Shown in pieces: positions 1 to 64,000 of a stretch of DNA of 64,000 bases (within the stretch, counting starts at the first letter, position 1; each line of letters opens with the position of its first letter). The translations under genes and the position numbers were made by a program. A model generated the notes under the pieces. It was not told the DNA's origin, did no database searches, and was given only the letters and a program-made list of their open reading frames with translations. The DNA is from Halegenticoccus tardaugens (GTDB lineage Archaea > Halobacteriota > Halobacteria > Halobacteriales > Haloferacaceae): NCBI RefSeq assembly GCF_004116405.1, contig NZ_SDIC01000003.1, forward strand, positions 310,001-374,000. The letters are read 5' to 3'.

Positions 1-179
1 TTCCGGGCGAGGTCGATCCCGGCGGCGATCCGGGCGCGTTCGACGGCGACGCGGTGACCGCCCACCTGGCCGCCGTCAGGATCGCCGACCTCGCCGCGCC
101 GGTCGTGCTCTCGGTCGATCGATTCGACGACGCTGACGAGGCGGCCGCGCGGCTCGACGCCGCCGTCGTCCTCCTGTGA
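1..179 (+). CDS. C-terminal end of an unidentified protein (truncated by window edge)
   Basis: An open frame enters from the left edge and stops with TGA at 177-179. The visible 58 residues are Ala/Asp/Val-rich and end in a hydrophobic strand (AAVVLL). The next gene starts about 30 nt downstream on the same strand, so this is probably the first visible member of the 1-1703 operon that also holds the MinD gene. Composition and codon use match the neighbours. I cannot assign a family from this fragment. Confidence 0.6.
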   Translation, partial: PGEVDPGGDPGAFDGDAVTAHLAAVRIADLAAPVVLSVDRFDDADEAAARLDAAVVLL

Positions 180-210
180 GTTTAAATCCGGTGACGGAAC
201 CACGGTGCCC

Positions 211-1044
211 ATGGACTCCGACAGCGACGAGGACGACGCCGGCGTCGGCGTCGTCGCGCTGGATTGGACGGTCGATTCGGCGGACCGCGTCTCGCTCGTT
301 TCCGTGCGCCTGCGCAATCCGACGCCCGTCGACCGCCTCGTACGGCTCCGTAACCGGCTCGACGGGCCGGTCCTCCCGCCGCGGACGGAGGGCGTTCCGG
401 AGGAGGGCTGGGACGACGCGGGATTCGAGACGGTCGTTCCCGCAGGCGGGTTCGTCGTCGCGGGGTACGCCTGTCCAGCCCCCGCGCGCGGCCCCCCGGT
501 CGAAGTCGTCCGCGACGATCGGACCGAGGGCGACTCCTCGCCGACCGTCGCCGACGCGGTTCGCCGCCTCGGTCGCCCCGAACCGCCGCGGGAGGCCGTT
601 TCTCCACCTCCGCCGACGGTCCCCGAGCCGCCGACCGGGACGGACGTGCCTCTCCGCCGGGCGACCTCCTCCGATCGCGCCGAATCGGCGGGCGGATCGA
701 ATCGCGCCGACGGAACCCCGGACGGCGTCGAGGGCGAGTACGGCGTCGAGAACTCGAACGATTTCGAAGGCGTGGACGGAGCGACGCTCCCCGGGGCGGT
801 CGAGACGTGGCTCGCGGACGCGACCTCGCGGATCGAGCGCGCGGAGCGGCTCACGAACCCGTCGGTGTCGGCGGCGACGAGGGAGGTCGCGGCGGTCGGC
901 GGCCTCGACGGCGTCGACCGGCTCGAGGCGCGGGTTTCGGCGGACGCAGCCCGTCTGCGGACGCTGGCCGATCGCGCGACGGCGCTCGCGGAGCGCGCGG
1001 AGGCGACGGACGTCCCCGTCGCGGCGCTCAGGAGGCTCGCGTGA
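211..1044 (+). CDS. Conserved haloarchaeal protein of unknown function (probably DUF7857 type)
   Basis: A 277-residue acidic protein. The N-terminal 100 residues look like a beta-rich domain (a run similar to SVRLRNPTPVDRLVRLRNRL, then a PPR-EGVPEEGWDD stretch). A low-complexity middle follows, then a helical C-terminus (about 190-275) with regular Ala/Arg/Glu heptads that could form a coiled coil. I chose ATG 211 over GTG 205. The stop overlaps the minD start by 4 nt (GTGA), so the two are translationally coupled. From memory this family sits next to minD in many haloarchaea; that, and the DUF number, are recall rather than sequence evidence. No catalytic motif is visible. Confidence 0.75.
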   Translation: MDSDSDEDDAGVGVVALDWTVDSADRVSLVSVRLRNPTPVDRLVRLRNRLDGPVLPPRTEGVPEEGWDDAGFETVVPAGGFVVAGYACPAPARGPPVEVVRDDRTEGDSSPTVADAVRRLGRPEPPREAVSPPPPTVPEPPTGTDVPLRRATSSDRAESAGGSNRADGTPDGVEGEYGVENSNDFEGVDGATLPGAVETWLADATSRIERAERLTNPSVSAATREVAAVGGLDGVDRLEARVSADAARLRTLADRATALAERAEATDVPVAALRRLA

Positions 1045-1703
1045 TCCTCGCGGTCGTCGGCGGCAAGGGCGGCGTCGGCAAGTCGACGGTGGCGTACAAC
1101 CTCGGCGCTCGCATCGACGCGGTCGTCGTCGACGCCGATCTGGGGATGGCCGACCTCCCGCGGGGGCGGGGCCCGGACCTGCACGACGTGCTCGCCGGTC
1201 GCGCGGATCCGATCGAAGCGGTTCGCGGGTCGCCGGTCGCGCTGCTCCCGTGCGGCCGCTCGCTCGCCGGCGCGCGGGCCGCGGACGTGACCGCGCTCGC
1301 GGACGCGCTTCGGACCGTCGAGCGCGAGCGCGGCGACGTGATCGTCGACTGCCCGGCGGGCATGCGCGCGGACGTGGGCGTCCCCCTCGCCGTCGCGGAC
1401 CGCTGCGTCGTCGTCGCTTCGCCGCGCCCGTTCGCGCTCGCCGACGCGGTCCGGACGCGGGCGCTCGCGCGAGAACTCGACGCGGGACTCGTCGGCGTCG
1501 CCCTGAACAGAATCGTCGACGATCCGCCGACGCGGACGATCGAACGGGCCCTCGGCGCGCCCGCCGTCGCGATCCCCGCCGACCCGCGCGTTGCGGCGTC
1601 CGTCGCCGACCGCGCGCCGGTCGTGACCGCCGCCCCCGACAGCCGCGCGGCGCGCGCGATCGACGCGCTGGCGGCGGCGGTTCGGCGCTGCGCGTCCGCA
1701 TAG
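1041..1703 (+). CDS. MinD/ParA-type deviant Walker A ATPase
   Basis: A 220-residue protein starting at GTG 1041. It opens with beta strand MILAVV followed by the deviant Walker A motif GGKGGVGKST (about residues 7-16) with the signature lysine, and then a switch-like DADLGMADL. The rest (about 80-200) contains the expected VIVDCPAG Walker B region. It lacks an obvious C-terminal amphipathic membrane-targeting helix. MinD/ParA ATPases dimerise on ATP and position cellular structures; in haloarchaea the paralogues affect archaellum or chemosensory array placement or cell shape, and which role applies here is unknown. It is coupled to the preceding gene. Tandem with a TFB gene and a second ParA-like gene, it forms a conserved-looking block. 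Confidence 0.88.
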   Translation: MILAVVGGKGGVGKSTVAYNLGARIDAVVVDADLGMADLPRGRGPDLHDVLAGRADPIEAVRGSPVALLPCGRSLAGARAADVTALADALRTVERERGDVIVDCPAGMRADVGVPLAVADRCVVVASPRPFALADAVRTRALARELDAGLVGVALNRIVDDPPTRTIERALGAPAVAIPADPRVAASVADRAPVVTAAPDSRAARAIDALAAAVRRCASA

Positions 1704-1729
1704 CGGATTCGATCGGAAAACGGCGTCCG

Positions 1730-2593
1730 TCAGTCCCGCAGGTTCGCGTACGTGCTCCTGAGCGTGACGGGGGTCACGCCTGCGACCGACGCCGCTTCCC
1801 GCTGCGTCACCGGCCGGTCTAGCTGTCGTGCGGCGGCGTAGAGACACGCCGCGGCCACGCCGCTCGGATTACGCCCCGTCGCGAGGCCCGACTCGTGCGC
1901 CTCGCAGGCGAGTTCGCGCGCCCGCCGCTCCACCGTCGCGTCGAGATCGAGTTTGCTCGCGAACCGGGGGAGGTACTCCACGGGGTCGATCGGACCGACC
2001 GGCAGCCCCAGTTCGCGATTGAGCGCGTCGTAGGCGGCGCGGTGTTCGGACTCCGTCGCGCGAGCCGCCGAGACGACCTCGTCGACGGTCCGCGAGACGG
2101 CGGCGACGCGGCAGGCCGCGTACACCGTCGCGGACGCGAACCCCTCGATCGAACGGCCCCGCAGCAGGTCCTCGTTCTGGGCGGAGCGAAACAGCGAACA
2201 CGCGTGGTCGCGCACCCGCTCCGGCAGCGACAGCGCGCCCGTGAGCCGCCGGATCTCCGTGAACGCGTACACCTGGTTGCGGTCGCGCTTCGTTGCGATG
2301 CGCGCGCGATTGTGTTGACGGCGCAGTCGAGCCATCTGCCGCCGCTTTCGCCCCTTGAGCCGCGTGGATCGACCGATCTCGGTCGACAGTCCGCGATCGT
2401 GCCGGGACCGCGTCAGCGGCGCGCCCGTGCGCTCCGGGTTCGCGTCGTCGTCCGCGAACGACCGCCACTCCGGTCCCCGGTCGATGCGGTCCTCCGCGAC
2501 GATCAGCCCGCAGTTCGAACAGACCGTCTCGTCTCCGCTCGCGTTCAATCGCCCGTCGCACTCCGGACAACCGCCCGCGCGTGCCTGACTCAT
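1730..2593 (-). CDS. tfb: Transcription initiation factor IIB (TFB)
   Basis: A 287-residue TFB, slightly shorter than the usual 300-330. The N-terminal zinc ribbon has two CxxC pairs (GCPECDG and VCSNCG, about residues 9-30). A B-reader/linker follows (RSRHDRGLSTEIG) with a basic stretch, then two cyclin folds (about 100-185 and 195-285). The second ends in a recognition-helix-like VAGVTPVTLRSTY. TFB recruits RNA polymerase to TBP-bound promoters via the BRE. Haloarchaea carry several TFBs, so this one may serve a subset of promoters. I took ATG 2593 rather than GTG 2596; a TATTTAAA box at 2621-2628 is spaced for a leaderless transcript. A perfect 27-bp palindrome lies 76 bp upstream. Confidence 0.93.
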   Translation of the reverse strand: MSQARAGGCPECDGRLNASGDETVCSNCGLIVAEDRIDRGPEWRSFADDDANPERTGAPLTRSRHDRGLSTEIGRSTRLKGRKRRQMARLRRQHNRARIATKRDRNQVYAFTEIRRLTGALSLPERVRDHACSLFRSAQNEDLLRGRSIEGFASATVYAACRVAAVSRTVDEVVSAARATESEHRAAYDALNRELGLPVGPIDPVEYLPRFASKLDLDATVERRARELACEAHESGLATGRNPSGVAAACLYAAARQLDRPVTQREAASVAGVTPVTLRSTYANLRD

Positions 2594-2620
2594 CACACTC
2601 GAAGCTTCGCCCCGATCGGG

Positions 2621-2628
2621 TATTTAAA
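2621..2628 (-). promoter_or_regulatory. TATA box of the tfb gene
   Basis: TATTTAAA, self-complementary in its core, is centred about 31 nt upstream of the tfb start codon at 2593. This is the expected spacing for a leaderless haloarchaeal transcript. Confidence 0.6.
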
Positions 2629-2668
2629 GACGGGACGATCGGACGGGAACGACCCCGATTTCGACCGA

Positions 2669-2695
2669 GGAACGTACCGGTGACCGGTACGTTCC
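2669..2695. repeat. Perfect 27-bp palindrome between divergent genes (candidate operator)
   Basis: The left arm GGAACGTACCGGT (2669-2681) and right arm ACCGGTACGTTCC (2683-2695) are exact reverse complements around a single G at 2682. It lies 76 bp from the tfb start codon (2593) and 72 bp from the opposite gene start (2767), upstream of both TATA boxes. That geometry suits a dimeric regulator controlling both genes. No regulator is identified. Confidence 0.7.
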
Positions 2696-2731
2696 GCGCG
2701 CTCGGTCGGCGGCCGTCCTCACACCGATCCG

Positions 2732-2740
2732 TAATTTTTA
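2732..2740 (+). promoter_or_regulatory. TATA-like box with a downstream inverted repeat
   Basis: TAATTTTTA lies about 30 nt upstream of ATG 2767. Between it and the start codon is an inverted repeat, TGAAGT (2747-2752) and ACTTCA (2758-2763) with a 5-nt spacer. It covers the expected transcription start and could be an operator. Confidence 0.5.
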
Positions 2741-2766
2741 GTCGGTTGAAGTATCAGACTTCACTC

Positions 2767-3282
2767 ATGGGGCTGGCCGACATCGCGGCGGGGATCGAGG
2801 TGACGACGAAGCAGCGCGACAGGGGAGTTTCGACCGTCGACGACACGGGAGCGAGCCTCGCCGAGCGCTTCGAGGAGCACGCCGACTCGCTGCCCTGCGC
2901 GCCCGAGGCGGCGGCGACGCTGCTGAACGCGTACGTCGACGGGGCGAGCGTGGGCGACAGCGCCCTCGCGGCCGGTGTCGCGCCGGTGACGGCCGCGAAG
3001 GCGCTCCACCGGTGTGGCGTCGTCGGCGTTTCGCCGCTCTCTCCGATCGGTCGCCGGGTGGTGCGCGACTGGATCGCCGGACGGCTCTCGCGATCCGAGG
3101 CCTTGACGCTCGCGGACGCGGGGGAGACGACGTTCGCGCTCGCCGCCTACGTCGAGACGCACGATCCGGTTCCGGCGCTCGTCGAGGCGGCGGAGCGGGC
3201 GCGCGCGCCGGCCACGAACGCGGCCGTCGCCAAACGAGACGCTCTCGGCGAGACGATGAGCGACGCGACGGAGCTGCGCTAA
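2767..3282 (+). CDS. Conserved haloarchaeal helical protein (probably DUF7858 type)
   Basis: A 171-residue, almost entirely helical protein. Residues about 45-95 contain an Ala-rich segment resembling a helix-turn-helix (SVGDSALAAGVAPVTAAKAL), followed by RRVVRDWIAGRLSRSEAL. A DNA-binding role is possible but inferred only from this resemblance. The start at ATG 2767 is supported by the TATA box at 2732 and by loss of sensible coding upstream. It is divergent from tfb and shares its palindrome-containing intergenic region. I recall this family as a conserved neighbour of minD and tfb in haloarchaea. No enzymatic motif is seen. Confidence 0.75.
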   Translation: MGLADIAAGIEVTTKQRDRGVSTVDDTGASLAERFEEHADSLPCAPEAAATLLNAYVDGASVGDSALAAGVAPVTAAKALHRCGVVGVSPLSPIGRRVVRDWIAGRLSRSEALTLADAGETTFALAAYVETHDPVPALVEAAERARAPATNAAVAKRDALGETMSDATELR

Positions 3283-3291
3283 CGAGGGCGT

Positions 3292-4044
3292 TCAGCGCCG
3301 CGTCACGAACCCTTCGACGGTCTCCAGCAGTCCCGGTTCTTCGAACGCGAGATCGAGCGACTCGCCGAGGAGTTCCTCTGCCGCGTCGGCCGCCGCGCGC
3401 GCGATCGGTGCGCCCGGGTCCAGACAGGCAGGCGCATCGGCCGCGGCGGTCGCCTCGCACGCGGGGAGGGACGCGTCGGCCGCGTCGAGGTCGCCGCGCG
3501 TCGCGAGGACTCCGTCGACGGTCGTCCCGACGTCGAGCAACCGATCCCGCATTCGATCGATCGCATCCGCCCCGCGCGTCGTCGCCGGCGCGACGAGGAC
3601 GACGCGGTCGGCCCCGGCGACGGCGGCGATCGCCTGGTTAGCCGCCACCGGCGGTACGTCGACGAGCACGTGGTCGAACGTCTCGGCCGCCTCGGCGAGT
3701 CGCTCCTCGAACCGCCGCGCCGCGGCGACCGTCTTCGCGCGGGCGAGCCGCTCGAACGGCGCGCGAACCGGACAACACGCGACCCGCCCCTCGACCGCCG
3801 CCGAGAGGGCGAGCACCCGTAACGCCTCGTCGAGCGGCGCGTCCGCGCGGTCCGTGAGCAGCGCGGTCAGATCCGGGTCGATCCGTCCCTCGACGTACCC
3901 CGCGAGCCCCTGCGTCGCGAATGCCGCGTCGAGGATCGCGACGTTCCGTCCGTCGCGCGCGAGCGTCGCCGCCAGTTCCACCGCGGTCCGCGTCGTCCCC
4001 GCCCCGCCGGTCGCGCCGACCAGCGCCGTCGCCGTTCCTGACAT
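3292..4044 (-). CDS. ParA/MinD-like protein with degenerate nucleotide-binding loop
   Basis: A 250-residue protein with ParA-type order: strand, glycine loop, helix (TAVELAATLARDG), then VAILDAAFATQG and HVLVDVPPV. The loop reads GATGGAGTTRTA. Both the signature lysine (KGG becomes TGG) and the phosphate-contacting lysine (GK becomes GT) are absent, and the usual D-x-D after strand 2 is D-A-A. ATP hydrolysis is therefore doubtful. The protein may be a partner or scaffold for the canonical MinD encoded at 1041-1703. It is convergent with the preceding plus-strand gene (9-bp gap). The family assignment is firm at fold level; the function is unknown. Confidence 0.8.
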   Translation of the reverse strand: MSGTATALVGATGGAGTTRTAVELAATLARDGRNVAILDAAFATQGLAGYVEGRIDPDLTALLTDRADAPLDEALRVLALSAAVEGRVACCPVRAPFERLARAKTVAAARRFEERLAEAAETFDHVLVDVPPVAANQAIAAVAGADRVVLVAPATTRGADAIDRMRDRLLDVGTTVDGVLATRGDLDAADASLPACEATAAADAPACLDPGAPIARAAADAAEELLGESLDLAFEEPGLLETVEGFVTRR

Positions 4045-4141
4045 GATTCGGACTGGTCACCTCTTCTGATTAAAAGGTCGCGATTCGACGGCGCTTCGGC
4101 CGGATCGACCGACCCGACGCCCGTCCGGCCCGCCGGTGGGT

Positions 4142-4573
4142 CTACGTGCGGTGGGACGCCGAGATCCCCTCCGCGATCTCTTCGAACTCCTCGTCGGAGA
4201 GGTCGGGGCGCTCGCCCGCGACCGCGTGGATGGGCCCGCCGCCGTCGCCCTCGAAGCGCGGAACCACGTGCGCGTGCACGTGCGGGACCTCCTGACCGGC
4301 GGCCGCGCCGTCGTTGATCCCGACGGTCGTGGCGTCGGCGTCGACGACGCTTTCGACGCGCGGGACGAGTTCGTACACCTCGTGGAACACGTCCGCGGCG
4401 ACGTCGCTCGGCGCGTCGCTCAGCCGTTCGTAGTGGTCTTTCGGGACGACGAGCGTGTGCCCCGGCGCGAGGGGGTTCACGTCGAGGAACGCGAGCGTCG
4501 TGTCGGTTTCGCGGACGACGTGCGCGGGGATCTCCCCCGCGACGATCTGACAGAAGATGCAGTCGTCGGACAT
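4142..4573 (-). CDS. HIT family nucleotide hydrolase/transferase
   Basis: A 143-residue protein, the usual size for the family. It has the N-terminal Cys pair CIFC (residues 5-8) that binds zinc in many HIT proteins, the LVVPKDHYE region, and the histidine triad PHVHAHVVPRF (HxHxH at 98-102). HIT proteins (Hint/Fhit type) hydrolyse purine phosphoramidates or dinucleoside polyphosphates through the middle histidine. The substrate cannot be told here. It probably follows the uracil-DNA glycosylase gene as the last member of a minus-strand run (67-nt gap). Confidence 0.9.
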   Translation of the reverse strand: MSDDCIFCQIVAGEIPAHVVRETDTTLAFLDVNPLAPGHTLVVPKDHYERLSDAPSDVAADVFHEVYELVPRVESVVDADATTVGINDGAAAGQEVPHVHAHVVPRFEGDGGGPIHAVAGERPDLSDEEFEEIAEGISASHRT

Positions 4574-4640
4574 GGACGAACCGTCGGCCGCCCGCGGTAA
4601 GAAGATTTCCCGGCGCGGGGCGGGTTCGTCGACCGCTGGG

Positions 4641-5261
4641 TTACGGGAGCTTCGCGGCGATCTCCTCGCGGTACTCCTCGCCCGTGTAGCCGAGCCGCGA
4701 CAGCCACACCTCCTGGTACGACGGGTGCAGGATCGGCAGCAGGCGCACCCCGAGGGCGGCACAGTCGACGGGTTCGAGGACCGCGTCGAGAAAGCCGCCG
4801 AGCGTTCGCCCCTCGAAGGCGAGCACCGTTCGCGTCGCGTGCTTGCCCGTCGCGACGACGATCGTCGGGTCGATCAGTTCGAGTTCGGTTTCGAGGTGCG
4901 TCCGGCAGTTCGCGAGTTCCTCGCCCGCCGGTTCGCGGTTCGACCCGTCATCGCCCCGCGGGAAGCACTTCACCGCGTTCGTGTAGTACGTCCGCTCGCC
5001 GTACCCGAGTTCGTCGAACAGCGCGCGGATCCGTCGGCCGGAGTGTCGGGAGGTGTACGCGAAGCCGGTGTGGTTACCCCCTTTCCACGTCTCCGCGTCC
5101 GGGTTCCCCGAGCCGGGCGCTTCGCCGACGACCATCACGTCGGCGTCCGTCGGCCCGTTCCCCCACGAGATGCGGGTGCGCGACTCGACCAGCGCGGGGC
5201 AGCGCGCGCAGCCGGGTTCGAGGACGCGACGGTCGTCTGCGTCCGGGTGCGTCGGCGTCAC
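4641..5261 (-). CDS. Uracil-DNA glycosylase, Fe-S type (family 4/5-like)
   Basis: A 206-residue protein starting at GTG 5261. Motif 1 is GEAPGSGNPD (46-55) and motif 3 is LHPSY (178-182). Four cysteines at 18, 21, 99 and 119 have the spacing of the 4Fe-4S ligands of thermophile-type UDGs. It removes uracil from DNA, starting base excision repair of deaminated cytosine, which matters in a GC-rich genome. The start lies 1 nt after the stop of the upstream small membrane protein gene, so the two are co-transcribed. Family 4 versus 5 is not resolved by eye; the GEAPG motif favours family 4. Confidence 0.9.
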   Translation of the reverse strand: MTPTHPDADDRRVLEPGCARCPALVESRTRISWGNGPTDADVMVVGEAPGSGNPDAETWKGGNHTGFAYTSRHSGRRIRALFDELGYGERTYYTNAVKCFPRGDDGSNREPAGEELANCRTHLETELELIDPTIVVATGKHATRTVLAFEGRTLGGFLDAVLEPVDCAALGVRLLPILHPSYQEVWLSRLGYTGEEYREEIAAKLP

Positions 5262-5262
5262 G

Positions 5263-5493
5263 TCACTCGGTGAGCGGGAGGAAGATCCCGAAGACGAACG
5301 GCGACAGGAGTCCGAGGACGATGCCGAGGAGTTCGAGGTCGAAGAACAGCGCCTCCTCCCAGCCGGGCATAGGGTGGAGCACCGCGTGCCCGACGAGCTG
5401 TCCGAGCGCGCCGACGACGAAGAGCGCGACGCCGAGCCCGAATCCTGCTTTGGTCAAGAACGGGTAGTCGAGGGTACCGTAACGGCTGGTCAT
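5263..5493 (-). CDS. Small two-helix membrane protein (probably DUF7860 type)
   Basis: A 76-residue protein with two hydrophobic segments (about residues 14-35 and 50-70) separated by a short acidic loop (PGWEEALFFDLE). It ends LPLTE. ATG 5493 is chosen because the longer upstream frame is basic and lacks conservation-like character. The stop is 1 nt from the UDG start, so they share a transcript. No function can be inferred; the family appears widespread in haloarchaea from memory. Confidence 0.75.
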   Translation of the reverse strand: MTSRYGTLDYPFLTKAGFGLGVALFVVGALGQLVGHAVLHPMPGWEEALFFDLELLGIVLGLLSPFVFGIFLPLTE

Positions 5494-5605
5494 GAGCCGT
5501 CGTAGTTCGCTCACGGATAAAATCGTTGCGCGAGCGACTTCGGCCGTCCGGCGCGACGCCCCGCGATCCGAAAGGCTCACGGTCGCCCGCCGTTTTCCCG
5601 TCCCC

Positions 5606-5860
5606 ATGTACGAACTCGTCGCCGAACTGTTCGCAGAACTCCTCGCGGTGGGATTTTTCGCCGTCGGGGCGGGGGCCCTGACGACCGTCGGGCTGTACTT
5701 CGAACGGCTCAGCCTCGAAGCGCTCGCCGCCGGCCGGTTCTCCTTCGCGCTCTGGATCGGCGGGATGGGCGCGCTCGCGCTCTACTTCGGCCCGTACCTG
5801 ATGGGCTACACCGAACTCCTCCCGCGCCTGCGCTCGCTTCTCGAAACGCGCACGGCGTAG
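5606..5860 (+). CDS. Small membrane protein, unknown function
   Basis: An 84-residue protein with two predicted transmembrane helices (about 8-30 and 45-66) and a short basic/acidic C-terminal tail. It starts MYELVAELFAELLAVGFF. It is divergent from the 5493-5263 membrane gene across about 110 bp, and convergent with the PRPP synthetase gene. I recognise no motif; similar proteins of this size occur next to such genes in haloarchaea. Confidence 0.7.
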   Translation: MYELVAELFAELLAVGFFAVGAGALTTVGLYFERLSLEALAAGRFSFALWIGGMGALALYFGPYLMGYTELLPRLRSLLETRTA

Positions 5861-5882
5861 CGCGTTCGATCTCAGCTCGGAT

Positions 5883-6806
5883 TCACAACGCGGCCGCCAC
5901 GTCGTCGGCGACGCTCACGGCGCTCACGTCCCGCTCGATCGTGTCCGTGCCGTAGATGGCCTCGACGCCGGCCGCTTCGAGCTTCGTTCTGGCGTTGCTC
6001 GCGAGGAGCGGGTGGACGCACGCGACGAAGACGCGCGCAGCGTCGCGCTCGCCGAGCACGGCGACGGCCTCGCTCATCGTCGACCCGGTCGCGACGATGT
6101 CGTCGACGAGCACCACGTCCCGTCCCTCCACCGGCGCGCCGCTCGGGCTGATCTCGACCTCGCCGGTGTCGTAGTCGCGGCTCTTTTCGAAGTAGTCGGC
6201 GTCGCCGCGACCGTACGCCCCGCGGACGGTTTCTGCGAGGTCGATCGCCCCCGCGTCCGGCGACAGGAAGAGCGGCTCGGAGAGGTCCCCGGGGAGCGGT
6301 TCGGCGAGCGTCCCGCCGGCGTCGACCGCCTCGCACGGGACGTCGAAGAAGTCCGCGATCGACGGCTCGTGGGGGTTCACGAGCACGGCGCGGTCGGCCT
6401 CGGCGCCGATCGCGCGGGCGACGGCGCGCGCGGAGATCGGTTGCCCGGGTTTGAACGCCTTGTCCTGTCGCGCGTACCCCATGTAGGGAACGACGGCCAC
6501 GACCTCGTCCGCGCCGGCCTCCCGCGCGGCGTCCTGCAGCTGCAGGAGTTCGACGTGCGCGTCGCTCGTGAGCGTCGACGCCACGACGACCGCTCGGCCG
6601 CCGTCGACGTCGACGCCGGCGGCGTCGGCGTCGGTTCCCGTCGACCCGGCCCTCCCCGCCGCGTCGCCCTCGCCGACCAGCGCGGGCGCGGAGACGAGGA
6701 GTTCCCCGTCGGGAAACCGTCGGAACTCGGGGACGGCCAGCGGTTCGTCGAGCGCGTCGGCGAGCGCCGCGGCCAGTGCCTGCGAGGAGGAGCCGGGCAG
6801 TATCAT
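5883..6806 (-). CDS. prs: Ribose-phosphate diphosphokinase (PRPP synthetase)
   Basis: A 307-residue enzyme making PRPP from ribose-5-phosphate and ATP for nucleotide, histidine and tryptophan synthesis. It has FRRFPDGELLV near the N-terminus, the catalytic-region motif VPYMGYARQDKAFKPGQP, VNPHEPSI, and the PRPP-binding loop VVLVDDIVATGSTM near residue 225. An acidic Gly/Asp/Ala-rich insertion at about 48-68 is longer than in most archaeal homologues. The start at ATG 6806 (MILPGS) fits archaeal class III-like enzymes. It probably follows the beta-propeller gene on the minus strand. Confidence 0.93.
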   Translation of the reverse strand: MILPGSSSQALAAALADALDEPLAVPEFRRFPDGELLVSAPALVGEGDAAGRAGSTGTDADAAGVDVDGGRAVVVASTLTSDAHVELLQLQDAAREAGADEVVAVVPYMGYARQDKAFKPGQPISARAVARAIGAEADRAVLVNPHEPSIADFFDVPCEAVDAGGTLAEPLPGDLSEPLFLSPDAGAIDLAETVRGAYGRGDADYFEKSRDYDTGEVEISPSGAPVEGRDVVLVDDIVATGSTMSEAVAVLGERDAARVFVACVHPLLASNARTKLEAAGVEAIYGTDTIERDVSAVSVADDVAAAL

Positions 6807-6914
6807 ACGTGGGGGAACCGCGCCGCGCGTTAAACCCGTTTTCGTTGGCACCGACGTCGCTCGCCGCGTCGGCGTCGACGGCGGTCGCGGGAGAGGGCGC
6901 AGCGTCCCACCGCC

Positions 6915-7790
6915 TCACCGGACTGCCAGTCCCGCGATTTCGCCCAATCCGAGCGCCTGCGATCGCCACCCGTCGCCGGCGTCGACCAGGAACGTCCCGG
7001 TCGCCGTGACGGCGATCGTCGCGTCAGCCGCGTAGTCGATGGCCGCCACCGGCTCGTCGATCGGCGGGTCGATCGCCTCCCACCCGCCGTCCGCGCGGGC
7101 GTGGACGGACCCGTCGGCGACGGCGTGAGCGCGCGCCCGGCCGTCGGAGCTCACGACGCGAACGTCGCCGTCCAGCTCCTTCATCCACCCGTTGCCGAGC
7201 GCGTACAGCCCCTCGGCGGTCGCCGCGAGGGGGACGCCCCGGCCGGCCACGTCGCGGACGTCGCGCAGGCCGGCGCGTTCGAGTCCGTCGCCGCCGATCC
7301 GGTGGACGCCCTCTGCCGCCGCGACGAGCGGACCGTCGATCGCGCGGACGTCCTCGACGACGCCGAGGTCGATCCAGTCGCCGCCGCCGGATTCGCCGTC
7401 TCCGGCGGTCCCGGTCGCCCTCGCGCGCCGCGAGACCCGACCGTCCTCGCCCGCCGCGAGGAGCGACCGCCCGTCGTACCCGACGGCGACCGCCGGGCCG
7501 AACCCGGTCTCCTCGAAGGCGTCGGCGTCCTCGGGGTCGTCATCGCGGTCAGCGCCGTCGCCGTCGTTCTCGTCCCCCCTCCCGTCGACGAACACGTCCT
7601 CGTCGGTCGCGACGGCGACCTCGCCCCCGGCGGCCGCGACGTCGCGGGCGTCACAGCGGCGCTCGACGCCGAAGCCTCCGATCTGATCGCCGGACACCTC
7701 CACGACGACGACGCCGATGGCCGTCGCGACGAACGCCTCCACCTTTCCGGCTTTGTCGCCGTAGACCCGCTTCTCGTCGATCGTACTCAT
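6915..7790 (-). CDS. Predicted beta-propeller protein (HVO_0234-like family)
   Basis: A 291-residue acidic protein made of repeated short beta-strand units with recurring patterns such as AVGYDGRSLLAAGEDGRV, AAAEGVHRIGGDGLERAG and AATAEGLYALGNGWMKEL, as in a propeller. An Asp/Glu-rich insertion lies around residue 75-90. I recognise it as the haloarchaeal propeller family found beside prs. It has no signal peptide, so it is cytoplasmic. No catalytic residues are seen and no function is known. It is upstream of and co-directional with prs. Confidence 0.75.
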   Translation of the reverse strand: MSTIDEKRVYGDKAGKVEAFVATAIGVVVVEVSGDQIGGFGVERRCDARDVAAAGGEVAVATDEDVFVDGRGDENDGDGADRDDDPEDADAFEETGFGPAVAVGYDGRSLLAAGEDGRVSRRARATGTAGDGESGGGDWIDLGVVEDVRAIDGPLVAAAEGVHRIGGDGLERAGLRDVRDVAGRGVPLAATAEGLYALGNGWMKELDGDVRVVSSDGRARAHAVADGSVHARADGGWEAIDPPIDEPVAAIDYAADATIAVTATGTFLVDAGDGWRSQALGLGEIAGLAVR

Positions 7791-7872
7791 CGCGTGATCG
7801 ATCTCCCCGAGCCGGCGAAAATCTTCCGTCCCGCGCGCGCTCAGCGGAATCGCGCGAATCCGGGGCGTCCTC

Positions 7873-8220
7873 CTACAGGAACTCGCGAACGTCCGAGTAC
7901 CACATGTCGTGGTGGTCGACCTCGCCGACCCGCTCCGCGATCGCCACCGCGAGGGCGTGCCAGCACGCCTGCTCGGGATCCGTCTGGTCGAGGTTGTACT
8001 CGCTGTCCTTGCAGGTGCACCGCCCCGCCTCGACGACGTACTCGTCGTCGTACCCGACGACGACGGTGAAGTCGCGGTACTGCTTCACCCGCCCTTCCGA
8101 GACGGCCTCGATGGCTCGGACGCCTCTGGAGCCGTGGGCCGAGACGATGGCGTCCACGACGGGGGGCGTGAGCTCCCCGGTCTCCGCGAGCGCCGCGCGC
8201 CAGTTTGCCACCTCGCTCAC
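7873..8220 (-). CDS. SWIM zinc-finger protein
   Basis: A 115-residue protein starting at GTG 8220. It carries a SWIM pattern: C68-T-C70, then 15 residues, then C86-W-H88 (CxC...CxH). The N-terminal half is helical with [18 protein letters not shown] leading into the finger, the usual layout of small haloarchaeal SWIM proteins. SWIM domains bind DNA or protein; the partner here is unknown. It is divergent from trm1 with a 101-bp shared upstream region. Confidence 0.85.
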
Positions 8221-8321
8221 AGTCGGTTCTCCCTAGCACCGTCGGCACCAAAACAGGTTCGATCGGAGCGCGACGCCGCCGTACCGGGCGATTTTTCGGC
8301 TTCCACGACCGAGCGATTCGC

Positions 8322-9434
8322 ATGGAGATCCGCGAGGGAGGCGTCGAGGTCGAGGTCCCGTCGGCGCGCGACGGCATGAACGAGGGGGCCGGAGACGGCG
8401 TGTTCTTCAACCCGACGCAGGAGCTGAACCGCGACGTGACCGTCGCGACGCTGCGCGCCTACCGCGAGCGCGAACCGCGCGCCGAGTCGTACCTCGACGC
8501 GACCGCCGCGAGCGGGATCCGGGGCGTCCGCGCCGCCGCCGAGGGGTTCGACGCGACCTGCGCCGACGTCGATCCCGACGCGGTCGAACTGGCCGAGGCG
8601 AACCTCGCGCGAAACGGGTTCGACGGGCGAGCCCTCCTGCGCGACGCGAACGTCCTCATGCACGAGGAGGCGTTCGACGTGGTCGACGTGGACCCGTTCG
8701 GCACGCCGATGCCGTTCGCCGACGCCGCGTTCGCCCGCGCCCGCGACCTCGTCTGCGTCACCGCGACCGACACCGCGCCGCTCTGCGGCGCGCACCTCGC
8801 GAGCGGCGTCCGAAAGTACAGCGCCGTCCCGCGGAACACCGACTACCACCCCGAGATGGGCCTGCGGATCCTCATCTCCGCGCTCGTCAGGACCGCCGCC
8901 CGCCGCGACGTCGCCGCCGTCCCCGTGCTCTCGCACGTGTCGCGGCACTACGTCCGGACGTACCTCGAACTCGACCGCCGGGCGACCGCCGCGGACGCCG
9001 CCATCGAGCGACTCGGTCACCTCCACCACTGCGACGACTGCCTCGCGCGCGAACACGAGTTCGGACTCGTCGCCCACCCGCCCGAGTCGTGCCCCGAGTG
9101 CGACGGCGACCGGGTCCTGACCGCCGGCCCGGTGTGGCTCGGCCCGACGGCCGATCGCGACTTCGCGAGGGCGGTTCGCGAGCGCGTCACGGACGACATG
9201 GGCGAGGCGAAGCGCGCCCGACGGCTCCTCGATACGGTGGCGACCGAATTCGACGCGCCGACGCACTACGACCAGCACCGCCTCTGCAAGGAGTGGGGGC
9301 GGTCGGCATCGGCGATGGACGAGTTCCTCGGGAAGCTCCGCGAGGCGGGCTACGAGGCGACGCGCGCGCACTACCACGGGACCGCGTTCAAGACGGACGC
9401 GACCGTAAGCGAGATCAGGGACGCGACGCGGTAG
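8322..9434 (+). CDS. trm1: tRNA (guanine26-N2)-dimethyltransferase Trm1
   Basis: A 370-residue enzyme that methylates G26 of tRNA twice using S-adenosylmethionine. The N-terminus has [14 protein letters not shown] and [11 protein letters not shown], typical of Trm1. The SAM-binding segment is [15 protein letters not shown] (about 58-72), and the catalytic D-P-F-G-T-P sits in [15 protein letters not shown]-terminal zinc-binding region has two CxxC pairs (about 236-239 and 256-259). The start at ATG 8322 matches the family. It stands alone between the divergent SWIM gene and the YihY gene. Confidence 0.95.
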
Positions 9435-9572
9435 CTCCCCTTGAAACGTCGTCGCGGGTGCTCTGGGACGAGATCCTCCGGCGTTCTCGGCGGGTGACAC
9501 GGCCACGTACCGTCGTATCCGAGAGTTCAGCCCGCCAACGGTTACTTGTAGCTGTTCGCCGAACGGAAACGC

Positions 9573-10835
9573 GTGTCTGCCACAGTTGCCAACCGGTCGG
9601 CCGTCGTGGACACGGCGAAGGCCGTCGTCCGCGAGGTGCAAGAGCGCGAAGTGACGTTTCTGGCGGCGAGCATCTCCTATTACGCCTTCATCTCCCTCAT
9701 CCCCCTCCTGGTGCTGGCGTTCGTCGTCGCCCTGTTCGTCGGCGGCGAATCCCTCCAGCGCGAGATCGCGACCCTCGCCGGTCGGTACCTGCTCCCGGAG
9801 GGCGAGCAACTGGTCCGATCGGCGGTGGACAACCAGACCGGCCAGGGGAGCGTGGGACTCGTCAGCTTCCTCCTGACCACGTGGGGCGCGCTGAAGCTCT
9901 TCCGCGGGGTCGACACCGCGTTCTCGCGGGTGTACGGCTCCGACACGGGCGGAATCGCCGATCAGGTGAAAGACGGCCTCCTCGTCATCACCTCCATCGC
10001 CGTCGGTGTCCTGGGCGTGTTCGTCGTCAGCGCGGCGATCTCCCTCGTCGAGGTTCCGTTCATCGGGGTCGTGAGCTCCCTGCTCCTCCTCGCGACGCTG
10101 ATCGCCGCGTTCTTTCCGCTCTACTACGTCTTCCCCGACGTCGACGTCACGCCGCGCGAGGTCCTTCCGGGGACCGTCTTCACGGCGGTCGGGTGGGCCG
10201 TGCTCGCGGGGCTGTTCGGCGTCTACGCGGACCTCGCCGGCGGCAGCGTCGCCGGCGCGCTCGGCGCGGTGTTGCTCCTTCTGACGTGGTTTTACTTCGG
10301 CGGGACGCTGCTCCTCGTCGGCGCCGTCATCAACGCGGTGTCCGGCGACCGGCTGGCGGACCGGCAGCTACAACAAGGTCCGGGCCGACGTGACAGTCTG
10401 ACGGAGATGAGCGAGGAAAGCGAGGGCGCGACGGAACGGGACCGGGACGTCGAACCGACCGGAGCGCCGGACATCAACGAACTCGAACGTCGAGTCGAGG
10501 AACTGCGCGCCGACTTCGCCGCCTTCGAGACCGACGTGGACGCGCGGACGGTGAAGAAACCGGAGCTCGAATCGGAACTGAAGCGGTACGTCCGCTCGCG
10601 AATGCGACGGGGCAAAGCCCGCGGCTGGGGACCCTACCTGGTCCTCCTCTACGGGACGGTCATGACGCTCGGCGCGTTCTTCTACCTCGACGGCGTCTAC
10701 GCCATCGCCGCCATGATCGTCCTCTTCCTTTCGACGCTCGGGCTGTACGTGCTCTTCGTCCTGGTCGGGCTCGGCCTGAACCTGCTCGACGTCCCCGGCC
10801 GGGCCGTCGACGCGGTCAGGGATCGCCGAAGCTAA
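9573..10835 (+). CDS. YihY/BrkB family membrane protein
   Basis: A 420-residue protein starting at GTG 9573. A short cytoplasmic N-terminus with a conserved QEREVTFLAASISYYAF segment leads into about six transmembrane helices (to about residue 265), the YihY/virulence factor BrkB fold. Beyond it are an acidic linker, a predicted coiled coil (ERRVEELRADFAAFETD) and two more transmembrane helices near 355-410. The C-terminal extension is an archaeal addition to the bacterial family. Despite the older name, the family is not RNase BN, and its transport substrate is unknown. It precedes a PAP2 phosphatase gene by 33 nt on the same strand. Confidence 0.85.
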   Translation: MSATVANRSAVVDTAKAVVREVQEREVTFLAASISYYAFISLIPLLVLAFVVALFVGGESLQREIATLAGRYLLPEGEQLVRSAVDNQTGQGSVGLVSFLLTTWGALKLFRGVDTAFSRVYGSDTGGIADQVKDGLLVITSIAVGVLGVFVVSAAISLVEVPFIGVVSSLLLLATLIAAFFPLYYVFPDVDVTPREVLPGTVFTAVGWAVLAGLFGVYADLAGGSVAGALGAVLLLLTWFYFGGTLLLVGAVINAVSGDRLADRQLQQGPGRRDSLTEMSEESEGATERDRDVEPTGAPDINELERRVEELRADFAAFETDVDARTVKKPELESELKRYVRSRMRRGKARGWGPYLVLLYGTVMTLGAFFYLDGVYAIAAMIVLFLSTLGLYVLFVLVGLGLNLLDVPGRAVDAVRDRRS

Positions 10836-10868
10836 CACCGTCGCGGCCGTGATCGACACCGGAGAACG

Positions 10869-11762
10869 ATGCTTCCGATACTGACGATTCGGACGGTCGG
10901 CGAGCTCGAACACCTCGCGACCCTCTCCGATCCCGTCGTGTTCCTATTCGCCGTCGTCACCCAGCTCGGCGACCCGTGGTTTCTGTTCCTCGCGCTCGCG
11001 GTTCTGTACTGGTTCGGCCCGGACCGACTCGGCGTCCCCCGACGGACGGGCGCGACCCTCATCGCGCTCGGACTCGGCGCGCTCGCGCTGACCGTCGGAC
11101 TCAAGAGCCTCTTCGCCGCCCCCCGCCCCCCCGGCGCGGGCGAGGCGATCCTCCCGCCGTGGCTCCCGATGTCGGTCGGCCCCCTCTACGCGGAGATCGC
11201 GACGGGCGACGGTTTCGGCTTCCCGAGCGGCCACGCGGTCGGCACGACCGTCGTCTACGGCGGCTGTGCGGTCCTCCTGCGCCGGGGGACGCGGGTCGGC
11301 CGCTGGCTCGCCGCCGGTGCGATCGTCGCGCTCGTCGGGCTCTCCCGACTCGTGCTCGGCGTCCACTACGCGCTCGACGTCGTCGTCGGCGTCCTCGTCG
11401 GCGGCGCGTTCCTCGCGCTCGTCGTTTCCGTCGCCGGTCGCCGCCCCGACCGGGCGTTCGCCGTCGCGGCGGCCGTGAGCCTCCTCGCGCTTGCGGCCGC
11501 GGCGTTCGGCGGCCACGCGGGCGAGATGCGGGAGGTGGCGGCGGCGCTCGGCGGCGCCCTCGGCGGACTGGCGCTGTGGCGCTCCCGATCTCACCGCGCT
11601 CGGACCGGTTCGCTCGGCGGACCGGTCGCGATCGTCGGTCTCGCCGCCGTCGGCGGCCTCGCGTTCGCTGCCTACGCTCTCTCCCCGCCGCTGCCGGTGA
11701 CGGTCGGCGCGAACGCGCTCGTCGTCGCCGGCGTCCTCGCGCTGCCGACGCTCACCGCGTAA
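10869..11762 (+). CDS. PAP2-family membrane phosphatase
   Basis: A 297-residue membrane protein with about eight helices. The three phosphatidate phosphatase motifs are present: KSLFAAPRPP (K-x6-RP, about 78-87), FPSGHA (about 118-123), and SRLVLGVHYALDV (S-R-x5-H-x3-D, about 158-170). Such enzymes dephosphorylate lipid phosphates or prenyl diphosphates at the membrane. In archaea, recycling of polyprenyl diphosphate or archaetidyl phosphates is plausible, but the substrate is not shown. The gene lies 33 nt after the YihY gene, likely co-transcribed. Confidence 0.88.
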   Translation: MLPILTIRTVGELEHLATLSDPVVFLFAVVTQLGDPWFLFLALAVLYWFGPDRLGVPRRTGATLIALGLGALALTVGLKSLFAAPRPPGAGEAILPPWLPMSVGPLYAEIATGDGFGFPSGHAVGTTVVYGGCAVLLRRGTRVGRWLAAGAIVALVGLSRLVLGVHYALDVVVGVLVGGAFLALVVSVAGRRPDRAFAVAAAVSLLALAAAAFGGHAGEMREVAAALGGALGGLALWRSRSHRARTGSLGGPVAIVGLAAVGGLAFAAYALSPPLPVTVGANALVVAGVLALPTLTA

Positions 11763-11771
11763 AAAAAAACG
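11761..11771 (-). terminator. Oligo-T run downstream of glnA
   Basis: Nine consecutive A residues on the plus strand read as a T run on the minus strand, about 30 nt after the glnA stop codon. Archaeal RNA polymerase terminates at such runs. It also touches the stop codon of the convergent PAP2 gene. Confidence 0.55.
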
Positions 11772-11798
11772 GAAAACGCATTCGGCGGCCCGACCGGC

Positions 11799-13172
11799 TC
11801 AGAACGTTTCGAGGTAGCGGTCGAGTTCCCACTCGGAGACCGAGACGCGGTAGTCGTCGAACTCCTGCGTCTTCGCCTCGACGAACTTCTCGTAGATGTG
11901 CCCGCCGAGCGCGCTCTGGACGGTCTCGTCCGACTGCAGGGCGGCGAGCGCCTCGCCGAGGTTGGCCGGCAGCGTGTCGATGCCGTACTCCTCGCGCTTC
12001 GACTCGTCGAACTCGTAGATGTTCTCGCGGACCGGTTCGGGCGCTTCGAGCCCCTGCTCGATGCCATCGAGACCCGCGTGGATCATCGACGCGAGCGCCA
12101 GGTAGGGGTTACAGGACGGATCCGGCGAGCGGAGTTCGACGCGCGAGGCGGCCGGGACGCGGGCGGCCGGCTTGCGGATGAGCGCCGAGCGGTTGCGGTC
12201 GGACCAGGCGACGTAGACGGGCGCTTCGTAGCCCGGCACCAGGCGCTTGTAGCTGTTCACGGTCGGGTTGCAGACGGCCGTGATGGCCGGCGCGTGTTCG
12301 AGGATGCCGGCGAGGAACTGTTTCGCCGTCTCCGAGAGGTTGAACTCGTCGCCCTCGTCGTGGAAGGCGTTCTCGCCGCTCTCGGTGAAGAGCGACAGGT
12401 GGGTGTGCATGCCGGACCCGTTGATGCGCGCGATGGGTTTGGGCATGAAGGTCGCGTGGAGGCCGTGCTCCGCGGCGATGGCGCGAACGACCGTCCGGAA
12501 GGTCGCGACGTTGTCGGCCGTCGAGAGCGCGTCGTCGTACTCGAAGTTGATCTCGTGTTGACCTTCGGCGACCTCGTGGTGGCTGGCCTCGATCTCGAAG
12601 CCCATGCTCTCGAGGCCGTAGATGATGTCGCGGCGGACGTCCGACGCGAGGTCCTTCGGCGCGAGGTCGAAGTAGCCGCCGGCGTCGTTCGTCTTCGTCG
12701 TCGCGCGCCCCTCCTCGTCCTCCTCGAACAGGAAGAACTCCGGCTCCGGCGCGGCGTTGACCCTGTACCCCATCTCCTCGGCGCGGGCGAGCGCCTGCTT
12801 GAGGGCGTAGCGCGGATCGCCCTCGAACGGTTCGCCGGTCGAGGTGTCGATGACGTCGCAGATGAGGCGGGCCGACGCGCCGCCCTCGCGCTTTCGCCAC
12901 GGGAGAACCGCGAACGTCTCGGGGTCGGGCTTGAGCCGCATGTCGGACTCCTGGATCCGGACGAAGCCCTCGATGCTGGAGCCGTCGAAGTAGATCCCCT
13001 CGGTGAACGCTTTCTTTGCCTGACTGGCCGGGACGGCAACGTTCTTCACCGTTCCGAGAATGTCGGTGAACTGGAGGCGGAGGAAGTCGACGTCCTCGCG
13101 TTCGATCTCGTCGATGACCGCCTGCGCCTCGCTGCTCAACCCGCCGTCAGTTGCTATGTTTTCGTCCGTCAT
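11799..13172 (-). CDS. glnA: Glutamine synthetase, type I
   Basis: A 457-residue enzyme that makes glutamine from glutamate, ammonia and ATP. It shows the type I landmarks: FDGSSIEGF near residue 65, FFLFEEDE (metal ligands), [15 protein letters not shown] near 200, the ATP-site stretch [13 protein letters not shown], and RSALIRKPA. It has no clear adenylylation-loop tyrosine by eye, as in archaeal GSI-alpha enzymes. It is divergent from an Lrp-type regulator gene, the usual haloarchaeal pairing. The TATA box (13202-13210 on the minus strand) lies inside an inverted repeat, suggesting regulated transcription. Confidence 0.96.
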
Positions 13173-13198
13173 CTTCTGAACAGACTATGCAAATACAG

Positions 13199-13223
13199 CC
13201 AGTATAAAGATTTTATCGACTGG
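13199..13223. promoter_or_regulatory. glnA TATA box bracketed by an inverted repeat
   Basis: CCAGT (13199-13203) and ACTGG (13219-13223) flank an AT-rich core, ATAAAGATTTTAT, itself nearly symmetric. The minus-strand TATA of glnA lies within the repeat, 30 nt from the start codon at 13172. A repressor bound here would block TBP. The adjacent Lrp protein is a candidate, by position only. Confidence 0.5.
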
Positions 13224-13297
13224 TGCAAACTCGTCCGCCCCTCCCGAGAATTGGATATTCGTAAAATTCTAATCCCCCCAGTGAGTGGTCGAGTGTA

Positions 13298-13756
13298 ATG
13301 ACGTACGAAAACCTCGACGCAAAGCTGATCAATGCGCTGTTGGGCGACGGACGCGCGAGCCTGCGGAGCCTCGGCGAGAAGCTCGACGTGTCGGTGACGA
13401 CCGTCTCGAACCACCTCCGCGACCTCGAAGACGAGGGCGTCATCGAGGGGTACACCCCGCGCGTGAACTACGACGCGCTCGGCTACGACGTGACGGCGGT
13501 CATCCAGCTCAAGGTCGAAGGGAGCAAGCTCCCCGACATCACGGAGCGCCTGCAGGACGAAAAGCAGATGATCAGCGTCTACGAGGTGACCGGCGACTAC
13601 GACGTGATCGCCATCGGGAAGTTCCAGGACACCGACGGCATGAATCGCCAGATCAAGGCGCTGCTCACGGACGCGGACATCCGCGAGTCCAACACCAGCG
13701 TCGTGCTCAACGCCGTCGTCGAGAACGAGCAGTTCGAACTCGACGTCGACGAGTGA
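13298..13756 (+). CDS. lrp: Lrp/AsnC family transcriptional regulator
   Basis: A 152-residue protein of normal family length. The N-terminal winged helix (about 5-55) contains [20 protein letters not shown] as recognition region and [15 protein letters not shown] as wing. The C-terminal RAM/AsnC ligand-binding domain (about 65-145) has [16 protein letters not shown]. It is divergent from glnA over 125 bp, which in haloarchaea points to control of glnA by amino-acid or nitrogen status; that link is inferred from context. A TATA-like GTAAAATT at 13261-13268 precedes the ATG by about 30 nt. Confidence 0.92.
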
Positions 13757-13842
13757 CGCGCGGGCGAATCCGTCGCGACCGGGTTCGAAACGGCGACCCG
13801 ATCACCGGTCCGTCGCCGAAACGCGTCCCCGACGACGCGCGG

Positions 13843-14136
13843 TCAGGGCAGGTCGGCGACGATCGATTCGAACTCGTCTTCGGTGAACGCCTTCAGCGTC
13901 TCCGTCGTCACGTTCCCCAGACGTCCGAGCCCGAGTAGCACCTTCGCGGCCGTCTCGTCGTCCGGAAACTCCAGGACCGCCACGAGATCGTACGCGCCCA
14001 TGGTGAGATAAAAGTCCGCGATCTCGCCGCCCCGCTCCTCGACGACTTCCCTGAAGCTGTCGAGGCGGTTCGGGCTTTCCTCGACGTTCTCGATGCCCCG
14101 TTGCGTGTATTCGAACAGCGTGATGTACTTTGACAT
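13843..14136 (-). CDS. GYD domain protein
   Basis: A 97-residue protein starting MSKYITLFEYTQRGIENV with FYLTMGAYDLVAVLEFPDD in the middle. That segment is a variant of the GYD motif (GAYD here) of the dimeric alpha-beta barrel family. Function is unknown in the family. An alternative ATG at 14193 would add 19 residues and is better spaced from a TATA-like CTTATTCG at about 14222-14230. I kept 14136 because it matches the family start, leaving a leader of roughly 60 nt. Confidence 0.85.
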   Translation of the reverse strand: MSKYITLFEYTQRGIENVEESPNRLDSFREVVEERGGEIADFYLTMGAYDLVAVLEFPDDETAAKVLLGLGRLGNVTTETLKAFTEDEFESIVADLP

Positions 14137-14342
14137 TGGTTCCCCCTTCGCCCCGAGTGCCCCGGCCAGAACTCTCCGCTCCACGGACGCCATCGAGGCA
14201 CGTTACTAATTGGCACGATCGAATAAGTTCCTGTCGGCTCGTCGGGGGGACTCGGGTCGGAACCGACCCGCGGAATCGCGGCGAATCCGCGCCGAAAAAC
14301 GCCGCCTGCCGGCCGCACCGCCGGACATTTCTGCCCGAAGCC

Positions 14343-15425
14343 CTACTCGAAGCCGTCTTCGAAGACGAACGTCCCGTTGCGCTGGACCACCTCGCCGTCG
14401 ACTTCGATCGTCGACTCCTCGCTCATGTCGACGATCATGTCGACGTGCTCTGCGCTCTCGTTCACCTCGTTTTCCTCGCCGACGGTGTCGGCGTAGGCGC
14501 TGCCGACGGCCATGTGGACCGTGTCGCCCATCTTCTCGTCGAACAGCATGTTGTACGTGAACCGGTCGATGTCGCGGTTCATCCCGATGCCGAGTTCGCC
14601 GAGGTATCGCGAGCCCTCGTCGGTGTCGAGGATGCTCGCGAGCAGGTCCTCGTTTCGTTCGGCGCTGTGGGAGACGACCTTTCCCTCCTCGAAGCGGAGG
14701 CGCACGCCCTCGATCTCGCGGCCGTAGCGGTACAGCGGCAGGTCGAAGTGGACCTCGCCCTCGACGCTCTCCTTTACGGGCGCGGTGAACACCTCGCCGC
14801 CCGGGAGGTTGTTCTCCCCGTAGTCGTTGATCGTCTCGTTGCCCGCGACCGAGAGCGTCAGGTCGGTCCCCCCGCCGCTCGTGATGTGGACCTCGTCCGC
14901 GCCGTCCATCACGTCGACCATCTGCGCCTGGAAGTCCCGCTGTTCGTCCCAGTCCTTGTTGACGGCGTCCCAGACGAAGTTCTCGTACGCCTCGGTGCTC
15001 ATCCCCGCGAGCTGGGCGTGGCCGCTGGTCGGAAACTGCGTGAGACACCAGCGCTTCGAGAGCCGCTCGTGCAGGAGGGGCTTGTCCGCCCGCCGGAACG
15101 CGGCGGTCGTCTCCGGCGGCACGTCGCTCTTTTCGGTGACGTTCGCCCCGCCGCGCGCGACGATGTACACGTCCATCTCCTCGTAGAGCGCGAGCTTGTG
15201 GCTCGGCGTCTCGAACCCGTCGGCGGCGAGGTAGTACGCCCGGTCGGCGCGCTCGGAGTTGCAGAGGTAGACCGGATTCGCGCCGCGGTCGCCCGCGAGC
15301 TCGTGGAGCGCGACGGCCAGATCCTCGGCCTCGCTGGGCATGCTGATAACGACGTTGTCGCCCGGCTGGACGTCGGTCGAGTGGTCGGCGATGACCTGTG
15401 CGTGTTCCCGGATGCGCGGGTCCAT
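14343..15425 (-). CDS. Aminopeptidase (M29-like thermophilic type)
   Basis: A 360-residue protein with the M29/AmpS-like plan: an N-terminal domain that handles nucleotide-like geometry (MDPRIREHAQVIADHSTDVQ) and a C-terminal metal domain containing FDLPLYRYGREIEG, LGELGIGMNRDI, FDEKMGDTVHMAVGSAY and a final HVDMIVDM. The E, E, H and D residues in these segments correspond to the two-metal site. It would release N-terminal amino acids from peptides in the cytoplasm. The start MDPRIREHA at ATG 15425 is chosen over the upstream basic extension. It is divergent from the threonine aldolase gene. Confidence 0.9.
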   Translation of the reverse strand: MDPRIREHAQVIADHSTDVQPGDNVVISMPSEAEDLAVALHELAGDRGANPVYLCNSERADRAYYLAADGFETPSHKLALYEEMDVYIVARGGANVTEKSDVPPETTAAFRRADKPLLHERLSKRWCLTQFPTSGHAQLAGMSTEAYENFVWDAVNKDWDEQRDFQAQMVDVMDGADEVHITSGGGTDLTLSVAGNETINDYGENNLPGGEVFTAPVKESVEGEVHFDLPLYRYGREIEGVRLRFEEGKVVSHSAERNEDLLASILDTDEGSRYLGELGIGMNRDIDRFTYNMLFDEKMGDTVHMAVGSAYADTVGEENEVNESAEHVDMIVDMSEESTIEVDGEVVQRNGTFVFEDGFE

Positions 15426-15530
15426 ACCCGGCCTTTCGACGGGGGGAGAATACCGCTTTCGGAGTCGGTTTCCGCACGCCCGTACTCGCAGACCGTCGGC
15501 TATTTCGCGCGCCGCACGACCGACCACCGA

Positions 15531-15538
15531 CTATATGG
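15531..15538 (+). promoter_or_regulatory. TATA box of the threonine aldolase gene
   Basis: CTATATGG lies 24-31 nt upstream of ATG 15562, matching leaderless spacing. Confidence 0.5.
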
Positions 15539-15561
15539 GCGTCCACGGGCATCGGTTTCCT

Positions 15562-16587
15562 ATGATCGACCTCCGTAGCGACACCGTCACGCGGCCGAGC
15601 GACGCGATGCGCGAGGCCGCGCGCGACGCCGACGTCGGCGACGACGTGTACGGCGAGGATCCGACCGTCAACGAACTCGAAGCGCGCGCGGCGGAGAAGG
15701 TGGGCAAGGAAGCCGCGCTCTACGTCCCCTCGGGAACGATGGGCAACCAGATCGCCGCGCGGGTTCACACCGACTGCGGTCAGGAGATCCTCGTCGACGA
15801 GGAGGCGCACGTCGTGAAGTGGGAACTGGGCGGCCTCGCGCAGCTCTCGGGGTTACAGGTCCGCACCGTCGACTGCGGCGCGCGCGCGGTCCCGACGCCC
15901 GAGCAGGTCCGCGCCGGCGTCGTCGCGGAGGACCTCCACCGCCCCGGCACGGGCCTCCTCGAACTCGAAAACACGCACAACAGCCGCGGCGGCGTGGCGA
16001 TTCCGACCGAGCGGATCGACGCCGCGGCCGACGCGGCGCACGCGCTCGGCGTCCCGGTCCACCTCGACGGCGCGCGACTGTTCAACGCCTGCGTCGCCCT
16101 CGGCGAGGATCCGACGCGGGCGGTCGAGAACGTCGACTCGGTCATGTTCTGCCTCTCGAAGGGGCTCGGCGCGCCAGTCGGCTCCGTGCTCGCCGGGTCG
16201 GAGGAGTTCGTCTCGCGCGCGCGGCGGGTCCGCAAGCTGTTCGGCGGCGGGATGCGACAGGCGGGGATCGTCGCCGCCCCCGGCCTCCTCGCGCTCTCGA
16301 ACGTCGACCGCCTCGCGGAGGATCACGAGAACGCCCGCGCGCTCGCCGCCGGGCTGAACGAGATTCCGGGCCTCTCCGCCCCCGAGCCGGACACGAACAT
16401 CGTCGTCGTCGACTCCTCGGCCGCGGGAATGACCGCGGCGGAGTTGGTCGCCGCCTGCGAGGAGCGACGGGTGGGCTGCGGCGCGTTCGGCGAGTACGTC
16501 ACGCGCTTTTGTACCAACTGGGACGTGACCCGCGAGGACGTGGACGAGGCCCTCGATCGGATCGAGGCGGCGGTCGGCGTGGTCTGA
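15562..16587 (+). CDS. Low-specificity threonine aldolase
   Basis: A 341-residue fold-type I PLP enzyme. It starts [16 protein letters not shown], a hallmark of L-threonine aldolases, and has [14 protein letters not shown] and [10 protein letters not shown]. The PLP lysine sits in [14 protein letters not shown] (about residue 199). It cleaves L-threonine or allo-threonine to glycine and acetaldehyde. Length and motif order are complete. It is convergent with tspO on the other strand. Confidence 0.93.
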
Positions 16588-16608
16588 CGAGGATCGGCCG
16601 TCACCGAA

Positions 16609-17112
16609 TCAGCCGTTCAGCCGCCAGAGCTCGTAGTTCAGCACCGCGGCGAAGCCGACCCAGAGCAGGTACGGGACGAGGAGCGCCGCCGCCCGGCGGT
16701 CGACGCGGGCGAAGGCGGCGAGCGTCGCGATGACGGCGACGAAGAGGGCGGCGATGATCGCGAGGCCGAGCGGCGGGTTCTGCAGGGTGAAGAACGCCGG
16801 CGTCCACGCGAGGTTGACCAGGAACTGGACGACGAACGCGGCGAGCGCCGCTCGGACGTCCGGGCGCGACGTTCCGCGTCGCCAGACGAGCCACAGCGCG
16901 ATCCCCTGCAGCGTGAAAAGGAGCGTCCAGACGATTCCGAACGTCGCCGCCGGCGGGTAAAACCACGGTTTCTCCAGCGCCGCGAACCAGGCGCTGTTCG
17001 GACCGCCGAGGAGCGCCGGGCTCGCGCCGACGGCGTTGACGATCGCGACGAACGCGAGGGCGGCGAGCAGTTCGCGCCCCCCTACGGCGGGGACGCGGCG
17101 AGTCGTTTCCAT
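16609..17112 (-). CDS. tspO: TspO/MBR family membrane protein
   Basis: A 167-residue protein with five hydrophobic helices, the TspO/peripheral benzodiazepine receptor fold. Typical segments are LEKPWFYPPAATFGIVWTLL near helix 1-2, VQFLVNLAWTPAFF in the middle, and LLVPYLLWVGFAAVLNYELW at the C-terminus. TspO proteins bind tetrapyrroles or carotenoid-related ligands; the physiological role in haloarchaea is unsettled. It is divergent from alaS across 176 bp. Confidence 0.92.
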   Translation of the reverse strand: METTRRVPAVGGRELLAALAFVAIVNAVGASPALLGGPNSAWFAALEKPWFYPPAATFGIVWTLLFTLQGIALWLVWRRGTSRPDVRAALAAFVVQFLVNLAWTPAFFTLQNPPLGLAIIAALFVAVIATLAAFARVDRRAAALLVPYLLWVGFAAVLNYELWRLNG

Positions 17113-17288
17113 GCGCTCTCTGACGGGTGGAATCGCCGTGAGGGTTTCGGCGCGGGCCGGCGCGGGTCGCTTCGCCGCGCTCCGCCGCGCTCGAATCGGC
17201 CGACTGTGCGTCCGTCGAAGCCGTAGAGAAGGGCCGGAACGGGTCCTTGCGGAACTGTTTTACCCCGTCGTCGGCCACATGAAAGACA

Positions 17289-20057
17289 ATGAGCGAACTC
17301 GAGTCCGAATACCGCCTCGAGTACTTCGAGGAGAACGACTTCGTTCGAAAGGAGTGCTCCGAGTGCGGGGCGCACTTCTGGACGCGGGACCACGACCGCA
17401 CGACGTGCGGCGAGCCCCCGTGCGAGGAGTACAGCTTCATCGACAACCCCGGGTTCGACGAGGCGTACACGATGGAGGAGATGCGGGAGGCGTTCCTCTC
17501 TTTCTTCGAAGCGCACGGCCACACCCGCATCGACCCCTACCCGGTCGCGGCGAACCGCTGGCGCGACGACGTGCTCCTGACGCAGGCGTCTATCTACGAC
17601 TTTCAGCCGCTCGTGACCAGCGGCCAGACGCCGCCGCCGGCGAACCCCCTCTGCATCTCCCAGCCCTGCATCCGGATGCAGGACATCGACAACGTCGGCA
17701 AGACGGGGCGACACACGATGGCGTTCGAGATGATGGCCCACCACGCCTTCAACGCCCGCGAGGAGGTCGGCGACGAGTACGCCTACTCGGGCGAGGTGTA
17801 CTGGAAGGACCGCACGGTCGAACTCTGCGACGAGCTGTTCGAGTCGCTCGGCGCGGACGTCGAGGAGATCACGTACATCGAGGACCCGTGGGTCGGCGGC
17901 GGCAACGCCGGCCCCGCCATCGAGGTGATTTACCGGGGCGCGGAGCTCGCGACGCTGGTCTTCATGTCGATGGAACAGGACCCGGAGGGCGAGTACGAAC
18001 TGAAGGACGGCAACCGCTACTCGCCGATGGACACGTACATCGTCGACACGGGTTACGGCCTCGAACGGTGGACCTGGATGAGCCAGGGGACGCCAACAGT
18101 GTACGAGGCGGTCTACCCCGAGATGATCGACTTCCTGAAGGAGAACGCGGGGATCGAGCACACGGACGAGGAGGAGCGGCTCATCCACCGCGCGGCGAAG
18201 CTCGCGGGCCACATGGACATCGACGAGGCCGACGACATGGACGCCGCCCGCGACAACATCGCCCGGAAGCTCGACGTGAACAAGCGCGAGCTGGAGACGC
18301 TGACGCGGCCGCTGGAGGACATCTACGCGATCGCCGACCACTGCCGCGCGCTGGCGTACATGTTCGGTGACGGCATCGTCCCGAGCAACGTCGGCACCGG
18401 CTACCTCGCTCGGATGGTGCTCCGGCGGACGAAGCGCCTCGTCGACAACGTCGGCGTCGACGCCCCGCTCGACGAGCTCGTGGACATGCAGGCGCGCCGG
18501 CTCGGCTACGAGAACCGCGACACGATCCGCGACATCGTCCGCACCGAGGAGCGCAAGTACCGAAAGACGCTCGAACGCGGCGGCCGGCGGGTCAGACAGA
18601 TCGCAGACGAGTACGCCGGCACGGACGAACCGATCCCGACGGAGACGCTGATCGAGCTGTACGACAGCCACGGCATCCAGCCCGACATGGTGGGCGAGAT
18701 CGCCGAGGACCGCGGCGCGACGGTTCGGGTGCCGGACGACTTCTACTCGCTCGTCGCCGCCCGTCACGACTCGGAGGCGGCGTTCAGCGAGACCGACGCG
18801 GGCGACGATCGGCTCTCCGACCTGCCGGGGACGGAGAAGCTCTACTACGAGGACCAGAACCGGTTCGAGTTCGAAGCGGTCGTCCTCGACGTGTTCGAGC
18901 GCGAGGAGGGGTACGACGTGGTGCTCGATCAGACGATGTTCTACCCCGAGGGCGGCGGGCAGCCGGCCGACCGGGGGACGATCTCGACCGGCGACGTCAC
19001 CGCGCAGGTCGAGGACGTCCAGAGCGCCGACGGCGTCATCCTCCACCGGACGGACCGCGACCCCGGCAAGGGCGAGTTCGTCCGCGGGCAGGTCGACGCG
19101 ACCCGTCGGCGCCGGCTGATGCGCCACCACACGGCGACCCACATCGTGGGACACGCCGCCCGGCAGGTGCTCGGCGATCACGTTCGCCAGGCGGGCGCGC
19201 AGAAGGGCCTCGAAAGCTCCCGCTTCGACGTCACCCACTACGAGCGCATCACCCGCGAGGAAGTAAGGGAGATCGAGCGCGTCGCCAACGAACTGGTGAT
19301 GGACAACGTGCCCGTCAAACAGGAGTGGCCGGACCGCCACGAGGCGGAGGAGCGCCACGGCTTCGACCTCTACCAGGGCGGCATCCCGCCGGGCGAGAAG
19401 ATCCGCCTCATCAAGGTCGCGCGGGACGTGCAGGCGTGCGGCGGGACGCACGTCCGGCGGACGGGCGACATCGGCGCGATCAAGGTACTGAACACGGAGC
19501 CGGTGCAGGACGGCGTCGAGCGGATCGTCTTCGCCGCGGGCGAGGCCGCGATCGAGGCGACCCAGCGCACGGAGGACGCGCTGTACGAGGCGGCGGGGGT
19601 GCTCGACGTGAACCCGCAGGAGGTCCCCGACACCGCGGCGCGCTTTTTCAGCGAGTGGAAAGAGCGCGGCAAGCAGATCGACCGCCTCAAGCGCGAACTC
19701 GCCGAGGCCCGCGCGGCCGCGGGCGCGGACGAGATCGACATCGACGGGACGCCGGTCGTCATCCAGCGGCTCGACGCCGACTCGGACGAACTCCGCGCGA
19801 CGGCCAACGCGCTCGTCGGCGAGGGAAAGGTCGCGGTGCTCGGCAGCGGCAGCGGCGACAGCGCCCAGTTCGTCGTCGGCGTCCCCGACGGCGTCGGCGT
19901 CAACGCCGGCGAGGTGGTCGGCCAGCTCGCGGCCAAGGTCGGCGGCGGCGGCGGCGGCCCGGCCGACTTCGCGCAGGGTGGCGGCCCGGACGTCGAAGCG
20001 CTGGACGAGGCGTTGGGAGACGCCGACGACGTGCTTCGGACGGTTCTGAACGCGTAA
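17289..20057 (+). CDS. alaS: Alanyl-tRNA synthetase
   Basis: A 922-residue archaeal-type AlaRS. It has an archaeal N-terminal zinc-like segment ([14 protein letters not shown] plus a second Cys pair) before the class II catalytic core (about 60-430). The editing domain carries [10 protein letters not shown] (about 611-620) and CGGTHV (about 716-721). The C-terminal C-Ala domain contains a Gly6 linker before [12 protein letters not shown]. It charges tRNA-Ala and edits Ser/Gly mischarging. All expected domains are intact. It begins ATG 17289 and is followed by a DoxX gene. Confidence 0.97.
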
Positions 20058-20151
20058 CTCCGGCCGACGTTTCCTCGTCCCGACGTCTCGAAAAATGAAA
20101 CGTTTCCCACACCGACCGACCGGATCCGCCGGATAACCGCACACATCACCG

Positions 20152-20170
20152 ATTCCCGTCGATTGGGAAT
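20152..20170. repeat. Short inverted repeat upstream of the DoxX gene
   Basis: ATTCCC (20152-20157) and GGGAAT (20165-20170) with a 7-nt spacer lie about 56 nt upstream of the DoxX start. Possible operator; could also be chance. Confidence 0.3.
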
Positions 20171-20225
20171 TGTATCGACGCTTGAAGAGACGGCCCGTCG
20201 TACGTTCAACCGTAAGGTGAGCACA

Positions 20226-20765
20226 ATGACTACCAACAACGCTTCGATCAACTGGCTCGGCGCGGAGAAGCCGTTCGAGTACTCCGAGTCGGCGGCGGGG
20301 TACCTGACGGTGCTGCTCAGACTCATCACCGGCTACTGGTTCCTCCACGCCGGCTACACGAAGTTCGCCTTCGTCGCGGGGGAGCCGTTCGACGCGTCGG
20401 GCTACCTGCTCAACGCGCCGGGAGCGTCGCCACTGCAGGGCTTTTTCGCCTGGGCGGGCGGAACTCCCTGGCTGCTGGAGGTTACGAACTTCATGATCCC
20501 GGCGGGCGAGTTCCTCATCGGACTCGGGCTGATCGTCGGGGCGCTGGTCCGCCTCGCGGCCCTGTTCGGCGGGCTCCTGATGGTGTTCTTCTACCTGGGG
20601 AACGCCGACTGGGAGAACGGCCTCGTCAACGGGGACCTGTTCGGGCTCCTGATGTTCGCGTTCGTCGGCGTGTTCGCCGCGGGCCGGTTCCTCGGCGTGG
20701 ACGCCTACCTCGAACGGACGGAGTTCGTCCGGAACCGCCCGTGGCTGCGCTACCTCCTCGGGTAG
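20226..20765 (+). CDS. DoxX family membrane protein
   Basis: A 179-residue protein with four transmembrane helices. It shows the DoxX signature LLRLITGYWFLHAGYTKF near helix 1 and FMIPAGEFLIGLGLIVGALVRLA in the middle. DoxX-type proteins are small quinone-linked or accessory redox membrane proteins; the bacterial DoxX member works in a thiosulfate:quinone reductase, but that function cannot be assumed. A Shine-Dalgarno-like AAGGTGAG at 20214-20221 lies 4 nt before ATG 20226, which is unusual in this largely leaderless genome and fixes the start. Confidence 0.85.
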   Translation: MTTNNASINWLGAEKPFEYSESAAGYLTVLLRLITGYWFLHAGYTKFAFVAGEPFDASGYLLNAPGASPLQGFFAWAGGTPWLLEVTNFMIPAGEFLIGLGLIVGALVRLAALFGGLLMVFFYLGNADWENGLVNGDLFGLLMFAFVGVFAAGRFLGVDAYLERTEFVRNRPWLRYLLG

Positions 20766-20824
20766 CGCCGCGTTCGAACTCCCCGGCGACGGATTCAACA
20801 CCTTCCGACGACGACGGGTCGTCC

Positions 20825-20950
20825 ATGAGCCCGAACGACTGGCCGCGGACCGTCGGCGACCACCGCGTGACCGACCGGTGGGTCTGTGAGGTCTGCGGCG
20901 CGGACTTCGACTGCCTCTCGCAGTTCAGGGAAACGCCCTGCGAACGTTGA
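20825..20950 (+). CDS. Small zinc-binding protein (41 aa)
   Basis: A 41-residue ORF with CEVCGADFDC and a C-terminal PCER, giving four cysteines (CxxC, then two more) that could bind one zinc. The N-terminus is WPRTVGDHRVTDRWV. It sits 59 nt after DoxX on the same strand and 52 nt before the alpha/beta hydrolase. Haloarchaea encode many such mini-proteins; the role is unknown. The Cys-rich composition, unlike random frames here, supports it as real. Confidence 0.6.
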   Translation: MSPNDWPRTVGDHRVTDRWVCEVCGADFDCLSQFRETPCER

Positions 20951-21002
20951 GCCGCGGGCGGGACCGCAACTCTCTATCGGGATCGGGGACGTAGCGTCGG
21001 CC

Positions 21003-21782
21003 ATGCCAACCGCGCGAAACGGCGACGTCTCGCTGTACTACGACGCGGACGGATCGGGCGAGACGGTCGCGTTCGTCGGCGACCTCGGGTACGGCGCGTG
21101 GCAGTGGGGCTGGCAGCACGCGGCCGTGGCCGGTCCCTACGAAAGCCTCGTGATGGACCTCCGCGGCGTCGGCCGGTCGGACGCGCCGCCGGGTCCGTAC
21201 ACGATCGGCGAACTGGCGCAGGATCTCGACGTCGTGCTCGCCGACGCGGGCGTTCGGAGCGCGCACCTCGTCGGTGCGGGGCTCGGCGGCGCGGTCGCGC
21301 TGCAGGCGGCGCTGTCGTCGTCGCGACCGGCGAGTCTCACGCTCCTCGGCACGGCCGCGCGCGGGGCCGACCTCGACCTCGATCCACTGTTCGCCCCGCC
21401 GTCCGACAGCGACGCCCTCCGGCGATCGCTCGCCGCCGCGTTCTCGGACGCGTTCTTCGACGAACAGCCGGACGTCGTCGCGCAGATCGTGGAGTGGCGC
21501 GCCGACGAGGACGCGTCCCGCGAGGCGTGGGAGTCGCAGGCCGCGGCGATCGAGCGGTTCGACGCGCGCGACCGCCTCCACGAGGTGACGATCCCCGCGC
21601 TCGTCGCTCACGGGGCGGCGGACGCGGCGTGGCCGGTCGAGCGCGGTCGAGCCCTCGCCGACGGGCTGCCGCGGGGCGAGTTCGTCCCGATCGAGGGCGC
21701 GGGGCACCTCGCGCACGTCGAACACTCGCGGACCGTCAACGACCTCCTCCTGGACTTTCTGGGCGAACCCGCGCTCGACTGA
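21003..21782 (+). CDS. Alpha/beta hydrolase fold protein lacking the nucleophile serine
   Basis: A 259-residue protein with full fold order: VAFVGDLGYGAWQW (oxyanion region), VMDLRGVGRSDAP, then the nucleophile elbow, LLGTAARG, cap helices, and VAHGAADAAWP followed by GAGHLAHVEH (His region). The elbow, normally G-x-S-x-G, reads VGAGLGGAVAL, with Gly at the Ser position. The Asp/His region is retained. It may be a non-hydrolytic member or use another mechanism. I recall this variant in other haloarchaea, so it is unlikely to be a sequencing error, but I cannot check that here. Confidence 0.85.
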   Translation: MPTARNGDVSLYYDADGSGETVAFVGDLGYGAWQWGWQHAAVAGPYESLVMDLRGVGRSDAPPGPYTIGELAQDLDVVLADAGVRSAHLVGAGLGGAVALQAALSSSRPASLTLLGTAARGADLDLDPLFAPPSDSDALRRSLAAAFSDAFFDEQPDVVAQIVEWRADEDASREAWESQAAAIERFDARDRLHEVTIPALVAHGAADAAWPVERGRALADGLPRGEFVPIEGAGHLAHVEHSRTVNDLLLDFLGEPALD

Positions 21783-21837
21783 GTCGAACGGACCGTCGGC
21801 ACCGACGGCACAGCCGAACGCCGTCGGGTCCGACGGC

Positions 21838-22971
21838 TCAGCCGAACACCGTCCGCACCGCGTCGGCCATCGCGTTCACCCGCGAGGCGTGTTCGAACTC
21901 GTCCCGGATGCCGTTCGTGACGTAGGCCATCGAGAGGTCGGCCTCGGGGTCGGCCCAGCCGACGATGCTCCCGAGGCCGCCGTGGCCGAAGACGCGCTCC
22001 GGCGGCAGGGTGCCGTACTTGTCCCACGGCGTCCCGCCGCGCTCGAAGCCCATCGCGTACCGGCGGGGGACGCCGAGCGTGCCGTCGCGTTCGACCTCGA
22101 CCTGGAGGTCGGTCGCGGCCTCGACCGTCTCGGCGGAGAGAATCCGCGCCCCGTCGAGTTCGCCGCCGTTCGCCAGACAGGCGTAAAATCGGGCCATGTC
22201 GCGCGCGGTGCCGGTCGCGCTCGCCGCGGGGATCACCGCCCGGTGGAACGCCTCCCGGTTGAAAAGCGCCGCCGCGCCGTGGTTGTCGACGGTTCCGAGC
22301 CCGACGTCCGGCTCGCGGCAGCGGTCGAACGGCTCGAAGCCGACGAGCGTCGCGACCGCGTCGGGCTCGTCGTCCGGGAGGCCGAGGTGGGTGTCGTCCA
22401 TCCCCAGCGGCTCGAAGATTCGCTCGCGGGCGAACTCGTCGATCGGCGTCCCGCTCGCGCGGCGGACGAGTTCGCCGACGACGAAGCCGTAGTTCAGGGC
22501 GTGGTACGCCGCCGTTTCGCCCGGCTCGAACGTCGGTTCTATCTCCTCCATCGCCGCGACGGCGGCGTCCCAGTCGATCCACTCCGTCGGCTCTTCGTCG
22601 AAGGGACCGTGCGGAATCCCGCTCTGGTGGCTGAGCACGTGTCGGACGGTCGCCTCCGCCTTCGCCGTCCCCGGCTCGGCGAACTCCGGCCAGTGGTCGC
22701 GGACGGGGTCGTCGTAGTCGAGCGCGCCCTCCTCGACCAGCGCGTGCAGGCAGACGCCCGCGTACGGCTTCGAGCACGAAAAGAGGACGTGCTTCCAGTC
22801 GGGTGTCGTTTCCTCGCCGTCCGGGCCGGTCACGCCGCCGGCCAGGTCGACGACGGGGTCGTCCGCGCGGTACACGGCGAGTTGCGCGCCGTGGTGGAGC
22901 CCGGCGTCGAGGTGGAGGTCGAACAGTTGTTCGATCTTGCCGGGACCGTCGGTCGAGAAAACTCCGGACAT
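21838..22971 (-). CDS. Serine hydrolase, beta-lactamase/EstB-like family
   Basis: A 377-residue protein of the CubicO/class C beta-lactamase-like group. The catalytic SxxK is S65-C-S-K68 within VLFSCSKPYAG. The tyrosine motif lies in AAYHALNYGFVVGEL (about 152-166), and a C-terminal FGHGGLGSIVGWAD replaces the KTG box with HGG, as in esterases of the family. There is no signal peptide, so it is cytoplasmic. It is probably an esterase or peptidase of unknown substrate. It is divergent from the amidotransferase gene. Confidence 0.9.
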   Translation of the reverse strand: MSGVFSTDGPGKIEQLFDLHLDAGLHHGAQLAVYRADDPVVDLAGGVTGPDGEETTPDWKHVLFSCSKPYAGVCLHALVEEGALDYDDPVRDHWPEFAEPGTAKAEATVRHVLSHQSGIPHGPFDEEPTEWIDWDAAVAAMEEIEPTFEPGETAAYHALNYGFVVGELVRRASGTPIDEFARERIFEPLGMDDTHLGLPDDEPDAVATLVGFEPFDRCREPDVGLGTVDNHGAAALFNREAFHRAVIPAASATGTARDMARFYACLANGGELDGARILSAETVEAATDLQVEVERDGTLGVPRRYAMGFERGGTPWDKYGTLPPERVFGHGGLGSIVGWADPEADLSMAYVTNGIRDEFEHASRVNAMADAVRTVFG

Positions 22972-23099
22972 GAATCACGGTATCGTGGCGGGCGAGTTAT
23001 ACCTACGGCCTGGTCGTGGGCATCGAACCCCGCCGAAGTCGCCGGCAATCCGCGTCGACAGCGTAACGAACTTGCCCTCGGACCGTCTACGGACGCACA

Positions 23100-23792
23100 G
23101 TGAGTCGACTTCGGTTCGCCCTCCTCGACGCATCGCACAACGACGAAAGCACCAGGCGGAACTTCCGGCGGGAACTCGACGCCGACCTCGCGGAGTTCGA
23201 CGCGAGCGGCGGCGACCTCCCGTCGTCGTTCGATTTCGACGGCGTGGTCGTCACCGGCTCCCGTGCTTCGGTCTACTGGGACGAGGCGTGGATCCCGCCG
23301 CTCGTCGACTGGATCGCCGAGGCGGCGGCGCGCGGGCTGCCGATCCTCGGCGTCTGCTACGGTCACCAGGTGGTCGCCGAGGCGCTCGGCGGCCGCGTCG
23401 CGGGCATGGACGACTTCGAGATCGGGTACCGGGAGGTGCGCCACCGCGGCGGCGAGCTGTTCGAGGGAATCGACGAGACGTTCACCGTCTTCACGACCCA
23501 CGGCGACACGGTCGCCCAGCTTCCGCCGGGCGCGGAGCTGCTCGCCGACAACGAACACGGCGTCCACGCCTTCCGGAAGGGGCACGCCTTCGGCGTCCAG
23601 TTCCACCCGGAGTACGACGCGGAGACGGCGGAGCGCGTCACCCGGAGCAAGGAGTTCCTCGGCGAGGAACGGATCCGCCGGGTGCTCGACGGCATCGACG
23701 AGGAGAACTACGCCGCCGCCTGCGAGGCGAAGGCGCTGTTCGACAACTTCGTCGCCTACGCGGAGCGCGTTCGGGCCGAGGCGACCGCCTGA
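23100..23792 (+). CDS. Class I glutamine amidotransferase-like protein
   Basis: A 230-residue GATase domain starting at GTG 23100. The catalytic Cys is in ILGVCYGHQVVAEALGG, and the His-Glu pair in FGVQFHPEYD. DGVVVTGSRASVYWDEAWI precedes the nucleophile. It is a stand-alone amidotransferase like the GMP-synthase-related proteins, possibly a gamma-glutamyl hydrolase or an uncharacterised amidotransferase. No synthetase partner lies adjacent. It is followed by an acyl-CoA dehydrogenase gene after 125 bp. Confidence 0.88.
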   Translation: MSRLRFALLDASHNDESTRRNFRRELDADLAEFDASGGDLPSSFDFDGVVVTGSRASVYWDEAWIPPLVDWIAEAAARGLPILGVCYGHQVVAEALGGRVAGMDDFEIGYREVRHRGGELFEGIDETFTVFTTHGDTVAQLPPGAELLADNEHGVHAFRKGHAFGVQFHPEYDAETAERVTRSKEFLGEERIRRVLDGIDEENYAAACEAKALFDNFVAYAERVRAEATA

Positions 23793-23917
23793 TCGGCTCG
23801 GAAGCTCGATTTCGAGGTCGATTCCGCGGTCGTCCGACGTCGTCACGCGGTCGAAAGTTCCGGCGAACGGGGCGTCCGAACGAATCGCTTTTGCGTCGGC
23901 GCTCCGCACGGTTCTAC

Positions 23918-25081
23918 ATGCTCGATTACGTGGAATTGGAGGCGGATCTGAGCCAGGAGGAGCGGCTGATCCGCGACACAGCCCGCCGGTTCGTCGACGA
24001 GCGGGTGCGACCCGACGTCGGCGACCACTACATCGAGGGGACGTTTCCGACCGATCTCGTCCCCGAGATGGGCGAACTCGGCTTCTACGCGCCGAACCTC
24101 GACGGCTACGGCCTGCCGGGCGTGAGCGAGACGGCTTACGGGTTGCTCATGCAGGAACTCGAAGCCTGCGACAGCGGCCTGCGGTCGATGGCCAGCGTGC
24201 AGGGCGCGCTCGTCATGTACCCCATTCACGCCTTCGGCTCCGACGAACAGAAGGAGCGGTGGCTGCCGAAGCTCGGCGAAGGCGAGGCCGTGGGCTGTTT
24301 CGGGCTGACGGAACCGGAGCACGGCTCCGATCCGGCGGGGATGGAGACGCGCGCCGAGAAGGACGGAGACGAGTACGTCCTCCAGGGATCGAAGACGTGG
24401 ATCACGAACTCGCCGATCGCGGACGTTGCGGTGGTCTGGGCGCGGGACACGTCCACCGACGACCGGCCGGTTCGCGGGTTCCTCGTCGAGACCGACCGCG
24501 ACGGCGTGACGACGAACGAGATCCACGAGAAGCTGTCGCTCCGGGCGTCGATCACGGGCGAGATCGGCCTGAGCAACGTCCGCGTCCCCGAGGAGAACGT
24601 CCTGCCGGGCGTCGAGGGGATGAAGGGACCGCTGTCGTGTCTCACGCAGGCACGCTACGGCATCGCGTGGGGTGCCGTCGGCGCGGCCCGCGACTGCTTC
24701 GAGACCGCCCGGGAGTACGCGACGGAGCGCGAGCAGTTCGGCGGACCGATCGCGCGCTTTCAGCTCCAGCAGGAGAAGCTCGCGGAGATGGCGACGCAAA
24801 TCACGACCGCGCAGTTGCTCGCCCACCGTCTCGCCGCCCTCAAACAGCGGGGCGACCTCCGCCCCCAGCAGGTGTCGATGGCGAAGCGAAACAACGTGCG
24901 GATGGCGCGCGATCAGGCCAGGGTGGCGAGGGAGATGCTCGGCGGCAACGGGATCACGGTCGACTACTCGCCGATGCGCCACCTGGCGAACATGGAGACG
25001 GTGTACACCTACGAGGGGACCCACGACATCCACTCGCTCGTGTTGGGGCAGGATCTCACCGGGATAGCCGCATTCGAGTGA
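23918..25081 (+). CDS. Acyl-CoA dehydrogenase, glutaryl-CoA dehydrogenase-like
   Basis: A 387-residue flavoenzyme of normal length with the N-terminal helical, middle beta and C-terminal helical domains. Key segments are GCFGLTEPEHGSDPAGMET (FAD/substrate), WITNSPIADV, QARYGIAWGAVGAARDC, and the catalytic glutamate in VYTYEGTHDIHSLVLGQ. The YEGTHDIH form of this motif is typical of glutaryl-CoA dehydrogenases. It would oxidise an acyl-CoA and pass electrons to ETF. The exact substrate is not settled by sequence alone. Confidence 0.93.
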   Translation: MLDYVELEADLSQEERLIRDTARRFVDERVRPDVGDHYIEGTFPTDLVPEMGELGFYAPNLDGYGLPGVSETAYGLLMQELEACDSGLRSMASVQGALVMYPIHAFGSDEQKERWLPKLGEGEAVGCFGLTEPEHGSDPAGMETRAEKDGDEYVLQGSKTWITNSPIADVAVVWARDTSTDDRPVRGFLVETDRDGVTTNEIHEKLSLRASITGEIGLSNVRVPEENVLPGVEGMKGPLSCLTQARYGIAWGAVGAARDCFETAREYATEREQFGGPIARFQLQQEKLAEMATQITTAQLLAHRLAALKQRGDLRPQQVSMAKRNNVRMARDQARVAREMLGGNGITVDYSPMRHLANMETVYTYEGTHDIHSLVLGQDLTGIAAFE

Positions 25082-25146
25082 GAGGGAGAACCGGGAATTT
25101 CCGCCGCCGTTCCGGTCGTGCGAGACGTGTGCCAACAATGAACACG

Positions 25147-25155
25147 CCTATATAC
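25147..25155 (+). promoter_or_regulatory. TATA box before the 94-aa acidic protein gene
   Basis: CCTATATAC sits about 40 nt upstream of ATG 25192. Confidence 0.5.
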
Positions 25156-25191
25156 GCCCGCTCCCCTACCGTAGCCCGAAGTGAACCACAC

Positions 25192-25476
25192 ATGACCGCT
25201 TCGGCCCACGATCGATCCACCGCGCTGGATCTTTCCCGCGAAGAGGCGTGGGTTGTGCACGCCGCAGTCCTCGACGCCATCGAGCGGGAGTCGGACGACG
25301 ACGACGCGTCGGAAGAGCGCACCCTCCTTCGGGCGCTCGAAACCGGCGACGACTTCGACCACGAACAGCTCCGGCTGCTCCGCCGGATCGTCTCGACCTA
25401 TCTCGACGACGCGCCCAGCCGCGACGGTCGACCCGGACGGGCCGCCCTGCGCGACATCGAACTCGCGCTCGCGTAG
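25192..25476 (+). CDS. Small acidic helical protein, haloarchaeal, unknown function
   Basis: A 94-residue protein, helical throughout, with LDLSREEAWVVHAAVLDAI, a highly acidic ESDDDDASEE loop and LRLLRRIVSTYLDD. It has no cysteine and no known motif. A TATA box at 25147-25155 and acidic composition support it as real. It is convergent with the DCC oxidoreductase gene. Confidence 0.7.
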   Translation: MTASAHDRSTALDLSREEAWVVHAAVLDAIERESDDDDASEERTLLRALETGDDFDHEQLRLLRRIVSTYLDDAPSRDGRPGRAALRDIELALA

Positions 25477-25524
25477 CGAACCGGACCCCTCTCCTTCGCG
25501 TTCGACCCTCACTCCGCGGGCGAC

Positions 25525-25908
25525 TCACGCGGATTTCCGACCGAGGAACCGCCCCCAGATCGCCCGTCGGTCCGCCAGCCACCGGTACGCCGCCTCGCGG
25601 GCCTTCGGGTAGCCCGGGACGCGCCGCAGCGCCGAAACGAGGAGCCGGACCGCGACGCCCATCCGGACGAGCGTCTGCTCCGTCGCCTCCCCGCACGAGT
25701 ACACCGCGTCGTCGGTGAGCAGGTGGACGCAGGACTCGTAGCCGTCGGGGAGCCGCGCGCGCTGGTCCGGCGTGAGTTCGCCGAAGCCGACGAGTTCGAA
25801 CGTCCCGTACCGGTCGGCCAGCGCCGCGCTCCACGCGCAGAACCCGCAGTCGTCGTCGTAGACGAGCCGCGGCGGGGCCGCGGACCGTCGCTCGTCGGCG
25901 CGAGGCAT
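25525..25908 (-). CDS. DCC-family thiol-disulfide oxidoreductase-like protein
   Basis: A 127-residue protein with the family motif LVYDDDCGFCAWSA (D-x-D-C-x-x-C) near the N-terminus. The rest (GFGELTPDQR, AVYSCGEATEQTLVRMG, WGRFLGR) follows the DUF393/DCC layout. The CxxC implies redox activity, though substrates are unknown for the family. ATG 25908 is taken as the start. It is divergent from the ferredoxin gene across 100 bp. Confidence 0.88.
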   Translation of the reverse strand: MPRADERRSAAPPRLVYDDDCGFCAWSAALADRYGTFELVGFGELTPDQRARLPDGYESCVHLLTDDAVYSCGEATEQTLVRMGVAVRLLVSALRRVPGYPKAREAAYRWLADRRAIWGRFLGRKSA

Positions 25909-25978
25909 GGCGGGGAATGGCGACGGGGCGCAATCAATCCCCCGCCGTGGCGACGGCCGTCGTCGACGGAAATGTGGG

Positions 25979-25987
25979 CTTAAATAG
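25979..25987 (+). promoter_or_regulatory. TATA box of the ferredoxin gene
   Basis: CTTAAATAG lies 22-30 nt upstream of ATG 26009, spaced for leaderless transcription. Confidence 0.5.
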
Positions 25988-26329
<342 letters not shown>

Positions 26330-26375
26330 TCGGATCGTCGCTCGTCTTCTGCGCCGCCGCTCTCGACCGCCAGAT

Positions 26376-26384
26376 ACTATAAGC
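26376..26384 (+). promoter_or_regulatory. TATA box of the ferritin-like gene
   Basis: ACTATAAGC lies about 30 nt upstream of ATG 26412, so this gene has its own promoter despite following the ferredoxin gene. Confidence 0.55.
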
Positions 26385-26411
26385 GCCTGGCGACCCGACC
26401 ACCGAACGACC

Positions 26412-26867
26412 ATGTCGTCCCAGGAGGTAACGGAGCTGCTCCGCAAGGCGTACAACGACGAGATCGAGACCGTCATGAACTACCTGACGAACTCCATCGT
26501 CCTCGACGGGGTCAGCGCGGAGGAGGTAAAGGAGTCGCTGAACCTGGACATTCAGGAGGAACTGGGTCACGCCGAGATGCTCGGCCAGCGTCTGAAGCAG
26601 CTGGACGAGCGACCGCCCGGCTCCGCGGAGTTCGAGGCGCGGCAGGACACGCTCCAGCCGCCGGCGGACACGACGAACGTCCTCGAAGTCATCGAGGGCG
26701 TGCTCGACGCCGAAAACGACGCCATCGAGACGTACCGGTCGCTCGTGAACGCCGCACGGGAGGCCGACGACCCCGTGACGGAGGACTTCGCGGTGACGAT
26801 CCTCGCCGACGAGGAGGCCCACCGGACGGAGTTCCGCGGATTCCGGAAGGAGTACAGGTCGGACTGA
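26412..26867 (+). CDS. Ferritin-like di-iron protein
   Basis: A 151-residue four-helix protein. The helices carry the metal ligands in pattern: NDEIETVMNYL (Glu), IQEELGHAEMLGQRL (E-x2-H), LDAENDAIETYRSLV (Glu) and LADEEAHRTEFRGF (E-x2-H). This matches the bacterioferritin/Dps-like superfamily without heme-ligand evidence. It probably oxidises or stores iron, or handles peroxide. It follows the 7Fe ferredoxin. It has its own TATA box. Confidence 0.88.
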   Translation: MSSQEVTELLRKAYNDEIETVMNYLTNSIVLDGVSAEEVKESLNLDIQEELGHAEMLGQRLKQLDERPPGSAEFEARQDTLQPPADTTNVLEVIEGVLDAENDAIETYRSLVNAAREADDPVTEDFAVTILADEEAHRTEFRGFRKEYRSD

Positions 26868-26898
26868 ATGCCGAGGGCTCCGATCCCGACGGGGTCGA

Positions 26899-27366
26899 CT
26901 ACTCCATGCCGAGATCACTGGCTCCGTCCCGGATCGCCTGCGCGCGCTTTCGGACGCGCGAGACGTACCGGTGAATCTTCTCGGGTTTCTCCCCGTAGAA
27001 CGAGGCGACCCAGTAGACGTCCGTGTTCGGCTGCGTCAGGAAGTACGCGACGAGCGTGTCCCGGCCGGCCTGGATGATCGTCGGAGGGACGCCCCGCTCG
27101 CCCGTCCCGGCCTCCTCGAAGCCGTTGACGTCGAAATAGACGTCGGCGTACAGCTCCGCGCGACGGAGATCGTCGAACGTGCGGCCGCAGTGCTGTGGCG
27201 CGTCGAACCGGTAGAGTGCGTCGCCGTCGGGCGACTCGCGCTCGACGATTCGGACGCCGAGGATGTACTCGCGGACCGTCGATTCGCTCCGCTCGTTCGC
27301 GGTCGGAGCGTCGTGGTGGGCGGTCGAGTCGTCGAAACGCGGGATCGGATCGTCGGATCGTGACAT
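26899..27366 (-). CDS. Conserved haloarchaeal protein, unknown function
   Basis: A 155-residue protein. After a disordered N-terminus (about 1-30) comes a compact alpha/beta region with REYILGVRIVERESPDG, PQHCGRTFDDLRRAELYADV, YFDVNGFEEAGTGERGVPP and VYWVASFYGEKPEKIHRYV. It has one Cys and no metal-binding pattern. The strong conservation-like character suggests a real family, but I cannot name it. It is convergent with the ferritin-like gene and lies 58 bp downstream of the large PhoX-type gene on the same strand. Confidence 0.75.
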   Translation of the reverse strand: MSRSDDPIPRFDDSTAHHDAPTANERSESTVREYILGVRIVERESPDGDALYRFDAPQHCGRTFDDLRRAELYADVYFDVNGFEEAGTGERGVPPTIIQAGRDTLVAYFLTQPNTDVYWVASFYGEKPEKIHRYVSRVRKRAQAIRDGASDLGME

Positions 27367-27424
27367 GTGTCGAATCGGATCGGTGGGTGGTTCCGGGGCG
27401 ATGCGGACGGGGTGACCGACCGTC

Positions 27425-30082
27425 TCAGTCGCTCTCTTCGGAGAGGCTCACGACGTCGTCGTAGTCGACGCGACCGTTCTCGTTGAAGTCGTACGCCTCC
27501 TCGTTCTCGCGGACGTTCTCCGAGTCGAGGTTCTCGAACAGCGCGTCGACGTCCTCGCCGTCCACCTCGCCGTCCCCGTTTACGTCCTCGTAGCGGCCGT
27601 CGCCGTCGGGGTCGGTGGGCGTGCCTTCACAGTCGATCGCGGGCGGGCCGGTCACGATCGTTCCCGATCGTGCCTCGGCGTCGATCGCGTCGCCGTCCTC
27701 GTCGTCCATGCTGTGGATTTCCACCGCGAGTTCGGTCGTTCCCGTGGCCTCGGCCGCCAGTTCGAGCGACGCGAGGACGACGTTCGTCGCGCCGGGCTGG
27801 AGGTTCTGCCCCACGTCGGCGAACCGGAGCGTCGCGGCCGAGCCGTCCTCGGCGACTGAGCTCTCCGTGACCGTCAGCTCGTCCGAGAAGGAGACGTCGG
27901 CGATCGACGCCACCTCGGTGTCGGAGACGGTGACTGAAACCTCGCCGCCGGAGACGCCGGCCGGCAGGAACGACGCCGTCAGGTCCGCGCTCGCGGTGTC
28001 GTCGAGCCCGACGGTCACCCACTCGACGTCGACCAAGACGTTCGGCTGGTAGACGTACAGGCCGTCGTTGGGATACGATCGTGCGGGACCGCCGAAGCCG
28101 TCCTCGCAGCAGAGCACGCGGCCGTCGTCCATCACGTAGACGTTGTCCACGTTGCGGAGCGCGTCGTCCGCGTCCGCGGGCGAGTCGGTGAAGTCGGGGC
28201 CGACGATGACCGGTTCGAGCGTCGAGACGTTGTAGTCCAGTTCGAGTTCGCCGCGGTAGACGACGCCGCCGTCGACGCGATCCATCTGAATGTCGCCCGT
28301 GTCGTCGGCCATGTCGTCGTTGAACTCGGAGATGCCGAAGTAGACGAAGTCGCCGGGGCCGGCTCCGTCGACGCTGTCGACGCCCTCGGCCTTGTTGAAC
28401 TCGATCGACGCGCCGATCTCCTTCGCCGCCGCACGGGTTTCGAGGAACGGCACCTTGCGGAGGTCCTCGTCGACGCCCCGCGGGCCGCTTTCTTCCCACT
28501 GCTCGGCCCACTCGACGATCTCCTCGTTGGTGACGTAGCTCTGGTTGCCGTTCTCGACGACGGCCCGGTCGGCCTCTTCGAGCGCGGCTTCGAGGTCGTC
28601 CCGCCAGTCGGTTTCGGCGTGGGTTTCGAGGTAGTGCACCTGGGTGACGTCGTCGTAGGTGGCGATCCACCGCTCGATCTCCGCGTTGCTCGCGTGACCG
28701 AGCTCGATCCACTCGATTTCGAGGTTCACGTCCGCCGGGGAGTTTCGCTCGCCCGAATCCGCGACGGACGCCTCGTCGTTGGTGATCTTGGGCGCGTAGA
28801 GGGTGCCTTCGAGGTCCATCGGATCGTCGTAGCTCGGGATCGACTCGTCGGCGACGAACTTGTAGATGCCCTTGCTGTCGCCGTCCGAGCAACCGTAGAC
28901 GGTTCGTTCGTCGCCCAGGAAGTCCGGCGCTTCCCACGAGGCGCGGCCCATCACGTAGTACTTGATCGGCTCGGGGACGTCCGCGGCCGGCTCGCGGAAG
29001 TCGACGTGGTAGCCGTAGCGGTACGGGTTCGGGTAGACGCCGCCGATCGGGGTCACGTCGTTCGTCTCGTCGTCGGCCTGGTCGACCGGCTCGGCGCCGA
29101 GGTAGTACGCGAGGAACTCGACGCCCGTCAGCGCCCAGTAGCCCTGGACGGACCAGGAGTCATCGCCGTAGTACTCGTCGATCGTGTCCTGAATCTCCGA
29201 TGGGTTGGGGCGATTCCAGAACTGACACGCGCCGATCATCCCTTCGCCGGAACCGGCTTCGACGATGTCGCCCACCGTGTGCGTAAAGGAGACCCGGGGG
29301 TGCGCGTAGTTCTCCTCCGAGGAGACCATCGTGTTCCACGGCGTGAGGTTGCCGTAGCAGTTGATCCGCATCCCGCCGAGGTCGCGGAGCGGCTCTGTGT
29401 TCGCGAGGTTGATCGCGTTGTCGAGGTCGGCCTCCCACTCGCCGTCCTCGGACTGGGTGATCGGGATTCGGGAGACGTTCCCGGGACTGTTCTCCCAGTT
29501 CGTAAAGAGGTAGCCCTCGGTTCCCTCGTCGTTCGTCGCCACGAACTGGTTGCAGTCGGGGTTGGTCGCCGCGTCGCCGTACTGCGTGCCCGCGAACTCG
29601 TCCGTCGTGATGTCGGTGCCGTCCGGCGTCTGGGTGACGCCGAGCCGCTCCGTTCCGCCGTTTATCGATTCTCTCCCCTGGCCGAGGAGCACGTACTCGC
29701 CGTTGCCGGAGCGGACGACGCTCTGCTCGTCCTTCGTCTGGGGCGTCGACACTTCCGTGAAGTCGTCGTTGTCACCATCGAAGTCGAACTGAAAGCCGCT
29801 GAAGTAGCCGACGCCAGCCCGGTTGAACGGTTCGGGGTTTTCCTCGCTCGGGTGCTGCAGGCTGTACAGCAATCCCCCGTCTTCGAAGACGAACGGGCCG
29901 GTCACCTCGGCGCCGAACGCCGTCGTCGAGAATCGTTTGAGATCCCCCTTGACGCTCGGCGCGCCGGGTGTATCCGACTCCTCGACCTCCTCCGAGTGCT
30001 CCGCGGTCGCCACGCCGATCACGCTCGCGCCGAGCGCGGCGGCTATCGACGTCTCCATCAGGTTCCGTCTCGTAAATTCCAT
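27425..30082 (-). CDS. Tat-exported PhoX/DUF839 protein with cohesin-like and dockerin-like modules
   Basis: An 885-residue secreted protein. The N-terminus MEFTRRNLMETSIAAALGAS is a twin-arginine signal; ATG 30082 is preferred over upstream starts. The main body (about 40-680) matches the PhoX/DUF839 family, secreted calcium-dependent alkaline phosphatases with a propeller fold. It shows NCYGNLTPWNTMVSSEENYA and later CCEDGFGG. Residues about 685-812 are beta-rich and read like a cohesin domain (SGGEVSVTVSDTEVASI, SLELAAEATGTTELAVEIHS). The last 60 residues hold two dockerin-type EF loops, DVNGDGEVDGEDVDALF and YDFNENGRVDYDDVVSL. Phosphatase activity is an inference from the family. Confidence 0.87.
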   Translation of the reverse strand: MEFTRRNLMETSIAAALGASVIGVATAEHSEEVEESDTPGAPSVKGDLKRFSTTAFGAEVTGPFVFEDGGLLYSLQHPSEENPEPFNRAGVGYFSGFQFDFDGDNDDFTEVSTPQTKDEQSVVRSGNGEYVLLGQGRESINGGTERLGVTQTPDGTDITTDEFAGTQYGDAATNPDCNQFVATNDEGTEGYLFTNWENSPGNVSRIPITQSEDGEWEADLDNAINLANTEPLRDLGGMRINCYGNLTPWNTMVSSEENYAHPRVSFTHTVGDIVEAGSGEGMIGACQFWNRPNPSEIQDTIDEYYGDDSWSVQGYWALTGVEFLAYYLGAEPVDQADDETNDVTPIGGVYPNPYRYGYHVDFREPAADVPEPIKYYVMGRASWEAPDFLGDERTVYGCSDGDSKGIYKFVADESIPSYDDPMDLEGTLYAPKITNDEASVADSGERNSPADVNLEIEWIELGHASNAEIERWIATYDDVTQVHYLETHAETDWRDDLEAALEEADRAVVENGNQSYVTNEEIVEWAEQWEESGPRGVDEDLRKVPFLETRAAAKEIGASIEFNKAEGVDSVDGAGPGDFVYFGISEFNDDMADDTGDIQMDRVDGGVVYRGELELDYNVSTLEPVIVGPDFTDSPADADDALRNVDNVYVMDDGRVLCCEDGFGGPARSYPNDGLYVYQPNVLVDVEWVTVGLDDTASADLTASFLPAGVSGGEVSVTVSDTEVASIADVSFSDELTVTESSVAEDGSAATLRFADVGQNLQPGATNVVLASLELAAEATGTTELAVEIHSMDDEDGDAIDAEARSGTIVTGPPAIDCEGTPTDPDGDGRYEDVNGDGEVDGEDVDALFENLDSENVRENEEAYDFNENGRVDYDDVVSLSEESD

Positions 30083-30580
30083 GACGCGGTTGACGCGCTG
30101 TTTCACCACCCAATAAAATTTTATAATATTTTTATTAATTAACCGATATTGATACTGATCTACGAGGAGATATCCGATAAGAATGGATGAATCACGATCG
30201 GTACCGGTCGATCCGGAGAATAGTAAGTCGAATGTCCGACACCGGTCCGCGTCTCATCGAACAGTGATTCGAACGTGTTCTAATTCGGATCGTTCTGCGG
30301 GCGGTATGGCTCTTGGGGCTCCCGGACGGGGCAGAAAGCGGCACGCTCCGCGCACTCGAACGCCGAGATCCAGCGCCGACATACAACATCTGTGACGTTT
30401 GACGGCACCTCTGTTCGAGGTCGAACGATCTGGGGCTATATAGTTCGAAAAACGATCAGGTCGGTCGCCTCCGTCGTCCGCCGTGGACGGGGACCGTCGA
30501 ACGAGACGACCTCGCACGGCGTCCCCATCTCGTCGCGCCTCGGCGGCACACGTATCACCGGCGGAGACACACCCGGTCCC
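30083..30580. other. 498-bp gap: divergent promoter region, no convincing gene
   Basis: Positions 30110-30175 are very AT-rich (an island of T/A runs in a GC-rich window) and probably hold the PhoX-gene promoter on the minus strand. A CTATATAG box at 30436-30443 faces the cupin gene but is 138 nt from its ATG. A 70-codon plus-strand frame at 30183-30395 is Arg/Ser-rich and basic, unlike haloarchaeal proteins, and I do not call it. Confidence 0.6.
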
Positions 30581-31147
30581 ATGAAGCGGATTTCGATCCG
30601 CGGAGTCGAACCGGCCGCCACCGAAATCGGCTACCGCCGGCTGTCCGAGCCGCTCGGAACGACCCACGTCGCGATCAATCACTACCGGCTCGCCCCCGGC
30701 GAGGGATTCCCGAGCGGTCTCCACGCCCACGCGGATCAGGAGGAGGTGTTCGTCGTCGTGGAGGGGGAGGCGACGTTCGAGACGCTGGACGGCGAGATAA
30801 CGGTCGGCGAGGGCGAGGCGATCAGGTTCGCCCCCGGCGAGTTCCAGTCGGGGAGGAACGCGTCCGCCGACGACCTCGCGGCGTTCGCGATCGGCGCGCC
30901 GCGCGACAGCGAGGACGTGCGGCTTCCGCTCGCGTGTCCCGACTGCGGCCACGATACCCTGCGCCTGAACTCCGGCGGGGGCGGTCAAACGCTCGTCTGC
31001 CCCGACTGCGGTGCCGAGCGCGTCCCGAACGCGTGTCCGGCGTGCGGCCACGACGACCTGCGCGTCGCCCTCGGCGAGGACGCCCGGCCCGTCGTCGTCT
31101 GTCAAGGCTGCGACGCCGAGTTCGACACGCCGCCGCTTCGAGACTGA
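30581..31147 (+). CDS. Cupin protein with C-terminal zinc ribbons
   Basis: A 188-residue two-part protein. Residues about 25-105 form a cupin 2 barrel: GEGFPSGLHAHADQEEVFVVVEGEATFE (His and Glu metal ligands), then GEAIRFAPGEFQSG. Residues about 115-185 hold a run of zinc-binding CxxC pairs: LACPDCGHD, LVCPDCGAE, NACPACGHD and VVCQGCDAEF, enough for two ribbons. Combined with the cupin this suggests a regulatory or binding protein rather than a plain enzyme; no substrate is known. The start at ATG 30581 is fixed by the cupin boundary. Confidence 0.88.
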   Translation: MKRISIRGVEPAATEIGYRRLSEPLGTTHVAINHYRLAPGEGFPSGLHAHADQEEVFVVVEGEATFETLDGEITVGEGEAIRFAPGEFQSGRNASADDLAAFAIGAPRDSEDVRLPLACPDCGHDTLRLNSGGGGQTLVCPDCGAERVPNACPACGHDDLRVALGEDARPVVVCQGCDAEFDTPPLRD

Positions 31148-31203
31148 CGCCGACCGCGAGTCGACGCCTCGCGGTCGTCATCGATTCGCGGTCGCGTCCC
31201 GCG

Positions 31204-32061
31204 TCAGCCGCCCGTCAGCAGCTCGTCGACGTGGCGCTTCCCGAGGGCGATCGTGTCGTAATCCTCAGTTCCGATCTCCAGCGTCGCGGTCCCCGACCAG
31301 CCGGCGTCCGAGAGCCCCGCGAGCGCCGCGGCGAAGTCGATCCGGCCCATCCCGACCGGCAGGTGCTCGTCGCCGCCGCCGCGCGTGTCGACGAGGTGGA
31401 GGTGGCCGATTCGATCCGCGTGCTCGCGGAGGAACGCGGCCGTCGCGGTCTCGTCCGCGCCGGCGAGCAGCGCGTGGCTGGTGTCGAACGTCATCGACGC
31501 GTCGGGGTACCGCTCCAGCAGTTCCGGGAAGGTCGTCACGTCGTAGTAGCTGGAGACGACGTTCTCGACGCAGGGGTCGAGCCCGCGAGCGCGGGCGGCC
31601 GGGATCAGGTCGTCGAGGCCCGCGTGGACGAACTCGCGGCGCTCCGCCGCGGTCCAGCCGAGATCCCACGCGTCCGAGGAGGGGTGGAACACGACGGTCT
31701 CCGCGCCGAGGTCGACCGCGAGGTCCATCCCGGCGACGAGTTCGGCCACCGCGCCCTCCCGGACGGGCGTGAACGGCGAGCCCGGATCGACGGCGAACGG
31801 GAGGTGCACGACGATGTCTCTCCCCGCGTCGGCGAGGGTTGCCCGCATGGTCCCGCGGCGGTCGGCGATGCGCTCGCGGGCGTAGGGGCCGTCGAGCAGC
31901 AGTTCCACGAAGTCGAACCCCTCGTCCGCCGCCCACCGGACGGCCTCGTCGAACGCCATCCCGAGGCCGACGGTGAATCCGAGGTCGAGGTCGAGGTCGA
32001 GATCGGCATCGAGTTTCCGGTCGGGGTCGCCGTCTCGGTCGGTCCGGCCGTCGTCCGTCAT
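31204..32061 (-). CDS. Sugar phosphate isomerase/epimerase-like TIM barrel
   Basis: A 285-residue xylose-isomerase-like TIM barrel (AP endonuclease 2 fold). After an acidic N-terminus containing (Asp-Leu) repeats, it has FDFVELLLDGPY, DIVVHLPFAVDPGSPF, LGAETVVFHPSSD, VENVVSS, MTFDTSHALL and HLHLVDTRGGGDEHLPVGMG. The metal-site Glu/His/Asp positions are retained. ATG 32061 or GTG 32070 could start it. It is a clear paralogue of the protein at 53798-54580 (both end HLHL-x2-TRG-x2-DEHLP). The substrate is unknown. Confidence 0.85.
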   Translation of the reverse strand: MTDDGRTDRDGDPDRKLDADLDLDLDLGFTVGLGMAFDEAVRWAADEGFDFVELLLDGPYARERIADRRGTMRATLADAGRDIVVHLPFAVDPGSPFTPVREGAVAELVAGMDLAVDLGAETVVFHPSSDAWDLGWTAAERREFVHAGLDDLIPAARARGLDPCVENVVSSYYDVTTFPELLERYPDASMTFDTSHALLAGADETATAAFLREHADRIGHLHLVDTRGGGDEHLPVGMGRIDFAAALAGLSDAGWSGTATLEIGTEDYDTIALGKRHVDELLTGG

Positions 32062-32189
32062 GGATGCCACGTCGGGAGGCCTCGGTTCATAGCCGTTCCG
32101 GTCGGAAGGACCGATCTACATCTGAACTCGCGTAGCTCGCCGCGCCGGGATCGGAACGCTCCTTGCGATCGGCCCCGTACCCGAGGCGA

Positions 32190-32444
32190 ATGTCCGACGC
32201 CGTCGAGGTCACGGTCTACACCCGCGAGCACTGCCACCTCTGCGAGGAGGCGATCGAGACGATCCGGCGGGTCGCGTCGGCGACGGGGACGCCGGTCGAC
32301 CTCGAACCGGTGGACGTGGACGGGGACGCGGCGCTCTGTGAGCGATACGGCGAGCGCGTCCCGTACGTCACGATCGACGGCCGTCCGGCGTACAAGTACC
32401 GCGTCGACGCCGACGACCTCCGGTCGCGCTTCGAATCGAGGTGA
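32190..32444 (+). CDS. Glutaredoxin-like protein
   Basis: An 84-residue thioredoxin-fold protein with CxxC in YTREHCHLCEEAIETIRRV (about residues 15-18), a cis-Pro in RVPYVTIDGRPAYKYRV, and an LEPVDVDGDAAL strand. This is the DUF836/glutaredoxin-like plan. It would exchange thiols and disulfides in the cytoplasm. It is divergent from the TIM-barrel gene and convergent with the Hdr-like gene. Confidence 0.88.
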   Translation: MSDAVEVTVYTREHCHLCEEAIETIRRVASATGTPVDLEPVDVDGDAALCERYGERVPYVTIDGRPAYKYRVDADDLRSRFESR

Positions 32445-32457
32445 TCGCCGGTTCGAA

Positions 32458-34704
32458 TCAGTCGTCCGTGACGCCCGCGGCGGGGTCGGCGTCGTCCGCC
32501 GCCGCCGCGTCGGTCTCCGCCAGCGTCGGGCCGTCCCCCTCCGCCGCCGACCCCGTCCGCGTCGCGGCGGCCGACTCCTTCGCTTCCAGCGCCTCGATCA
32601 GGAGTTCGGCCACGTCGACGATCTCGATCTCCTCCTCGAAGTCCCCGGTCTTCCGGCCGTCCTCGTACATCGTCATGCACATCGGACAGGCGACGACGAA
32701 CTTCTCGACCGCGTCGCCGGCGGCGGTGTCTTCGAGCGCCTCGCGCAGGCGCTCCTCGCTCGGCTTCGGTTCCTCCTCGAAGTCCATCCAGAGGCCGCCG
32801 CCGCCCCCGCCGCAGCAGAAGCTGTCGTTGCGGTTGCGCGGCATCTCGTACAGCTCGCAGCCGGTCGCGCGGACGAGTTCGCGGGGGGCCTCGTACTCGT
32901 CGTTGTACCGGCCGAGGTGACAGGGGTCGTGGTAGGTGACGGTGTAGTCGAGTTCGGTCCCGTCGAGGCCGAGTCGCCCGGCGCGAACGAGTTCCTCGAT
33001 GGCCTGCGTCCAGTGGAGCACCTCGATCGCGCCGTCGTCGTTCCAGCGGCCGTCGTACTCGAACGGCATCACGGGGTCGTCGGCGAACTCGCCGAAGTCT
33101 ATCTCCGGGTACTCGTTCTTCATCGTGTTGTACGAGTGCGGATCGGTGCAGACGATCTTGCTGAAGTCGCACTCCTCGAACGACTCGACGTGGTGGCCCG
33201 CCAGTTCGAGGTAGAGGAACTCCTCGCCGACGCGGCGGATGTCGTTGCCGTCGTACTTCTCGTCGTCGAAGAGGATGCCGAAGGAGATGTCGGCGCGCTC
33301 GAACAGCGTCGCGAGCGAGCGGGCGACCTTCTTGTTCCGCTCGTCGTAGCTCGGGTAGTCCCCGACGTACCAGAGGTACTCCACCGTCTCCTCGCGGGCG
33401 TCGACGAGGTCGAAGTCGAGGTCGTCGGCCCAGTCGGCGCGCGTGCGCGGTTGCTCGCCGAACGTGTTGCCCCGCTGCATGAGGTTGCCGAACACGTCCT
33501 GCATGCTCGGCCGCACGTCGCCCTGGTCCGTCATCTGTCGGTTCAACCGGGTGAAGGAGTTGAGGTGTTCGATCTCGACCGGGCAGGCGTCCATGCAGGC
33601 CATGCAGGCCATGCACGACTCCATCGTCTCGGTCGCGACGACGCCCTCGCCGCCGTCCGCGACGATCGGCTTCGGCTCGGTCTCGCCGGCGTCGAGATCG
33701 GTTCGGTACGCCTTCAGGTCGAGGATGACGTCCCGCGGATCCAGCGGCCGATCGGACGCCTTCGCGGGGCAGACGGCCGAACAGCGGCCGCACTTCGTGC
33801 AGGCGTCCTGGTCGAGCAGCTCCTTCCACGAGAAGTCGTCGATGGACTCCGCGTTGACGTGGTCGAGGTCCGCCGGGACGCCGGGCAGTCGTCGTCCGGC
33901 GCGCTCGTCGCGCGCGACGACGTTGGCGAACGAGGAGATCATGTGGAACGGCTTGGCGTACGGGATCCACGCGATGAACGCGAGCGCGAGCAGGGCGTGC
34001 GACCACCACCCCCACCAGTAGAGCGACGCGGCGGCCGCGGGCGTCACGCCGCCGGCGTCGAAGACGAGCGCGAGGAAGAAGCCGACGAAGCTCACCGTCT
34101 CGAACGCCGGGAAGTCCGTGCCGACGATGCGGAGTCCCTCGATGACGTACCCCCCGACGCCGAGCAGAAACAGCGTCCAGACGAACGCGTCGTCCTCGAG
34201 GCTCGTGTGCTTGCCCCAGAGTCGGCCGTTTCTGACCGCGTACCGCCGGTAGAGCGCCATGCCGACGCCGACGACGAACAACAGTCCGAGCGCGTCCATC
34301 ACGAGCGAGTACGCGAGGTAGAAGTCGCCGACGAAGAACGACTCCTGCCCGAGCGCCTTCGTCCAGATGTCCATGTCCACCGCGAGGATCGTCGTTCCGA
34401 TGAGAAGCGTGAGAAAGCCCCAGAGGATGAAGGCGTGCATCAGCCCGCCGTAGAGGTCGCGGTCGAACTGCTTCTCGTTGGAGCCGACGATCCGCGCCGC
34501 GGAGGCGATCCGGCCGGGGAGGTCGTCGAGCCGGTCGAACGGATCGTAGGTCCCGCGGGCGTACCGCGCGAACCGGGCGTACGTCCCGTAGAGAAACACG
34601 AGAATGGCGACCGCCGCGAAATAGTAGAACGCGGCCTCCCCCACCGGACCGATGGTCCAGAACGTCTCCCGGGTGATCTCACCCGACGACTGCAGAACTA
34701 TCAT
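32458..34704 (-). CDS. Membrane-bound Hdr/GlpC-like iron-sulfur oxidoreductase
   Basis: A 748-residue protein. The N-terminal third (to about 265) has five or so membrane helices like a NarI/HdrE cytochrome b domain (FYYFAAVAILVFLYGTYARF, helix pairs with His). Two 4Fe-4S motifs follow, CTKCGRCSAVCP (about 297) and CMACMACMDACP (about 365). The C-terminal half carries CCG domains with HDPCHLGRYNDEYEAP and FCCGGGGGG (about 628). It ends in an acidic Ala/Asp tail. This layout fits a quinone-linked electron-transfer oxidoreductase, often associated with ETF-dependent acyl-CoA oxidation. Domain order is complete and the partner is unproven. Confidence 0.9.
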   Translation of the reverse strand: MIVLQSSGEITRETFWTIGPVGEAAFYYFAAVAILVFLYGTYARFARYARGTYDPFDRLDDLPGRIASAARIVGSNEKQFDRDLYGGLMHAFILWGFLTLLIGTTILAVDMDIWTKALGQESFFVGDFYLAYSLVMDALGLLFVVGVGMALYRRYAVRNGRLWGKHTSLEDDAFVWTLFLLGVGGYVIEGLRIVGTDFPAFETVSFVGFFLALVFDAGGVTPAAAASLYWWGWWSHALLALAFIAWIPYAKPFHMISSFANVVARDERAGRRLPGVPADLDHVNAESIDDFSWKELLDQDACTKCGRCSAVCPAKASDRPLDPRDVILDLKAYRTDLDAGETEPKPIVADGGEGVVATETMESCMACMACMDACPVEIEHLNSFTRLNRQMTDQGDVRPSMQDVFGNLMQRGNTFGEQPRTRADWADDLDFDLVDAREETVEYLWYVGDYPSYDERNKKVARSLATLFERADISFGILFDDEKYDGNDIRRVGEEFLYLELAGHHVESFEECDFSKIVCTDPHSYNTMKNEYPEIDFGEFADDPVMPFEYDGRWNDDGAIEVLHWTQAIEELVRAGRLGLDGTELDYTVTYHDPCHLGRYNDEYEAPRELVRATGCELYEMPRNRNDSFCCGGGGGGLWMDFEEEPKPSEERLREALEDTAAGDAVEKFVVACPMCMTMYEDGRKTGDFEEEIEIVDVAELLIEALEAKESAAATRTGSAAEGDGPTLAETDAAAADDADPAAGVTDD

Positions 34705-34787
34705 ACTCAATCACCGGAGTAGCGCGCTGTTAAATCTTGCCACCATCGCATCCCGGAACGACCCCGAAAGGCCGCGACGCGGCGGGG

Positions 34788-35492
34788 TCAGACGAGCGCA
34801 GCCGCCGCGAGGATCGCCGAAAGCGCGACGGCGGGCACGTCGAGGCGCGAAAAGCGTAGCTCCGGAAGCGTGGGGTTCCAGGCGAAACACCGGGCGCGGA
34901 GCGCGAGCGCCAGCCGATCCGCGCGACCGAACGCGCGGTTCAGTCCGGCGGCCGCGACCAACCACATCCGCTCTCGGAGCGGACGCTCGTCGCCGAGCCG
35001 CGCGGCCATCGCCTCGCGCACCCGGGCGAGGTCGGCCTGCAGGGCGGGGAGAAAGCGGAAGACGAGCGCGACGCCGACGCCGAGGAACTGCCCCGGCTTC
35101 CCCGGAACCGTCCGCTGGATCGCCGCCCGGGAGTCGCGGACGGGCGTCGTTCGAACGTACGCGGCGCTCACGAGGAGAACGAGGAGGACCCGGTAGCTCG
35201 CGAGCGCGGGCGACGCGGCGTCGGCCGGAACGAACCACGGCGGTCCGAGCGTCAGCGCCTCGACGAGCGGGGCGGCGACGAGAAACGGGAGGGCGAACCG
35301 GAACTCCCACAGCGCGGTCGTCGGGGGCAGGCCGGACGCGAGCAGGACGACGCCCGCCAGTGCGGTGAGCGCCGCGAGTCCCCGCGGGTTCGTGTGGGCG
35401 AAGGCCGCGGCGGCGAACGCGAACTGGAACAGGAGCTTCGACCGCGGATCGAGGCGGTGGGCGAGCGTTTCGCCGGGCGCGTAGGTCAGCAC
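34788..35492 (-). CDS. ecfT: ECF transporter T component (EcfT/CbiQ family)
   Basis: A 234-residue membrane protein with five or six helices. It begins MLTYAPGETLAHRLDPRSKLL, the family start, and has RADRLALALRARCFAW, matching the coupling-helix Ala-Arg-x motif that contacts EcfA. It links the ATPase to the substrate-binding BioY. Its start overlaps the end of ecfA by 7 nt, so translation is coupled. With bioY and one ATPase gene this is a dedicated biotin transporter (bioN position). Confidence 0.92.
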   Translation of the reverse strand: MLTYAPGETLAHRLDPRSKLLFQFAFAAAAFAHTNPRGLAALTALAGVVLLASGLPPTTALWEFRFALPFLVAAPLVEALTLGPPWFVPADAASPALASYRVLLVLLVSAAYVRTTPVRDSRAAIQRTVPGKPGQFLGVGVALVFRFLPALQADLARVREAMAARLGDERPLRERMWLVAAAGLNRAFGRADRLALALRARCFAWNPTLPELRFSRLDVPAVALSAILAAAALV

Positions 35493-36253
35493 GGGTCGGA
35501 CGACCCGGGATCCGTGCGATCGTGTCCGGGATCTCGTCGACCGCTTCCCCTCTTCGACGGGACGCGGACGCCCAGTTCCGGCAGGGACCCGATCGCCTCG
35601 TCCGGCGGGGCGTCCAGCGCAACCTGACCGTCGGCGAGCGCCACGACGCGGTGGGCCAGTCCGACCACGTCCCGGAGGTCGTGCGTGACGACGACGATTC
35701 CCGTCCCGGCGTCGCGTAGTTCGCGGAGGCGTTCCGCGACCGATCGCCTGGCGGGATCGTCGAGACCGGTGAACGGTTCGTCGAGGACGAGGTGGTCCGG
35801 CTCCATCGCGAGCGCGCCGGCGACGGCGACGCGCTCTCGCTCCCCGCCGGAGAGCGCGTCGACGCGCTCGTCCCCGCGTCCGCCCATGTTCACCGCCGCC
35901 AGCGCGTCCGCGACCCGACGGTCGATCTCCTCGCGCGGCAGGCCGAGGTTCTCGGGGCCGAACGCCACGTCCGCGCCGACGGTCGCGGCGACGAGCTGGT
36001 CCCGCGGCTCCTGAAAGACCATCCCGACGGCCGTCCGGGCGGCAGCGAGGTTGTCGGCGACGGGCGCGTCGTTCACCAGCACCTCGCCCGCGTCGGGTTC
36101 GAGCAGGCCGTTGAAGTGGCGGACGAGCGTCGTCTTGCCGGAGCCGTTCGCGCCGGCGAGGACGACGAACTCGCCGTCGGGGATCGAAAGCGAGACGCCG
36201 TCGAGGGCGGTCGCGCCGCCGTAGCGGTGGACCAGCCCGCGGGTTTCGATCAC
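35486..36253 (-). CDS. ecfA: ECF transporter ATP-binding subunit (EcfA, BioM type)
   Basis: A 255-residue ABC ATPase. Walker A is GANGSGKTTLVRH, Q-loop MVFQEPRDQLVAATV, ABC signature LSGGERERVAVAGALAM, and Walker B HLVLDEPFTGLDD with H-loop VVVTHDLRDV. The Q-loop region EPRDQLVAATVGADVAFGPE is typical of ECF ATPases. The C-terminus is basic and disordered. It overlaps ecfT by 7 nt and follows bioY by 10 nt. Only one ATPase gene is present, so it should work as a homodimer. Confidence 0.95.
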   Translation of the reverse strand: MIETRGLVHRYGGATALDGVSLSIPDGEFVVLAGANGSGKTTLVRHFNGLLEPDAGEVLVNDAPVADNLAAARTAVGMVFQEPRDQLVAATVGADVAFGPENLGLPREEIDRRVADALAAVNMGGRGDERVDALSGGERERVAVAGALAMEPDHLVLDEPFTGLDDPARRSVAERLRELRDAGTGIVVVTHDLRDVVGLAHRVVALADGQVALDAPPDEAIGSLPELGVRVPSKRGSGRRDPGHDRTDPGSSDPC

Positions 36254-36263
36254 GGGTGCGTCG

Positions 36264-36848
36264 TCACGCGGCGGCGACGGCGTCGCTCCGGACGATGCCG
36301 ACCGCGGCGGCGATCTTCAGCGCCTCGGCGGGGATGAACGCGACCGCCGAGACGAGAAACGCCTCGACGAGGCCGACGTCCTGGACGACGGCGAATCCGA
36401 CCGTGCCGAGGGCGTAGATGACGACCGTCCCCAGGGCCATCGCGCCGACGAGGCGACCGACGCTCGCCCGTCCGTAGTCGCGCAGTTCGAGGCCGCCGTG
36501 GACGACCGCGCCGACGACGAACGCGGCGATCGGGTACGACCAGAGGTAGCCGAGCGTGAAGTGGCCGATGAGGTACGCGAGGCCGGCCCCGCCGCCGGAG
36601 AACACGGGCGCGCCGACCGCGCCGGCGACGAGGTAGAGCGCCATCGCGGCCGCGCCCCAGGCCGGTCCGAGCATGATGCCCGCGAGGAACACGCCGAGCA
36701 CCTGAAGCGTCACCGGGTTCGGCGAGACGGGATTCGGAAACGAGACGTACGCGAACGCGCCCATGACCGCGGCGAAAAGCGCCGCCCGGGCGACGTTTCC
36801 GGCGACCTCGTCGCCGACCAGTTCGACCGAATCGGTGGGTGCAGCCAT
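36264..36848 (-). CDS. bioY: Biotin transporter substrate-binding subunit BioY
   Basis: A 194-residue S component with six helices. Conserved features are PNPVSPNPVTLQVLGVFLAGIMLGPAWG, the Gly-rich YLVAGAVGAPVFSGGGAGLAYLIG and FIPAEALKIAAAV. BioY binds biotin in the membrane and is driven by EcfA/EcfT encoded immediately downstream. It is first in the bioY-ecfA-ecfT operon. A candidate BirA operator lies 16-43 bp upstream. Confidence 0.95.
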   Translation of the reverse strand: MAAPTDSVELVGDEVAGNVARAALFAAVMGAFAYVSFPNPVSPNPVTLQVLGVFLAGIMLGPAWGAAAMALYLVAGAVGAPVFSGGGAGLAYLIGHFTLGYLWSYPIAAFVVGAVVHGGLELRDYGRASVGRLVGAMALGTVVIYALGTVGFAVVQDVGLVEAFLVSAVAFIPAEALKIAAAVGIVRSDAVAAA

Positions 36849-36863
36849 GCTCCGACCAACCCC

Positions 36864-36891
36864 GTAAACCAGCTTGTATGCTTCGGTTGAC
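36864..36891 (-). promoter_or_regulatory. Candidate BirA (biotin repressor) operator upstream of bioY
   Basis: GTAAACC (36864-36870) and GGTTGAC (36885-36891) form an inverted repeat separated by 14 nt. This resembles the BirA consensus (GTAAACC, 14-16 nt, GGTTTAC) with one mismatch. It surrounds a TATA-like CATACAA on the minus strand and lies directly before the BioY start, so bound repressor would block initiation. Confidence 0.6.
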
Positions 36892-37019
36892 GCCCCGCGG
36901 ACGGCCGGCCCGTCGGCGGAGCCGTGGCCGCGTCGAACGGCTCCGAAAGTCGCCGACTGCGCGGCGACGCGCACATCGCCAGTAGGCTTTTGTACGGCGG
37001 CCGAGTCTAGTCCCTGCCA

Positions 37020-37619
37020 ATGGACGAAAAGACGGCCGAACTCCGGGACATCTTCATCGATGCGACGGGTTCGGAAACGGTGACCGAGAGCCAGGAGGAG
37101 GCGCGCGGCTCGCTCACGGACGACGAGGAGGGGGCGAACGAGCGGGTCGCACAGATCATCGCGACGATGCGCGAGCGGTACACGTTCGACTCCTCGCTCG
37201 ACGACGACGGGCTTCGCCGGGTGGTCCGCGGCTTCTTCGACGACGAGAGCGACGCCACCCTCGCGGACGAACTCGGCGTCGACGAGAGCGAGGTGTTCGA
37301 CGCCCGGATGGACCTCCACCTCGTCCGGGAGGAGGACCGCGACGCGCCGTTCGAACTCGACGAACTCCGCCCGATGGTGGTCGAGAACGACCCGCTCGAA
37401 GCGCGCGCCGAGGCGCTCGGCGCGGACGAGACGGTCGTCGCTCGCTACAGCGAGGTCGCCGAGGCCGACATCGAGTCGACGCGGGCGAACGACCGCTTCC
37501 GAGACGAGTTCGAAGAGCTCCTCACCGACTCGGACCTCTCCACGCAGCTGGCGACGAACGCCCGCGAGGACGGGCTGAAGGACGCGACCGAAGACATCGA
37601 AACCGACGTCTCCTTCTGA
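37020..37619 (+). CDS. Acidic protein resembling 'conditioned medium-induced protein 4'
   Basis: A 199-residue very acidic, helical protein starting MDEKTAELRDIFIDATGSET. The middle ADELGVDESEVFDARMDLHL looks like a helix-turn-helix, followed by repeats around DADETVVARYSEVAEADI. I recall proteins with this start annotated as conditioned medium-induced protein 4 in haloarchaea; that name says nothing about mechanism. Function is unknown, with DNA binding a possibility from the middle segment. A T-rich tract right after the stop (37619-37632) may terminate it. It is divergent from bioY. Confidence 0.72.
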   Translation: MDEKTAELRDIFIDATGSETVTESQEEARGSLTDDEEGANERVAQIIATMRERYTFDSSLDDDGLRRVVRGFFDDESDATLADELGVDESEVFDARMDLHLVREEDRDAPFELDELRPMVVENDPLEARAEALGADETVVARYSEVAEADIESTRANDRFRDEFEELLTDSDLSTQLATNAREDGLKDATEDIETDVSF

Positions 37620-37632
37620 GTTTTCTTTCCGA
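37619..37632 (+). terminator. T-rich tract after the acidic protein gene
   Basis: The stretch just after the TGA includes TTTTCTTT, a plausible archaeal oligo-T terminator for the 37020-37619 gene. Confidence 0.4.
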
Positions 37633-37664
37633 GACGCGACGGCCGCAGCCGACCGCTCCGGACG

Positions 37665-37672
37665 TTTATATC
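37665..37672 (+). promoter_or_regulatory. TATA box of the Cas4-like gene
   Basis: TTTATATC lies 23-30 nt upstream of ATG 37695, spaced for leaderless transcription. Confidence 0.55.
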
Positions 37673-37694
37673 CGAAGCCGCGGCCAACCCGCCC

Positions 37695-38348
37695 ATGCCC
37701 TCGTTCGGTGACCTCGCGCGCGCCGCCTACTGCCCGCGACAGTTGTACTACGCCCGCGGAGAGGACAGGACGCTTCCGCCCGAGGTTCGCGCGCGAAAGC
37801 GGCTCGCCCACCGCTATCCCGAACTCCTGACCGCGCCCGACGCGACGCTCCGGTCGCTCCCCGTCGAGCGGCCGCCGGGGGCGTACCGCGACGCGCTCGA
37901 ACGCCTCGCCGCGCGCGACGACTGGGACGAACTGATCGATCCGCTCGACGTCGACGTGCTCCTCTCGGGGAAGGACTGTCGCGGCGTCGCCGACAAACTT
38001 CTCGACGGCGATCCGCCCGTTCCGACGCTCGTCTCGCCCGGGTCGCCCCCCGAACGGGGCGTCTGGACGCCACAGGCCGTCCGCGCCGTCGCCGCCGCGA
38101 AGGCGCTCGCGTGGGAGCGCGGCGAGGAGATACCCCTCGCCCTCGTCGAGTACCCCGCCCACGCCGTCGTCCGCGACGTTCGACTGACGACGCGGAAGAA
38201 GGCCGCGTACCGGTCGGCGCTCTCGGCGGTCCGCGCGCTCGACGGGCCGCCCCCGCGCCTGCGCGAGGGCGACAAGTGCGGCGCCTGCGACTACCGCGAG
38301 CGGTGCGGCGTCCGGACGCGCTCGTTGCGGTCGCTGCTGGGGCTGTGA
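37695..38348 (+). CDS. Solitary Cas4-like Fe-S protein with degenerate nuclease site
   Basis: A 217-residue Cas4/PD-(D/E)XK-like protein. C13 (AAYCPRQLYY) and a C-terminal C195-x2-C198-x5-C204 cluster match the 4Fe-4S ligands of Cas4/AddB-type nucleases. The core aspartate is kept (GVADKLL), but where Cas4 has an E-x-K strand this protein reads VPTLVSPG, and the QxxxY motif is QAVRA. Endonuclease activity is doubtful. No CRISPR array or other cas gene is in the window. It may act in DNA repair or have become structural. Confidence 0.8.
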   Translation: MPSFGDLARAAYCPRQLYYARGEDRTLPPEVRARKRLAHRYPELLTAPDATLRSLPVERPPGAYRDALERLAARDDWDELIDPLDVDVLLSGKDCRGVADKLLDGDPPVPTLVSPGSPPERGVWTPQAVRAVAAAKALAWERGEEIPLALVEYPAHAVVRDVRLTTRKKAAYRSALSAVRALDGPPPRLREGDKCGACDYRERCGVRTRSLRSLLGL

Positions 38349-38402
38349 GCGCGTCGCGCGGCCGCGCAGTCACACACTGCGCGTCTCACTCGACCCGCGC
38401 CG

Positions 38403-39002
38403 TCAGCGCCCGCCGTCGTCGGCCAGCCACGCTTCGATGTCGTCCGCCAGCGATCCGCGGCGGTGGATCACGCGCTCGCCGGGATCGACGACGGTGCTCT
38501 CGGTTCCGGGCGTCTCGCCGCCGTCGACGACCGCGCCCGCCCCCTCGCGGATCCGCTCGTCGAGGTCGGACGCGCGGACGACGCTCGGCGACCCGCTCCG
38601 GTTCGCGCTCGTCGCGGTGATCGGCGTCGGTTCGACCGCCCGCAGGAGCGAGCGAGCGAGATCGTGGTCGGGGACCCGGACGCCGACCCGGTCGCGCCCG
38701 GCGGTCAGCGCGTCGGGGACCGCCTCGCGGCGCTCGACGACGACGGTGACCGGCCCGGGGAGGAACGCGCGCATGAACCGTTCTTCCCGGTCGGTCGGAC
38801 GGGTGTAGTCGAGCGCGGCGTCCACGTCCGGAACCGCGAGCGACAGGGGTTTCTCCCGGGGACGGTCCTTCAGCTCGAAGACGCGCTCGACGGCCGGCTC
38901 GGAGAGGGCGTCCGCTCCGAGCCCGTACACGGTTTCGGTCGGGTACACCGCCGCCTCGCCGCGCCGGATCGCGTCGGCCGCGTCCGCGACGTCCGCTCGC
39001 AT
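38403..39002 (-). CDS. Threonylcarbamoyl-AMP synthase (Sua5/YwlC/YrdC)
   Basis: A 199-residue single YrdC domain. It has YPTETVYGLGADAL, KDRPREKPLSLAV (nucleotide/threonine site), LPGPVTVVVERR and PITATSANRSGSPS, all hallmarks of the family. It makes threonylcarbamoyl-AMP from threonine, bicarbonate and ATP for the t6A37 modification of tRNA. It lacks a C-terminal Sua5 domain, as in the YrdC form. It precedes the redoxin gene by 50 bp on the same strand when read from the far side. Confidence 0.94.
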   Translation of the reverse strand: MRADVADAADAIRRGEAAVYPTETVYGLGADALSEPAVERVFELKDRPREKPLSLAVPDVDAALDYTRPTDREERFMRAFLPGPVTVVVERREAVPDALTAGRDRVGVRVPDHDLARSLLRAVEPTPITATSANRSGSPSVVRASDLDERIREGAGAVVDGGETPGTESTVVDPGERVIHRRGSLADDIEAWLADDGGR

Positions 39003-39052
39003 GCGGAGACGTGAGCGACGCGTCGAAAAAAGGCCACCGTTCGGCGGCGACG

Positions 39053-39562
39053 TCAGACCTCGCGCTCGATCGCCTCCTCGACCTCGTCGTAGTCCGGGAA
39101 CTCCGGCCACTCGCGGGCGACCCACGCGTACCGCACGGTTCGGTCCTCGTCCAGCAGGAACACGGCCGGCCTCGGTTCGCTGACGCCGGTCATGCCGTCG
39201 AGTTCGTGGCCGATGCCGTACTCGCGGGCCACCCCGTTCGCCGGGTCCGAAAAGAGCCGATAGTCCATCCCGCGCTCCTCGATGAGCGTCCCGTGCTCGT
39301 ACGGCGTCGAGATGGAGACGCCGACGACGGTGAGGCGTTCGCCCCACCCGCGGTCGCGGATCTCGTTCCACACGTACGTCGCCGGAAACGCGCCGTCCAT
39401 CGTGTAGAAGACGAGAAGCACGGGGCCCTCCGCGGTCAACTCCGACAGCGCGACGTCCTCCCAGTACTCGTCGTCGACGAGTGGCCGCGTGAAGTCGGGT
39501 GCCGTCTCGCCCTCCGCGACGTGAGCCGCGTCGCCGAGGTCGACCACGTCGAAGTCGACCAT
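39053..39562 (-). CDS. Peroxiredoxin-fold protein without cysteine
   Basis: A 169-residue AhpC/TSA-like protein. It has APDFTRPLVDDEY, LLVFYTMDGAFPATYVW, VVGVSISTPYEHGTLIEERG, YRLFSDPANGVAREYGI and PAVFLLDEDRTVRYAWVA, the order of a peroxiredoxin. The peroxidatic region, normally P-x3-T-x2-C, has no Cys, and the whole protein contains none. It therefore cannot work by the normal mechanism. It shares 1 nt with the glutaredoxin-like gene upstream (TGATG), so the two are coupled and may form a complex. Confidence 0.85.
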   Translation of the reverse strand: MVDFDVVDLGDAAHVAEGETAPDFTRPLVDDEYWEDVALSELTAEGPVLLVFYTMDGAFPATYVWNEIRDRGWGERLTVVGVSISTPYEHGTLIEERGMDYRLFSDPANGVAREYGIGHELDGMTGVSEPRPAVFLLDEDRTVRYAWVAREWPEFPDYDEVEEAIEREV

Positions 39563-39837
39563 CAGGCCGTCCCCTCCGTTTCGTCGCCGTAGATCGCGTC
39601 CAGGTACTCGACGATGTTCGCGCTCTCGGACATCGTGACGCCCGTGTTCTCGTCCACGATGGCGGGGACGGTCCGCTTGCCGCTCACGCGCTTTACGACG
39701 GTTCGATCGGAGTGCATCGGCTCGACGAACCGCGAGCGGTAGTCGAGATCGTACTCCCGGAGTCTGCGGACGACGCGCTCGCAGTACGGGCACGCCTGGA
39801 GCCGGTACAGCGTGATGGCCGGATGGTCGGCGGACAT
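39562..39837 (-). CDS. Glutaredoxin/GST-N-like protein
   Basis: A 91-residue thioredoxin-fold domain with the active CPYC in YRLQACPYCERVVRRL (about residues 16-19), the cis-Pro in RTVPAIVDENTGV, and ESANIVEYLDAIYG at the end, like the N-terminal domain of glutathione transferase. It has a full CxxC, so is redox-competent. It is translationally coupled to the Cys-less redoxin downstream. Electron donor unknown; haloarchaea use gamma-glutamylcysteine rather than glutathione (general knowledge). Confidence 0.9.
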   Translation of the reverse strand: MSADHPAITLYRLQACPYCERVVRRLREYDLDYRSRFVEPMHSDRTVVKRVSGKRTVPAIVDENTGVTMSESANIVEYLDAIYGDETEGTA

Positions 39838-39957
39838 ACCGAACGCTAGCGGCCTTCCCGGTCTAAGGCCTTCGTTTCCGGAGGATTTGGGGCGGTTTCG
39901 TGCGCGGCGGGAGGAGGGCAACTCTTAATTCTCGGCCCGATTAAGACTCCGTGTCAC

Positions 39958-41346
39958 ATGGGCTTGCCGCCGTCATTTCCGACCATCAGTCCGTCCGCTC
40001 CGCCCGGACAGCTCTCGCAGTTCGTCCCGCTCGACCAGACGACCGTCACCGTCGCGGGGGTCGTCGCGATCGTCGTGCTCATCGGACTCTCGGCGTTCTT
40101 TTCCTCCTCCGAGATCGCGATGTTCTCGCTCGCGAAACACCGCGTCGAAGCGCTCCTGAACGACGGCGTCCCCGGGGCGAAGACGGTAAGCGACCTGAAG
40201 GAGAACCCCCACCGCCTGCTCGTCACCATCCTCGTCGGCAACAACATCGTCAACATCGCGATGTCCTCGATCGCGACGGCGATCGTGGGGTTCTACTTCG
40301 AACCCGGGCCGGCCGTGCTCATCTCCACGTTCGGCATCACGTCGCTCGTCCTCCTCTTCGGCGAGAGCGCGCCGAAGTCGTACGCCGTCGAGAACACGGA
40401 GTCGTGGGCGCTCACGGTCGCTCGCCCGTTGAAACTCTCGGAGTACGTCCTCTACCCGCTCGTCATCACGTTCGACCACCTCACCCGGATGGTGAACAAG
40501 GTAACCGGCGGGCGCTCGGCGATCGAGACCTCCTACGTCACCCGCGACGAGATCCAGGACATGATCCAGTCCGGGGAGCGCGAGGGCGTCATCGAGGAGG
40601 AAGAGCGCGAGATGCTCGACCGAATCTTCCGGTTCAACAACACCATCGCGAAGGAGGTCATGACGCCGCGGCTCGACGTGACCGCGGTTTCGAAGGACGC
40701 GAGCGTCGACGAGGCGATCGAGACGTGCATCCAGAGCGACCACGAGCGCGTGCCGGTGTACGACGGCAACCTCGACAACGTCATCGGGATCGTCAACATC
40801 CGCGATCTCGTCCGCGAGAAGTACTACGGCGAGGGCGAGGCGCGACTGACCGACCTCGTCCAGCCCACGCTCCACGTCCCCGAGAGCAAGAACGTCGACG
40901 AACTCCTCACGGAGATCCAGGACAACCGGATGCAGATGGTGATCGTCATCGACGAGTTCGGGACCACCGAAGGGCTGCTCACCATGGAGGACATGGTCGA
41001 GGAGATCGTCGGCGACATCCTCGAAGGCGACGAGGAGGAGCCGTTCGAGGTGATCGACGATCGCACCTGTCTCGTCCGCGGCGAGGTCAACATCGACGAG
41101 GTGAACGAGGTGCTCGACCTCGAACTCCCGGAGGGCGAGGAGTTCGAGACGCTCGCCGGCTTCATCTTCAACCGCGCCGGCCGACTCGTGGAGGAGGGCG
41201 AGGAGATCGAGTACGACGGCGTCAGCATCCTCATCGAACAGGTGGACAACACCCGGATCATGAAAGCCCGGGTAACGAAGCCCGAGGCGTTCGAAGAGGA
41301 ACCGAGCGAGGGCGGCGAGGAGGCGGAAGTCGAAAGCGGCGGGTAG
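39958..41346 (+). CDS. CNNM/CorC-type membrane protein (DUF21, CBS pair, CorC_HlyC)
   Basis: A 462-residue protein. The DUF21/CNNM domain (about 30-210) has three or four helices with LSAFFSSSEIAMFSL. A CBS pair follows (about 230-350) with MTPRLDVTAVSKDASVDEAI and YDGNLDNVIGIVNIRDLV. A C-terminal CorC/HlyC domain (about 365-450) starts LTMEDMVEEIVGDI. The family is annotated hemolysin-like but works in magnesium or divalent-cation export. The order is complete. It is alone on the plus strand, convergent with the superoxide dismutase gene. Confidence 0.93.
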   Translation: MGLPPSFPTISPSAPPGQLSQFVPLDQTTVTVAGVVAIVVLIGLSAFFSSSEIAMFSLAKHRVEALLNDGVPGAKTVSDLKENPHRLLVTILVGNNIVNIAMSSIATAIVGFYFEPGPAVLISTFGITSLVLLFGESAPKSYAVENTESWALTVARPLKLSEYVLYPLVITFDHLTRMVNKVTGGRSAIETSYVTRDEIQDMIQSGEREGVIEEEEREMLDRIFRFNNTIAKEVMTPRLDVTAVSKDASVDEAIETCIQSDHERVPVYDGNLDNVIGIVNIRDLVREKYYGEGEARLTDLVQPTLHVPESKNVDELLTEIQDNRMQMVIVIDEFGTTEGLLTMEDMVEEIVGDILEGDEEEPFEVIDDRTCLVRGEVNIDEVNEVLDLELPEGEEFETLAGFIFNRAGRLVEEGEEIEYDGVSILIEQVDNTRIMKARVTKPEAFEEEPSEGGEEAEVESGG

Positions 41347-41446
41347 TGCTGAACCGGCGAACGTCGACGAAGTGAACTCGAACGAGTCCTCGGGCGGTGG
41401 CGGCGACCGATAAAAAGCGACGGCGATCGCGCGCCGGCTCGTCTCG

Positions 41447-42223
41447 CTAGCCCCGACAGGCGTCGTCGAGGAGGTCGGCACCGGCCGCGGCCTCGTAGCG
41501 CTCCGCGACGTCGTCCCAGTTCACGACGTTCCAGAACGCGTCGACGTACGCCTCGCGGTCGTTCTCGTACTGGAGGTAGTACGCGTGCTCCCACACGTCG
41601 AGCACGAGGAGGGGCGTCGACCCCTGAATCGCGATGTCGTTGTGGCTCTCGGCCTGGATCACGAGGAGGCCGTCGGCGAGGTGATCGTAGACGAGCATCC
41701 CCCAGCCGGAGCCTTCGACGGCCGCCGCGGCTTCGGAGAACTCCTCCTCGAACCGGTCGACCGACCCGAACGACGCTTCGAGCGCGTCGGCCAACTCGCC
41801 GTCCGGCTTCCCGCCGCCGTCCGGGCTCATGTTCCGCCAGAACACGCTGTGGTTGACGTGGCCGGAGACGTTGAACGACAGGTCGCGCTTTACCGCCTTC
41901 ACGTCGCCAAAGTCCCCGGACTCGCGCATCTCCGAGAGCGCCGCAAGGGCGTCGTTCGCGCCGTCGACGTACCCCTGGTGGTGTTTGTCGTGGTGCAGTT
42001 CCATGATGCGCGCGTCGATGTGCGGTTCGAGCGCGTCGTAGTCGTACGGAAGATCGGGAAGTTCGTAGGTCATCTGTCCGTTTTCGGCTTCGTCGGCTGC
42101 GAGTCCGTTCGACGAGGCGACGCCGGCGACGCCGGCCGTGACGCCGATCGCCTGTAAGTACGTTCGGCGGGTTAACCCGCTCGAATCGCCCGCGTCGACA
42201 CTTTGATCACGTCTGTCTACCAT
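41447..42223 (-). CDS. sod: Tat-exported Mn/Fe superoxide dismutase
   Basis: A 258-residue SOD with an N-terminal extension of about 50 residues. The extension has a twin-arginine motif (LTRRTYLQAIGV) followed by a hydrophobic stretch ending in an Ala-rich site. The mature enzyme starts at about TYELPDLPYDYDALEPHID, with LHHDKHHQGYVDGAN, HVNHSVFWRNM, EGSGWGMLVYD and DVWEHAYYLQYENDR giving the His/His/Asp/His metal site. It converts superoxide to peroxide outside the membrane. Most haloarchaeal SODs are cytoplasmic, so an exported one stands out. Its promoter region contains the IS200/IS605-like relic. Confidence 0.93.
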   Translation of the reverse strand: MVDRRDQSVDAGDSSGLTRRTYLQAIGVTAGVAGVASSNGLAADEAENGQMTYELPDLPYDYDALEPHIDARIMELHHDKHHQGYVDGANDALAALSEMRESGDFGDVKAVKRDLSFNVSGHVNHSVFWRNMSPDGGGKPDGELADALEASFGSVDRFEEEFSEAAAAVEGSGWGMLVYDHLADGLLVIQAESHNDIAIQGSTPLLVLDVWEHAYYLQYENDREAYVDAFWNVVNWDDVAERYEAAAGADLLDDACRG

Positions 42224-42269
42224 CTATTTTCTATACCCCAAATGGAATGAAGCCGCGAACAGTAAAAAA

Positions 42270-42384
42270 TGAAGTGGCTACTCTCAGCGAGAACGTGAGC
42301 CGGAACCGAACGACAGCGTGCCCTGAGGGCGGCCGCGCTACCTGAATCGAGGAGAGAGTCCCGCCGTTTACGGCGGGGAGGATG
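42270..42384 (+). mobile_element. Relic right end of an IS200/IS605 (IS1341-type) element, omega RNA-like
   Basis: The sequence runs from about 42270 through a G/C-rich stretch (GACAGCGTGCCCTGAGGG) to a hairpin CCCGCCG (42360-42366), TTTA, CGGCGGG (42371-42377), and ends GGAGGATGTCA. I recognise this ending as the right end of haloarchaeal TnpB-only elements, where the omega RNA scaffold meets its guide. No tnpB coding region remains: the frame upstream is broken within about 20 codons. It lies between sod and the Pit gene, opposite to both. The left boundary is uncertain. This is pattern recall, not an alignment. Confidence 0.6.
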
Positions 42385-43578
42385 TCATAGGACGGCCTGC
42401 ACGGCGAGAAACACGCCGTAGCTCACGGCGAACGCGAGCGTCAGCGACCCGGCCCACGCGAACACGGTGTATCCCATCTTCCGCCGGCTCACTCCGCTTC
42501 CGCCCGCGGCGTAGCCGCTGCCGACGATGGCGCTGACGATGATCTCGTTGAACGAGACGGGAACGCCGAAGGCGACGGCGACCTGCGCGATGGCGAACGA
42601 GGGGATCAGCGCCGCGATGGAGCGGCGGGGGCCGAGCGAGGAGTAGTCCTGCGCGAGCGCTTTGATCATCCGCGGCGCGCCGGTCCACGAGCCGACGAGC
42701 AGGCCGACGCCGCCGCCGACGAGCAGCGCCCACAGCGGGAGCGAGACATCGTCGAGCAGGGGAACGAGCGGACCGATCGCGAGGCCGACCTGGCTGCCCC
42801 CGGCGGAAAAGGCGACGAGCACCCCGAGCGCGAGCAGGAAGTGGCGCTGGGCGGCGTCCGCGTCCTCCCGCATCTCCCGCGCCAGCACGGCGGCGGAGGC
42901 GACGCCGATCGCGAGGCTGACGAGGGCGACGCCGACGAGATCGCCCGCGACGGCGTCGAGGTCGGTCGCCTCGCCGACGGTCGCCGCGACGCTCGCGCTC
43001 CCGTCGGCCGATCCGAGCAGCGCGAACTCGATGTTGGCGACGATGACGCCGACGACGGCGGCGAGAAGCGGCACGACGACCCGCTCCGGGTACCGCTCGT
43101 CCCGGAGGAGCCGGGCGGTCGCGTACGCCGTCCCCCCGCCGACGAACGGCGTGAGCACCCACAGCGCGGCGATCTCCTGGTACTTCGCCCACGCGGGACC
43201 GCCGCCGAGCGCGATGCCGACGCCGATGACCGCGCCGGTGGCGGTGAAGGCCGTCGCGATCGGATATCCGGTGAAGACGCCGATCGCAACGAGCCCCGCG
43301 GCCGTCAGCAGGCCGATCGTCGCCGCGGTCGCCGTGAGCGGCTGGCCGACGACGAGCTCCGTCCCGACCGCCTCCGTGACGTTTTGTCCCTGCAACACCG
43401 CGCCCGCGAGGCCGAGGAGGCCGACGACGAACCCCGCGCGCATCACCGAGATCGCGTTCGCCCCGACCGCGGGCGCGAAGGGCGTCGCGCCGGACGACCC
43501 CGCGCCGATGGCCCACGCCATGAACAGGCTCGCCACCGCCGCGACGGCGAACGTCAGCACTACCTCGATCGTCACCAC
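42385..43578 (-). CDS. Inorganic phosphate transporter, Pit family
   Basis: A 397-residue membrane protein with about eleven helices, starting GTG 43578. The two Pit repeats are visible: AVGANAISVMRAGFVVGLLG near the N-terminus and VPVSFNEIIVSAIVGSGYAAG near the C-terminus. The canonical GANDxxN is GANAISV here. It would import phosphate with protons or sodium. The stop TGA is read through the terminal TCA of the IS200/IS605-like relic at 42385-42387. The C-terminus (FLAVQAVL) therefore may have been set by the insertion. Confidence 0.88.
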   Translation of the reverse strand: MVTIEVVLTFAVAAVASLFMAWAIGAGSSGATPFAPAVGANAISVMRAGFVVGLLGLAGAVLQGQNVTEAVGTELVVGQPLTATAATIGLLTAAGLVAIGVFTGYPIATAFTATGAVIGVGIALGGGPAWAKYQEIAALWVLTPFVGGGTAYATARLLRDERYPERVVVPLLAAVVGVIVANIEFALLGSADGSASVAATVGEATDLDAVAGDLVGVALVSLAIGVASAAVLAREMREDADAAQRHFLLALGVLVAFSAGGSQVGLAIGPLVPLLDDVSLPLWALLVGGGVGLLVGSWTGAPRMIKALAQDYSSLGPRRSIAALIPSFAIAQVAVAFGVPVSFNEIIVSAIVGSGYAAGGSGVSRRKMGYTVFAWAGSLTLAFAVSYGVFLAVQAVL

Positions 43579-43636
43579 CGGGGCCCACCTCGCTCCGAAC
43601 GGCGCGCTGCGGTCTCCATCGCTCGATTCGGGTCGA

Positions 43637-43789
43637 TCACCGGCCTCGCCGCCCCTCCTCGTACCCCTCCCGCAGTCCCAGGAGCGTCCGCCGAAGGAAC
43701 AGGTACGAAAAGAACACGAACAGGAGCATCACGACCACGAGGCCGAGAAAGACCGGGTCGACGTTCTCCAGCACGAGGGGGCCGAGCAT
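43637..43789 (-). CDS. 50-residue single-pass membrane protein (probably DUF7859 type)
   Basis: A short frame on the minus strand, ATG 43789 to TGA 43637, 50 codons. One hydrophobic helix (about 13-33, FLGLVVVMLLFVFFSYLF) is followed by a basic/Gly-rich tail with RRTLLGLREGYEEG. It starts MLGPLVLENVDPV. It lies between the divergent HTH gene (43871) and the Pit gene (43578). I recall this LLGLREGYEEG tail in a haloarchaeal family of about 50 residues; function is unknown. Confidence 0.72.
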   Translation of the reverse strand: MLGPLVLENVDPVFLGLVVVMLLFVFFSYLFLRRTLLGLREGYEEGRRGR

Positions 43790-43870
43790 GCCCGTTCGTA
43801 TTTGCGGCGACGTGAAAGCCGTTTCGACGGAGGGGAAAGCTCATGCCGCGGGCGTCGGTATCGGGGGTAA

Positions 43871-44830
43871 ATGGCCGGTCTCCTGCCCTCCTCGCCTGAC
43901 GCGTCGGACGCGGGCAGCGGCGAACCGCGCGTCGTCGGGGTCGACAGCGACGCGGCGGACGACCTGCTGGCCGCGCTCTCGTCGCGAACCGCCCGGCGCG
44001 CCCTCGCCGAGCTCCACGAGGAGCCCGCCTCCCCCGCGGCGCTCGCGGAGCGGGTCGACACGTCGCTGCAGAACGTCCAGTATCACCTCGAAAAGCTGAC
44101 CGACGCGGGCCTCGTCGAGGTCGCGGACACCGTCTACTCCGAGAAGGGCCGCGAGATGAACGTCTACGCTCCCGCCGACCGCGCGCTCGTCGTCGTCGCC
44201 GGCCGCGAGGAGGAGACGACCGGGCTGAAAGCGACGCTCTCGCGCCTGCTCGGCGGCGTCGGCGTCCTCGGTCTCGCCAGCCTGCTCGTCGATCGCCTGC
44301 TGGGCGGCCCGACGGCCGACGCGACCGGACCGATCCCGTCGTTCGGGTCGCGGACGAGCGCGGGCGGTGACGGGGGCGACCCCCAGCTCGGACCCGACGG
44401 AGGCGGCGGACCCGCCACCGCCGACGAGACGACCGGAAGCGATCGGACGACGGCGCGGGACGACGCCGCGACCGACGAGGGCGCTGCGGACGACGCCGAC
44501 GCCGCTGACGCGTCGGCGACCGCCGGCGACGCGTCCGAAACCGAGGAGGCGGTCACCGCGACGACGACCGACGGGGGGACGGCCGACGGGGGGACGGCCG
44601 ACGGGGGAGCGCTCTCCGACGGCGGCGCGTCGACCGACGCGTCGGGCGGCGGAACGCCGACCCCCGAACCGGCCGAGTCCGCCGACGCCGTCACGGGGCT
44701 GTTCGACGCCGACCCGTCGGCCGTCGCCGACGCGCTCGCGGCGTCGCCCGGCCTGCTGTTCTTTCTCGGCGGACTGACGGTCGTGATCCTCCTCTTCGTG
44801 GCCTTCCGCCGCCGGGCCGCCGGTAAGTGA
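43871..44830 (+). CDS. Membrane-anchored winged-helix protein (ArsR-like HTH)
   Basis: A 319-residue protein. Residues about 30-100 form an HTH with SSRTARRALAELHEEPASP, LAERVDTSLQNVQYHLEKL as recognition region and a wing with VYSEKGREMNVY. A long disordered Asp/Gly/Thr/Ala linker (about 150-275) includes a tandem (Asp-Gly-Gly-Thr-Ala) repeat. A C-terminal membrane helix (about 290-312, LLFFLGGLTVVILLFVAF) anchors it. Membrane-tethered haloarchaeal HTH proteins of this design are common; target genes unknown. Divergent from the small membrane protein at 43637. Confidence 0.85.
   Translation: MAGLLPSSPDASDAGSGEPRVVGVDSDAADDLLAALSSRTARRALAELHEEPASPAALAERVDTSLQNVQYHLEKLTDAGLVEVADTVYSEKGREMNVYAPADRALVVVAGREEETTGLKATLSRLLGGVGVLGLASLLVDRLLGGPTADATGPIPSFGSRTSAGGDGGDPQLGPDGGGGPATADETTGSDRTTARDDAATDEGAADDADAADASATAGDASETEEAVTATTTDGGTADGGTADGGALSDGGASTDASGGGTPTPEPAESADAVTGLFDADPSAVADALAASPGLLFFLGGLTVVILLFVAFRRRAAGK
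44570..44606 (+). repeat. 15-nt tandem repeat inside the HTH gene
   Basis: GACGGGGGGACGGCC occurs at 44570-44584 and 44585-44599 with a partial third copy, encoding Asp-Gly-Gly-Thr-Ala units. The G6 runs are slip-prone. Confidence 0.7.
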
Positions 44831-45103
44831 AACGACTCTTTGAGCTTACCGAGCGTATTTGATACGTCACGCCGTATGCCCATTCGCGACGCCCGCTTCG
44901 GCCCTCCGCCCTCGAATCCCACCCCCGCATCCGACCCGTGCCGCCCCTCCGCGTCGACGGTGCGCGCCTCTGGCACCGTCCCAGCGCGTCGCACTCACGC
45001 CCGACGCCCCCTTCCCCGTCGTGTTGGCGGCCGTCGCGGGCGACGCGGCCTCTTTCGGCGCTCGCGGTTCTCACGATACGCGTCCCCTCGACAGCCGGTG
45101 GCG

Positions 45104-45619
45104 TCACCCGTCCGCGGGGAGCTCGAACCGTTCGAACACCTCCCCGCCGGGCGTGCAGAACCGCCCCCCGACGCCGCCTTCGATCTGCTCGATCTCGACG
45201 TGGGCCGCGCGGTAGCCGCGCGGTTCGGCGTGGCTTCCCGGGTTGACGAGCGGGATCGGTCCGGTCGCGTCGAACGCCGGACGGTGACTGTGCCCGAAGA
45301 CGACGACGTCGGCGTCGCGCTCCCGCCCGAAGAGCGACAGCGCCGTCGGACCGCCGTGGCGGGTGTGCGTCACCGCGAACCGGACGCCGCCGTACTCGAC
45401 CGTCCTGCTCTCCGGGACGCGCCGGCGCGTCGCGGCGTCGTCGTTGTTGCCGTACACCGCCCGCAGCGCCGCGGCCTCCTCGTAGAACGCGTCGAGGACC
45501 GTCTCGGTCGTGAAATCGCCGGCGTGTATCACGAGTTCGGCGTCCCGAACCGCGTCGAGGGTCCGTCCGGTGAGTCGGTGGCTTTCTTTCCCGTGGGTGT
45601 CCGAGACGACGGTGAGCAT
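45104..45619 (-). CDS. YfcE/MJ0936-type metallophosphoesterase
   Basis: A 171-residue phosphoesterase. The metal motifs are VVSDTHG at the N-terminus, VIHAGDFTTE, VYGNNDD, VTHTRHGGP, VVFGHSHRPA and VNPGSHAEPRG. This is the MJ0936/YfcE small phosphodiesterase order. It hydrolyses phosphodiesters in vitro; the natural substrate is unknown. The gene is divergent from the cation efflux gene, 102 bp away. The 273-bp gap between it and the HTH gene holds no convincing ORF. Confidence 0.9.
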   Translation of the reverse strand: MLTVVSDTHGKESHRLTGRTLDAVRDAELVIHAGDFTTETVLDAFYEEAAALRAVYGNNDDAATRRRVPESRTVEYGGVRFAVTHTRHGGPTALSLFGRERDADVVVFGHSHRPAFDATGPIPLVNPGSHAEPRGYRAAHVEIEQIEGGVGGRFCTPGGEVFERFELPADG

Positions 45620-45721
45620 CGTGCGACGGTACGCTGCCCTGCAATAAACCGCTCACTCATCCGGCACGGGACGCATCGCCCGGGCGGAAGGGCTATCCGC
45701 CGCGCTCGTGTGGGGGGCGAC

Positions 45722-46672
45722 ATGGCAGGCGCAAGCACGTCGGTCGTCCTCGCCGCGCTCTTCGCGAACGGCGCGATCGCGGTCCTGAAGTTCTTCGGGT
45801 TTCTCCTCACGGGCAGCCCCTCCATGCTCTCGGAGACGTACCACTCGATCTCCGACACCGGAAACCAGGTCTTCCTCCTTTTCGGCATTCGGTACAGCGG
45901 TCGAACCCCCTCGCCGTCGCACCCGTTCGGCTACGGCAAGGCGCAGTTCTTCTACAGCTTCCTCGTCTCCGTGCTGCTCTTCGGCGTCGCCGGCTGGGAG
46001 AGCCTCAAACACGGGTACGAGGCGCTCACGCACGGCGGCCACGGCGGGGGCGGCCAGCCGGTCGAGTTCCTCGGAATCGGTCCCTTCGATCCCATCTACG
46101 TGAACGTCGTCGTCCTCCTCGGCGCGATCGCCTTCGAGACCTACGCGTTCAAGAAGGCGGACGAGGAACTCCGCCGGCAGATCGCGGAGTACGGATGGAC
46201 CGGCCTCGTCGACGCCTTCCGGAAGACCAGCGACGTGACGACGCTCACGGCGTACACGGAGGACGCCATCGCGCTCGGCGGCGCGACGCTGGCGCTCGTC
46301 GGCATCCTGCTGTCGGAGTTCACGGGCAACGAGGCGTACGACGCGGCCGCCGCGGTCCTCATCGGGCTGTTGCTCATGGGATTCGCGGTCGCGCTCGCGT
46401 GGGAGAACAAGCGGCTCATCCTCGGCGAGAGCCTCCCGAGAACCGTCGAGCGCGACCTCCGGGACGTCATCGACGCCCACGAATCGGTCGACCACGTCGA
46501 CGCCTTCCGGACGATGTTCATCGGGGCGAATCAGGTGCTCGTCGCCGCCGAGGTGAGCTTCGACTCGGACCTCGTCACCGGCGACCTCGACGAGGACATC
46601 ACGGAGATCAAACGCAAGCTCCGCGAGGCGGACGACCGCGTGCGGATCGTCTACGTCGAACCCGAGATCTGA
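45722..46672 (+). CDS. Cation diffusion facilitator (CDF) transporter
   Basis: A 316-residue metal efflux protein with the CDF plan: helix 1 VLAALFANGAIAVLKFFGF, helix 2 TYHSISDTGNQVFL with the H-S-x-S-D metal site, then a His/Gly-rich loop HGGHGGGGQP, helix 5 DAIALGGATLALVGIL, and a C-terminal cytoplasmic domain with DVIDAHESVDHVDAFRT. It would export Zn, Mn or Fe in exchange for protons. It is one of the larger CDF forms. A triplet GATCT repeat straddles the stop codon. Confidence 0.93.
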   Translation: MAGASTSVVLAALFANGAIAVLKFFGFLLTGSPSMLSETYHSISDTGNQVFLLFGIRYSGRTPSPSHPFGYGKAQFFYSFLVSVLLFGVAGWESLKHGYEALTHGGHGGGGQPVEFLGIGPFDPIYVNVVVLLGAIAFETYAFKKADEELRRQIAEYGWTGLVDAFRKTSDVTTLTAYTEDAIALGGATLALVGILLSEFTGNEAYDAAAAVLIGLLLMGFAVALAWENKRLILGESLPRTVERDLRDVIDAHESVDHVDAFRTMFIGANQVLVAAEVSFDSDLVTGDLDEDITEIKRKLREADDRVRIVYVEPEI

Positions 46673-46696
46673 TCTGATCTGCGTCGCCGGCCTCGA

Positions 46697-47677
46697 CTAC
46701 GACTCGTCGAGCGCGAGCGACGCCAGGAGCGCCTCCAGCTGAACCTTCTCGTTCGCTCCTTCGGTGATCCGGTAGTCGGCCTCGCCGATGCGCTCCATCA
46801 GTCGGACGGTCGCCCGATCGTCGAGGTCGAACTCCCACGCGGAGCGGTGAAGCTGGTCGACGATGTCGCCGCCGGCCATCCCGGTGTCGGTCAGGAGGCG
46901 GTCGAGTTGCGACCGCGCCCGCGCGAAGTCGCCGTCGATGGCCGCGGTCACCATCGATTCGATCTCCTCGGGGCGGGCGGTGCTCGTGATCGTGTAGACG
47001 GCCTCGGCGTCGACGACGTCGCCGGTGGTCGCGGCGGCCTGCAGGGAGTTGATCGCGCGGCGCATGTCGCCGTCGGCGGCGTACACCAGCGCGTCGAGCC
47101 CCTCGTCGGTCATCTCGATCCCCTCCGCGTCGGCGATCTCGCGGACCTGCGCTTCGACCGCCGCGTCCGACAGCGGCGAGAAACGGAACACGGCACAGCG
47201 CGACTGGATCGGGTCGATGATCTTCGAGGAGTAGTTACACGAGAGGATGAAGCGGGTGTTGTCGGAGAACTGCTCCATCGTCCGGCGAAGCGCCGACTGG
47301 GCGTCGCTCGTGAGCGAATCCGCCTCGTCGAGGAAGATGATCCGGTAGTCGAAGCCGCCGAACGACGAGCGCGCGAAGTTCTTGATGCGATCGCGCACCA
47401 CGTCGATGCCGCGCTCGTCGGAGGCGTTGAGTTCGAGGAAGTTCCCGCGCCAGTCGTCGCCGTACACCTCGCGCGCGATGGCGCTTGCGCAGGTCGTCTT
47501 CCCGACGCCGGCCGGCCCCGCAAAGAGGAGGTGCGGCAGGTCGCGCTGTGCGATGTAGCTTTCCAGCCGCTCGACGATATCCTCCTGTCCGTGCACGTCG
47601 TCGAGGGTCTGCGGCCGGTACTTCTCGATCCAGATCTCCCGCCCCGGCGACGACCCCTCCGCGTCGGCCTCGCTCAT
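46697..47677 (-). CDS. rfcS: Replication factor C small subunit
   Basis: A 326-residue AAA+ clamp-loader subunit. It has [17 protein letters not shown], Walker [17 protein letters not shown] box [19 protein letters not shown] with Walker B, the arginine finger region [16 protein letters not shown] and a C-terminal collar domain. With the large subunit it loads PCNA. Haloarchaea can encode more than one small subunit, so this may be rfcA. It is divergent from samp2; this neighbour pair also occurs in Haloferax volcanii (rfcA and HVO_0202), from memory. Confidence 0.95.
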
Positions 47678-47777
47678 GGGCCATGTAGGGCGCGGTCGAC
47701 TGATAAAGTCCCCGAGATGCGTCGTCCGACGGCCGCCGAGGACAACGCTGAAACCGCTCCCCGCCGGACGGTCCGGT

Positions 47778-47978
47778 ATGGACGTCACGGTCGAGGTCGT
47801 CGGCGAGGAGACGAGGGAGGTCAGCGTCGCCGCCGGCGCGACCTACGCCGAGCTGCTCTCCCCCTTCGACCTTAGCCCGCACGAGGTGAGCGTGCTCGTC
47901 GACGGTCGACCCGTCCCCGAGGATCAACCGATCGAGGCGAACCGCGTGAAGGTGCTCCGGCTCATAAAGGGCGGGTGA
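47778..47978 (+). CDS. samp2: Small archaeal modifier protein SAMP2 (ubiquitin-like)
   Basis: A 66-residue beta-grasp protein ending in the diglycine KVLRLIKGG. The start [11 protein letters not shown] and [19 protein letters not shown] closely resemble Haloferax SAMP2. SAMPs are activated by the E1-like UbaA and attached to lysines, or donate sulfur for tRNA thiolation (SAMP2 does the latter for tRNA wobble U34). Its stop codon overlaps the frame of the downstream GNAT gene, with 14 bp between stop and start, so the pair is one transcript. Confidence 0.93.
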
Positions 47979-47980
47979 TC

Positions 47981-47988
47981 GGAGGTGA
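47981..47988 (+). promoter_or_regulatory. Shine-Dalgarno site for the GNAT gene after samp2
   Basis: GGAGGTGA lies 4 nt upstream of GTG 47993 and overlaps the region just after the samp2 stop (47976-47978). It decides the start in favour of 47993 over the longer frame at 47975. Confidence 0.75.
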
Positions 47989-47992
47989 GGCC

Positions 47993-48394
47993 GTGAGCGA
48001 CGGGTCGCCCGTCGACGACCCGCCCCCCGCGATCCGCGAGGCCGACGCCGACGACCTCCTCACCGTGATGCGGATCCTCGACGGCGCGTTGCTGGAGGCC
48101 GACGCGGAGACGGTCCGGGGGCGCGTCGCCGACGGAGCGGTGATGCTCGCCGAGACGGACGGACACGCCGTCGGGACGCTCGTGCTCGACGGGACGCACG
48201 TCGAGGCGGTCGCCGTCCGATCCTCCCGTCGGGGCCGCGGGATCGGAACGGCGCTCGTCGAGGCGGCCGCCGATCGCGCGGACGAACTGACCGTCGACTT
48301 CGACCCGCGCGTCCGCCCGTTCTACGAGTCGCTGGGCTTCGACGTCGAACGGCGGGCCGGGCGGCTGTACGGTCGGCTGCGTCGCGGGCGCTGA
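47993..48394 (+). CDS. GNAT family N-acetyltransferase coupled to samp2
   Basis: A 133-residue GNAT domain. The acetyl-CoA loop is VRSSRRGRGIGTALVEAAADRA, preceded by VGTLVLDGTHVEAVAV. The C-terminus FYESLGFDVERRAGRLYGRL is the usual strand. It lacks a clear substrate signature. It follows samp2 with a strong Shine-Dalgarno, one of very few here, indicating translation in an operon. It might acetylate a small molecule or protein; a link to SAMP biology is guilt by position. Confidence 0.88.
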   Translation: MSDGSPVDDPPPAIREADADDLLTVMRILDGALLEADAETVRGRVADGAVMLAETDGHAVGTLVLDGTHVEAVAVRSSRRGRGIGTALVEAAADRADELTVDFDPRVRPFYESLGFDVERRAGRLYGRLRRGR

Positions 48395-48395
48395 G

Positions 48396-48884
48396 TCAGC
48401 CGAAGTCCGTCGGTGCTCCCGAGTCTACCGAACCGGATCCGATTCTCGCCCGCATGCACGTCGCCGACGCCGGGCAGAGCGACGCGAACTGCGCCGTGCT
48501 CCGGATCGGCTCGGGCGCGGCGTCGCGCTCGATCCGCTCGAAGCCGAGGCGTTCGAAGAAGTCCGTGGCCGTCGTCGCGAGGTGGAACAGTGTCTCGACG
48601 TCCCGCGACCTCGCATACTCTCGGAGCACTTCGCACATCTCCCGGCCGTACCCCGACCCTCGCCGCCGTTGGTCGACGGCGACGGAGCGGAGCAGCGCGT
48701 CCGAGCCGTACCGTTCGAGGCCGCCGACGGCGACGACGCGGCGTTCGGGACCGGCCGTACCGACGAACAGTTCGACGCCCGCGTCACGCGCGTCGTCCGT
48801 CGGGAGATCGTTCCGTTCGAGGAGCGAGACGGCGGCCTCCAGATCCGACCCCGTCGCCCGACGAACCGTCATCGTCGCTCCCAT
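48396..48884 (-). CDS. arsN2: ArsN2-like N-acetyltransferase
   Basis: A 162-residue GNAT protein. The N-terminal ATGSDLEAAVSLLERNDLP and acetyl-CoA loop VAVDQRRRGSGYGREMCEVL are followed by FHLATTATDFFERLGFERIERD and PIRSTAQFASLCPASATCM. The final FASLCPASAxCM is the signature of the ArsN2 arsenic-resistance family. ArsN acetylates arsinothricin-type compounds; activity here is inferred. No arsR, arsC or arsB gene adjoins it. ATG 48884 is chosen; 48872 is possible. It converges on the coupled GNAT gene, which is from a different subfamily. Confidence 0.85.
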   Translation of the reverse strand: MGATMTVRRATGSDLEAAVSLLERNDLPTDDARDAGVELFVGTAGPERRVVAVGGLERYGSDALLRSVAVDQRRRGSGYGREMCEVLREYARSRDVETLFHLATTATDFFERLGFERIERDAAPEPIRSTAQFASLCPASATCMRARIGSGSVDSGAPTDFG

Positions 48885-48899
48885 ACGCTCCTCGGTCCC

Positions 48900-50273
48900 T
48901 CAGAGCGCCGAGGCGACGAGCGCGCGCCCGTCGGCCAGCAGTTCGCCGACGCGCTCCTCGCTCGTCGCCTCGGCGTAGACGCGCATCTTCGGCTCGGTGC
49001 CGGACGGACGGACGAGCAGCCACGACCCGTCGTCGAGGAGGAGTTTGAACCCGTCGAGCGTGACGACTTTCGCCACCTCGCGGCCGGCGACCGTCTCGGG
49101 AATCGCGGATTCGAGGGCCGAGAGCACGCGCCCCTTCTCGTCGTCGGGGCAGTCGAGGCTGATCTTGTCGGCGGCGATCCCGCCGAACTCGTCCGTCAGG
49201 CGGTCGACGCGCGCGTCGAGCGGTTCCTCGTCGGCCGCCGCGGCGGCGACGAGCGACATCAGGACGCCGTCCTTCTCGCGGATGTGGCCGCGGACGCTGA
49301 AGCCGCCGGACTCCTCACCGCCGACGAGCGCGTCGTGCTCGCCCATCGCCTTTGCGATCCACTTGAAGCCGACGGGGGTCTCTATCACGTCCTCGCCGTG
49401 GGCCTCGGCGATGCGATCGACGAGGAAAGTCGTCGGGACGCTCCGCACCGCGGGGCCGGCGTCGGATTCGAGGAGGTAGTCGTAGACGGCGGCGAAAAAG
49501 AGGTTCTCGTCGAGGTAGCCCCGGCCGGGCGTGACGACCGCGAGGCGGTCGGCGTCGCCGTCGTTCGCCACGCCGAGGTCGGCGTCGTGCTCGCGGACCG
49601 ATTCCACGAGACCGGTCAGGTGCTCGGGGCTCGGCTCCGGAGACTCCCCGCCGAAGGTGGGGTCGCGGTTCGTCCGCCGGGGGATCACCTCGGCACCCGC
49701 GGATTCGAGCAGCGCGTCGGTGACGCCGCGGCCGCTGCCGTGCATCGCGTCGTAGACGACGGTGACCCCCGAGAGGTCCGCGTCGACGAGGTCGCGGACG
49801 TGGGCGGCGTGGTCCGAGACGAGGTCGACGCGCTCGACGGAGCCGCGTTCGTCGGCCGGCAGGAGCGCCGGCTCGCGGAGGTTGGCCTCGATCCGCTCCG
49901 TCACGTCGGGCAGCGCCGGCGCGCCGTCCTCGGGGATGAACTTCACGCCGTTGTACTCCGGCGGGTTGTGCGAGGCCGTGACCATCAGCGCGCCGGAAAG
50001 CCCGCGGGAGACGATGCCCCAGGCGACGACCGGCGTCGGGCGGTCGCGCTCGGGGAGCAGCACGTCGAAGCCGTTGCCCGCGAGCACCTCGGCGAGACTC
50101 TCCGCGAACCCTTCCGACGTCTCCCGGGCGTCGTACCCGACGAGCACGGGGGCGTCGTGTCCCTCCTCGCGGAGGTAGTCCGCGACCGCCTGTCCGACGG
50201 TCCGCACGCGGTCGTCCGTGAAGGTGTCGAGCGTCGCGCGCCACCCGTCCGTGCCGAAGGAAATCGCGTCCAT
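48900..50273 (-). CDS. Phosphohexomutase (phosphoglucosamine/phosphomannomutase type)
   Basis: A 457-residue alpha-D-phosphohexomutase. The phosphoserine loop is VTASHNPPEYNG (about 97-108), the magnesium loop is DGDADR, the sugar loop is GGEESGGFSV and the phosphate loop is RPSGTEPKMR near the C-terminus. All four domains are intact. It interconverts hexose 1- and 6-phosphates, supplying nucleotide sugars; the substrate could be glucosamine, glucose or mannose phosphate. Divergent from the FMN reductase gene. Confidence 0.93.
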   Translation of the reverse strand: MDAISFGTDGWRATLDTFTDDRVRTVGQAVADYLREEGHDAPVLVGYDARETSEGFAESLAEVLAGNGFDVLLPERDRPTPVVAWGIVSRGLSGALMVTASHNPPEYNGVKFIPEDGAPALPDVTERIEANLREPALLPADERGSVERVDLVSDHAAHVRDLVDADLSGVTVVYDAMHGSGRGVTDALLESAGAEVIPRRTNRDPTFGGESPEPSPEHLTGLVESVREHDADLGVANDGDADRLAVVTPGRGYLDENLFFAAVYDYLLESDAGPAVRSVPTTFLVDRIAEAHGEDVIETPVGFKWIAKAMGEHDALVGGEESGGFSVRGHIREKDGVLMSLVAAAAADEEPLDARVDRLTDEFGGIAADKISLDCPDDEKGRVLSALESAIPETVAGREVAKVVTLDGFKLLLDDGSWLLVRPSGTEPKMRVYAEATSEERVGELLADGRALVASAL

Positions 50274-50394
50274 ACGGGATCACTCCCGCCAGCCCGTAAA
50301 AAAACCACCCCCCGACGGTCGCGTCCCGCCCCCCGGTCGGGAGGCACCGGCCGGTCTCGCGTCGCTTTTATCCCTGCGCGCCCGACGTTCGGCA

Positions 50395-50988
50395 ATGACA
50401 ACCGTCGTCGCCGTCTGCGGCAGCCGCCGCGACGGAAGCTACACCCGAGCCGCCCTCAGGTACGCACTCGACGCCGCCGCGGAGGCGGGCGCCGACACCG
50501 ACTTCATCGACCTCGGTGCGGTGGACCTCCCGCTGTACCACCCCGATATCGACGAACAGGGCGACTCGCCCGAGCTCATGCGGCGGATGCGCGAGGCCGA
50601 CGGCGTCGTCGTCGGCTCGCCCGTCTACCACGGCTCGTACTCCTCGACGTTCAAGAACTTCCACGACTACTGTTCGTTCGACGAGTACGAGAACACCGTC
50701 GCGGGTCTGCTCGCCGTCGCCGGCGGCGGTTCCTACGGCAGCACCCTCGACCACATGCGCATCACGATCCGCGGGGTCCACGGCCTCGTGGTACCCCACC
50801 AGGTCGGCATCCGCAGCGCGTACGAGAAGTTCGAGGAGATCCCGTCGACCGACCGAAACGGCGACGGAGTCGAGTACGAGTTCGTCGACGAACCCCTGCG
50901 AGAGCGCACCGAAAAGCTGGGCCGGAAGGTCGCAGAGCACGCCGCGCTCCTCCGCGGGAAGGAAGCGGCGGTCGAGGCCGACGACTGA
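50395..50988 (+). CDS. NADPH-dependent FMN reductase-like flavoprotein
   Basis: A 197-residue flavodoxin-fold protein. It opens TTVVAVCGSRRDGSYTRAALR with the FMN phosphate loop, followed by GSPVYHGSYSSTFKNF and LAVAGGGSYGSTLDHMR. This is the NADPH_dep_FMN_reductase (SsuE/azoreductase-like) family. It would reduce FMN, quinones or related electron acceptors. It is divergent from the phosphohexomutase gene and convergent with the GIY-YIG gene. Confidence 0.9.
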   Translation: MTTVVAVCGSRRDGSYTRAALRYALDAAAEAGADTDFIDLGAVDLPLYHPDIDEQGDSPELMRRMREADGVVVGSPVYHGSYSSTFKNFHDYCSFDEYENTVAGLLAVAGGGSYGSTLDHMRITIRGVHGLVVPHQVGIRSAYEKFEEIPSTDRNGDGVEYEFVDEPLRERTEKLGRKVAEHAALLRGKEAAVEADD

Positions 50989-51079
50989 TCGATCGGTCGA
51001 AGCCGACGGTCGAATCGCGCTCCGCCGACCCCGGCGCTCTCGCGCCCCGTCGCCGGCGACGCGTTCATCGGCGATGCGC

Positions 51080-51358
51080 TCACCGGTCGCCGACCAGCCG
51101 CTCTTTCTCCCGGCGCGAGAGCGCCTTGATCTCGTACTCGCGGCTCATCGCCGCCGACTTCGAGCGGTACGACTCGACGTGGATCAACTCGACCGGCGTG
51201 CGACCGCGGGTGTACTTCGCCCCCGCGCCGGCGTTGTGCGCTTCGACCCGCCGGTCAGGGTCGGTCGTGTAGCCGGTGTAGTAGCTGCCGTCGGCGCACT
51301 CGACGATGTAGACGTGGTGCACGGTCCGTCTACCCGAGGCGTGCGGTCCGCCGTGCAT
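51080..51358 (-). CDS. GIY-YIG domain nuclease-like protein (UPF0213 type)
   Basis: A 92-residue single GIY-YIG domain. VYIVECADGSYYTGYTTDP has the two tyrosines and glycine, RRVEAHNAGAGAKYTRGR the Arg/His/Tyr region, and SREYEIKALSRREKERLV the catalytic Glu and C-terminal Lys. It resembles the YhbQ/UPF0213 group. Role is likely DNA repair or nucleic-acid processing. The start could be ATG 51358 or a GTG at 51322, as the N-terminal 12 residues are outside the domain. Confidence 0.88.
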   Translation of the reverse strand: MHGGPHASGRRTVHHVYIVECADGSYYTGYTTDPDRRVEAHNAGAGAKYTRGRTPVELIHVESYRSKSAAMSREYEIKALSRREKERLVGDR

Positions 51359-51436
51359 AAGGGTCGCGGTCGCTCCGCGGGGACGGCCGAGAGAACAGCT
51401 TCGCGTGGTGGTATTGTCGCGGTACCCAGTCAGCGG

Positions 51437-51586
51437 TCAGACGTTGCGGGTCCGTTGTCGGGCGGCCTCGGCGATTCCCGCGTTCGCAGAACAGTTTGGA
51501 CAGGCGTGAATACGCCCGGATTCGTCCGCGAACACGCGAGCGAAGCGCTCGGACACGTGCGACCCGCAGTGGTCGCAACTTGGCAT
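51437..51586 (-). CDS. Small zinc-ribbon protein (probably DUF7563 type)
   Basis: A 49-residue protein, ATG 51586. Two CxxC pairs, MPSCDHCGSHV and HACPNCSANAG, should bind one zinc. The layout SHVSERFARVFADESG between them matches a haloarchaeal small zinc-ribbon family. No function is known. It lies between larB and the GIY-YIG gene on the same strand, with about 100 bp to the palindrome at 51684-51712. Confidence 0.8.
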   Translation of the reverse strand: MPSCDHCGSHVSERFARVFADESGRIHACPNCSANAGIAEAARQRTRNV

Positions 51587-51683
51587 GGTTTTCCGGCATC
51601 CACCACTGCCGGTGCTATGTGGTATGTGTTCCAGCACCAAATACTTCTTCCCTCGCGCGCACTCACGGGAACCGATAATCGAA

Positions 51684-51712
51684 AGAATCTTTTCGTAAAC
51701 GAAAACGATTCT
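51684..51712. repeat. 29-bp near-perfect palindrome (candidate operator)
   Basis: The left arm AGAATC-TTTTCGT (51684-51696) and right arm ACGAAAA-C-GATTCT (51699-51712) are complementary apart from one inserted C, with AA between. The inner 7+7 bp are perfect. It lies 38 bp past the larB stop and about 98 bp upstream of the small zinc-ribbon gene, both on the minus strand. The AT content is far above the local background. Confidence 0.65.
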
Positions 51713-51749
51713 CGCGGTGTCGCTCGAACCACCCGCAGTACCGCCGGAA

Positions 51750-52538
51750 CTACCCCTCCGCGACGTCGCCCGCCCCGCCGTCCTCACCGTCTCGCGCGGC
51801 CGCGACGGCGCGGGCGATCAACCCCGCTTGCGCTCCGGCGACGAAGCCCGCGCCGACGTTCACGACCGAGAGCACCGTACAGGACTGCAACATCCCGTAC
51901 AGCGCGGCCTCGCCCTCGCCGCCCGCGCCGTACCCCGTCGGGACGGGGAGGCCGACGACCGGGGCGTCGACGAGGCCCGCGACGACGGTCGGCAGCGCGC
52001 CCTCCCGGCCGGCGGCGACGACGAGCGCGTCGGCCGCCCTGAGCGCGTCGAGGTGGTCGACGACGCGCCCGAGGTGCGCCACGCCGACGTCCCCGATGAA
52101 CTCCACCGCCGCGCCCATCTCTCGCGCGACGACGGCCGCCTCGCCGGCCGCGGCGGCGTCGGACGTGCCGCCGGTGACGACGCAGACGGTCCCGTTCACG
52201 TCCGGCGGCTCGAATCCCGGCTCGCGGACGACGAGCGTCCGCGCGCGCTCCTCGCGAATCGTCTCTTCGCCCGGTAGCGCCGCCTCGACGGCCGCGACGG
52301 TCTCGGCGTCGGCGCGCGTGACGAGCGCCCGGCCCGTCGTCTCGACGGCCGCCGCCGCGAGCGTCGCGACCTCGTCCGGAGTCTTCCCCTCCGCGAGGAT
52401 CGCTTCGGGGACGCCCCGGCGCGTCTCGCGCGCGGCGTCGAACCGTCCAGCGCCCGTCGTCGCGTACCCACGCAGCCGCGCCTCGGCGGCCGCGGGCGAG
52501 AGATCGCCGGCCGCGACCGCGTTCAGAATGTCTCGCAT
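51750..52538 (-). CDS. larB: Nickel-pincer cofactor biosynthesis protein LarB
   Basis: A 262-residue AIR-carboxylase-like protein. The characteristic core is VVTGGTSDAAAAGEAAVVAREMG, then EFIGDVGVAHLGRV, VVAAGREGALPTVVAGLVD and GLPVPTGYGAGGEGEAAL, ending with VVNVGAGFVAG. LarB carboxylates nicotinic acid adenine dinucleotide, the first step toward the nickel pincer nucleotide of lactate racemase-type enzymes. No larA, larC or larE is in the window. A Shine-Dalgarno AGGTGA at 52543-52548 (minus) is 4 nt from ATG 52538. Confidence 0.92.
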   Translation of the reverse strand: MRDILNAVAAGDLSPAAAEARLRGYATTGAGRFDAARETRRGVPEAILAEGKTPDEVATLAAAAVETTGRALVTRADAETVAAVEAALPGEETIREERARTLVVREPGFEPPDVNGTVCVVTGGTSDAAAAGEAAVVAREMGAAVEFIGDVGVAHLGRVVDHLDALRAADALVVAAGREGALPTVVAGLVDAPVVGLPVPTGYGAGGEGEAALYGMLQSCTVLSVVNVGAGFVAGAQAGLIARAVAAARDGEDGGAGDVAEG

Positions 52539-52698
52539 GCCGTCACCTACGACGGTGGCCTACTCGTAGATGTCGCTCTCGGCCGTCGACGCGGGCGTAC
52601 GCGGTCCTCCCGCAAACAACGCGAGGGTATATGAATCCGTCGGCCACGATCAGCCACAGACCCACAGTAGGAGGGCTGACGGGGCAATTTGGGAAATC

Positions 52699-52708
52699 TT
52701 ATTAATAA
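52699..52708 (+). promoter_or_regulatory. TATA box of the DUF1931-like gene
   Basis: TTATTAATAA, symmetric, lies 22-31 nt upstream of ATG 52730. Confidence 0.6.
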
Positions 52709-52729
52709 GGGGACAGTACCCCGGCATGC

Positions 52730-52897
52730 ATGGCAGACCTCATTGTCAAAGCCGCCGTGAAGGAAGCGCTGCAGGACAAGAACGTCGCTTCGGACTTTTA
52801 CGACGCGCTGGACGAGCAGGTGCAGGACCTGCTCGACGACGCCGCTCGCCGCGCCGAAGAGAACGACCGGAAGACGGTCCAGCCGCGCGACCTGTAA
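52730..52897 (+). CDS. DUF1931-like histone-fold small protein (55 aa)
   Basis: A 55-residue helical protein starting MADLIVKAAVKEAL and ending TVQPRDL. The helix LDEQVQDLLDDAARRAEEND is followed by KTVQPRDL, which matches the loop-helix of histone-fold proteins (archaeal DUF1931/histone-like). It may bind DNA as a dimer. The TTATTAATAA box at 52699 and ATG at 52730 indicate a leaderless, probably well-expressed transcript. It was found by reading the sequence, since it is below common ORF length cut-offs. Confidence 0.78.
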   Translation: MADLIVKAAVKEALQDKNVASDFYDALDEQVQDLLDDAARRAEENDRKTVQPRDL

Positions 52898-52945
52898 GGT
52901 CGACTCCAATCACTTTTCCATATTTTTCGCCGCCCAGCGGCGGCG

Positions 52946-53641
52946 CTACTCCCCGTCGAATCGCCGGACTGAGACGCCGTCGTCCCGTCCGACGTGCGCC
53001 TCGTCCGCGAGGCCGACGAACAGCCCGTGCTCGACGACCCCGGGCGTCTCGGCGAGCGTCCGCGCCAGCGCGGCCGGCGCTTCGATCTCGCCGAACGCGC
53101 AGTCGAGCACGAGGTTTCCGTTGTCGGTGACGACCGGTCCGTCCTTCCGCTCCCCCGCCCGGAGCGTCGGTTCGCCGCCCGCGATTTCGACCGCGCGCGC
53201 GACCGTCGTCCGCGCGGCGGGGAGCACCTCGACCGGCACGGGTCGAGAGAGCGCGTCGGCCTCCTTCGTGGGGTCGGCGACGACGACGAACCGCTCCGCG
53301 GCCGCGTCGACGACCTTCTCGCGCGCGTGTGCCGCCCCGCCGCCCTTGATGAGGTCGCCGCCCGCGATCTGATCCGCGCCGTCGATGGCGAGATCCAGCG
53401 CCTCGATCTCGTCGAGCGCGACGAGCGGCACCCCGACCTCGCGGGCGAGTTCGCGCGCGGCGAAGGACGTGGGGACGCCGCGAACGTCGAGTCCGTCGTC
53501 GACCGCGCGACCGAGCGCGCGGATCGCGTGCGCCGCGGTGCTCCCGGTGCCCAGTCCGACCGTCATCCCGTCGCCGACGAGGGCGGCCGCGCTCTCGCCC
53601 GCGCGGCGCTTCGCCCCGTCGCTTCCGCCGTCCGTCTTCAT
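52946..53641 (-). CDS. rpiA: Ribose-5-phosphate isomerase A
   Basis: A 231-residue enzyme, ATG 53641. It has VGLGTGSTAAHAIRALG (substrate loop), LDLAIDGADQIAGGDLIKGGGAAHAREK with the catalytic Asp/Lys, and DNGNLVLDCAFGEI. It interconverts ribulose-5-phosphate and ribose-5-phosphate, feeding PRPP synthesis (prs at 5883) and, in haloarchaea, pentose metabolism. Length is normal. It is divergent from the surface-polymer cluster starting at 53798. Confidence 0.95.
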   Translation of the reverse strand: MKTDGGSDGAKRRAGESAAALVGDGMTVGLGTGSTAAHAIRALGRAVDDGLDVRGVPTSFAARELAREVGVPLVALDEIEALDLAIDGADQIAGGDLIKGGGAAHAREKVVDAAAERFVVVADPTKEADALSRPVPVEVLPAARTTVARAVEIAGGEPTLRAGERKDGPVVTDNGNLVLDCAFGEIEAPAALARTLAETPGVVEHGLFVGLADEAHVGRDDGVSVRRFDGE

Positions 53642-53797
53642 GTGCGCGCTGTGCCCGCCGCGGGACAAAAGCGCTCCGAGGTGATTCGCGCTCCGAATCC
53701 CTCCCTCGCCGGACTGTCACCGAATCCCGTCTTTCTCGGAATCGAACGTATTGTCAGCCGGGTTTTATTTCGACGGACGACGGACTGACGAACGTCA

Positions 53798-54580
53798 ATG
53801 AGAGTCGGGTTCGTCACGCAGACGCACACGGGCGACGTGGGGTACGCCGAGGCCGTAGCGCAGGCGGCCGCGTTCGGCTTCGAGTACGTCGAACTGTACA
53901 TGGACGGGGCGACGGAGCGGACGCGGTTCGACCACGACCGGTTCGTCTCGCTCCTCGACGATCGCGGGCTCGATCTGCTCGTCCACCTCCCCTTCCTCGA
54001 CCTGGACCTCGGCACGCCCCGCGAGGCGGTCCGACGGGGGGCGCTCGACGAACTCCGCGCGTGCGTCCGCGACGCCGCGGAGATGGGCGCCGAGAAGGCG
54101 GTGCTCCACCCGTACTCGAACGCGACCCCGCCCGAGTACCGCCCCGCGGAGGTCCACCCGATCATCGTCGACTCGGTGGCCGAACTCGACGGGTTCGCCC
54201 GGGATCTCGACGTCGAACTCTGCGCCGAGAACCTCCCGGGCGTCCAGCTTTCGATCCACGACTTCGACCGACTCTTCGACGGCACCGAGGCGTCGATGAC
54301 GCTCGACACCGGCCACGCGCGCGTCGACGGGCTGGACGAGTCGGAGATCGCCGCGTTTCTGGACTCCCACCTCGACCGCGTCTCGCACCTCCACCTCAAC
54401 GAGACGCGGGGCCCGCGGGACGAACACCTCCCCTTCGGCTCCGGGACGCTCGACTTCGAGGCGGTGCTCGCGCCGCTCCTCGACGCCGACTGGGACGGGA
54501 CCGCCTCGATCGAGGCGTACACGTTCGACGCCGATTACCTCGAACTCTCGAAGCGAAAACTCGATGCGCTGCTCGCGTGA
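53798..54580 (+). CDS. Sugar phosphate isomerase/epimerase-like TIM barrel (cluster member)
   Basis: A 260-residue xylose-isomerase-type TIM barrel. Landmarks are MRVGFVTQTHTGDVGY, FGFEYVELYMDGATE, LLVHLPFLDLDLGTP, KAVLHPYSN, LCAENLPG, SMTLDTGHARVDG and HLHLNETRGPRDEHLPFG. It is a paralogue of 31204-32061. It is first of four plus-strand genes; its stop overlaps a GTG (54577) in frame with the next gene, hinting at coupling. It probably isomerises or epimerises the sugar or polyol used by its neighbours; the substrate is unknown. Confidence 0.85.
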   Translation: MRVGFVTQTHTGDVGYAEAVAQAAAFGFEYVELYMDGATERTRFDHDRFVSLLDDRGLDLLVHLPFLDLDLGTPREAVRRGALDELRACVRDAAEMGAEKAVLHPYSNATPPEYRPAEVHPIIVDSVAELDGFARDLDVELCAENLPGVQLSIHDFDRLFDGTEASMTLDTGHARVDGLDESEIAAFLDSHLDRVSHLHLNETRGPRDEHLPFGSGTLDFEAVLAPLLDADWDGTASIEAYTFDADYLELSKRKLDALLA

Positions 54581-54597
54581 CACCGCTCGGCGATCCG

Positions 54598-55869
54598 ATG
54601 GAGGATCGCGGGGGGCGACGCCGGCCGGCGGCGGAAAGACGGTCCGTCGGGGGTGCGTCCGTGCCGGCGAGTGACCGACGTCTCCGCTGGCGGTTCCGGC
54701 GGTACGCCTCGCTCCTCCTCGAAGCGGCCGCGCACGCGCTCGTCGCGTTCCTCTCGGGGATCGTCGGACGCGACGCCGACCTCTGGGTCTTCGGCGCGCG
54801 CGAGGGCGAGGCGTTCGGCGACAACGCCAAGTACCTGTTCCTCCACGTCGCCGCGACGCGACCCGGCATCCGGGTCGTCTGGGTCTCGCGCGACCGGGAC
54901 GCGGTCCGCGCGCTCCGAACCCGGGGGTACGAGGCGTACCACCTCTTTTCGCCGCGCGGAGTCCTGCTGCAGTTTCGCGCCGGCGTCGTCTTCCTCACGC
55001 ACAACTTCAAGGACGTCAACCGCTGGGCCGTCGGCGGCGCGACGACGGTCGTGCTCTGGCACGGGATCGCGCTGAAGCGCATCTCCTGGGACGCGGAACT
55101 CGCCGAACTCCCGCCGATCGTCCGATCCGCCTCGCGCTACCTCTACCGGCGGTACGACCGCGTCACGCTGACGGGTCGGGGGACGCTCGACTCCTTCGTC
55201 TCGGGCTTTCGCCTCCCGCCGTCGCGGTTCGTTGTCACGGGTTATCCCCGGACGGACGCGCTGTTCGACTCGGTTCCGGACGCCGACGTCGGCGTCGCGA
55301 CTGGGACGCTCGCCGACCTCCGTCGCCTCTCCGCGGAACACGACGTCCTCCTGTACCTGCCGACGTTCCGCGAGAATCCCGCGGAGCGCGCGTCGGAGCG
55401 CATCGACCTCGACGCGCTCGACCGCCTGCTCGACGCGCACGACGCGTACCTCGCCGTGAAGCTCCACCCGGACGAGCGACTCGAACGCGACCTCGACGAG
55501 TATCCGCGGATCCTGCGGATCCCGTCGTGGTCCGACGTCTACCCGATGCTGCCGCACGCGGACGCGCTCGTCACCGATTACTCGTCGATCTACTTCGAGT
55601 ACCTGCTCCTCGACCGACCGGTCGTCTTCTACCCGTACGACCTCCCGTCGTACCGCTCGGAGCGCGGGTTCTACTACGCGTACGACGAGGTCACGCCGGG
55701 CCCGGTCGCCTCGGACTTCGACGGCCTCCTCGCGGCGATCGAGCGCACGCTCGCGGGCGACGACCCCTACGAGACCGAACGGTGCGCGGTCCGACGTCGA
55801 TTCTTCGACCACCCCGCCGGCGGACGGGCGGCCGCCGTGTTCGACGCCGTGGCGGCGCTGATGGAGTGA
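54598..55869 (+). CDS. CDP-glycerol glycerophosphotransferase-like enzyme (TagB/TagF family)
   Basis: A 423-residue glycosyltransferase-fold enzyme of the Glyphos_transf family. After a basic N-terminus and an amphipathic segment it has KYLFLHVAATRPGIRVVWVS, VVLWHGIALKRI (H-G-x3-K, about 154), VTGYPRTDALF, LAVKLHPDE (about 287), LVTDYSSIYFEYLLLDRPVVF (about 327) and FDGLLAAIERTL. These match the active-site histidines of teichoic acid polymerases. It would transfer phosphoglycerol or another phosphopolyol from CDP. GTG 54577 is an alternative start overlapping the previous stop. Archaeal products are unknown. Confidence 0.88.
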   Translation: MEDRGGRRRPAAERRSVGGASVPASDRRLRWRFRRYASLLLEAAAHALVAFLSGIVGRDADLWVFGAREGEAFGDNAKYLFLHVAATRPGIRVVWVSRDRDAVRALRTRGYEAYHLFSPRGVLLQFRAGVVFLTHNFKDVNRWAVGGATTVVLWHGIALKRISWDAELAELPPIVRSASRYLYRRYDRVTLTGRGTLDSFVSGFRLPPSRFVVTGYPRTDALFDSVPDADVGVATGTLADLRRLSAEHDVLLYLPTFRENPAERASERIDLDALDRLLDAHDAYLAVKLHPDERLERDLDEYPRILRIPSWSDVYPMLPHADALVTDYSSIYFEYLLLDRPVVFYPYDLPSYRSERGFYYAYDEVTPGPVASDFDGLLAAIERTLAGDDPYETERCAVRRRFFDHPAGGRAAAVFDAVAALME

Positions 55870-55977
55870 CCTCCGTCTCGGTCGACGGGTTGCCCATCAC
55901 TTTCGATTCGTGCCAATATAGAACACGGGAGGTGTACTGTCACACTACCATCGGTATGTATCACCAACAGACAGTTT

Positions 55978-56005
55978 GATATAGCGGATGATCCAACGAT
56001 CCGCT
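55978..56005 (+). promoter_or_regulatory. TATA box and inverted repeat before the GDPD gene
   Basis: GATATAG (55978-55984) is about 35 nt upstream of ATG 56019. An inverted repeat AGCGGAT (55983-55989) and ATCCGCT (55999-56005) with a 9-nt spacer overlaps the expected transcription start and may be an operator. Confidence 0.5.
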
Positions 56006-56018
56006 GACGAAACTCAGT

Positions 56019-56948
56019 ATGGCGTGTCAACCGGGATCCACCGACCGGCCCGATCTTCTTCCACGAACCGGCGACGTCGCCTGCATCGCCCACCGCGGTT
56101 TCGCGGGGGTTTCACCCGAGAACACTCGCACCGCCTTCGAACGCGCCGTCGACGACGCGACCCCGCACGGCCGGGCTGACGCCGTCGAACTCGACGTCGT
56201 GCCGACCGCCGACGGCGAGATCGTCGTATTCCACGACGCGACCCTCGGCAGAGTCACCGACGCGCCCCCGCGGCTGCGCGACCGGCCGATCTGGGAGATC
56301 CCGTTCGAGACGCTCCGCCGCTTCGACGTGCTCGAAAGCGGCGACCCCGTCCCGTCGCTCTCGGACGTCCTCGACCTCGTTCCGCCGGACGTCGGCGTGA
56401 ACGTCGAGTTCAAGAACCCCGGCACGTCGGCCGTCGAGTACGGCGCGCTCGACGCCGAGACGCTTTCGAGGGGGCGCGAGCGCTGGCGCGACTTCGCCGC
56501 CGACGTGCTCTCCGTGCTCTCCGCGTATCCGCACGACGTGCTCGTCTCCTCGTTCCACGAGGCCGCCATCGCCGCCGTCCGCGACGTCGATCCGTCGGTC
56601 CCGATCGCGACCGTCTTCTTCGACTCCATCGCCGACGGCTTCCGCGTCGCGCGCCGCCACGACTGCGAGGTGATCCACGCGCCGTGGAACATGGTGTACG
56701 GGACGTCGCTCTTCAACGAGGAGTACTGCTCGGGACCGTTCGAACCGATCGATCTCGTCGAGATCGCCCACGACGAGGGCCGGGCGGTCAACGTCTGGAC
56801 CGTCGACAGCCCACGACAGGCCGGCCAGCTCAGCCGAGCCGGCGTCGACGGCCTCATCGCGGACTACCCGGGACTTCTCGCTCCCGAGGGCGCGCTCGAC
56901 GACGCCGCTTCCGACGCGGCGGCTCTCGAACCGATCCAGCTTTCCTGA
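56019..56948 (+). CDS. Glycerophosphodiester phosphodiesterase (GDPD)
   Basis: A 309-residue TIM-barrel GDPD. Catalytic segments are CIAHRGFAGVSPENTRTAFE (His-Arg), ADAVELDVVPTADGEIVVFHD (Glu-x-Asp, His) and VNVEFKNPG (Glu-x-Lys). It would hydrolyse a glycerophosphodiester to an alcohol and glycerol phosphate, or trim or recycle a glycerol phosphate polymer or lipid head groups. There is no clear signal peptide. It is third in the cluster, with its own AT-rich promoter 150 bp after the CDP-glycerol transferase-like gene. Confidence 0.92.
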   Translation: MACQPGSTDRPDLLPRTGDVACIAHRGFAGVSPENTRTAFERAVDDATPHGRADAVELDVVPTADGEIVVFHDATLGRVTDAPPRLRDRPIWEIPFETLRRFDVLESGDPVPSLSDVLDLVPPDVGVNVEFKNPGTSAVEYGALDAETLSRGRERWRDFAADVLSVLSAYPHDVLVSSFHEAAIAAVRDVDPSVPIATVFFDSIADGFRVARRHDCEVIHAPWNMVYGTSLFNEEYCSGPFEPIDLVEIAHDEGRAVNVWTVDSPRQAGQLSRAGVDGLIADYPGLLAPEGALDDAASDAAALEPIQLS

Positions 56949-57034
56949 CGGTCGACGAGTACCCCCTCGGCCGACGACAGTCGATCGCCGCTGACACTCT
57001 CCTCCGCACGTAATTCTCATAAAATCAGACATGT

Positions 57035-57043
57035 GTTTATTAT
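57035..57043 (+). promoter_or_regulatory. TATA box of the nucleotidyltransferase-HAD gene
   Basis: TTTATTATT lies 25-33 nt upstream of ATG 57068, in an AT-rich stretch. Confidence 0.55.
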
Positions 57044-57067
57044 TCTGTCCGTGGTAGATCCTGTACA

Positions 57068-58591
57068 ATGGCTCGCTGTTCACAGGCTGTCGTCTTAGCT
57101 GCGGGTATCGGTTCTCGACTCAGGCCGATCACGCTCCGAAAGCCGAAGTGCTGCGTTTCGGTTGATTCGACCCCTATCTTGGCCCATCAGCTTCGAGCGT
57201 ACGCCGACGCCGGCCTCTCCGAAGTCCACGTCGTCTCCGGGTACCTCCACGATCGGACGGCGCGGCTGTGCGAGCGCGTCGCCGCCGACTACGACGATTT
57301 CGACGTGTCGGTGATCGAAAACGAAGTGTTCGCGAACACGGACAACCTGTACTCGCTTTCGCTCGCGCGGGAGGCGGTCGACGGGGAGGCGTTCGTGCTC
57401 GCGAACGGCGACGTCGTCTTCGACCCCGAGATCCCGACGCGCCTCCTCGCCGACGAGGGCGAGAGCGCCATCGCCTGCGACACGGGCGCGTACTCCGAGG
57501 AGGCGATGAAGGTCACGGCGGACGAGAAGGGCCGACTCACCCACATCAGCAAGGAGATACCCCGCGAGGAAGCGTACGCCTCCTCCATCGACCTGTATCG
57601 GTTCTCCCCGTCGTTCTCGGCGGCGCTCTTCGACGAACTCGAACGGATCATCGAGTGCCGGGGGGAGTACACCGGGTGGTCAGAGATCGCCATCGATCGG
57701 CTGCTCCGAACGGGCAGACACGACGTCCGTCCGGTCGACGTGGCGGGGCTTCCGTGGGTCGAGATCGACGACGGGCGCGACCTCCTCGTCGCGGACGGGC
57801 GGTTCGCCTCGATCGGCGACCTGCGCTCGAAGGAGCTCGCCTTCTTCGACCTCGACGGGACGATCTACCTCGACGACGAGCCGATAGACGGGGCGGCGTC
57901 GATCGTCTCGGCGTTCCGCGAGCAGGGGACGGCCGTCTACTTCCTCTCGAACAACTCCGCGAAGTGGAAGACCGACTACGCGGCGAAGCTCTCCGCGCTC
58001 GGCATCGCGGCGGAGCCCGAGGACGTCATCCTCTCGACCGACGGCGTCATCGAGTACCTCCGCGCGAACGACGCCGAGGCGGTCCACGTCGTCGGGACGG
58101 AGGCGATGCGGCGGGCGCTCGCCGACCACGGCGTCGCGGTCGACGCCGAGGAGCCCTCGCACGTCGTCGTCGGTTTCGACACCGAACTCACCTACGAGAA
58201 GGTGCGACGGGCGACGCTCGCCATCCGCGACGGCGCTGAGTTCCTGCTCGCGCACCCGGACCTGGTCTGTCCGACGACGGCGGGGCTCGTCCCCGACTGC
58301 GGCTCGATCGGCGCGCTCGTCGAAACCGCGACGGGGAGGGAGCCGGCGCGCGTCTTCGGCAAGCCGAACCCCGAGATGATCGCCCACGTCGTCGAAGAGC
58401 GCGGCGTCTCCCCGTCGGACGTCGTCGTCGTCGGCGACAGGCTCGAAACGGAGATCCGGATGGCCGAGCGGCTCGGCTGCGATTCGGTCTGCGTCCTCAC
58501 CGGCGACGCGGACCGCGCGGCCGTCGAAGAGAGCCCGGTCTCGCCGTCGCTCGTCGCGTCCGACGTCGGCGCGCTCGCCGAGTTCCTCTGA
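57068..58591 (+). CDS. Fusion of sugar/polyol nucleotidyltransferase and HAD-IIA phosphatase
   Basis: A 507-residue two-domain protein. Residues 1 to about 240 form a nucleotidyltransferase: AVVLAAGIGSRLRPITLRKPKC (NTP loop), NTDNLYSLSLAREA and LANGDVVFDPEI (metal Asp). The NTDNLYSL stretch is reminiscent of LicC-type CTP-dependent enzymes. Residues about 255-507 form a HAD-IIA phosphatase: FFDLDGTIYLDDEPIDGAAS (motif I), YFLSNNSAK (motif II), FGKPNPEMI (motif III Lys) and VVVGDRLETEIRMAERLGC (motif IV). The joined product could make CDP-polyol and dephosphorylate a precursor or its by-product. The fusion has no obvious standard name. Confidence 0.88.
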   Translation: MARCSQAVVLAAGIGSRLRPITLRKPKCCVSVDSTPILAHQLRAYADAGLSEVHVVSGYLHDRTARLCERVAADYDDFDVSVIENEVFANTDNLYSLSLAREAVDGEAFVLANGDVVFDPEIPTRLLADEGESAIACDTGAYSEEAMKVTADEKGRLTHISKEIPREEAYASSIDLYRFSPSFSAALFDELERIIECRGEYTGWSEIAIDRLLRTGRHDVRPVDVAGLPWVEIDDGRDLLVADGRFASIGDLRSKELAFFDLDGTIYLDDEPIDGAASIVSAFREQGTAVYFLSNNSAKWKTDYAAKLSALGIAAEPEDVILSTDGVIEYLRANDAEAVHVVGTEAMRRALADHGVAVDAEEPSHVVVGFDTELTYEKVRRATLAIRDGAEFLLAHPDLVCPTTAGLVPDCGSIGALVETATGREPARVFGKPNPEMIAHVVEERGVSPSDVVVVGDRLETEIRMAERLGCDSVCVLTGDADRAAVEESPVSPSLVASDVGALAEFL

Positions 58592-58796
58592 GGCGCGCTC
58601 CGGGTTCCTGTGACCGGTCGGAACGTTCCCCCGCCCCGACTGAAACGACGTTCAGCGAACGCTTTTGTCCGCCCGCCCCGTGCCTATCCCTGTCACGCAC
58701 GTCGTCGCGACCGCACCGGCGCGACGAAACGCCGTGGGCACGGAATCGAGCAGTGCGTGACGTTCGACCGGTCGAGGGCGCGGGCCCTCGTACCAC

Positions 58797-59921
58797 TCAC
58801 AGCCGGTCGAGCACCGTTTCGGGATCGTACGTGAGCGACAGCGACCGCGAACGCCCCCGACCTTCCATCTCCGCGTACGTCGTCTCGACGATCCCGAGCT
58901 GGTCGAGTTTGTTGACGATCTCCGAGTAGCGGGTGTACCCGAGATCCGTCTCCTCGCGGAACGCCTCGTAGACCGCTCCGGCTTTCTCGCCGTTGTGCTC
59001 GGCGATCGCTTTCACGAGCGCTCGCTCGGGATCGCTGAGCCCGCGGAGGCTCCGCGACAGGTGGACGTACTTCGACTTCTCGTACGCGACGTCGACGTCC
59101 TCGTCGCTGATCCTGCGGCTGGCGCGCATCTCCGCGTTGAGCCCCGACCGCCGGAGCAGGTCGATCCCCACCCGCAGGTCGCCGTTTTCGGCCGTCAGCT
59201 CGGCGACGCGCTCCAGCTTCGGCGCGTCGAGCACCCCGTCGTGGAAGCCGCGGTCGACCCGCTCTCGGAGGATGTCGACGATCTCCGGGGCGTCGTACAC
59301 GGGAAAGTACACCTCCTCGGGCCGAAAGACGCTCTGGACCCGACTGTCGAGTTCGTCGACGACGTCGAGCGAGAGGTCGGAAGAGATGATGATCACGCCG
59401 ATCCGCGCGCCCGAGTGCGCCTCGTGCGCTCTGAGCAACGAGTACAGGGTGTCAGACGCCTCGTTCTCGTAGAAGAGGTAGTTCACGTCGTCGAGCGCGA
59501 CGACGAGCACCTCGTCGTCCTCGACGAGGCGGTCCGTGATCTGGCCGAACAGCTTCTTGAAGGAGATGCCCGAGGAGGGGGGCTCGTACTCGAAGATCCT
59601 CTCGAAGATGCGCGAGAAGACGGCGTAGCGCGTCGAGTCGACCTGGCAGTTGATGTGGACCGTCCGCACTTCCGTCTGCGCGCGGAGCTCCCCGAAGAGC
59701 TTCTGGACCGCGGTCGTCTTGCCCGTCCCCGGCGGGCCGCGGACCATCGTGTTGAGGGGACGCGACCCGCGAACCGCCGGACGCAGCGCGTACTGCAGGC
59801 TCTGCATCTGGCTTTCGCGGTGTTTGAACGTCTCCGGAACGTAGTCGATCTCGAAGACGTGTTCGTCGCGAAAGACCGACTCGTCCCACGAGAGCATCCC
59901 CCCCTCGGGGTCGTCTGGCAT
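58797..59921 (-). CDS. Orc1/Cdc6 family protein
   Basis: A 374-residue AAA+ origin-binding protein. Walker A is VRGPPGTGKTTAVQKL (about 60-75), Walker B VVALDDVNYLFYEN (about 143), sensor IGVIIISSDLSL, and a C-terminal winged helix with LGYTRYSEIVNKLDQLG. The N-terminus has the VPETFKHRESQMQSLQYAL leader of Orc1/Cdc6 proteins. Haloarchaea encode many of these, and only some bind origins. I saw no clear ORB repeats near the gene, so it need not mark an origin. ATG 59921 is the first good start. Confidence 0.93.
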   Translation of the reverse strand: MPDDPEGGMLSWDESVFRDEHVFEIDYVPETFKHRESQMQSLQYALRPAVRGSRPLNTMVRGPPGTGKTTAVQKLFGELRAQTEVRTVHINCQVDSTRYAVFSRIFERIFEYEPPSSGISFKKLFGQITDRLVEDDEVLVVALDDVNYLFYENEASDTLYSLLRAHEAHSGARIGVIIISSDLSLDVVDELDSRVQSVFRPEEVYFPVYDAPEIVDILRERVDRGFHDGVLDAPKLERVAELTAENGDLRVGIDLLRRSGLNAEMRASRRISDEDVDVAYEKSKYVHLSRSLRGLSDPERALVKAIAEHNGEKAGAVYEAFREETDLGYTRYSEIVNKLDQLGIVETTYAEMEGRGRSRSLSLTYDPETVLDRL

Positions 59922-60049
59922 CACTTTCACCACGCTCCGGCGGCTACTTAATCGTTTGCCACGGGTGGAGTGAACGTGAAACGCGCCGGTCCGTCGCTTC
60001 TCGCGCCCGTTCCGCGGACTTCCGAATCCTCCGGCCGCCTCCCCTCGAC

Positions 60050-60745
60050 TCACGCCCCCAGCAGCTCGTCGATCCTGTCCCCCATCTCCCCCTCGACGGC
60101 GAACCGGATCGACTGCCCCGTCTCGATGCGATCGAACGTCGCCCGCGTCGCGGTGTACGCTCTCGTCCGTCGGGTCTCCCCCCACGCGCCGTGGTCGACG
60201 ACGACGCGGTACGTCTCGCCGCCGCCGTCTCCCTCGGCCTCCGCGCTCGCCACGTCGCCGCGGCGGACGACCTCGCTCACCCCCGCCATCGACGGGCGGT
60301 TCACGAACTCGACCTGGAACCGCACGTCGTCGCCCACCATGAGCCGGTTGAACGTGTTCCGCGTGGTGGTGTACCAGTTCCTGTCGCCCCGTTCGACGCC
60401 GTCCATCGGGTTCGCGTTCTCGTGTTCGACCTCGACGTGGTAGAACACCTCGCCGTACTCGTCGGCGAGCGGCTCCTCCACCTCCGGCGTGATCGTGACG
60501 TTCCCCGCCTCGTCCTCCCGCGGCAGCGCCGACCGGAGCGCCGGATCGACGCCGATCGCCTCCGGCTCGACCGTGAGGATCGACGTCGACGAATCCGACC
60601 CCTCCGTCTCCGCCGTCATCCCTCGCCGGACGACGCGCCCCGCGATCGGCGGGAGCGGGTGGTAGTCGTACCCCTTCTCCAGACACCCGGCTGACGATCC
60701 GGCGATCGCGAAGGCCGCGGCCGCGAGCAGGGAGCGTCGGTCCAT
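60050..60745 (-). CDS. Predicted lipoprotein, unknown function
   Basis: A 231-residue exported protein. The N-terminus MDRRSLLAAAAFAIAGSSAGC has a twin-arginine-like pair, a hydrophobic stretch and a lipobox ending in Cys21. The mature part is beta-rich with two similar segments (NWYTTTRNTFNRLMVGDDVRF and RAYTATRATFDRIETGQSIRF), suggesting an internal duplication. No enzymatic motif is seen. It lies between the Orc1/Cdc6 and radical SAM genes, all on the minus strand. Confidence 0.8.
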   Translation of the reverse strand: MDRRSLLAAAAFAIAGSSAGCLEKGYDYHPLPPIAGRVVRRGMTAETEGSDSSTSILTVEPEAIGVDPALRSALPREDEAGNVTITPEVEEPLADEYGEVFYHVEVEHENANPMDGVERGDRNWYTTTRNTFNRLMVGDDVRFQVEFVNRPSMAGVSEVVRRGDVASAEAEGDGGGETYRVVVDHGAWGETRRTRAYTATRATFDRIETGQSIRFAVEGEMGDRIDELLGA

Positions 60746-60834
60746 ACGCTACGCTCGCCGTCTCGACCAATAAACGGCTTCGGTTTCGCGTTTCCCGTGC
60801 GCGCGCGACCGTCGGCGGAGCGACGCTCGACGCG

Positions 60835-61830
60835 TCACGCCAGCGGCGTCCGCTCGACCACGGTCCCGTTGACGGTCGGGTACTGCTCGACGATCTCCCC
60901 CTTCCGCACGTCGCCCTCCTCGACCATCTCCTCCAGCAGCCACCAGGCGAGTTCGACGTGGTCGGTCTTCACGGCGTAGAACTCCTCCGGAACGCCGAGT
61001 TCGCGCAGGCGCTCTTCTGTCTCCCAGGTCTTCCCGTAGACGAGGGTGCCGTCGTCCGTGACGTCGTCGAACTCCCGGCGGATCATCCGCGCCATCCGCT
61101 TCAGCCGGTTTCGGTGCTGGGCGGCGTCCTTGAAGACGCTCGTGCAGAAGTAGACGCGGGGGTGCTTGCCCATCTCCTCCAGGATGGCCTCCTTCGAGCC
61201 GTCGACGGCGCTCATGTGTCCCTCCTGCAGTTCGTAGCCCTCCTCCTTCATCCGGCGGTAGTTCCCGTCGCTCATCTCGAACTCGTTGACGTTGCAAAAC
61301 TCCGCCGCGCCCTCGTCGAGGAACGTCAGGAACTCGGGTTCTGCGCGGATGCCGGGGATCTCGAAGGCGGGGGTGAGGCCCTCCTCGCGCGCGACGTACA
61401 GGATGTCCTCCCACTCGGTGCCGTGGAGGTCGCCCCACAGCTCATACGGCGGGTGAAAGCGGATCTCGTCGAGGCCGGCGTCGGCGAGGCGGCGCATGTT
61501 CTCCCTGCCGCCCGTGATCCCGGTGTAGAGGTGCGTGTGGTGGTCCTCCCCGAACTCCTCCTTCAGAAGCGAGACGTAGTGGCAGGTCCGGTCGAGCGCC
61601 TCCTGCGGTTCGCCGCCGGTGATCGACGAGCCGAGGGCGTCCATGCGCTTCGCCTCCCGGATCACGTCCTCGTCGGACTCGACCAGCCGCTCGTTGGCGT
61701 ACACGTCGGTGACGTTCTTGCGGTTCTCGCCGAGCGGACAGTAGAAACAGTCCCGCTCGTCGCAGTAGCCGTAGACGAAGAGCACCATCTTCCCGCCCAC
61801 GGCGCACTGTTCGCAGCCCTTCGAGATCAT
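60835..61830 (-). CDS. Radical SAM protein with a CX4CX2C cluster motif
   Basis: A 331-residue protein, ATG 61830. The N-terminus is MISKGCEQCAVGGKMVLFVY, then GYCDERDCFYCPLGENRK, with cysteines at 23, 28 and 31. This gives C-x4-C-x2-C, one residue longer than canonical CX3CX2C. Later come SSITGGEPQEALD (the GGE motif) and IRFHPPYELWG. It is a radical SAM fold with an extra Cys pair (6 and 9). I recall haloarchaeal relatives with this spacing. Substrate is unknown. Confidence 0.87.
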   Translation of the reverse strand: MISKGCEQCAVGGKMVLFVYGYCDERDCFYCPLGENRKNVTDVYANERLVESDEDVIREAKRMDALGSSITGGEPQEALDRTCHYVSLLKEEFGEDHHTHLYTGITGGRENMRRLADAGLDEIRFHPPYELWGDLHGTEWEDILYVAREEGLTPAFEIPGIRAEPEFLTFLDEGAAEFCNVNEFEMSDGNYRRMKEEGYELQEGHMSAVDGSKEAILEEMGKHPRVYFCTSVFKDAAQHRNRLKRMARMIRREFDDVTDDGTLVYGKTWETEERLRELGVPEEFYAVKTDHVELAWWLLEEMVEEGDVRKGEIVEQYPTVNGTVVERTPLA

Positions 61831-61970
61831 TCGTTGCCCGTCCTTCTCCGCGGAGCGGGAAAAAGCGTGCGTTCCGATCCGGCGTGCACCGTTTTCCCGC
61901 TCCACCGCCGACGTCGACGCCCGCGCGCTCGACCAGTTGCGCGGCACCTCGAACCCGAACACTGATCAGT

Positions 61971-61980
61971 TTATATATTA
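61971..61980 (+). promoter_or_regulatory. TATA box of the DUF6517-like gene
   Basis: TTATATATTA, an unusually strong TATA, is 21-30 nt upstream of ATG 62001. Confidence 0.65.
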
Positions 61981-62000
61981 TCGAAGTCATATCAGTTTCC

Positions 62001-62684
62001 ATGTCTGTATCGAATCGCCGGACGACGCGTCGTCGAGTGCTCGCCGGAACCGCGGCCGCGTTGAGCGCGGGGCTCGCCGGGTGTGCGGGGAGCATCACGG
62101 GCGACGGATCGGTCGAATTCGCCGCCTCGGGCGCGCCGCTTCCGGACGCCGCGCTCTCCGCGTCCGGGTACGCGGAGCACCGCGTCACGGAGGACGTCGT
62201 CACGCGGCGGTACGAGGTCTTCGGCGTCGGCCGCGAGGTGGACGTGACGAACGTCATCTGCGAGTACGACCGCGCGATCGACCTCGGCGCCTTCGGCCGC
62301 CTGCAAGGGGCCGTGTTCGCGACGCTCAGCACCCCGAAGGTGGAGGTGCTCGGCCGAGCGTTCAACCCCGTCGCGGACATGTCGACGGCGGAGATCGCCC
62401 ACACGGTGCAGGAGCGCTACGAGGCGGTCCGGAACGTCAGCCCCGAGAGCGAGTTCGACGCGTCGGTGCTCGGGACGGAGGCGACCGTGACGCGGTTCAC
62501 CGCCGACGCGCGCCTCCTCGACGCGAACGCGTCGGTCGAAATCTACCTCTACGTCTCCGAGGCGGTCGCCGCCGGCGGCGACTTCGTCGTCTGCCTGGCG
62601 GCGCACCCGCGCGTCATGTACCGCGAGGGGGACGCCGTCCGCGACCTGCTCGCCGCCGTCGAACACCGCGGGGCGAGCGAGTGA
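62001..62684 (+). CDS. DUF6517-like haloarchaeal lipoprotein
   Basis: A 227-residue lipoprotein. The Tat signal RRTTRRRVLAGTAAALSAG is followed by lipobox LAGC. The mature region has ASGYAEHRVTEDVVTRRYE, VFATLSTPKVEVLGRAFNPV, TVQERYEAV and VLGTEATVTRF, the layout I know as DUF6517. Function is unknown; surface anchoring through the lipid is likely. The strong TATA at 61971 implies good expression. It is divergent from the radical SAM gene. Confidence 0.85.
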   Translation: MSVSNRRTTRRRVLAGTAAALSAGLAGCAGSITGDGSVEFAASGAPLPDAALSASGYAEHRVTEDVVTRRYEVFGVGREVDVTNVICEYDRAIDLGAFGRLQGAVFATLSTPKVEVLGRAFNPVADMSTAEIAHTVQERYEAVRNVSPESEFDASVLGTEATVTRFTADARLLDANASVEIYLYVSEAVAAGGDFVVCLAAHPRVMYREGDAVRDLLAAVEHRGASE

Positions 62685-62834
62685 CGTCGATCAACCGGCG
62701 AGTTCGCACCGCCGTCCGGTCCGCCGAGCGGTTTCCGGTCGCCCGCCCGATCGACCGCGCCACCGCCGTTCGAACCCCCGCCGTCGCTCCCTGCTCCCGA
62801 AAACAGATATAGCCCGACGACATACCTCCGCCCG

Positions 62835-63974
62835 ATGCTGCTCGTCCTCTGTGTCGACCTCGACGACGACCTCGGCCGCAAGACGGGCCTCCGGACGCCC
62901 GTCATCGGCCGCGAGGCCGTCGAGGAGGCGGCGGTCGCGCTCGCCACCGTCGACCCCGAGGATTCGGATCTGAACGTGCTGTTCCAGGGGATCCACGTCC
63001 ACGACGAGCTGGCCGCCGACGGCGACGAGGAGGTGGAGGTCGTCGCCGTCACGGGCGTGCAGGGGAGCGACGTGAAGGCGAACCGCGCGGTCGGCGAGGA
63101 GATCGACACCGTGCTCGCGAACCTGCGGACCGGCGAGAACGTCCGGGCGGTCGTCATCACCGACGGCGCGCAGGACGAGTCCGTCCTGCCGGTCATCCGC
63201 TCGCGCGTCCCAATCGACGGCGTTCGCCGGGTCGTCGTCCGGCAGGCGCAGGACCTCGAATCTATGTACTACACGATGAAGCAGGTGCTCGCCGACCCGG
63301 AAACGCGCGGGACGATCCTCGTCCCGCTCGGCATCCTGCTTCTCATCTATCCACTCGTCGTCATCGCCAGCTACTTCGACGTGCAGGGCGCGGCGGTTCT
63401 CGGCCTCATCTCGGCGCTGCTCGGGCTGTACGTCCTCTTTCGCGGGCTGGGGCTCGAACGCGTCGTCGACGACGCGGCCGAGCACGCCCGGAACGTGCTG
63501 TACGCCGGCCGGGTGACGCTCATCACCTACATCGTCGCGGCCGCGCTGATGGTCGTCGGCGGCATCCAGGGCGTCGAGACGCTCGACGCGGTCCGGGCGA
63601 GCTACCCGGGCGAACTCCCGCCGGGCGTCATCCTCGCGGCGCTCGTCCACGGCGCCGTCCAGTGGTTCGCCGCCGCCGGCGTGACGAGCAGCCTCGGGCA
63701 GGTGACCGACGAGTACCTCGCCGACCGGTTCAAGTGGCGGTACCTCAACGCCCCATTCTACGTCGTCGCCATCGCGGTGGTGCTCTACGCCGTCTCCGGC
63801 TTCTTCCTGTCGGACGTCGTGCTCCCGCCGACCGTCAACGTGCCGAGCGTCCGGGCGTTCTCGCTGACCGGCCTCGCCGTCGCGCTGACGGTTGGAACCT
63901 TGCTCGGCGTGCTCAGCACGCTCGCGTTCGCCATCGCCGAGTCGCGGTACCCGACCGGCGCGGAACCGGCGTGA
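62835..63974 (+). CDS. DUF373 family membrane protein
   Basis: A 379-residue protein. An N-terminal cytoplasmic domain (to about 150) starts MLLVLCVDLDDDLGRKTGLRTPVIGRE, with VVITDGAQDESVLPVIRSRV. About six membrane helices follow (ILVPLGILLLIYPLVVIASY onward) to the end. DUF373 proteins are archaeal with unknown function; the DGAQDE segment hints at an acidic metal-binding site. It lies 150 bp after the lipoprotein gene. Confidence 0.9.
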   Translation: MLLVLCVDLDDDLGRKTGLRTPVIGREAVEEAAVALATVDPEDSDLNVLFQGIHVHDELAADGDEEVEVVAVTGVQGSDVKANRAVGEEIDTVLANLRTGENVRAVVITDGAQDESVLPVIRSRVPIDGVRRVVVRQAQDLESMYYTMKQVLADPETRGTILVPLGILLLIYPLVVIASYFDVQGAAVLGLISALLGLYVLFRGLGLERVVDDAAEHARNVLYAGRVTLITYIVAAALMVVGGIQGVETLDAVRASYPGELPPGVILAALVHGAVQWFAAAGVTSSLGQVTDEYLADRFKWRYLNAPFYVVAIAVVLYAVSGFFLSDVVLPPTVNVPSVRAFSLTGLAVALTVGTLLGVLSTLAFAIAESRYPTGAEPA

Positions 63975-64000
63975 ACGCCGTCTGAGCCTCCCGTCGGGTC

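Follow-up and report, generated by a model that had tools for sequence, protein, structure and literature searches.

A LicC-like cytidylyltransferase-HAD fusion and a TagF-like transferase form a candidate phospho-alcohol transfer and turnover module in haloarchaea

Four intact, uninterrupted open reading frames lie on the plus strand at positions 53798-58591 of the window, the whole 64,000-nucleotide stretch of Halegenticoccus tardaugens DNA analyzed here, as an earlier sequence-only reading had reported. The first, isoA (53798..54580), encodes a TIM-barrel protein (PF01261, 118 bits) and is coupled to the second, which encodes a TagF-like GT-B transferase and ends at 55869; a possible GTG start for this gene at 54577 overlaps the isoA stop codon (GTGA, 54577-54580), and an in-frame ATG at 54598 offers an alternative start. 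The third gene, gdpd (56019..56948), encodes a glycerophosphodiester phosphodiesterase (GDPD), and the fourth, ntHAD (57068..58591), a nucleotidyltransferase (NT) fused to a HAD-IIA phosphatase. Gaps of ~120-150 bp precede both gdpd and ntHAD, and the closest relatives retain part of the gap sequence. Probable plus-strand promoter regions can be placed at 55929..56018 for gdpd, where AGTTTGAT and GTATGTA are common to the five closest relatives, and at 56978..57067 for ntHAD, where the five closest relatives share a TTATT-like box and CGTGGTA. The partly conserved gaps suggest three transcription units; thus, the cluster is probably not a single operon, and that arrangement was set aside.

The TagF-like protein matches PF04464 with 207 bits (cut-off 22.1) over profile positions 11-365 of 367, that is, across the whole domain. 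The HGIALK, KLHPDE and DYSS motifs described earlier are present, the two catalytic histidines of TagF from S. epidermidis have aligned counterparts in the protein, and H155, H290 and D327-Y328-S329 are invariant among 30 haloarchaeal transferase sequences. An AlphaFold model (pLDDT 91.5) has a GT-B fold, and its best PDB matches are all TagF (TM about 0.73), followed by TarL. Comparison of the predicted structure with TagF had been set in advance as a test on which the earlier reading could fail; the active-site histidines are kept. By profile, motifs and modeled fold, the enzyme appears to be a member of the TagF/TarF/TarB family of CDP-alcohol phosphotransferases (PF04464), with a predicted transfer activity. 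It is a single GT-B domain, of a size more like that of TarF/TarB than that of the large polymerases, and has a predicted hydrophobic N-terminal helix (residues 24-56, numbering of the ATG form).

For ntHAD, matches to NTP_transf_3 and to Hydrolase_6/HAD-IIA bear out the proposed fusion, and active-site motifs are intact in both domains. The N-terminal domain (57068..57820, ~residues 1-250) carries a LAAGIGSRLRP loop, an NTDNLYSL motif and NGD. In a profile search of solved structures its best match was LicC (E 6.7e-22, positions 2-236, nearly the whole domain), then PntC; IPCT aligns full length, whereas the alignments with sugar enzymes lie mostly in the N-terminal half. The LAAGxGxRL...YSL motifs are common to this domain, the CTP:phosphocholine cytidylyltransferase LicC (1jyk), PntC and archaeal IPCT, but the module domain differs from these enzymes in being fused to a HAD-IIA domain and paired with a TagF-like enzyme. 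Its nearest solved relatives mark it as a probable LicC/PntC-like cytidylyltransferase, which would use CTP. Next to other haloarchaeal tagF genes there are stand-alone NT homologues, 0-91 bp away and on the same strand at the loci where the distance was measurable. The NT domains of the fusions group in a single clade (SH-aLRT 98) that is sister to the stand-alone NTs adjacent to tagF. Given that LicC is the nearest relative and that stand-alone relatives lie so close to tagF genes, the N-terminal domain very probably makes a CDP-linked donor.

The C-terminal domain of the fusion (57821..58588, ~residues 255-507) scores 134 bits against TIGR01460, above the cut-off of 100. The FFDLDGT, NNS, KPNP and GD motifs pointed out previously are present, and FFDLDGT, NNS, KP and GD are invariant. 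The top structural matches are TM1742 (1vjr), E. coli NagD (2c4n) and M. tuberculosis Rv1692 (4i9f, 4i9g), all C2a-capped HAD-IIA proteins with the same intact motifs; unlike them, the module domain is the C-terminal part of a cytidylyltransferase fusion. Rv1692 is a glycerol-phosphate phosphatase, and its place among the nearest structures was counted in favor of glycerol as the alcohol.

The isoA product had been described as isomerase-like. The TIM barrel holds, but the isomerase assignment is doubtful, as the endonuclease IV-type set of nine metal ligands is kept (H63, H104, E144, D170, H173, H199, D208, H210 and E239; eight aligned automatically with E. coli Nfo, and the ninth, E239, was assigned by position). 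These residues are invariant, overall identity to endonuclease IV is ~23%, and isoA scores far below the isomerase/epimerase equivalog cut-offs. A TIM barrel with His/Asp/Glu metal ligands is likewise found in CbiR, MJ1311 (3wqo), TTHB071 and endonuclease IV, of the AP endonuclease 2 superfamily, and CbiR is a phosphodiesterase that depends for its activity on many of its conserved His/Asp/Glu residues (PMC7733943). Because all nine ligands are kept, isoA is probably a metallo-phosphodiesterase rather than an isomerase. It was not taken to be CbiR itself, since it falls below the family cut-off (83.8 bits versus 105 for NCBIfam NF041277), and no cobamide genes were recognized in the mapped module neighborhoods. 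Paralogues of isoA exist outside the module, one of them beside a PfkB sugar kinase, which leaves room for a carbohydrate-isomerase role. The second hydrolase, GDPD, matches PF03009 with 115 bits (cut-off 23.6) and has intact catalytic motifs (AHRG, VELDV, VFHD), as had been claimed; AHRG, ELD and HD align with structure 2pz0. Its family membership was also counted in favor of glycerol. No obvious secretion signals, including a signal peptide on GDPD, were found in the module hydrolases, and thus they probably act inside the cell.

Among 392 haloarchaeal genomes, 27 carry the NT-HAD fusion and 77 a PF04464 transferase, the 77 including all 27 fusion genomes (P about 1e-21). The TagFs of the module fall into a single clade (SH-aLRT 98) with one extra member. 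All four genes are together in 17 genomes, in an order that is reshuffled between families, a grouping that is well beyond chance; co-conservation in relatives, the other test fixed beforehand, likewise did not refute the earlier reading. The exceptions among the 27 are three genomes in which tagF does not adjoin the fusion, two without an adjacent gdpd (which is beside the pair in the other 25) and seven without a close isoA. An isoA orthologue (E<1e-89) is present in 20 of the 392 genomes, all 20 of them fusion-bearing. The gene lies directly against, or overlaps, another gene of the module: in one family this is tagF, in another ntHAD. GDPD relatives, by comparison, are widespread among haloarchaea that lack the module (217 of 392 genomes). 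The set of four is maintained as a group within one branch of the salt-loving archaea, the survey for the fusion having covered the archaeal phylum. A contig search from the fusion alignment, in which the HAD motifs used were too common, gave one fusion locus, in Halohasta salina, and matches in a plasmid collection cover about half of the query or less. A fusion from another lineage of the same phylum is 34-37% identical; it was left out of the functional inference because its nucleotide-binding loop is degenerate and no match to tagF, gdpd or isoA was found near it within the stretches examined.

We favor, with moderate confidence, a module for phospho-alcohol transfer and turnover on the cytoplasmic side of the membrane, with its own enzymes for cleavage and dephosphorylation; every function in this scheme is read from homology. 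The fusion N-terminal domain would convert CTP and an alcohol phosphate to a CDP-alcohol, most likely CDP-glycerol. The TagF-like enzyme, held at the membrane by its hydrophobic helix, would pass the phospho-alcohol unit to an acceptor that is either a lipid or linked to one, with release of CMP; no acceptor-building gene is present in the cluster. With flux in this presumed direction, GDPD, and probably also isoA, would re-cut the resulting phosphodiesters, and the HAD-IIA domain could dephosphorylate the released or surplus phospho-alcohol (or CMP). Glycerol is the probable alcohol, though none of the module's families fixes it as the substrate.

It is unlikely that the same machinery handles another alcohol, such as CDP-ribitol, CDP-inositol or a CDP-amino-alcohol, with GDPD and HAD acting on that compound. 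LicC-type enzymes use several phospho-alcohols, and the NT domain's nearest solved relatives include enzymes for phosphocholine (LicC), aminoethylphosphonate (PntC) and inositol phosphate (IPCT), while PF04464 includes the ribitol-phosphate enzyme TarL. Against these points, the constancy of GDPD beside the pair argues for glycerophosphodiesters, and the mapped neighborhoods showed no recurring gene recognizable as a kinase, reductase or synthase of a different polyol. Quite improbable, in our view, is salvage or catabolism of glycerophosphodiesters and sugar phosphates by GDPD, HAD and a TIM-barrel isomerase/epimerase, with NT and TagF incidental. Hydrolytic or isomerase-like families account for three of the five activities, GDPDs occur widely without the module and one isoA paralogue adjoins a PfkB kinase, but no feature of the set is more constant than the pairing of NT with TagF, and isoA, which has close orthologues only with the fusion, abutting tagF or ntHAD, carries the metal site of its superfamily's phosphodiesterases.

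The sequence-only reading had proposed a teichoic-acid-like pathway. CDP-alcohol activation and transfer are supported by the LicC-type domain, the intact TagF-type active site and the linkage, but the likeness to wall teichoic acid is not. A genome profile search in which controls gave matches found no LCP ligase (PF03816) and no TagA (PF03808), and the best genome match to a TagD-type CTP:glycerol-3-phosphate cytidylyltransferase reached 29 bits (cut-off 165). The full pathway was therefore set aside and, together with the housekeeping surroundings, this gene content indicates that the locus is not one for wall teichoic acid. A teichoic-acid-like polymer of the surface or capsule, built on phosphoglycerol, polymerized by TagF and trimmed by the phosphodiesterases, is rather unlikely, even though the solved structures closest to the transferase are TagF and TarL, bacterial GDPDs trim teichoic acids, and other haloarchaeal tagF genes are often beside Wzx-type flippases and glycosyltransferases. 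In the relatives mapped, the module lies in housekeeping neighborhoods rather than among such surface-glycan genes, and the missing enzymes, the probably intracellular hydrolases and the size of the transferase all weigh against a polymer. Gram-positive wall teichoic acid synthesis (TagD/TagB/TagF, TarF/TarL) has in common with the module the PF04464 GT-B domain, both histidines and a predicted CDP-alcohol donor; the module differs in a donor enzyme that is LicC-like and phosphatase-fused rather than TagD, in its single GT-B domain and in lying outside a surface-polymer locus.

Within Archaea, Archaeoglobus fulgidus synthesizes CDP-glycerol for glycerophosphoinositol, and CTP:glycerol-phosphate cytidylyltransferase (GCT) activity was obtained from a lysate of this hyperthermophile; a 2021 article still described the enzyme as unidentified (PMC8262930). 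This activity is the one proposed for the module NT domain, the comparison being by activity, not sequence, and the module is thus a candidate for archaeal synthesis of CDP-glycerol or another CDP-alcohol. Bacteria use comparable chemistry for their wall teichoic acids but, as far as we found, it is undescribed in these archaea; our literature search, with most subscription journals outside its coverage, returned no account of haloarchaeal CDP-glycerol transfer.

These observations separate two haloarchaeal uses of TagF-like enzymes, one in surface-glycan loci, where the cytidylyltransferase stands alone, and the other in a housekeeping-located module with a cytidylyltransferase-phosphatase fusion, which points to a phosphodiester-linked modification that has its own removal enzymes. 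A more specific version, which we put forward tentatively, is a previously undescribed archaeal CDP-glycerol cycle, in which the NT-HAD fusion would act as a LicC-type CTP:glycerol-phosphate cytidylyltransferase. TagF would add phosphoglycerol, possibly as the sn-1 enantiomer, to a lipid of the membrane or to a lipid-linked glycan, and the fused phosphatase would reverse the step together with two cytoplasmic phosphodiesterases that are unrelated to each other. If true, this cycle would give haloarchaea a reversible way of modifying head groups.

The grouping of the four genes set out in the sequence-only reading is real. Among 392 sampled Halobacteria genomes, the NT-HAD fusion, a LicC-like nucleotidyltransferase (NT) domain followed by a HAD-IIA phosphatase domain, is found in 27, and PF04464, the family of tagF, is above cut-off in 77, including all 27 with the fusion (hypergeometric P ~1e-21, shared descent ignored). 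Close isoA genes (E < 1e-89) occur in 20 genomes, every one of which has the fusion (P ~5e-28, shared descent ignored). Match coordinates place tagF near the fusion in 24 of the 27 fusion genomes, gdpd near it in 25, and all four genes together in 17. The order is isoA-tagF-gdpd-ntHAD in the window's family, where isoA overlaps or almost abuts tagF, and tagF-gdpd-ntHAD-isoA in family f6, where isoA overlaps ntHAD; family f3 has tagF-gdpd-ntHAD without isoA, and in family f8 gdpd is convergent with ntHAD and tagF. That the order has been reshuffled yet the coupling kept argues for linkage by function rather than by frozen order.

The window covers 310001-374000 of contig C8 in a haloarchaeal assembly of 4.89 Mb. 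Its four plus-strand ORFs are all intact; on their upstream side lie larB and rpiA, both on the minus strand, and on their downstream side orc1/cdc6. isoA (window 53798-54580) may overlap tagF (54577 or 54598-55869, from two possible starts) by GTGA. AT-richer gaps precede gdpd (56019-56948) and ntHAD (57068-58591), and each holds short motifs kept with the five closest relatives: GTATGTA ... AGTTTGAT at 55954-55985 and TTATT ... CGTGGTA at 57037-57060. These motifs are possible promoter or regulator sites; together with the gaps and the possible isoA/tagF overlap, they make three transcription units likely. The surroundings (sucCD, a YchF-like GTPase, ATP synthase, larB/rpiA/orc) are housekeeping genes; the window's neighbours were named by family matches, those of relatives recognised from map sequences. 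larB, a nickel-pincer cofactor gene (51750-52538, minus strand), adjoins rpiA.

The predicted TagF model (pLDDT 91.5) retrieved TagF crystal structures first in Foldseek (TM ~0.73), followed by TarL and by two capsule polymerases, Bcs3 and Cps3D. Both active-site histidines, which the sequence-only reading had singled out as a check, are aligned and invariant, and a hydrophobic helix lies N-terminal to the GT-B domain. The best solved relative of the NT domain is LicC (E 6.7e-22, over nearly the whole domain), then PntC; IPCT is also matched, and sugar nucleotidyltransferases chiefly over the N-terminal half. No second NT in the genome nears the fusion's score. The HAD domain, with invariant catalytic motifs, is nearest TM1742, and the glycerol-phosphate phosphatase Rv1692 ranks fourth; the gdpd product has PF03009 with its catalytic motifs. 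By a crude hydropathy test (maximum over 19 residues 1.0-1.2), the products of isoA, gdpd and ntHAD have no obvious signal peptide. TagF-type chemistry, one part of the teichoic-acid-like pathway suggested earlier, is supported. The same does not hold for a wall teichoic acid pathway of bacterial type, since the genome has no match to LCP (PF03816) or TagA (PF03808) and only 29 bits to TagD (TIGR01518; cut-off 165), all of which ring in control genomes.

The isoA product had been described as isomerase-like. It shares H69, H109, E145, D179, H182, H216, D229 and H231 with E. coli endonuclease IV (ligands numbered as in that enzyme), and its E239 lies at the expected place of the ninth ligand, E261. 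The corresponding residues are also common to isoA and its best solved relative, MJ1311, in pairwise alignment, whereas the D-x-H pair is missing from the epimerase UlaE. In the same superfamily, the characterised phosphodiesterase CbiR has conserved His, Asp and Glu residues, many needed for activity (PMC7733943). On these points a phosphodiesterase fits isoA better than an isomerase. A carbohydrate role is possible, as paralogues exist elsewhere and one of them (G000 C3, L127:8117-8899) adjoins a PfkB kinase gene. The window itself holds a ~44% identical paralogue (31204-32070, minus strand), whose metal-ligand motifs are likewise endonuclease IV-like; it lies close to ORFs that by eye are cupin/zinc-ribbon-like and iron-sulfur heterodisulfide-reductase-like.

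The most economical reading of the module is a four-step scheme of phospho-alcohol transfer and removal. The NT domain would form CDP-alcohol from CTP and an alcohol phosphate, TagF would combine it with a membrane acceptor, yielding a phosphodiester and CMP, GDPD and possibly isoA would cleave the phosphodiester, and the HAD domain would dephosphorylate the alcohol phosphate. NagD-type HADs are nucleotidases, so the HAD domain could hydrolyse CMP instead. For the alcohol we favour glycerol, given GDPD and the Rv1692-like HAD domain. In heterotrophic archaea, glycerol kinase is reported to give Gro3P and the archaeal dehydrogenase Gro1P (PMC8262930). Each protein family of the module is already known, but the literature searched contained no description of the NT-HAD fusion together with a TagF-like enzyme and two phosphodiesterases.

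A distant fusion (34-37% identical) occurs in lineage f12 of the same phylum (L123, L124, L125 and L126, in G433, G410 and G401), with two copies in G433 and the G401 copy cut by a contig end. Its nucleotide-binding loop reads LAANDN versus LAAGxG, its HAD motifs are intact, and the stretches examined show no tagF near it; its NT domain may be dead.

The module transferases group in a single clade (SH-aLRT 98), whose one additional member comes from a genome that lacks the fusion. The fusion NT domains likewise fall into a clade of their own (SH-aLRT 98), and next to it stands a clade of free-standing NT proteins whose genes adjoin tagF in the same orientation (0-91 bp where measurable). Pfam matches at three such stand-alone loci show Wzx-type flippases among the neighbours of all three and glycosyltransferases among those of two. 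A TagF-like gene lies directly beside a stand-alone LicC-like NT gene at L047, L051, L055, L057-L060 and L063-L066, several with Wzx-type flippases, glycosyltransferases and a recurring ~310 aa hydrolase (family F5, weak sulfatase/PglZ similarity). Loci of this kind possibly make a haloarchaeal phosphopolyol surface glycan. On the evidence of the two clades and the tagF-adjacent stand-alone genes, a LicC-like NT and a TagF-like transferase form a general haloarchaeal pair, of which the window carries a second version, fused and hydrolase-rich.
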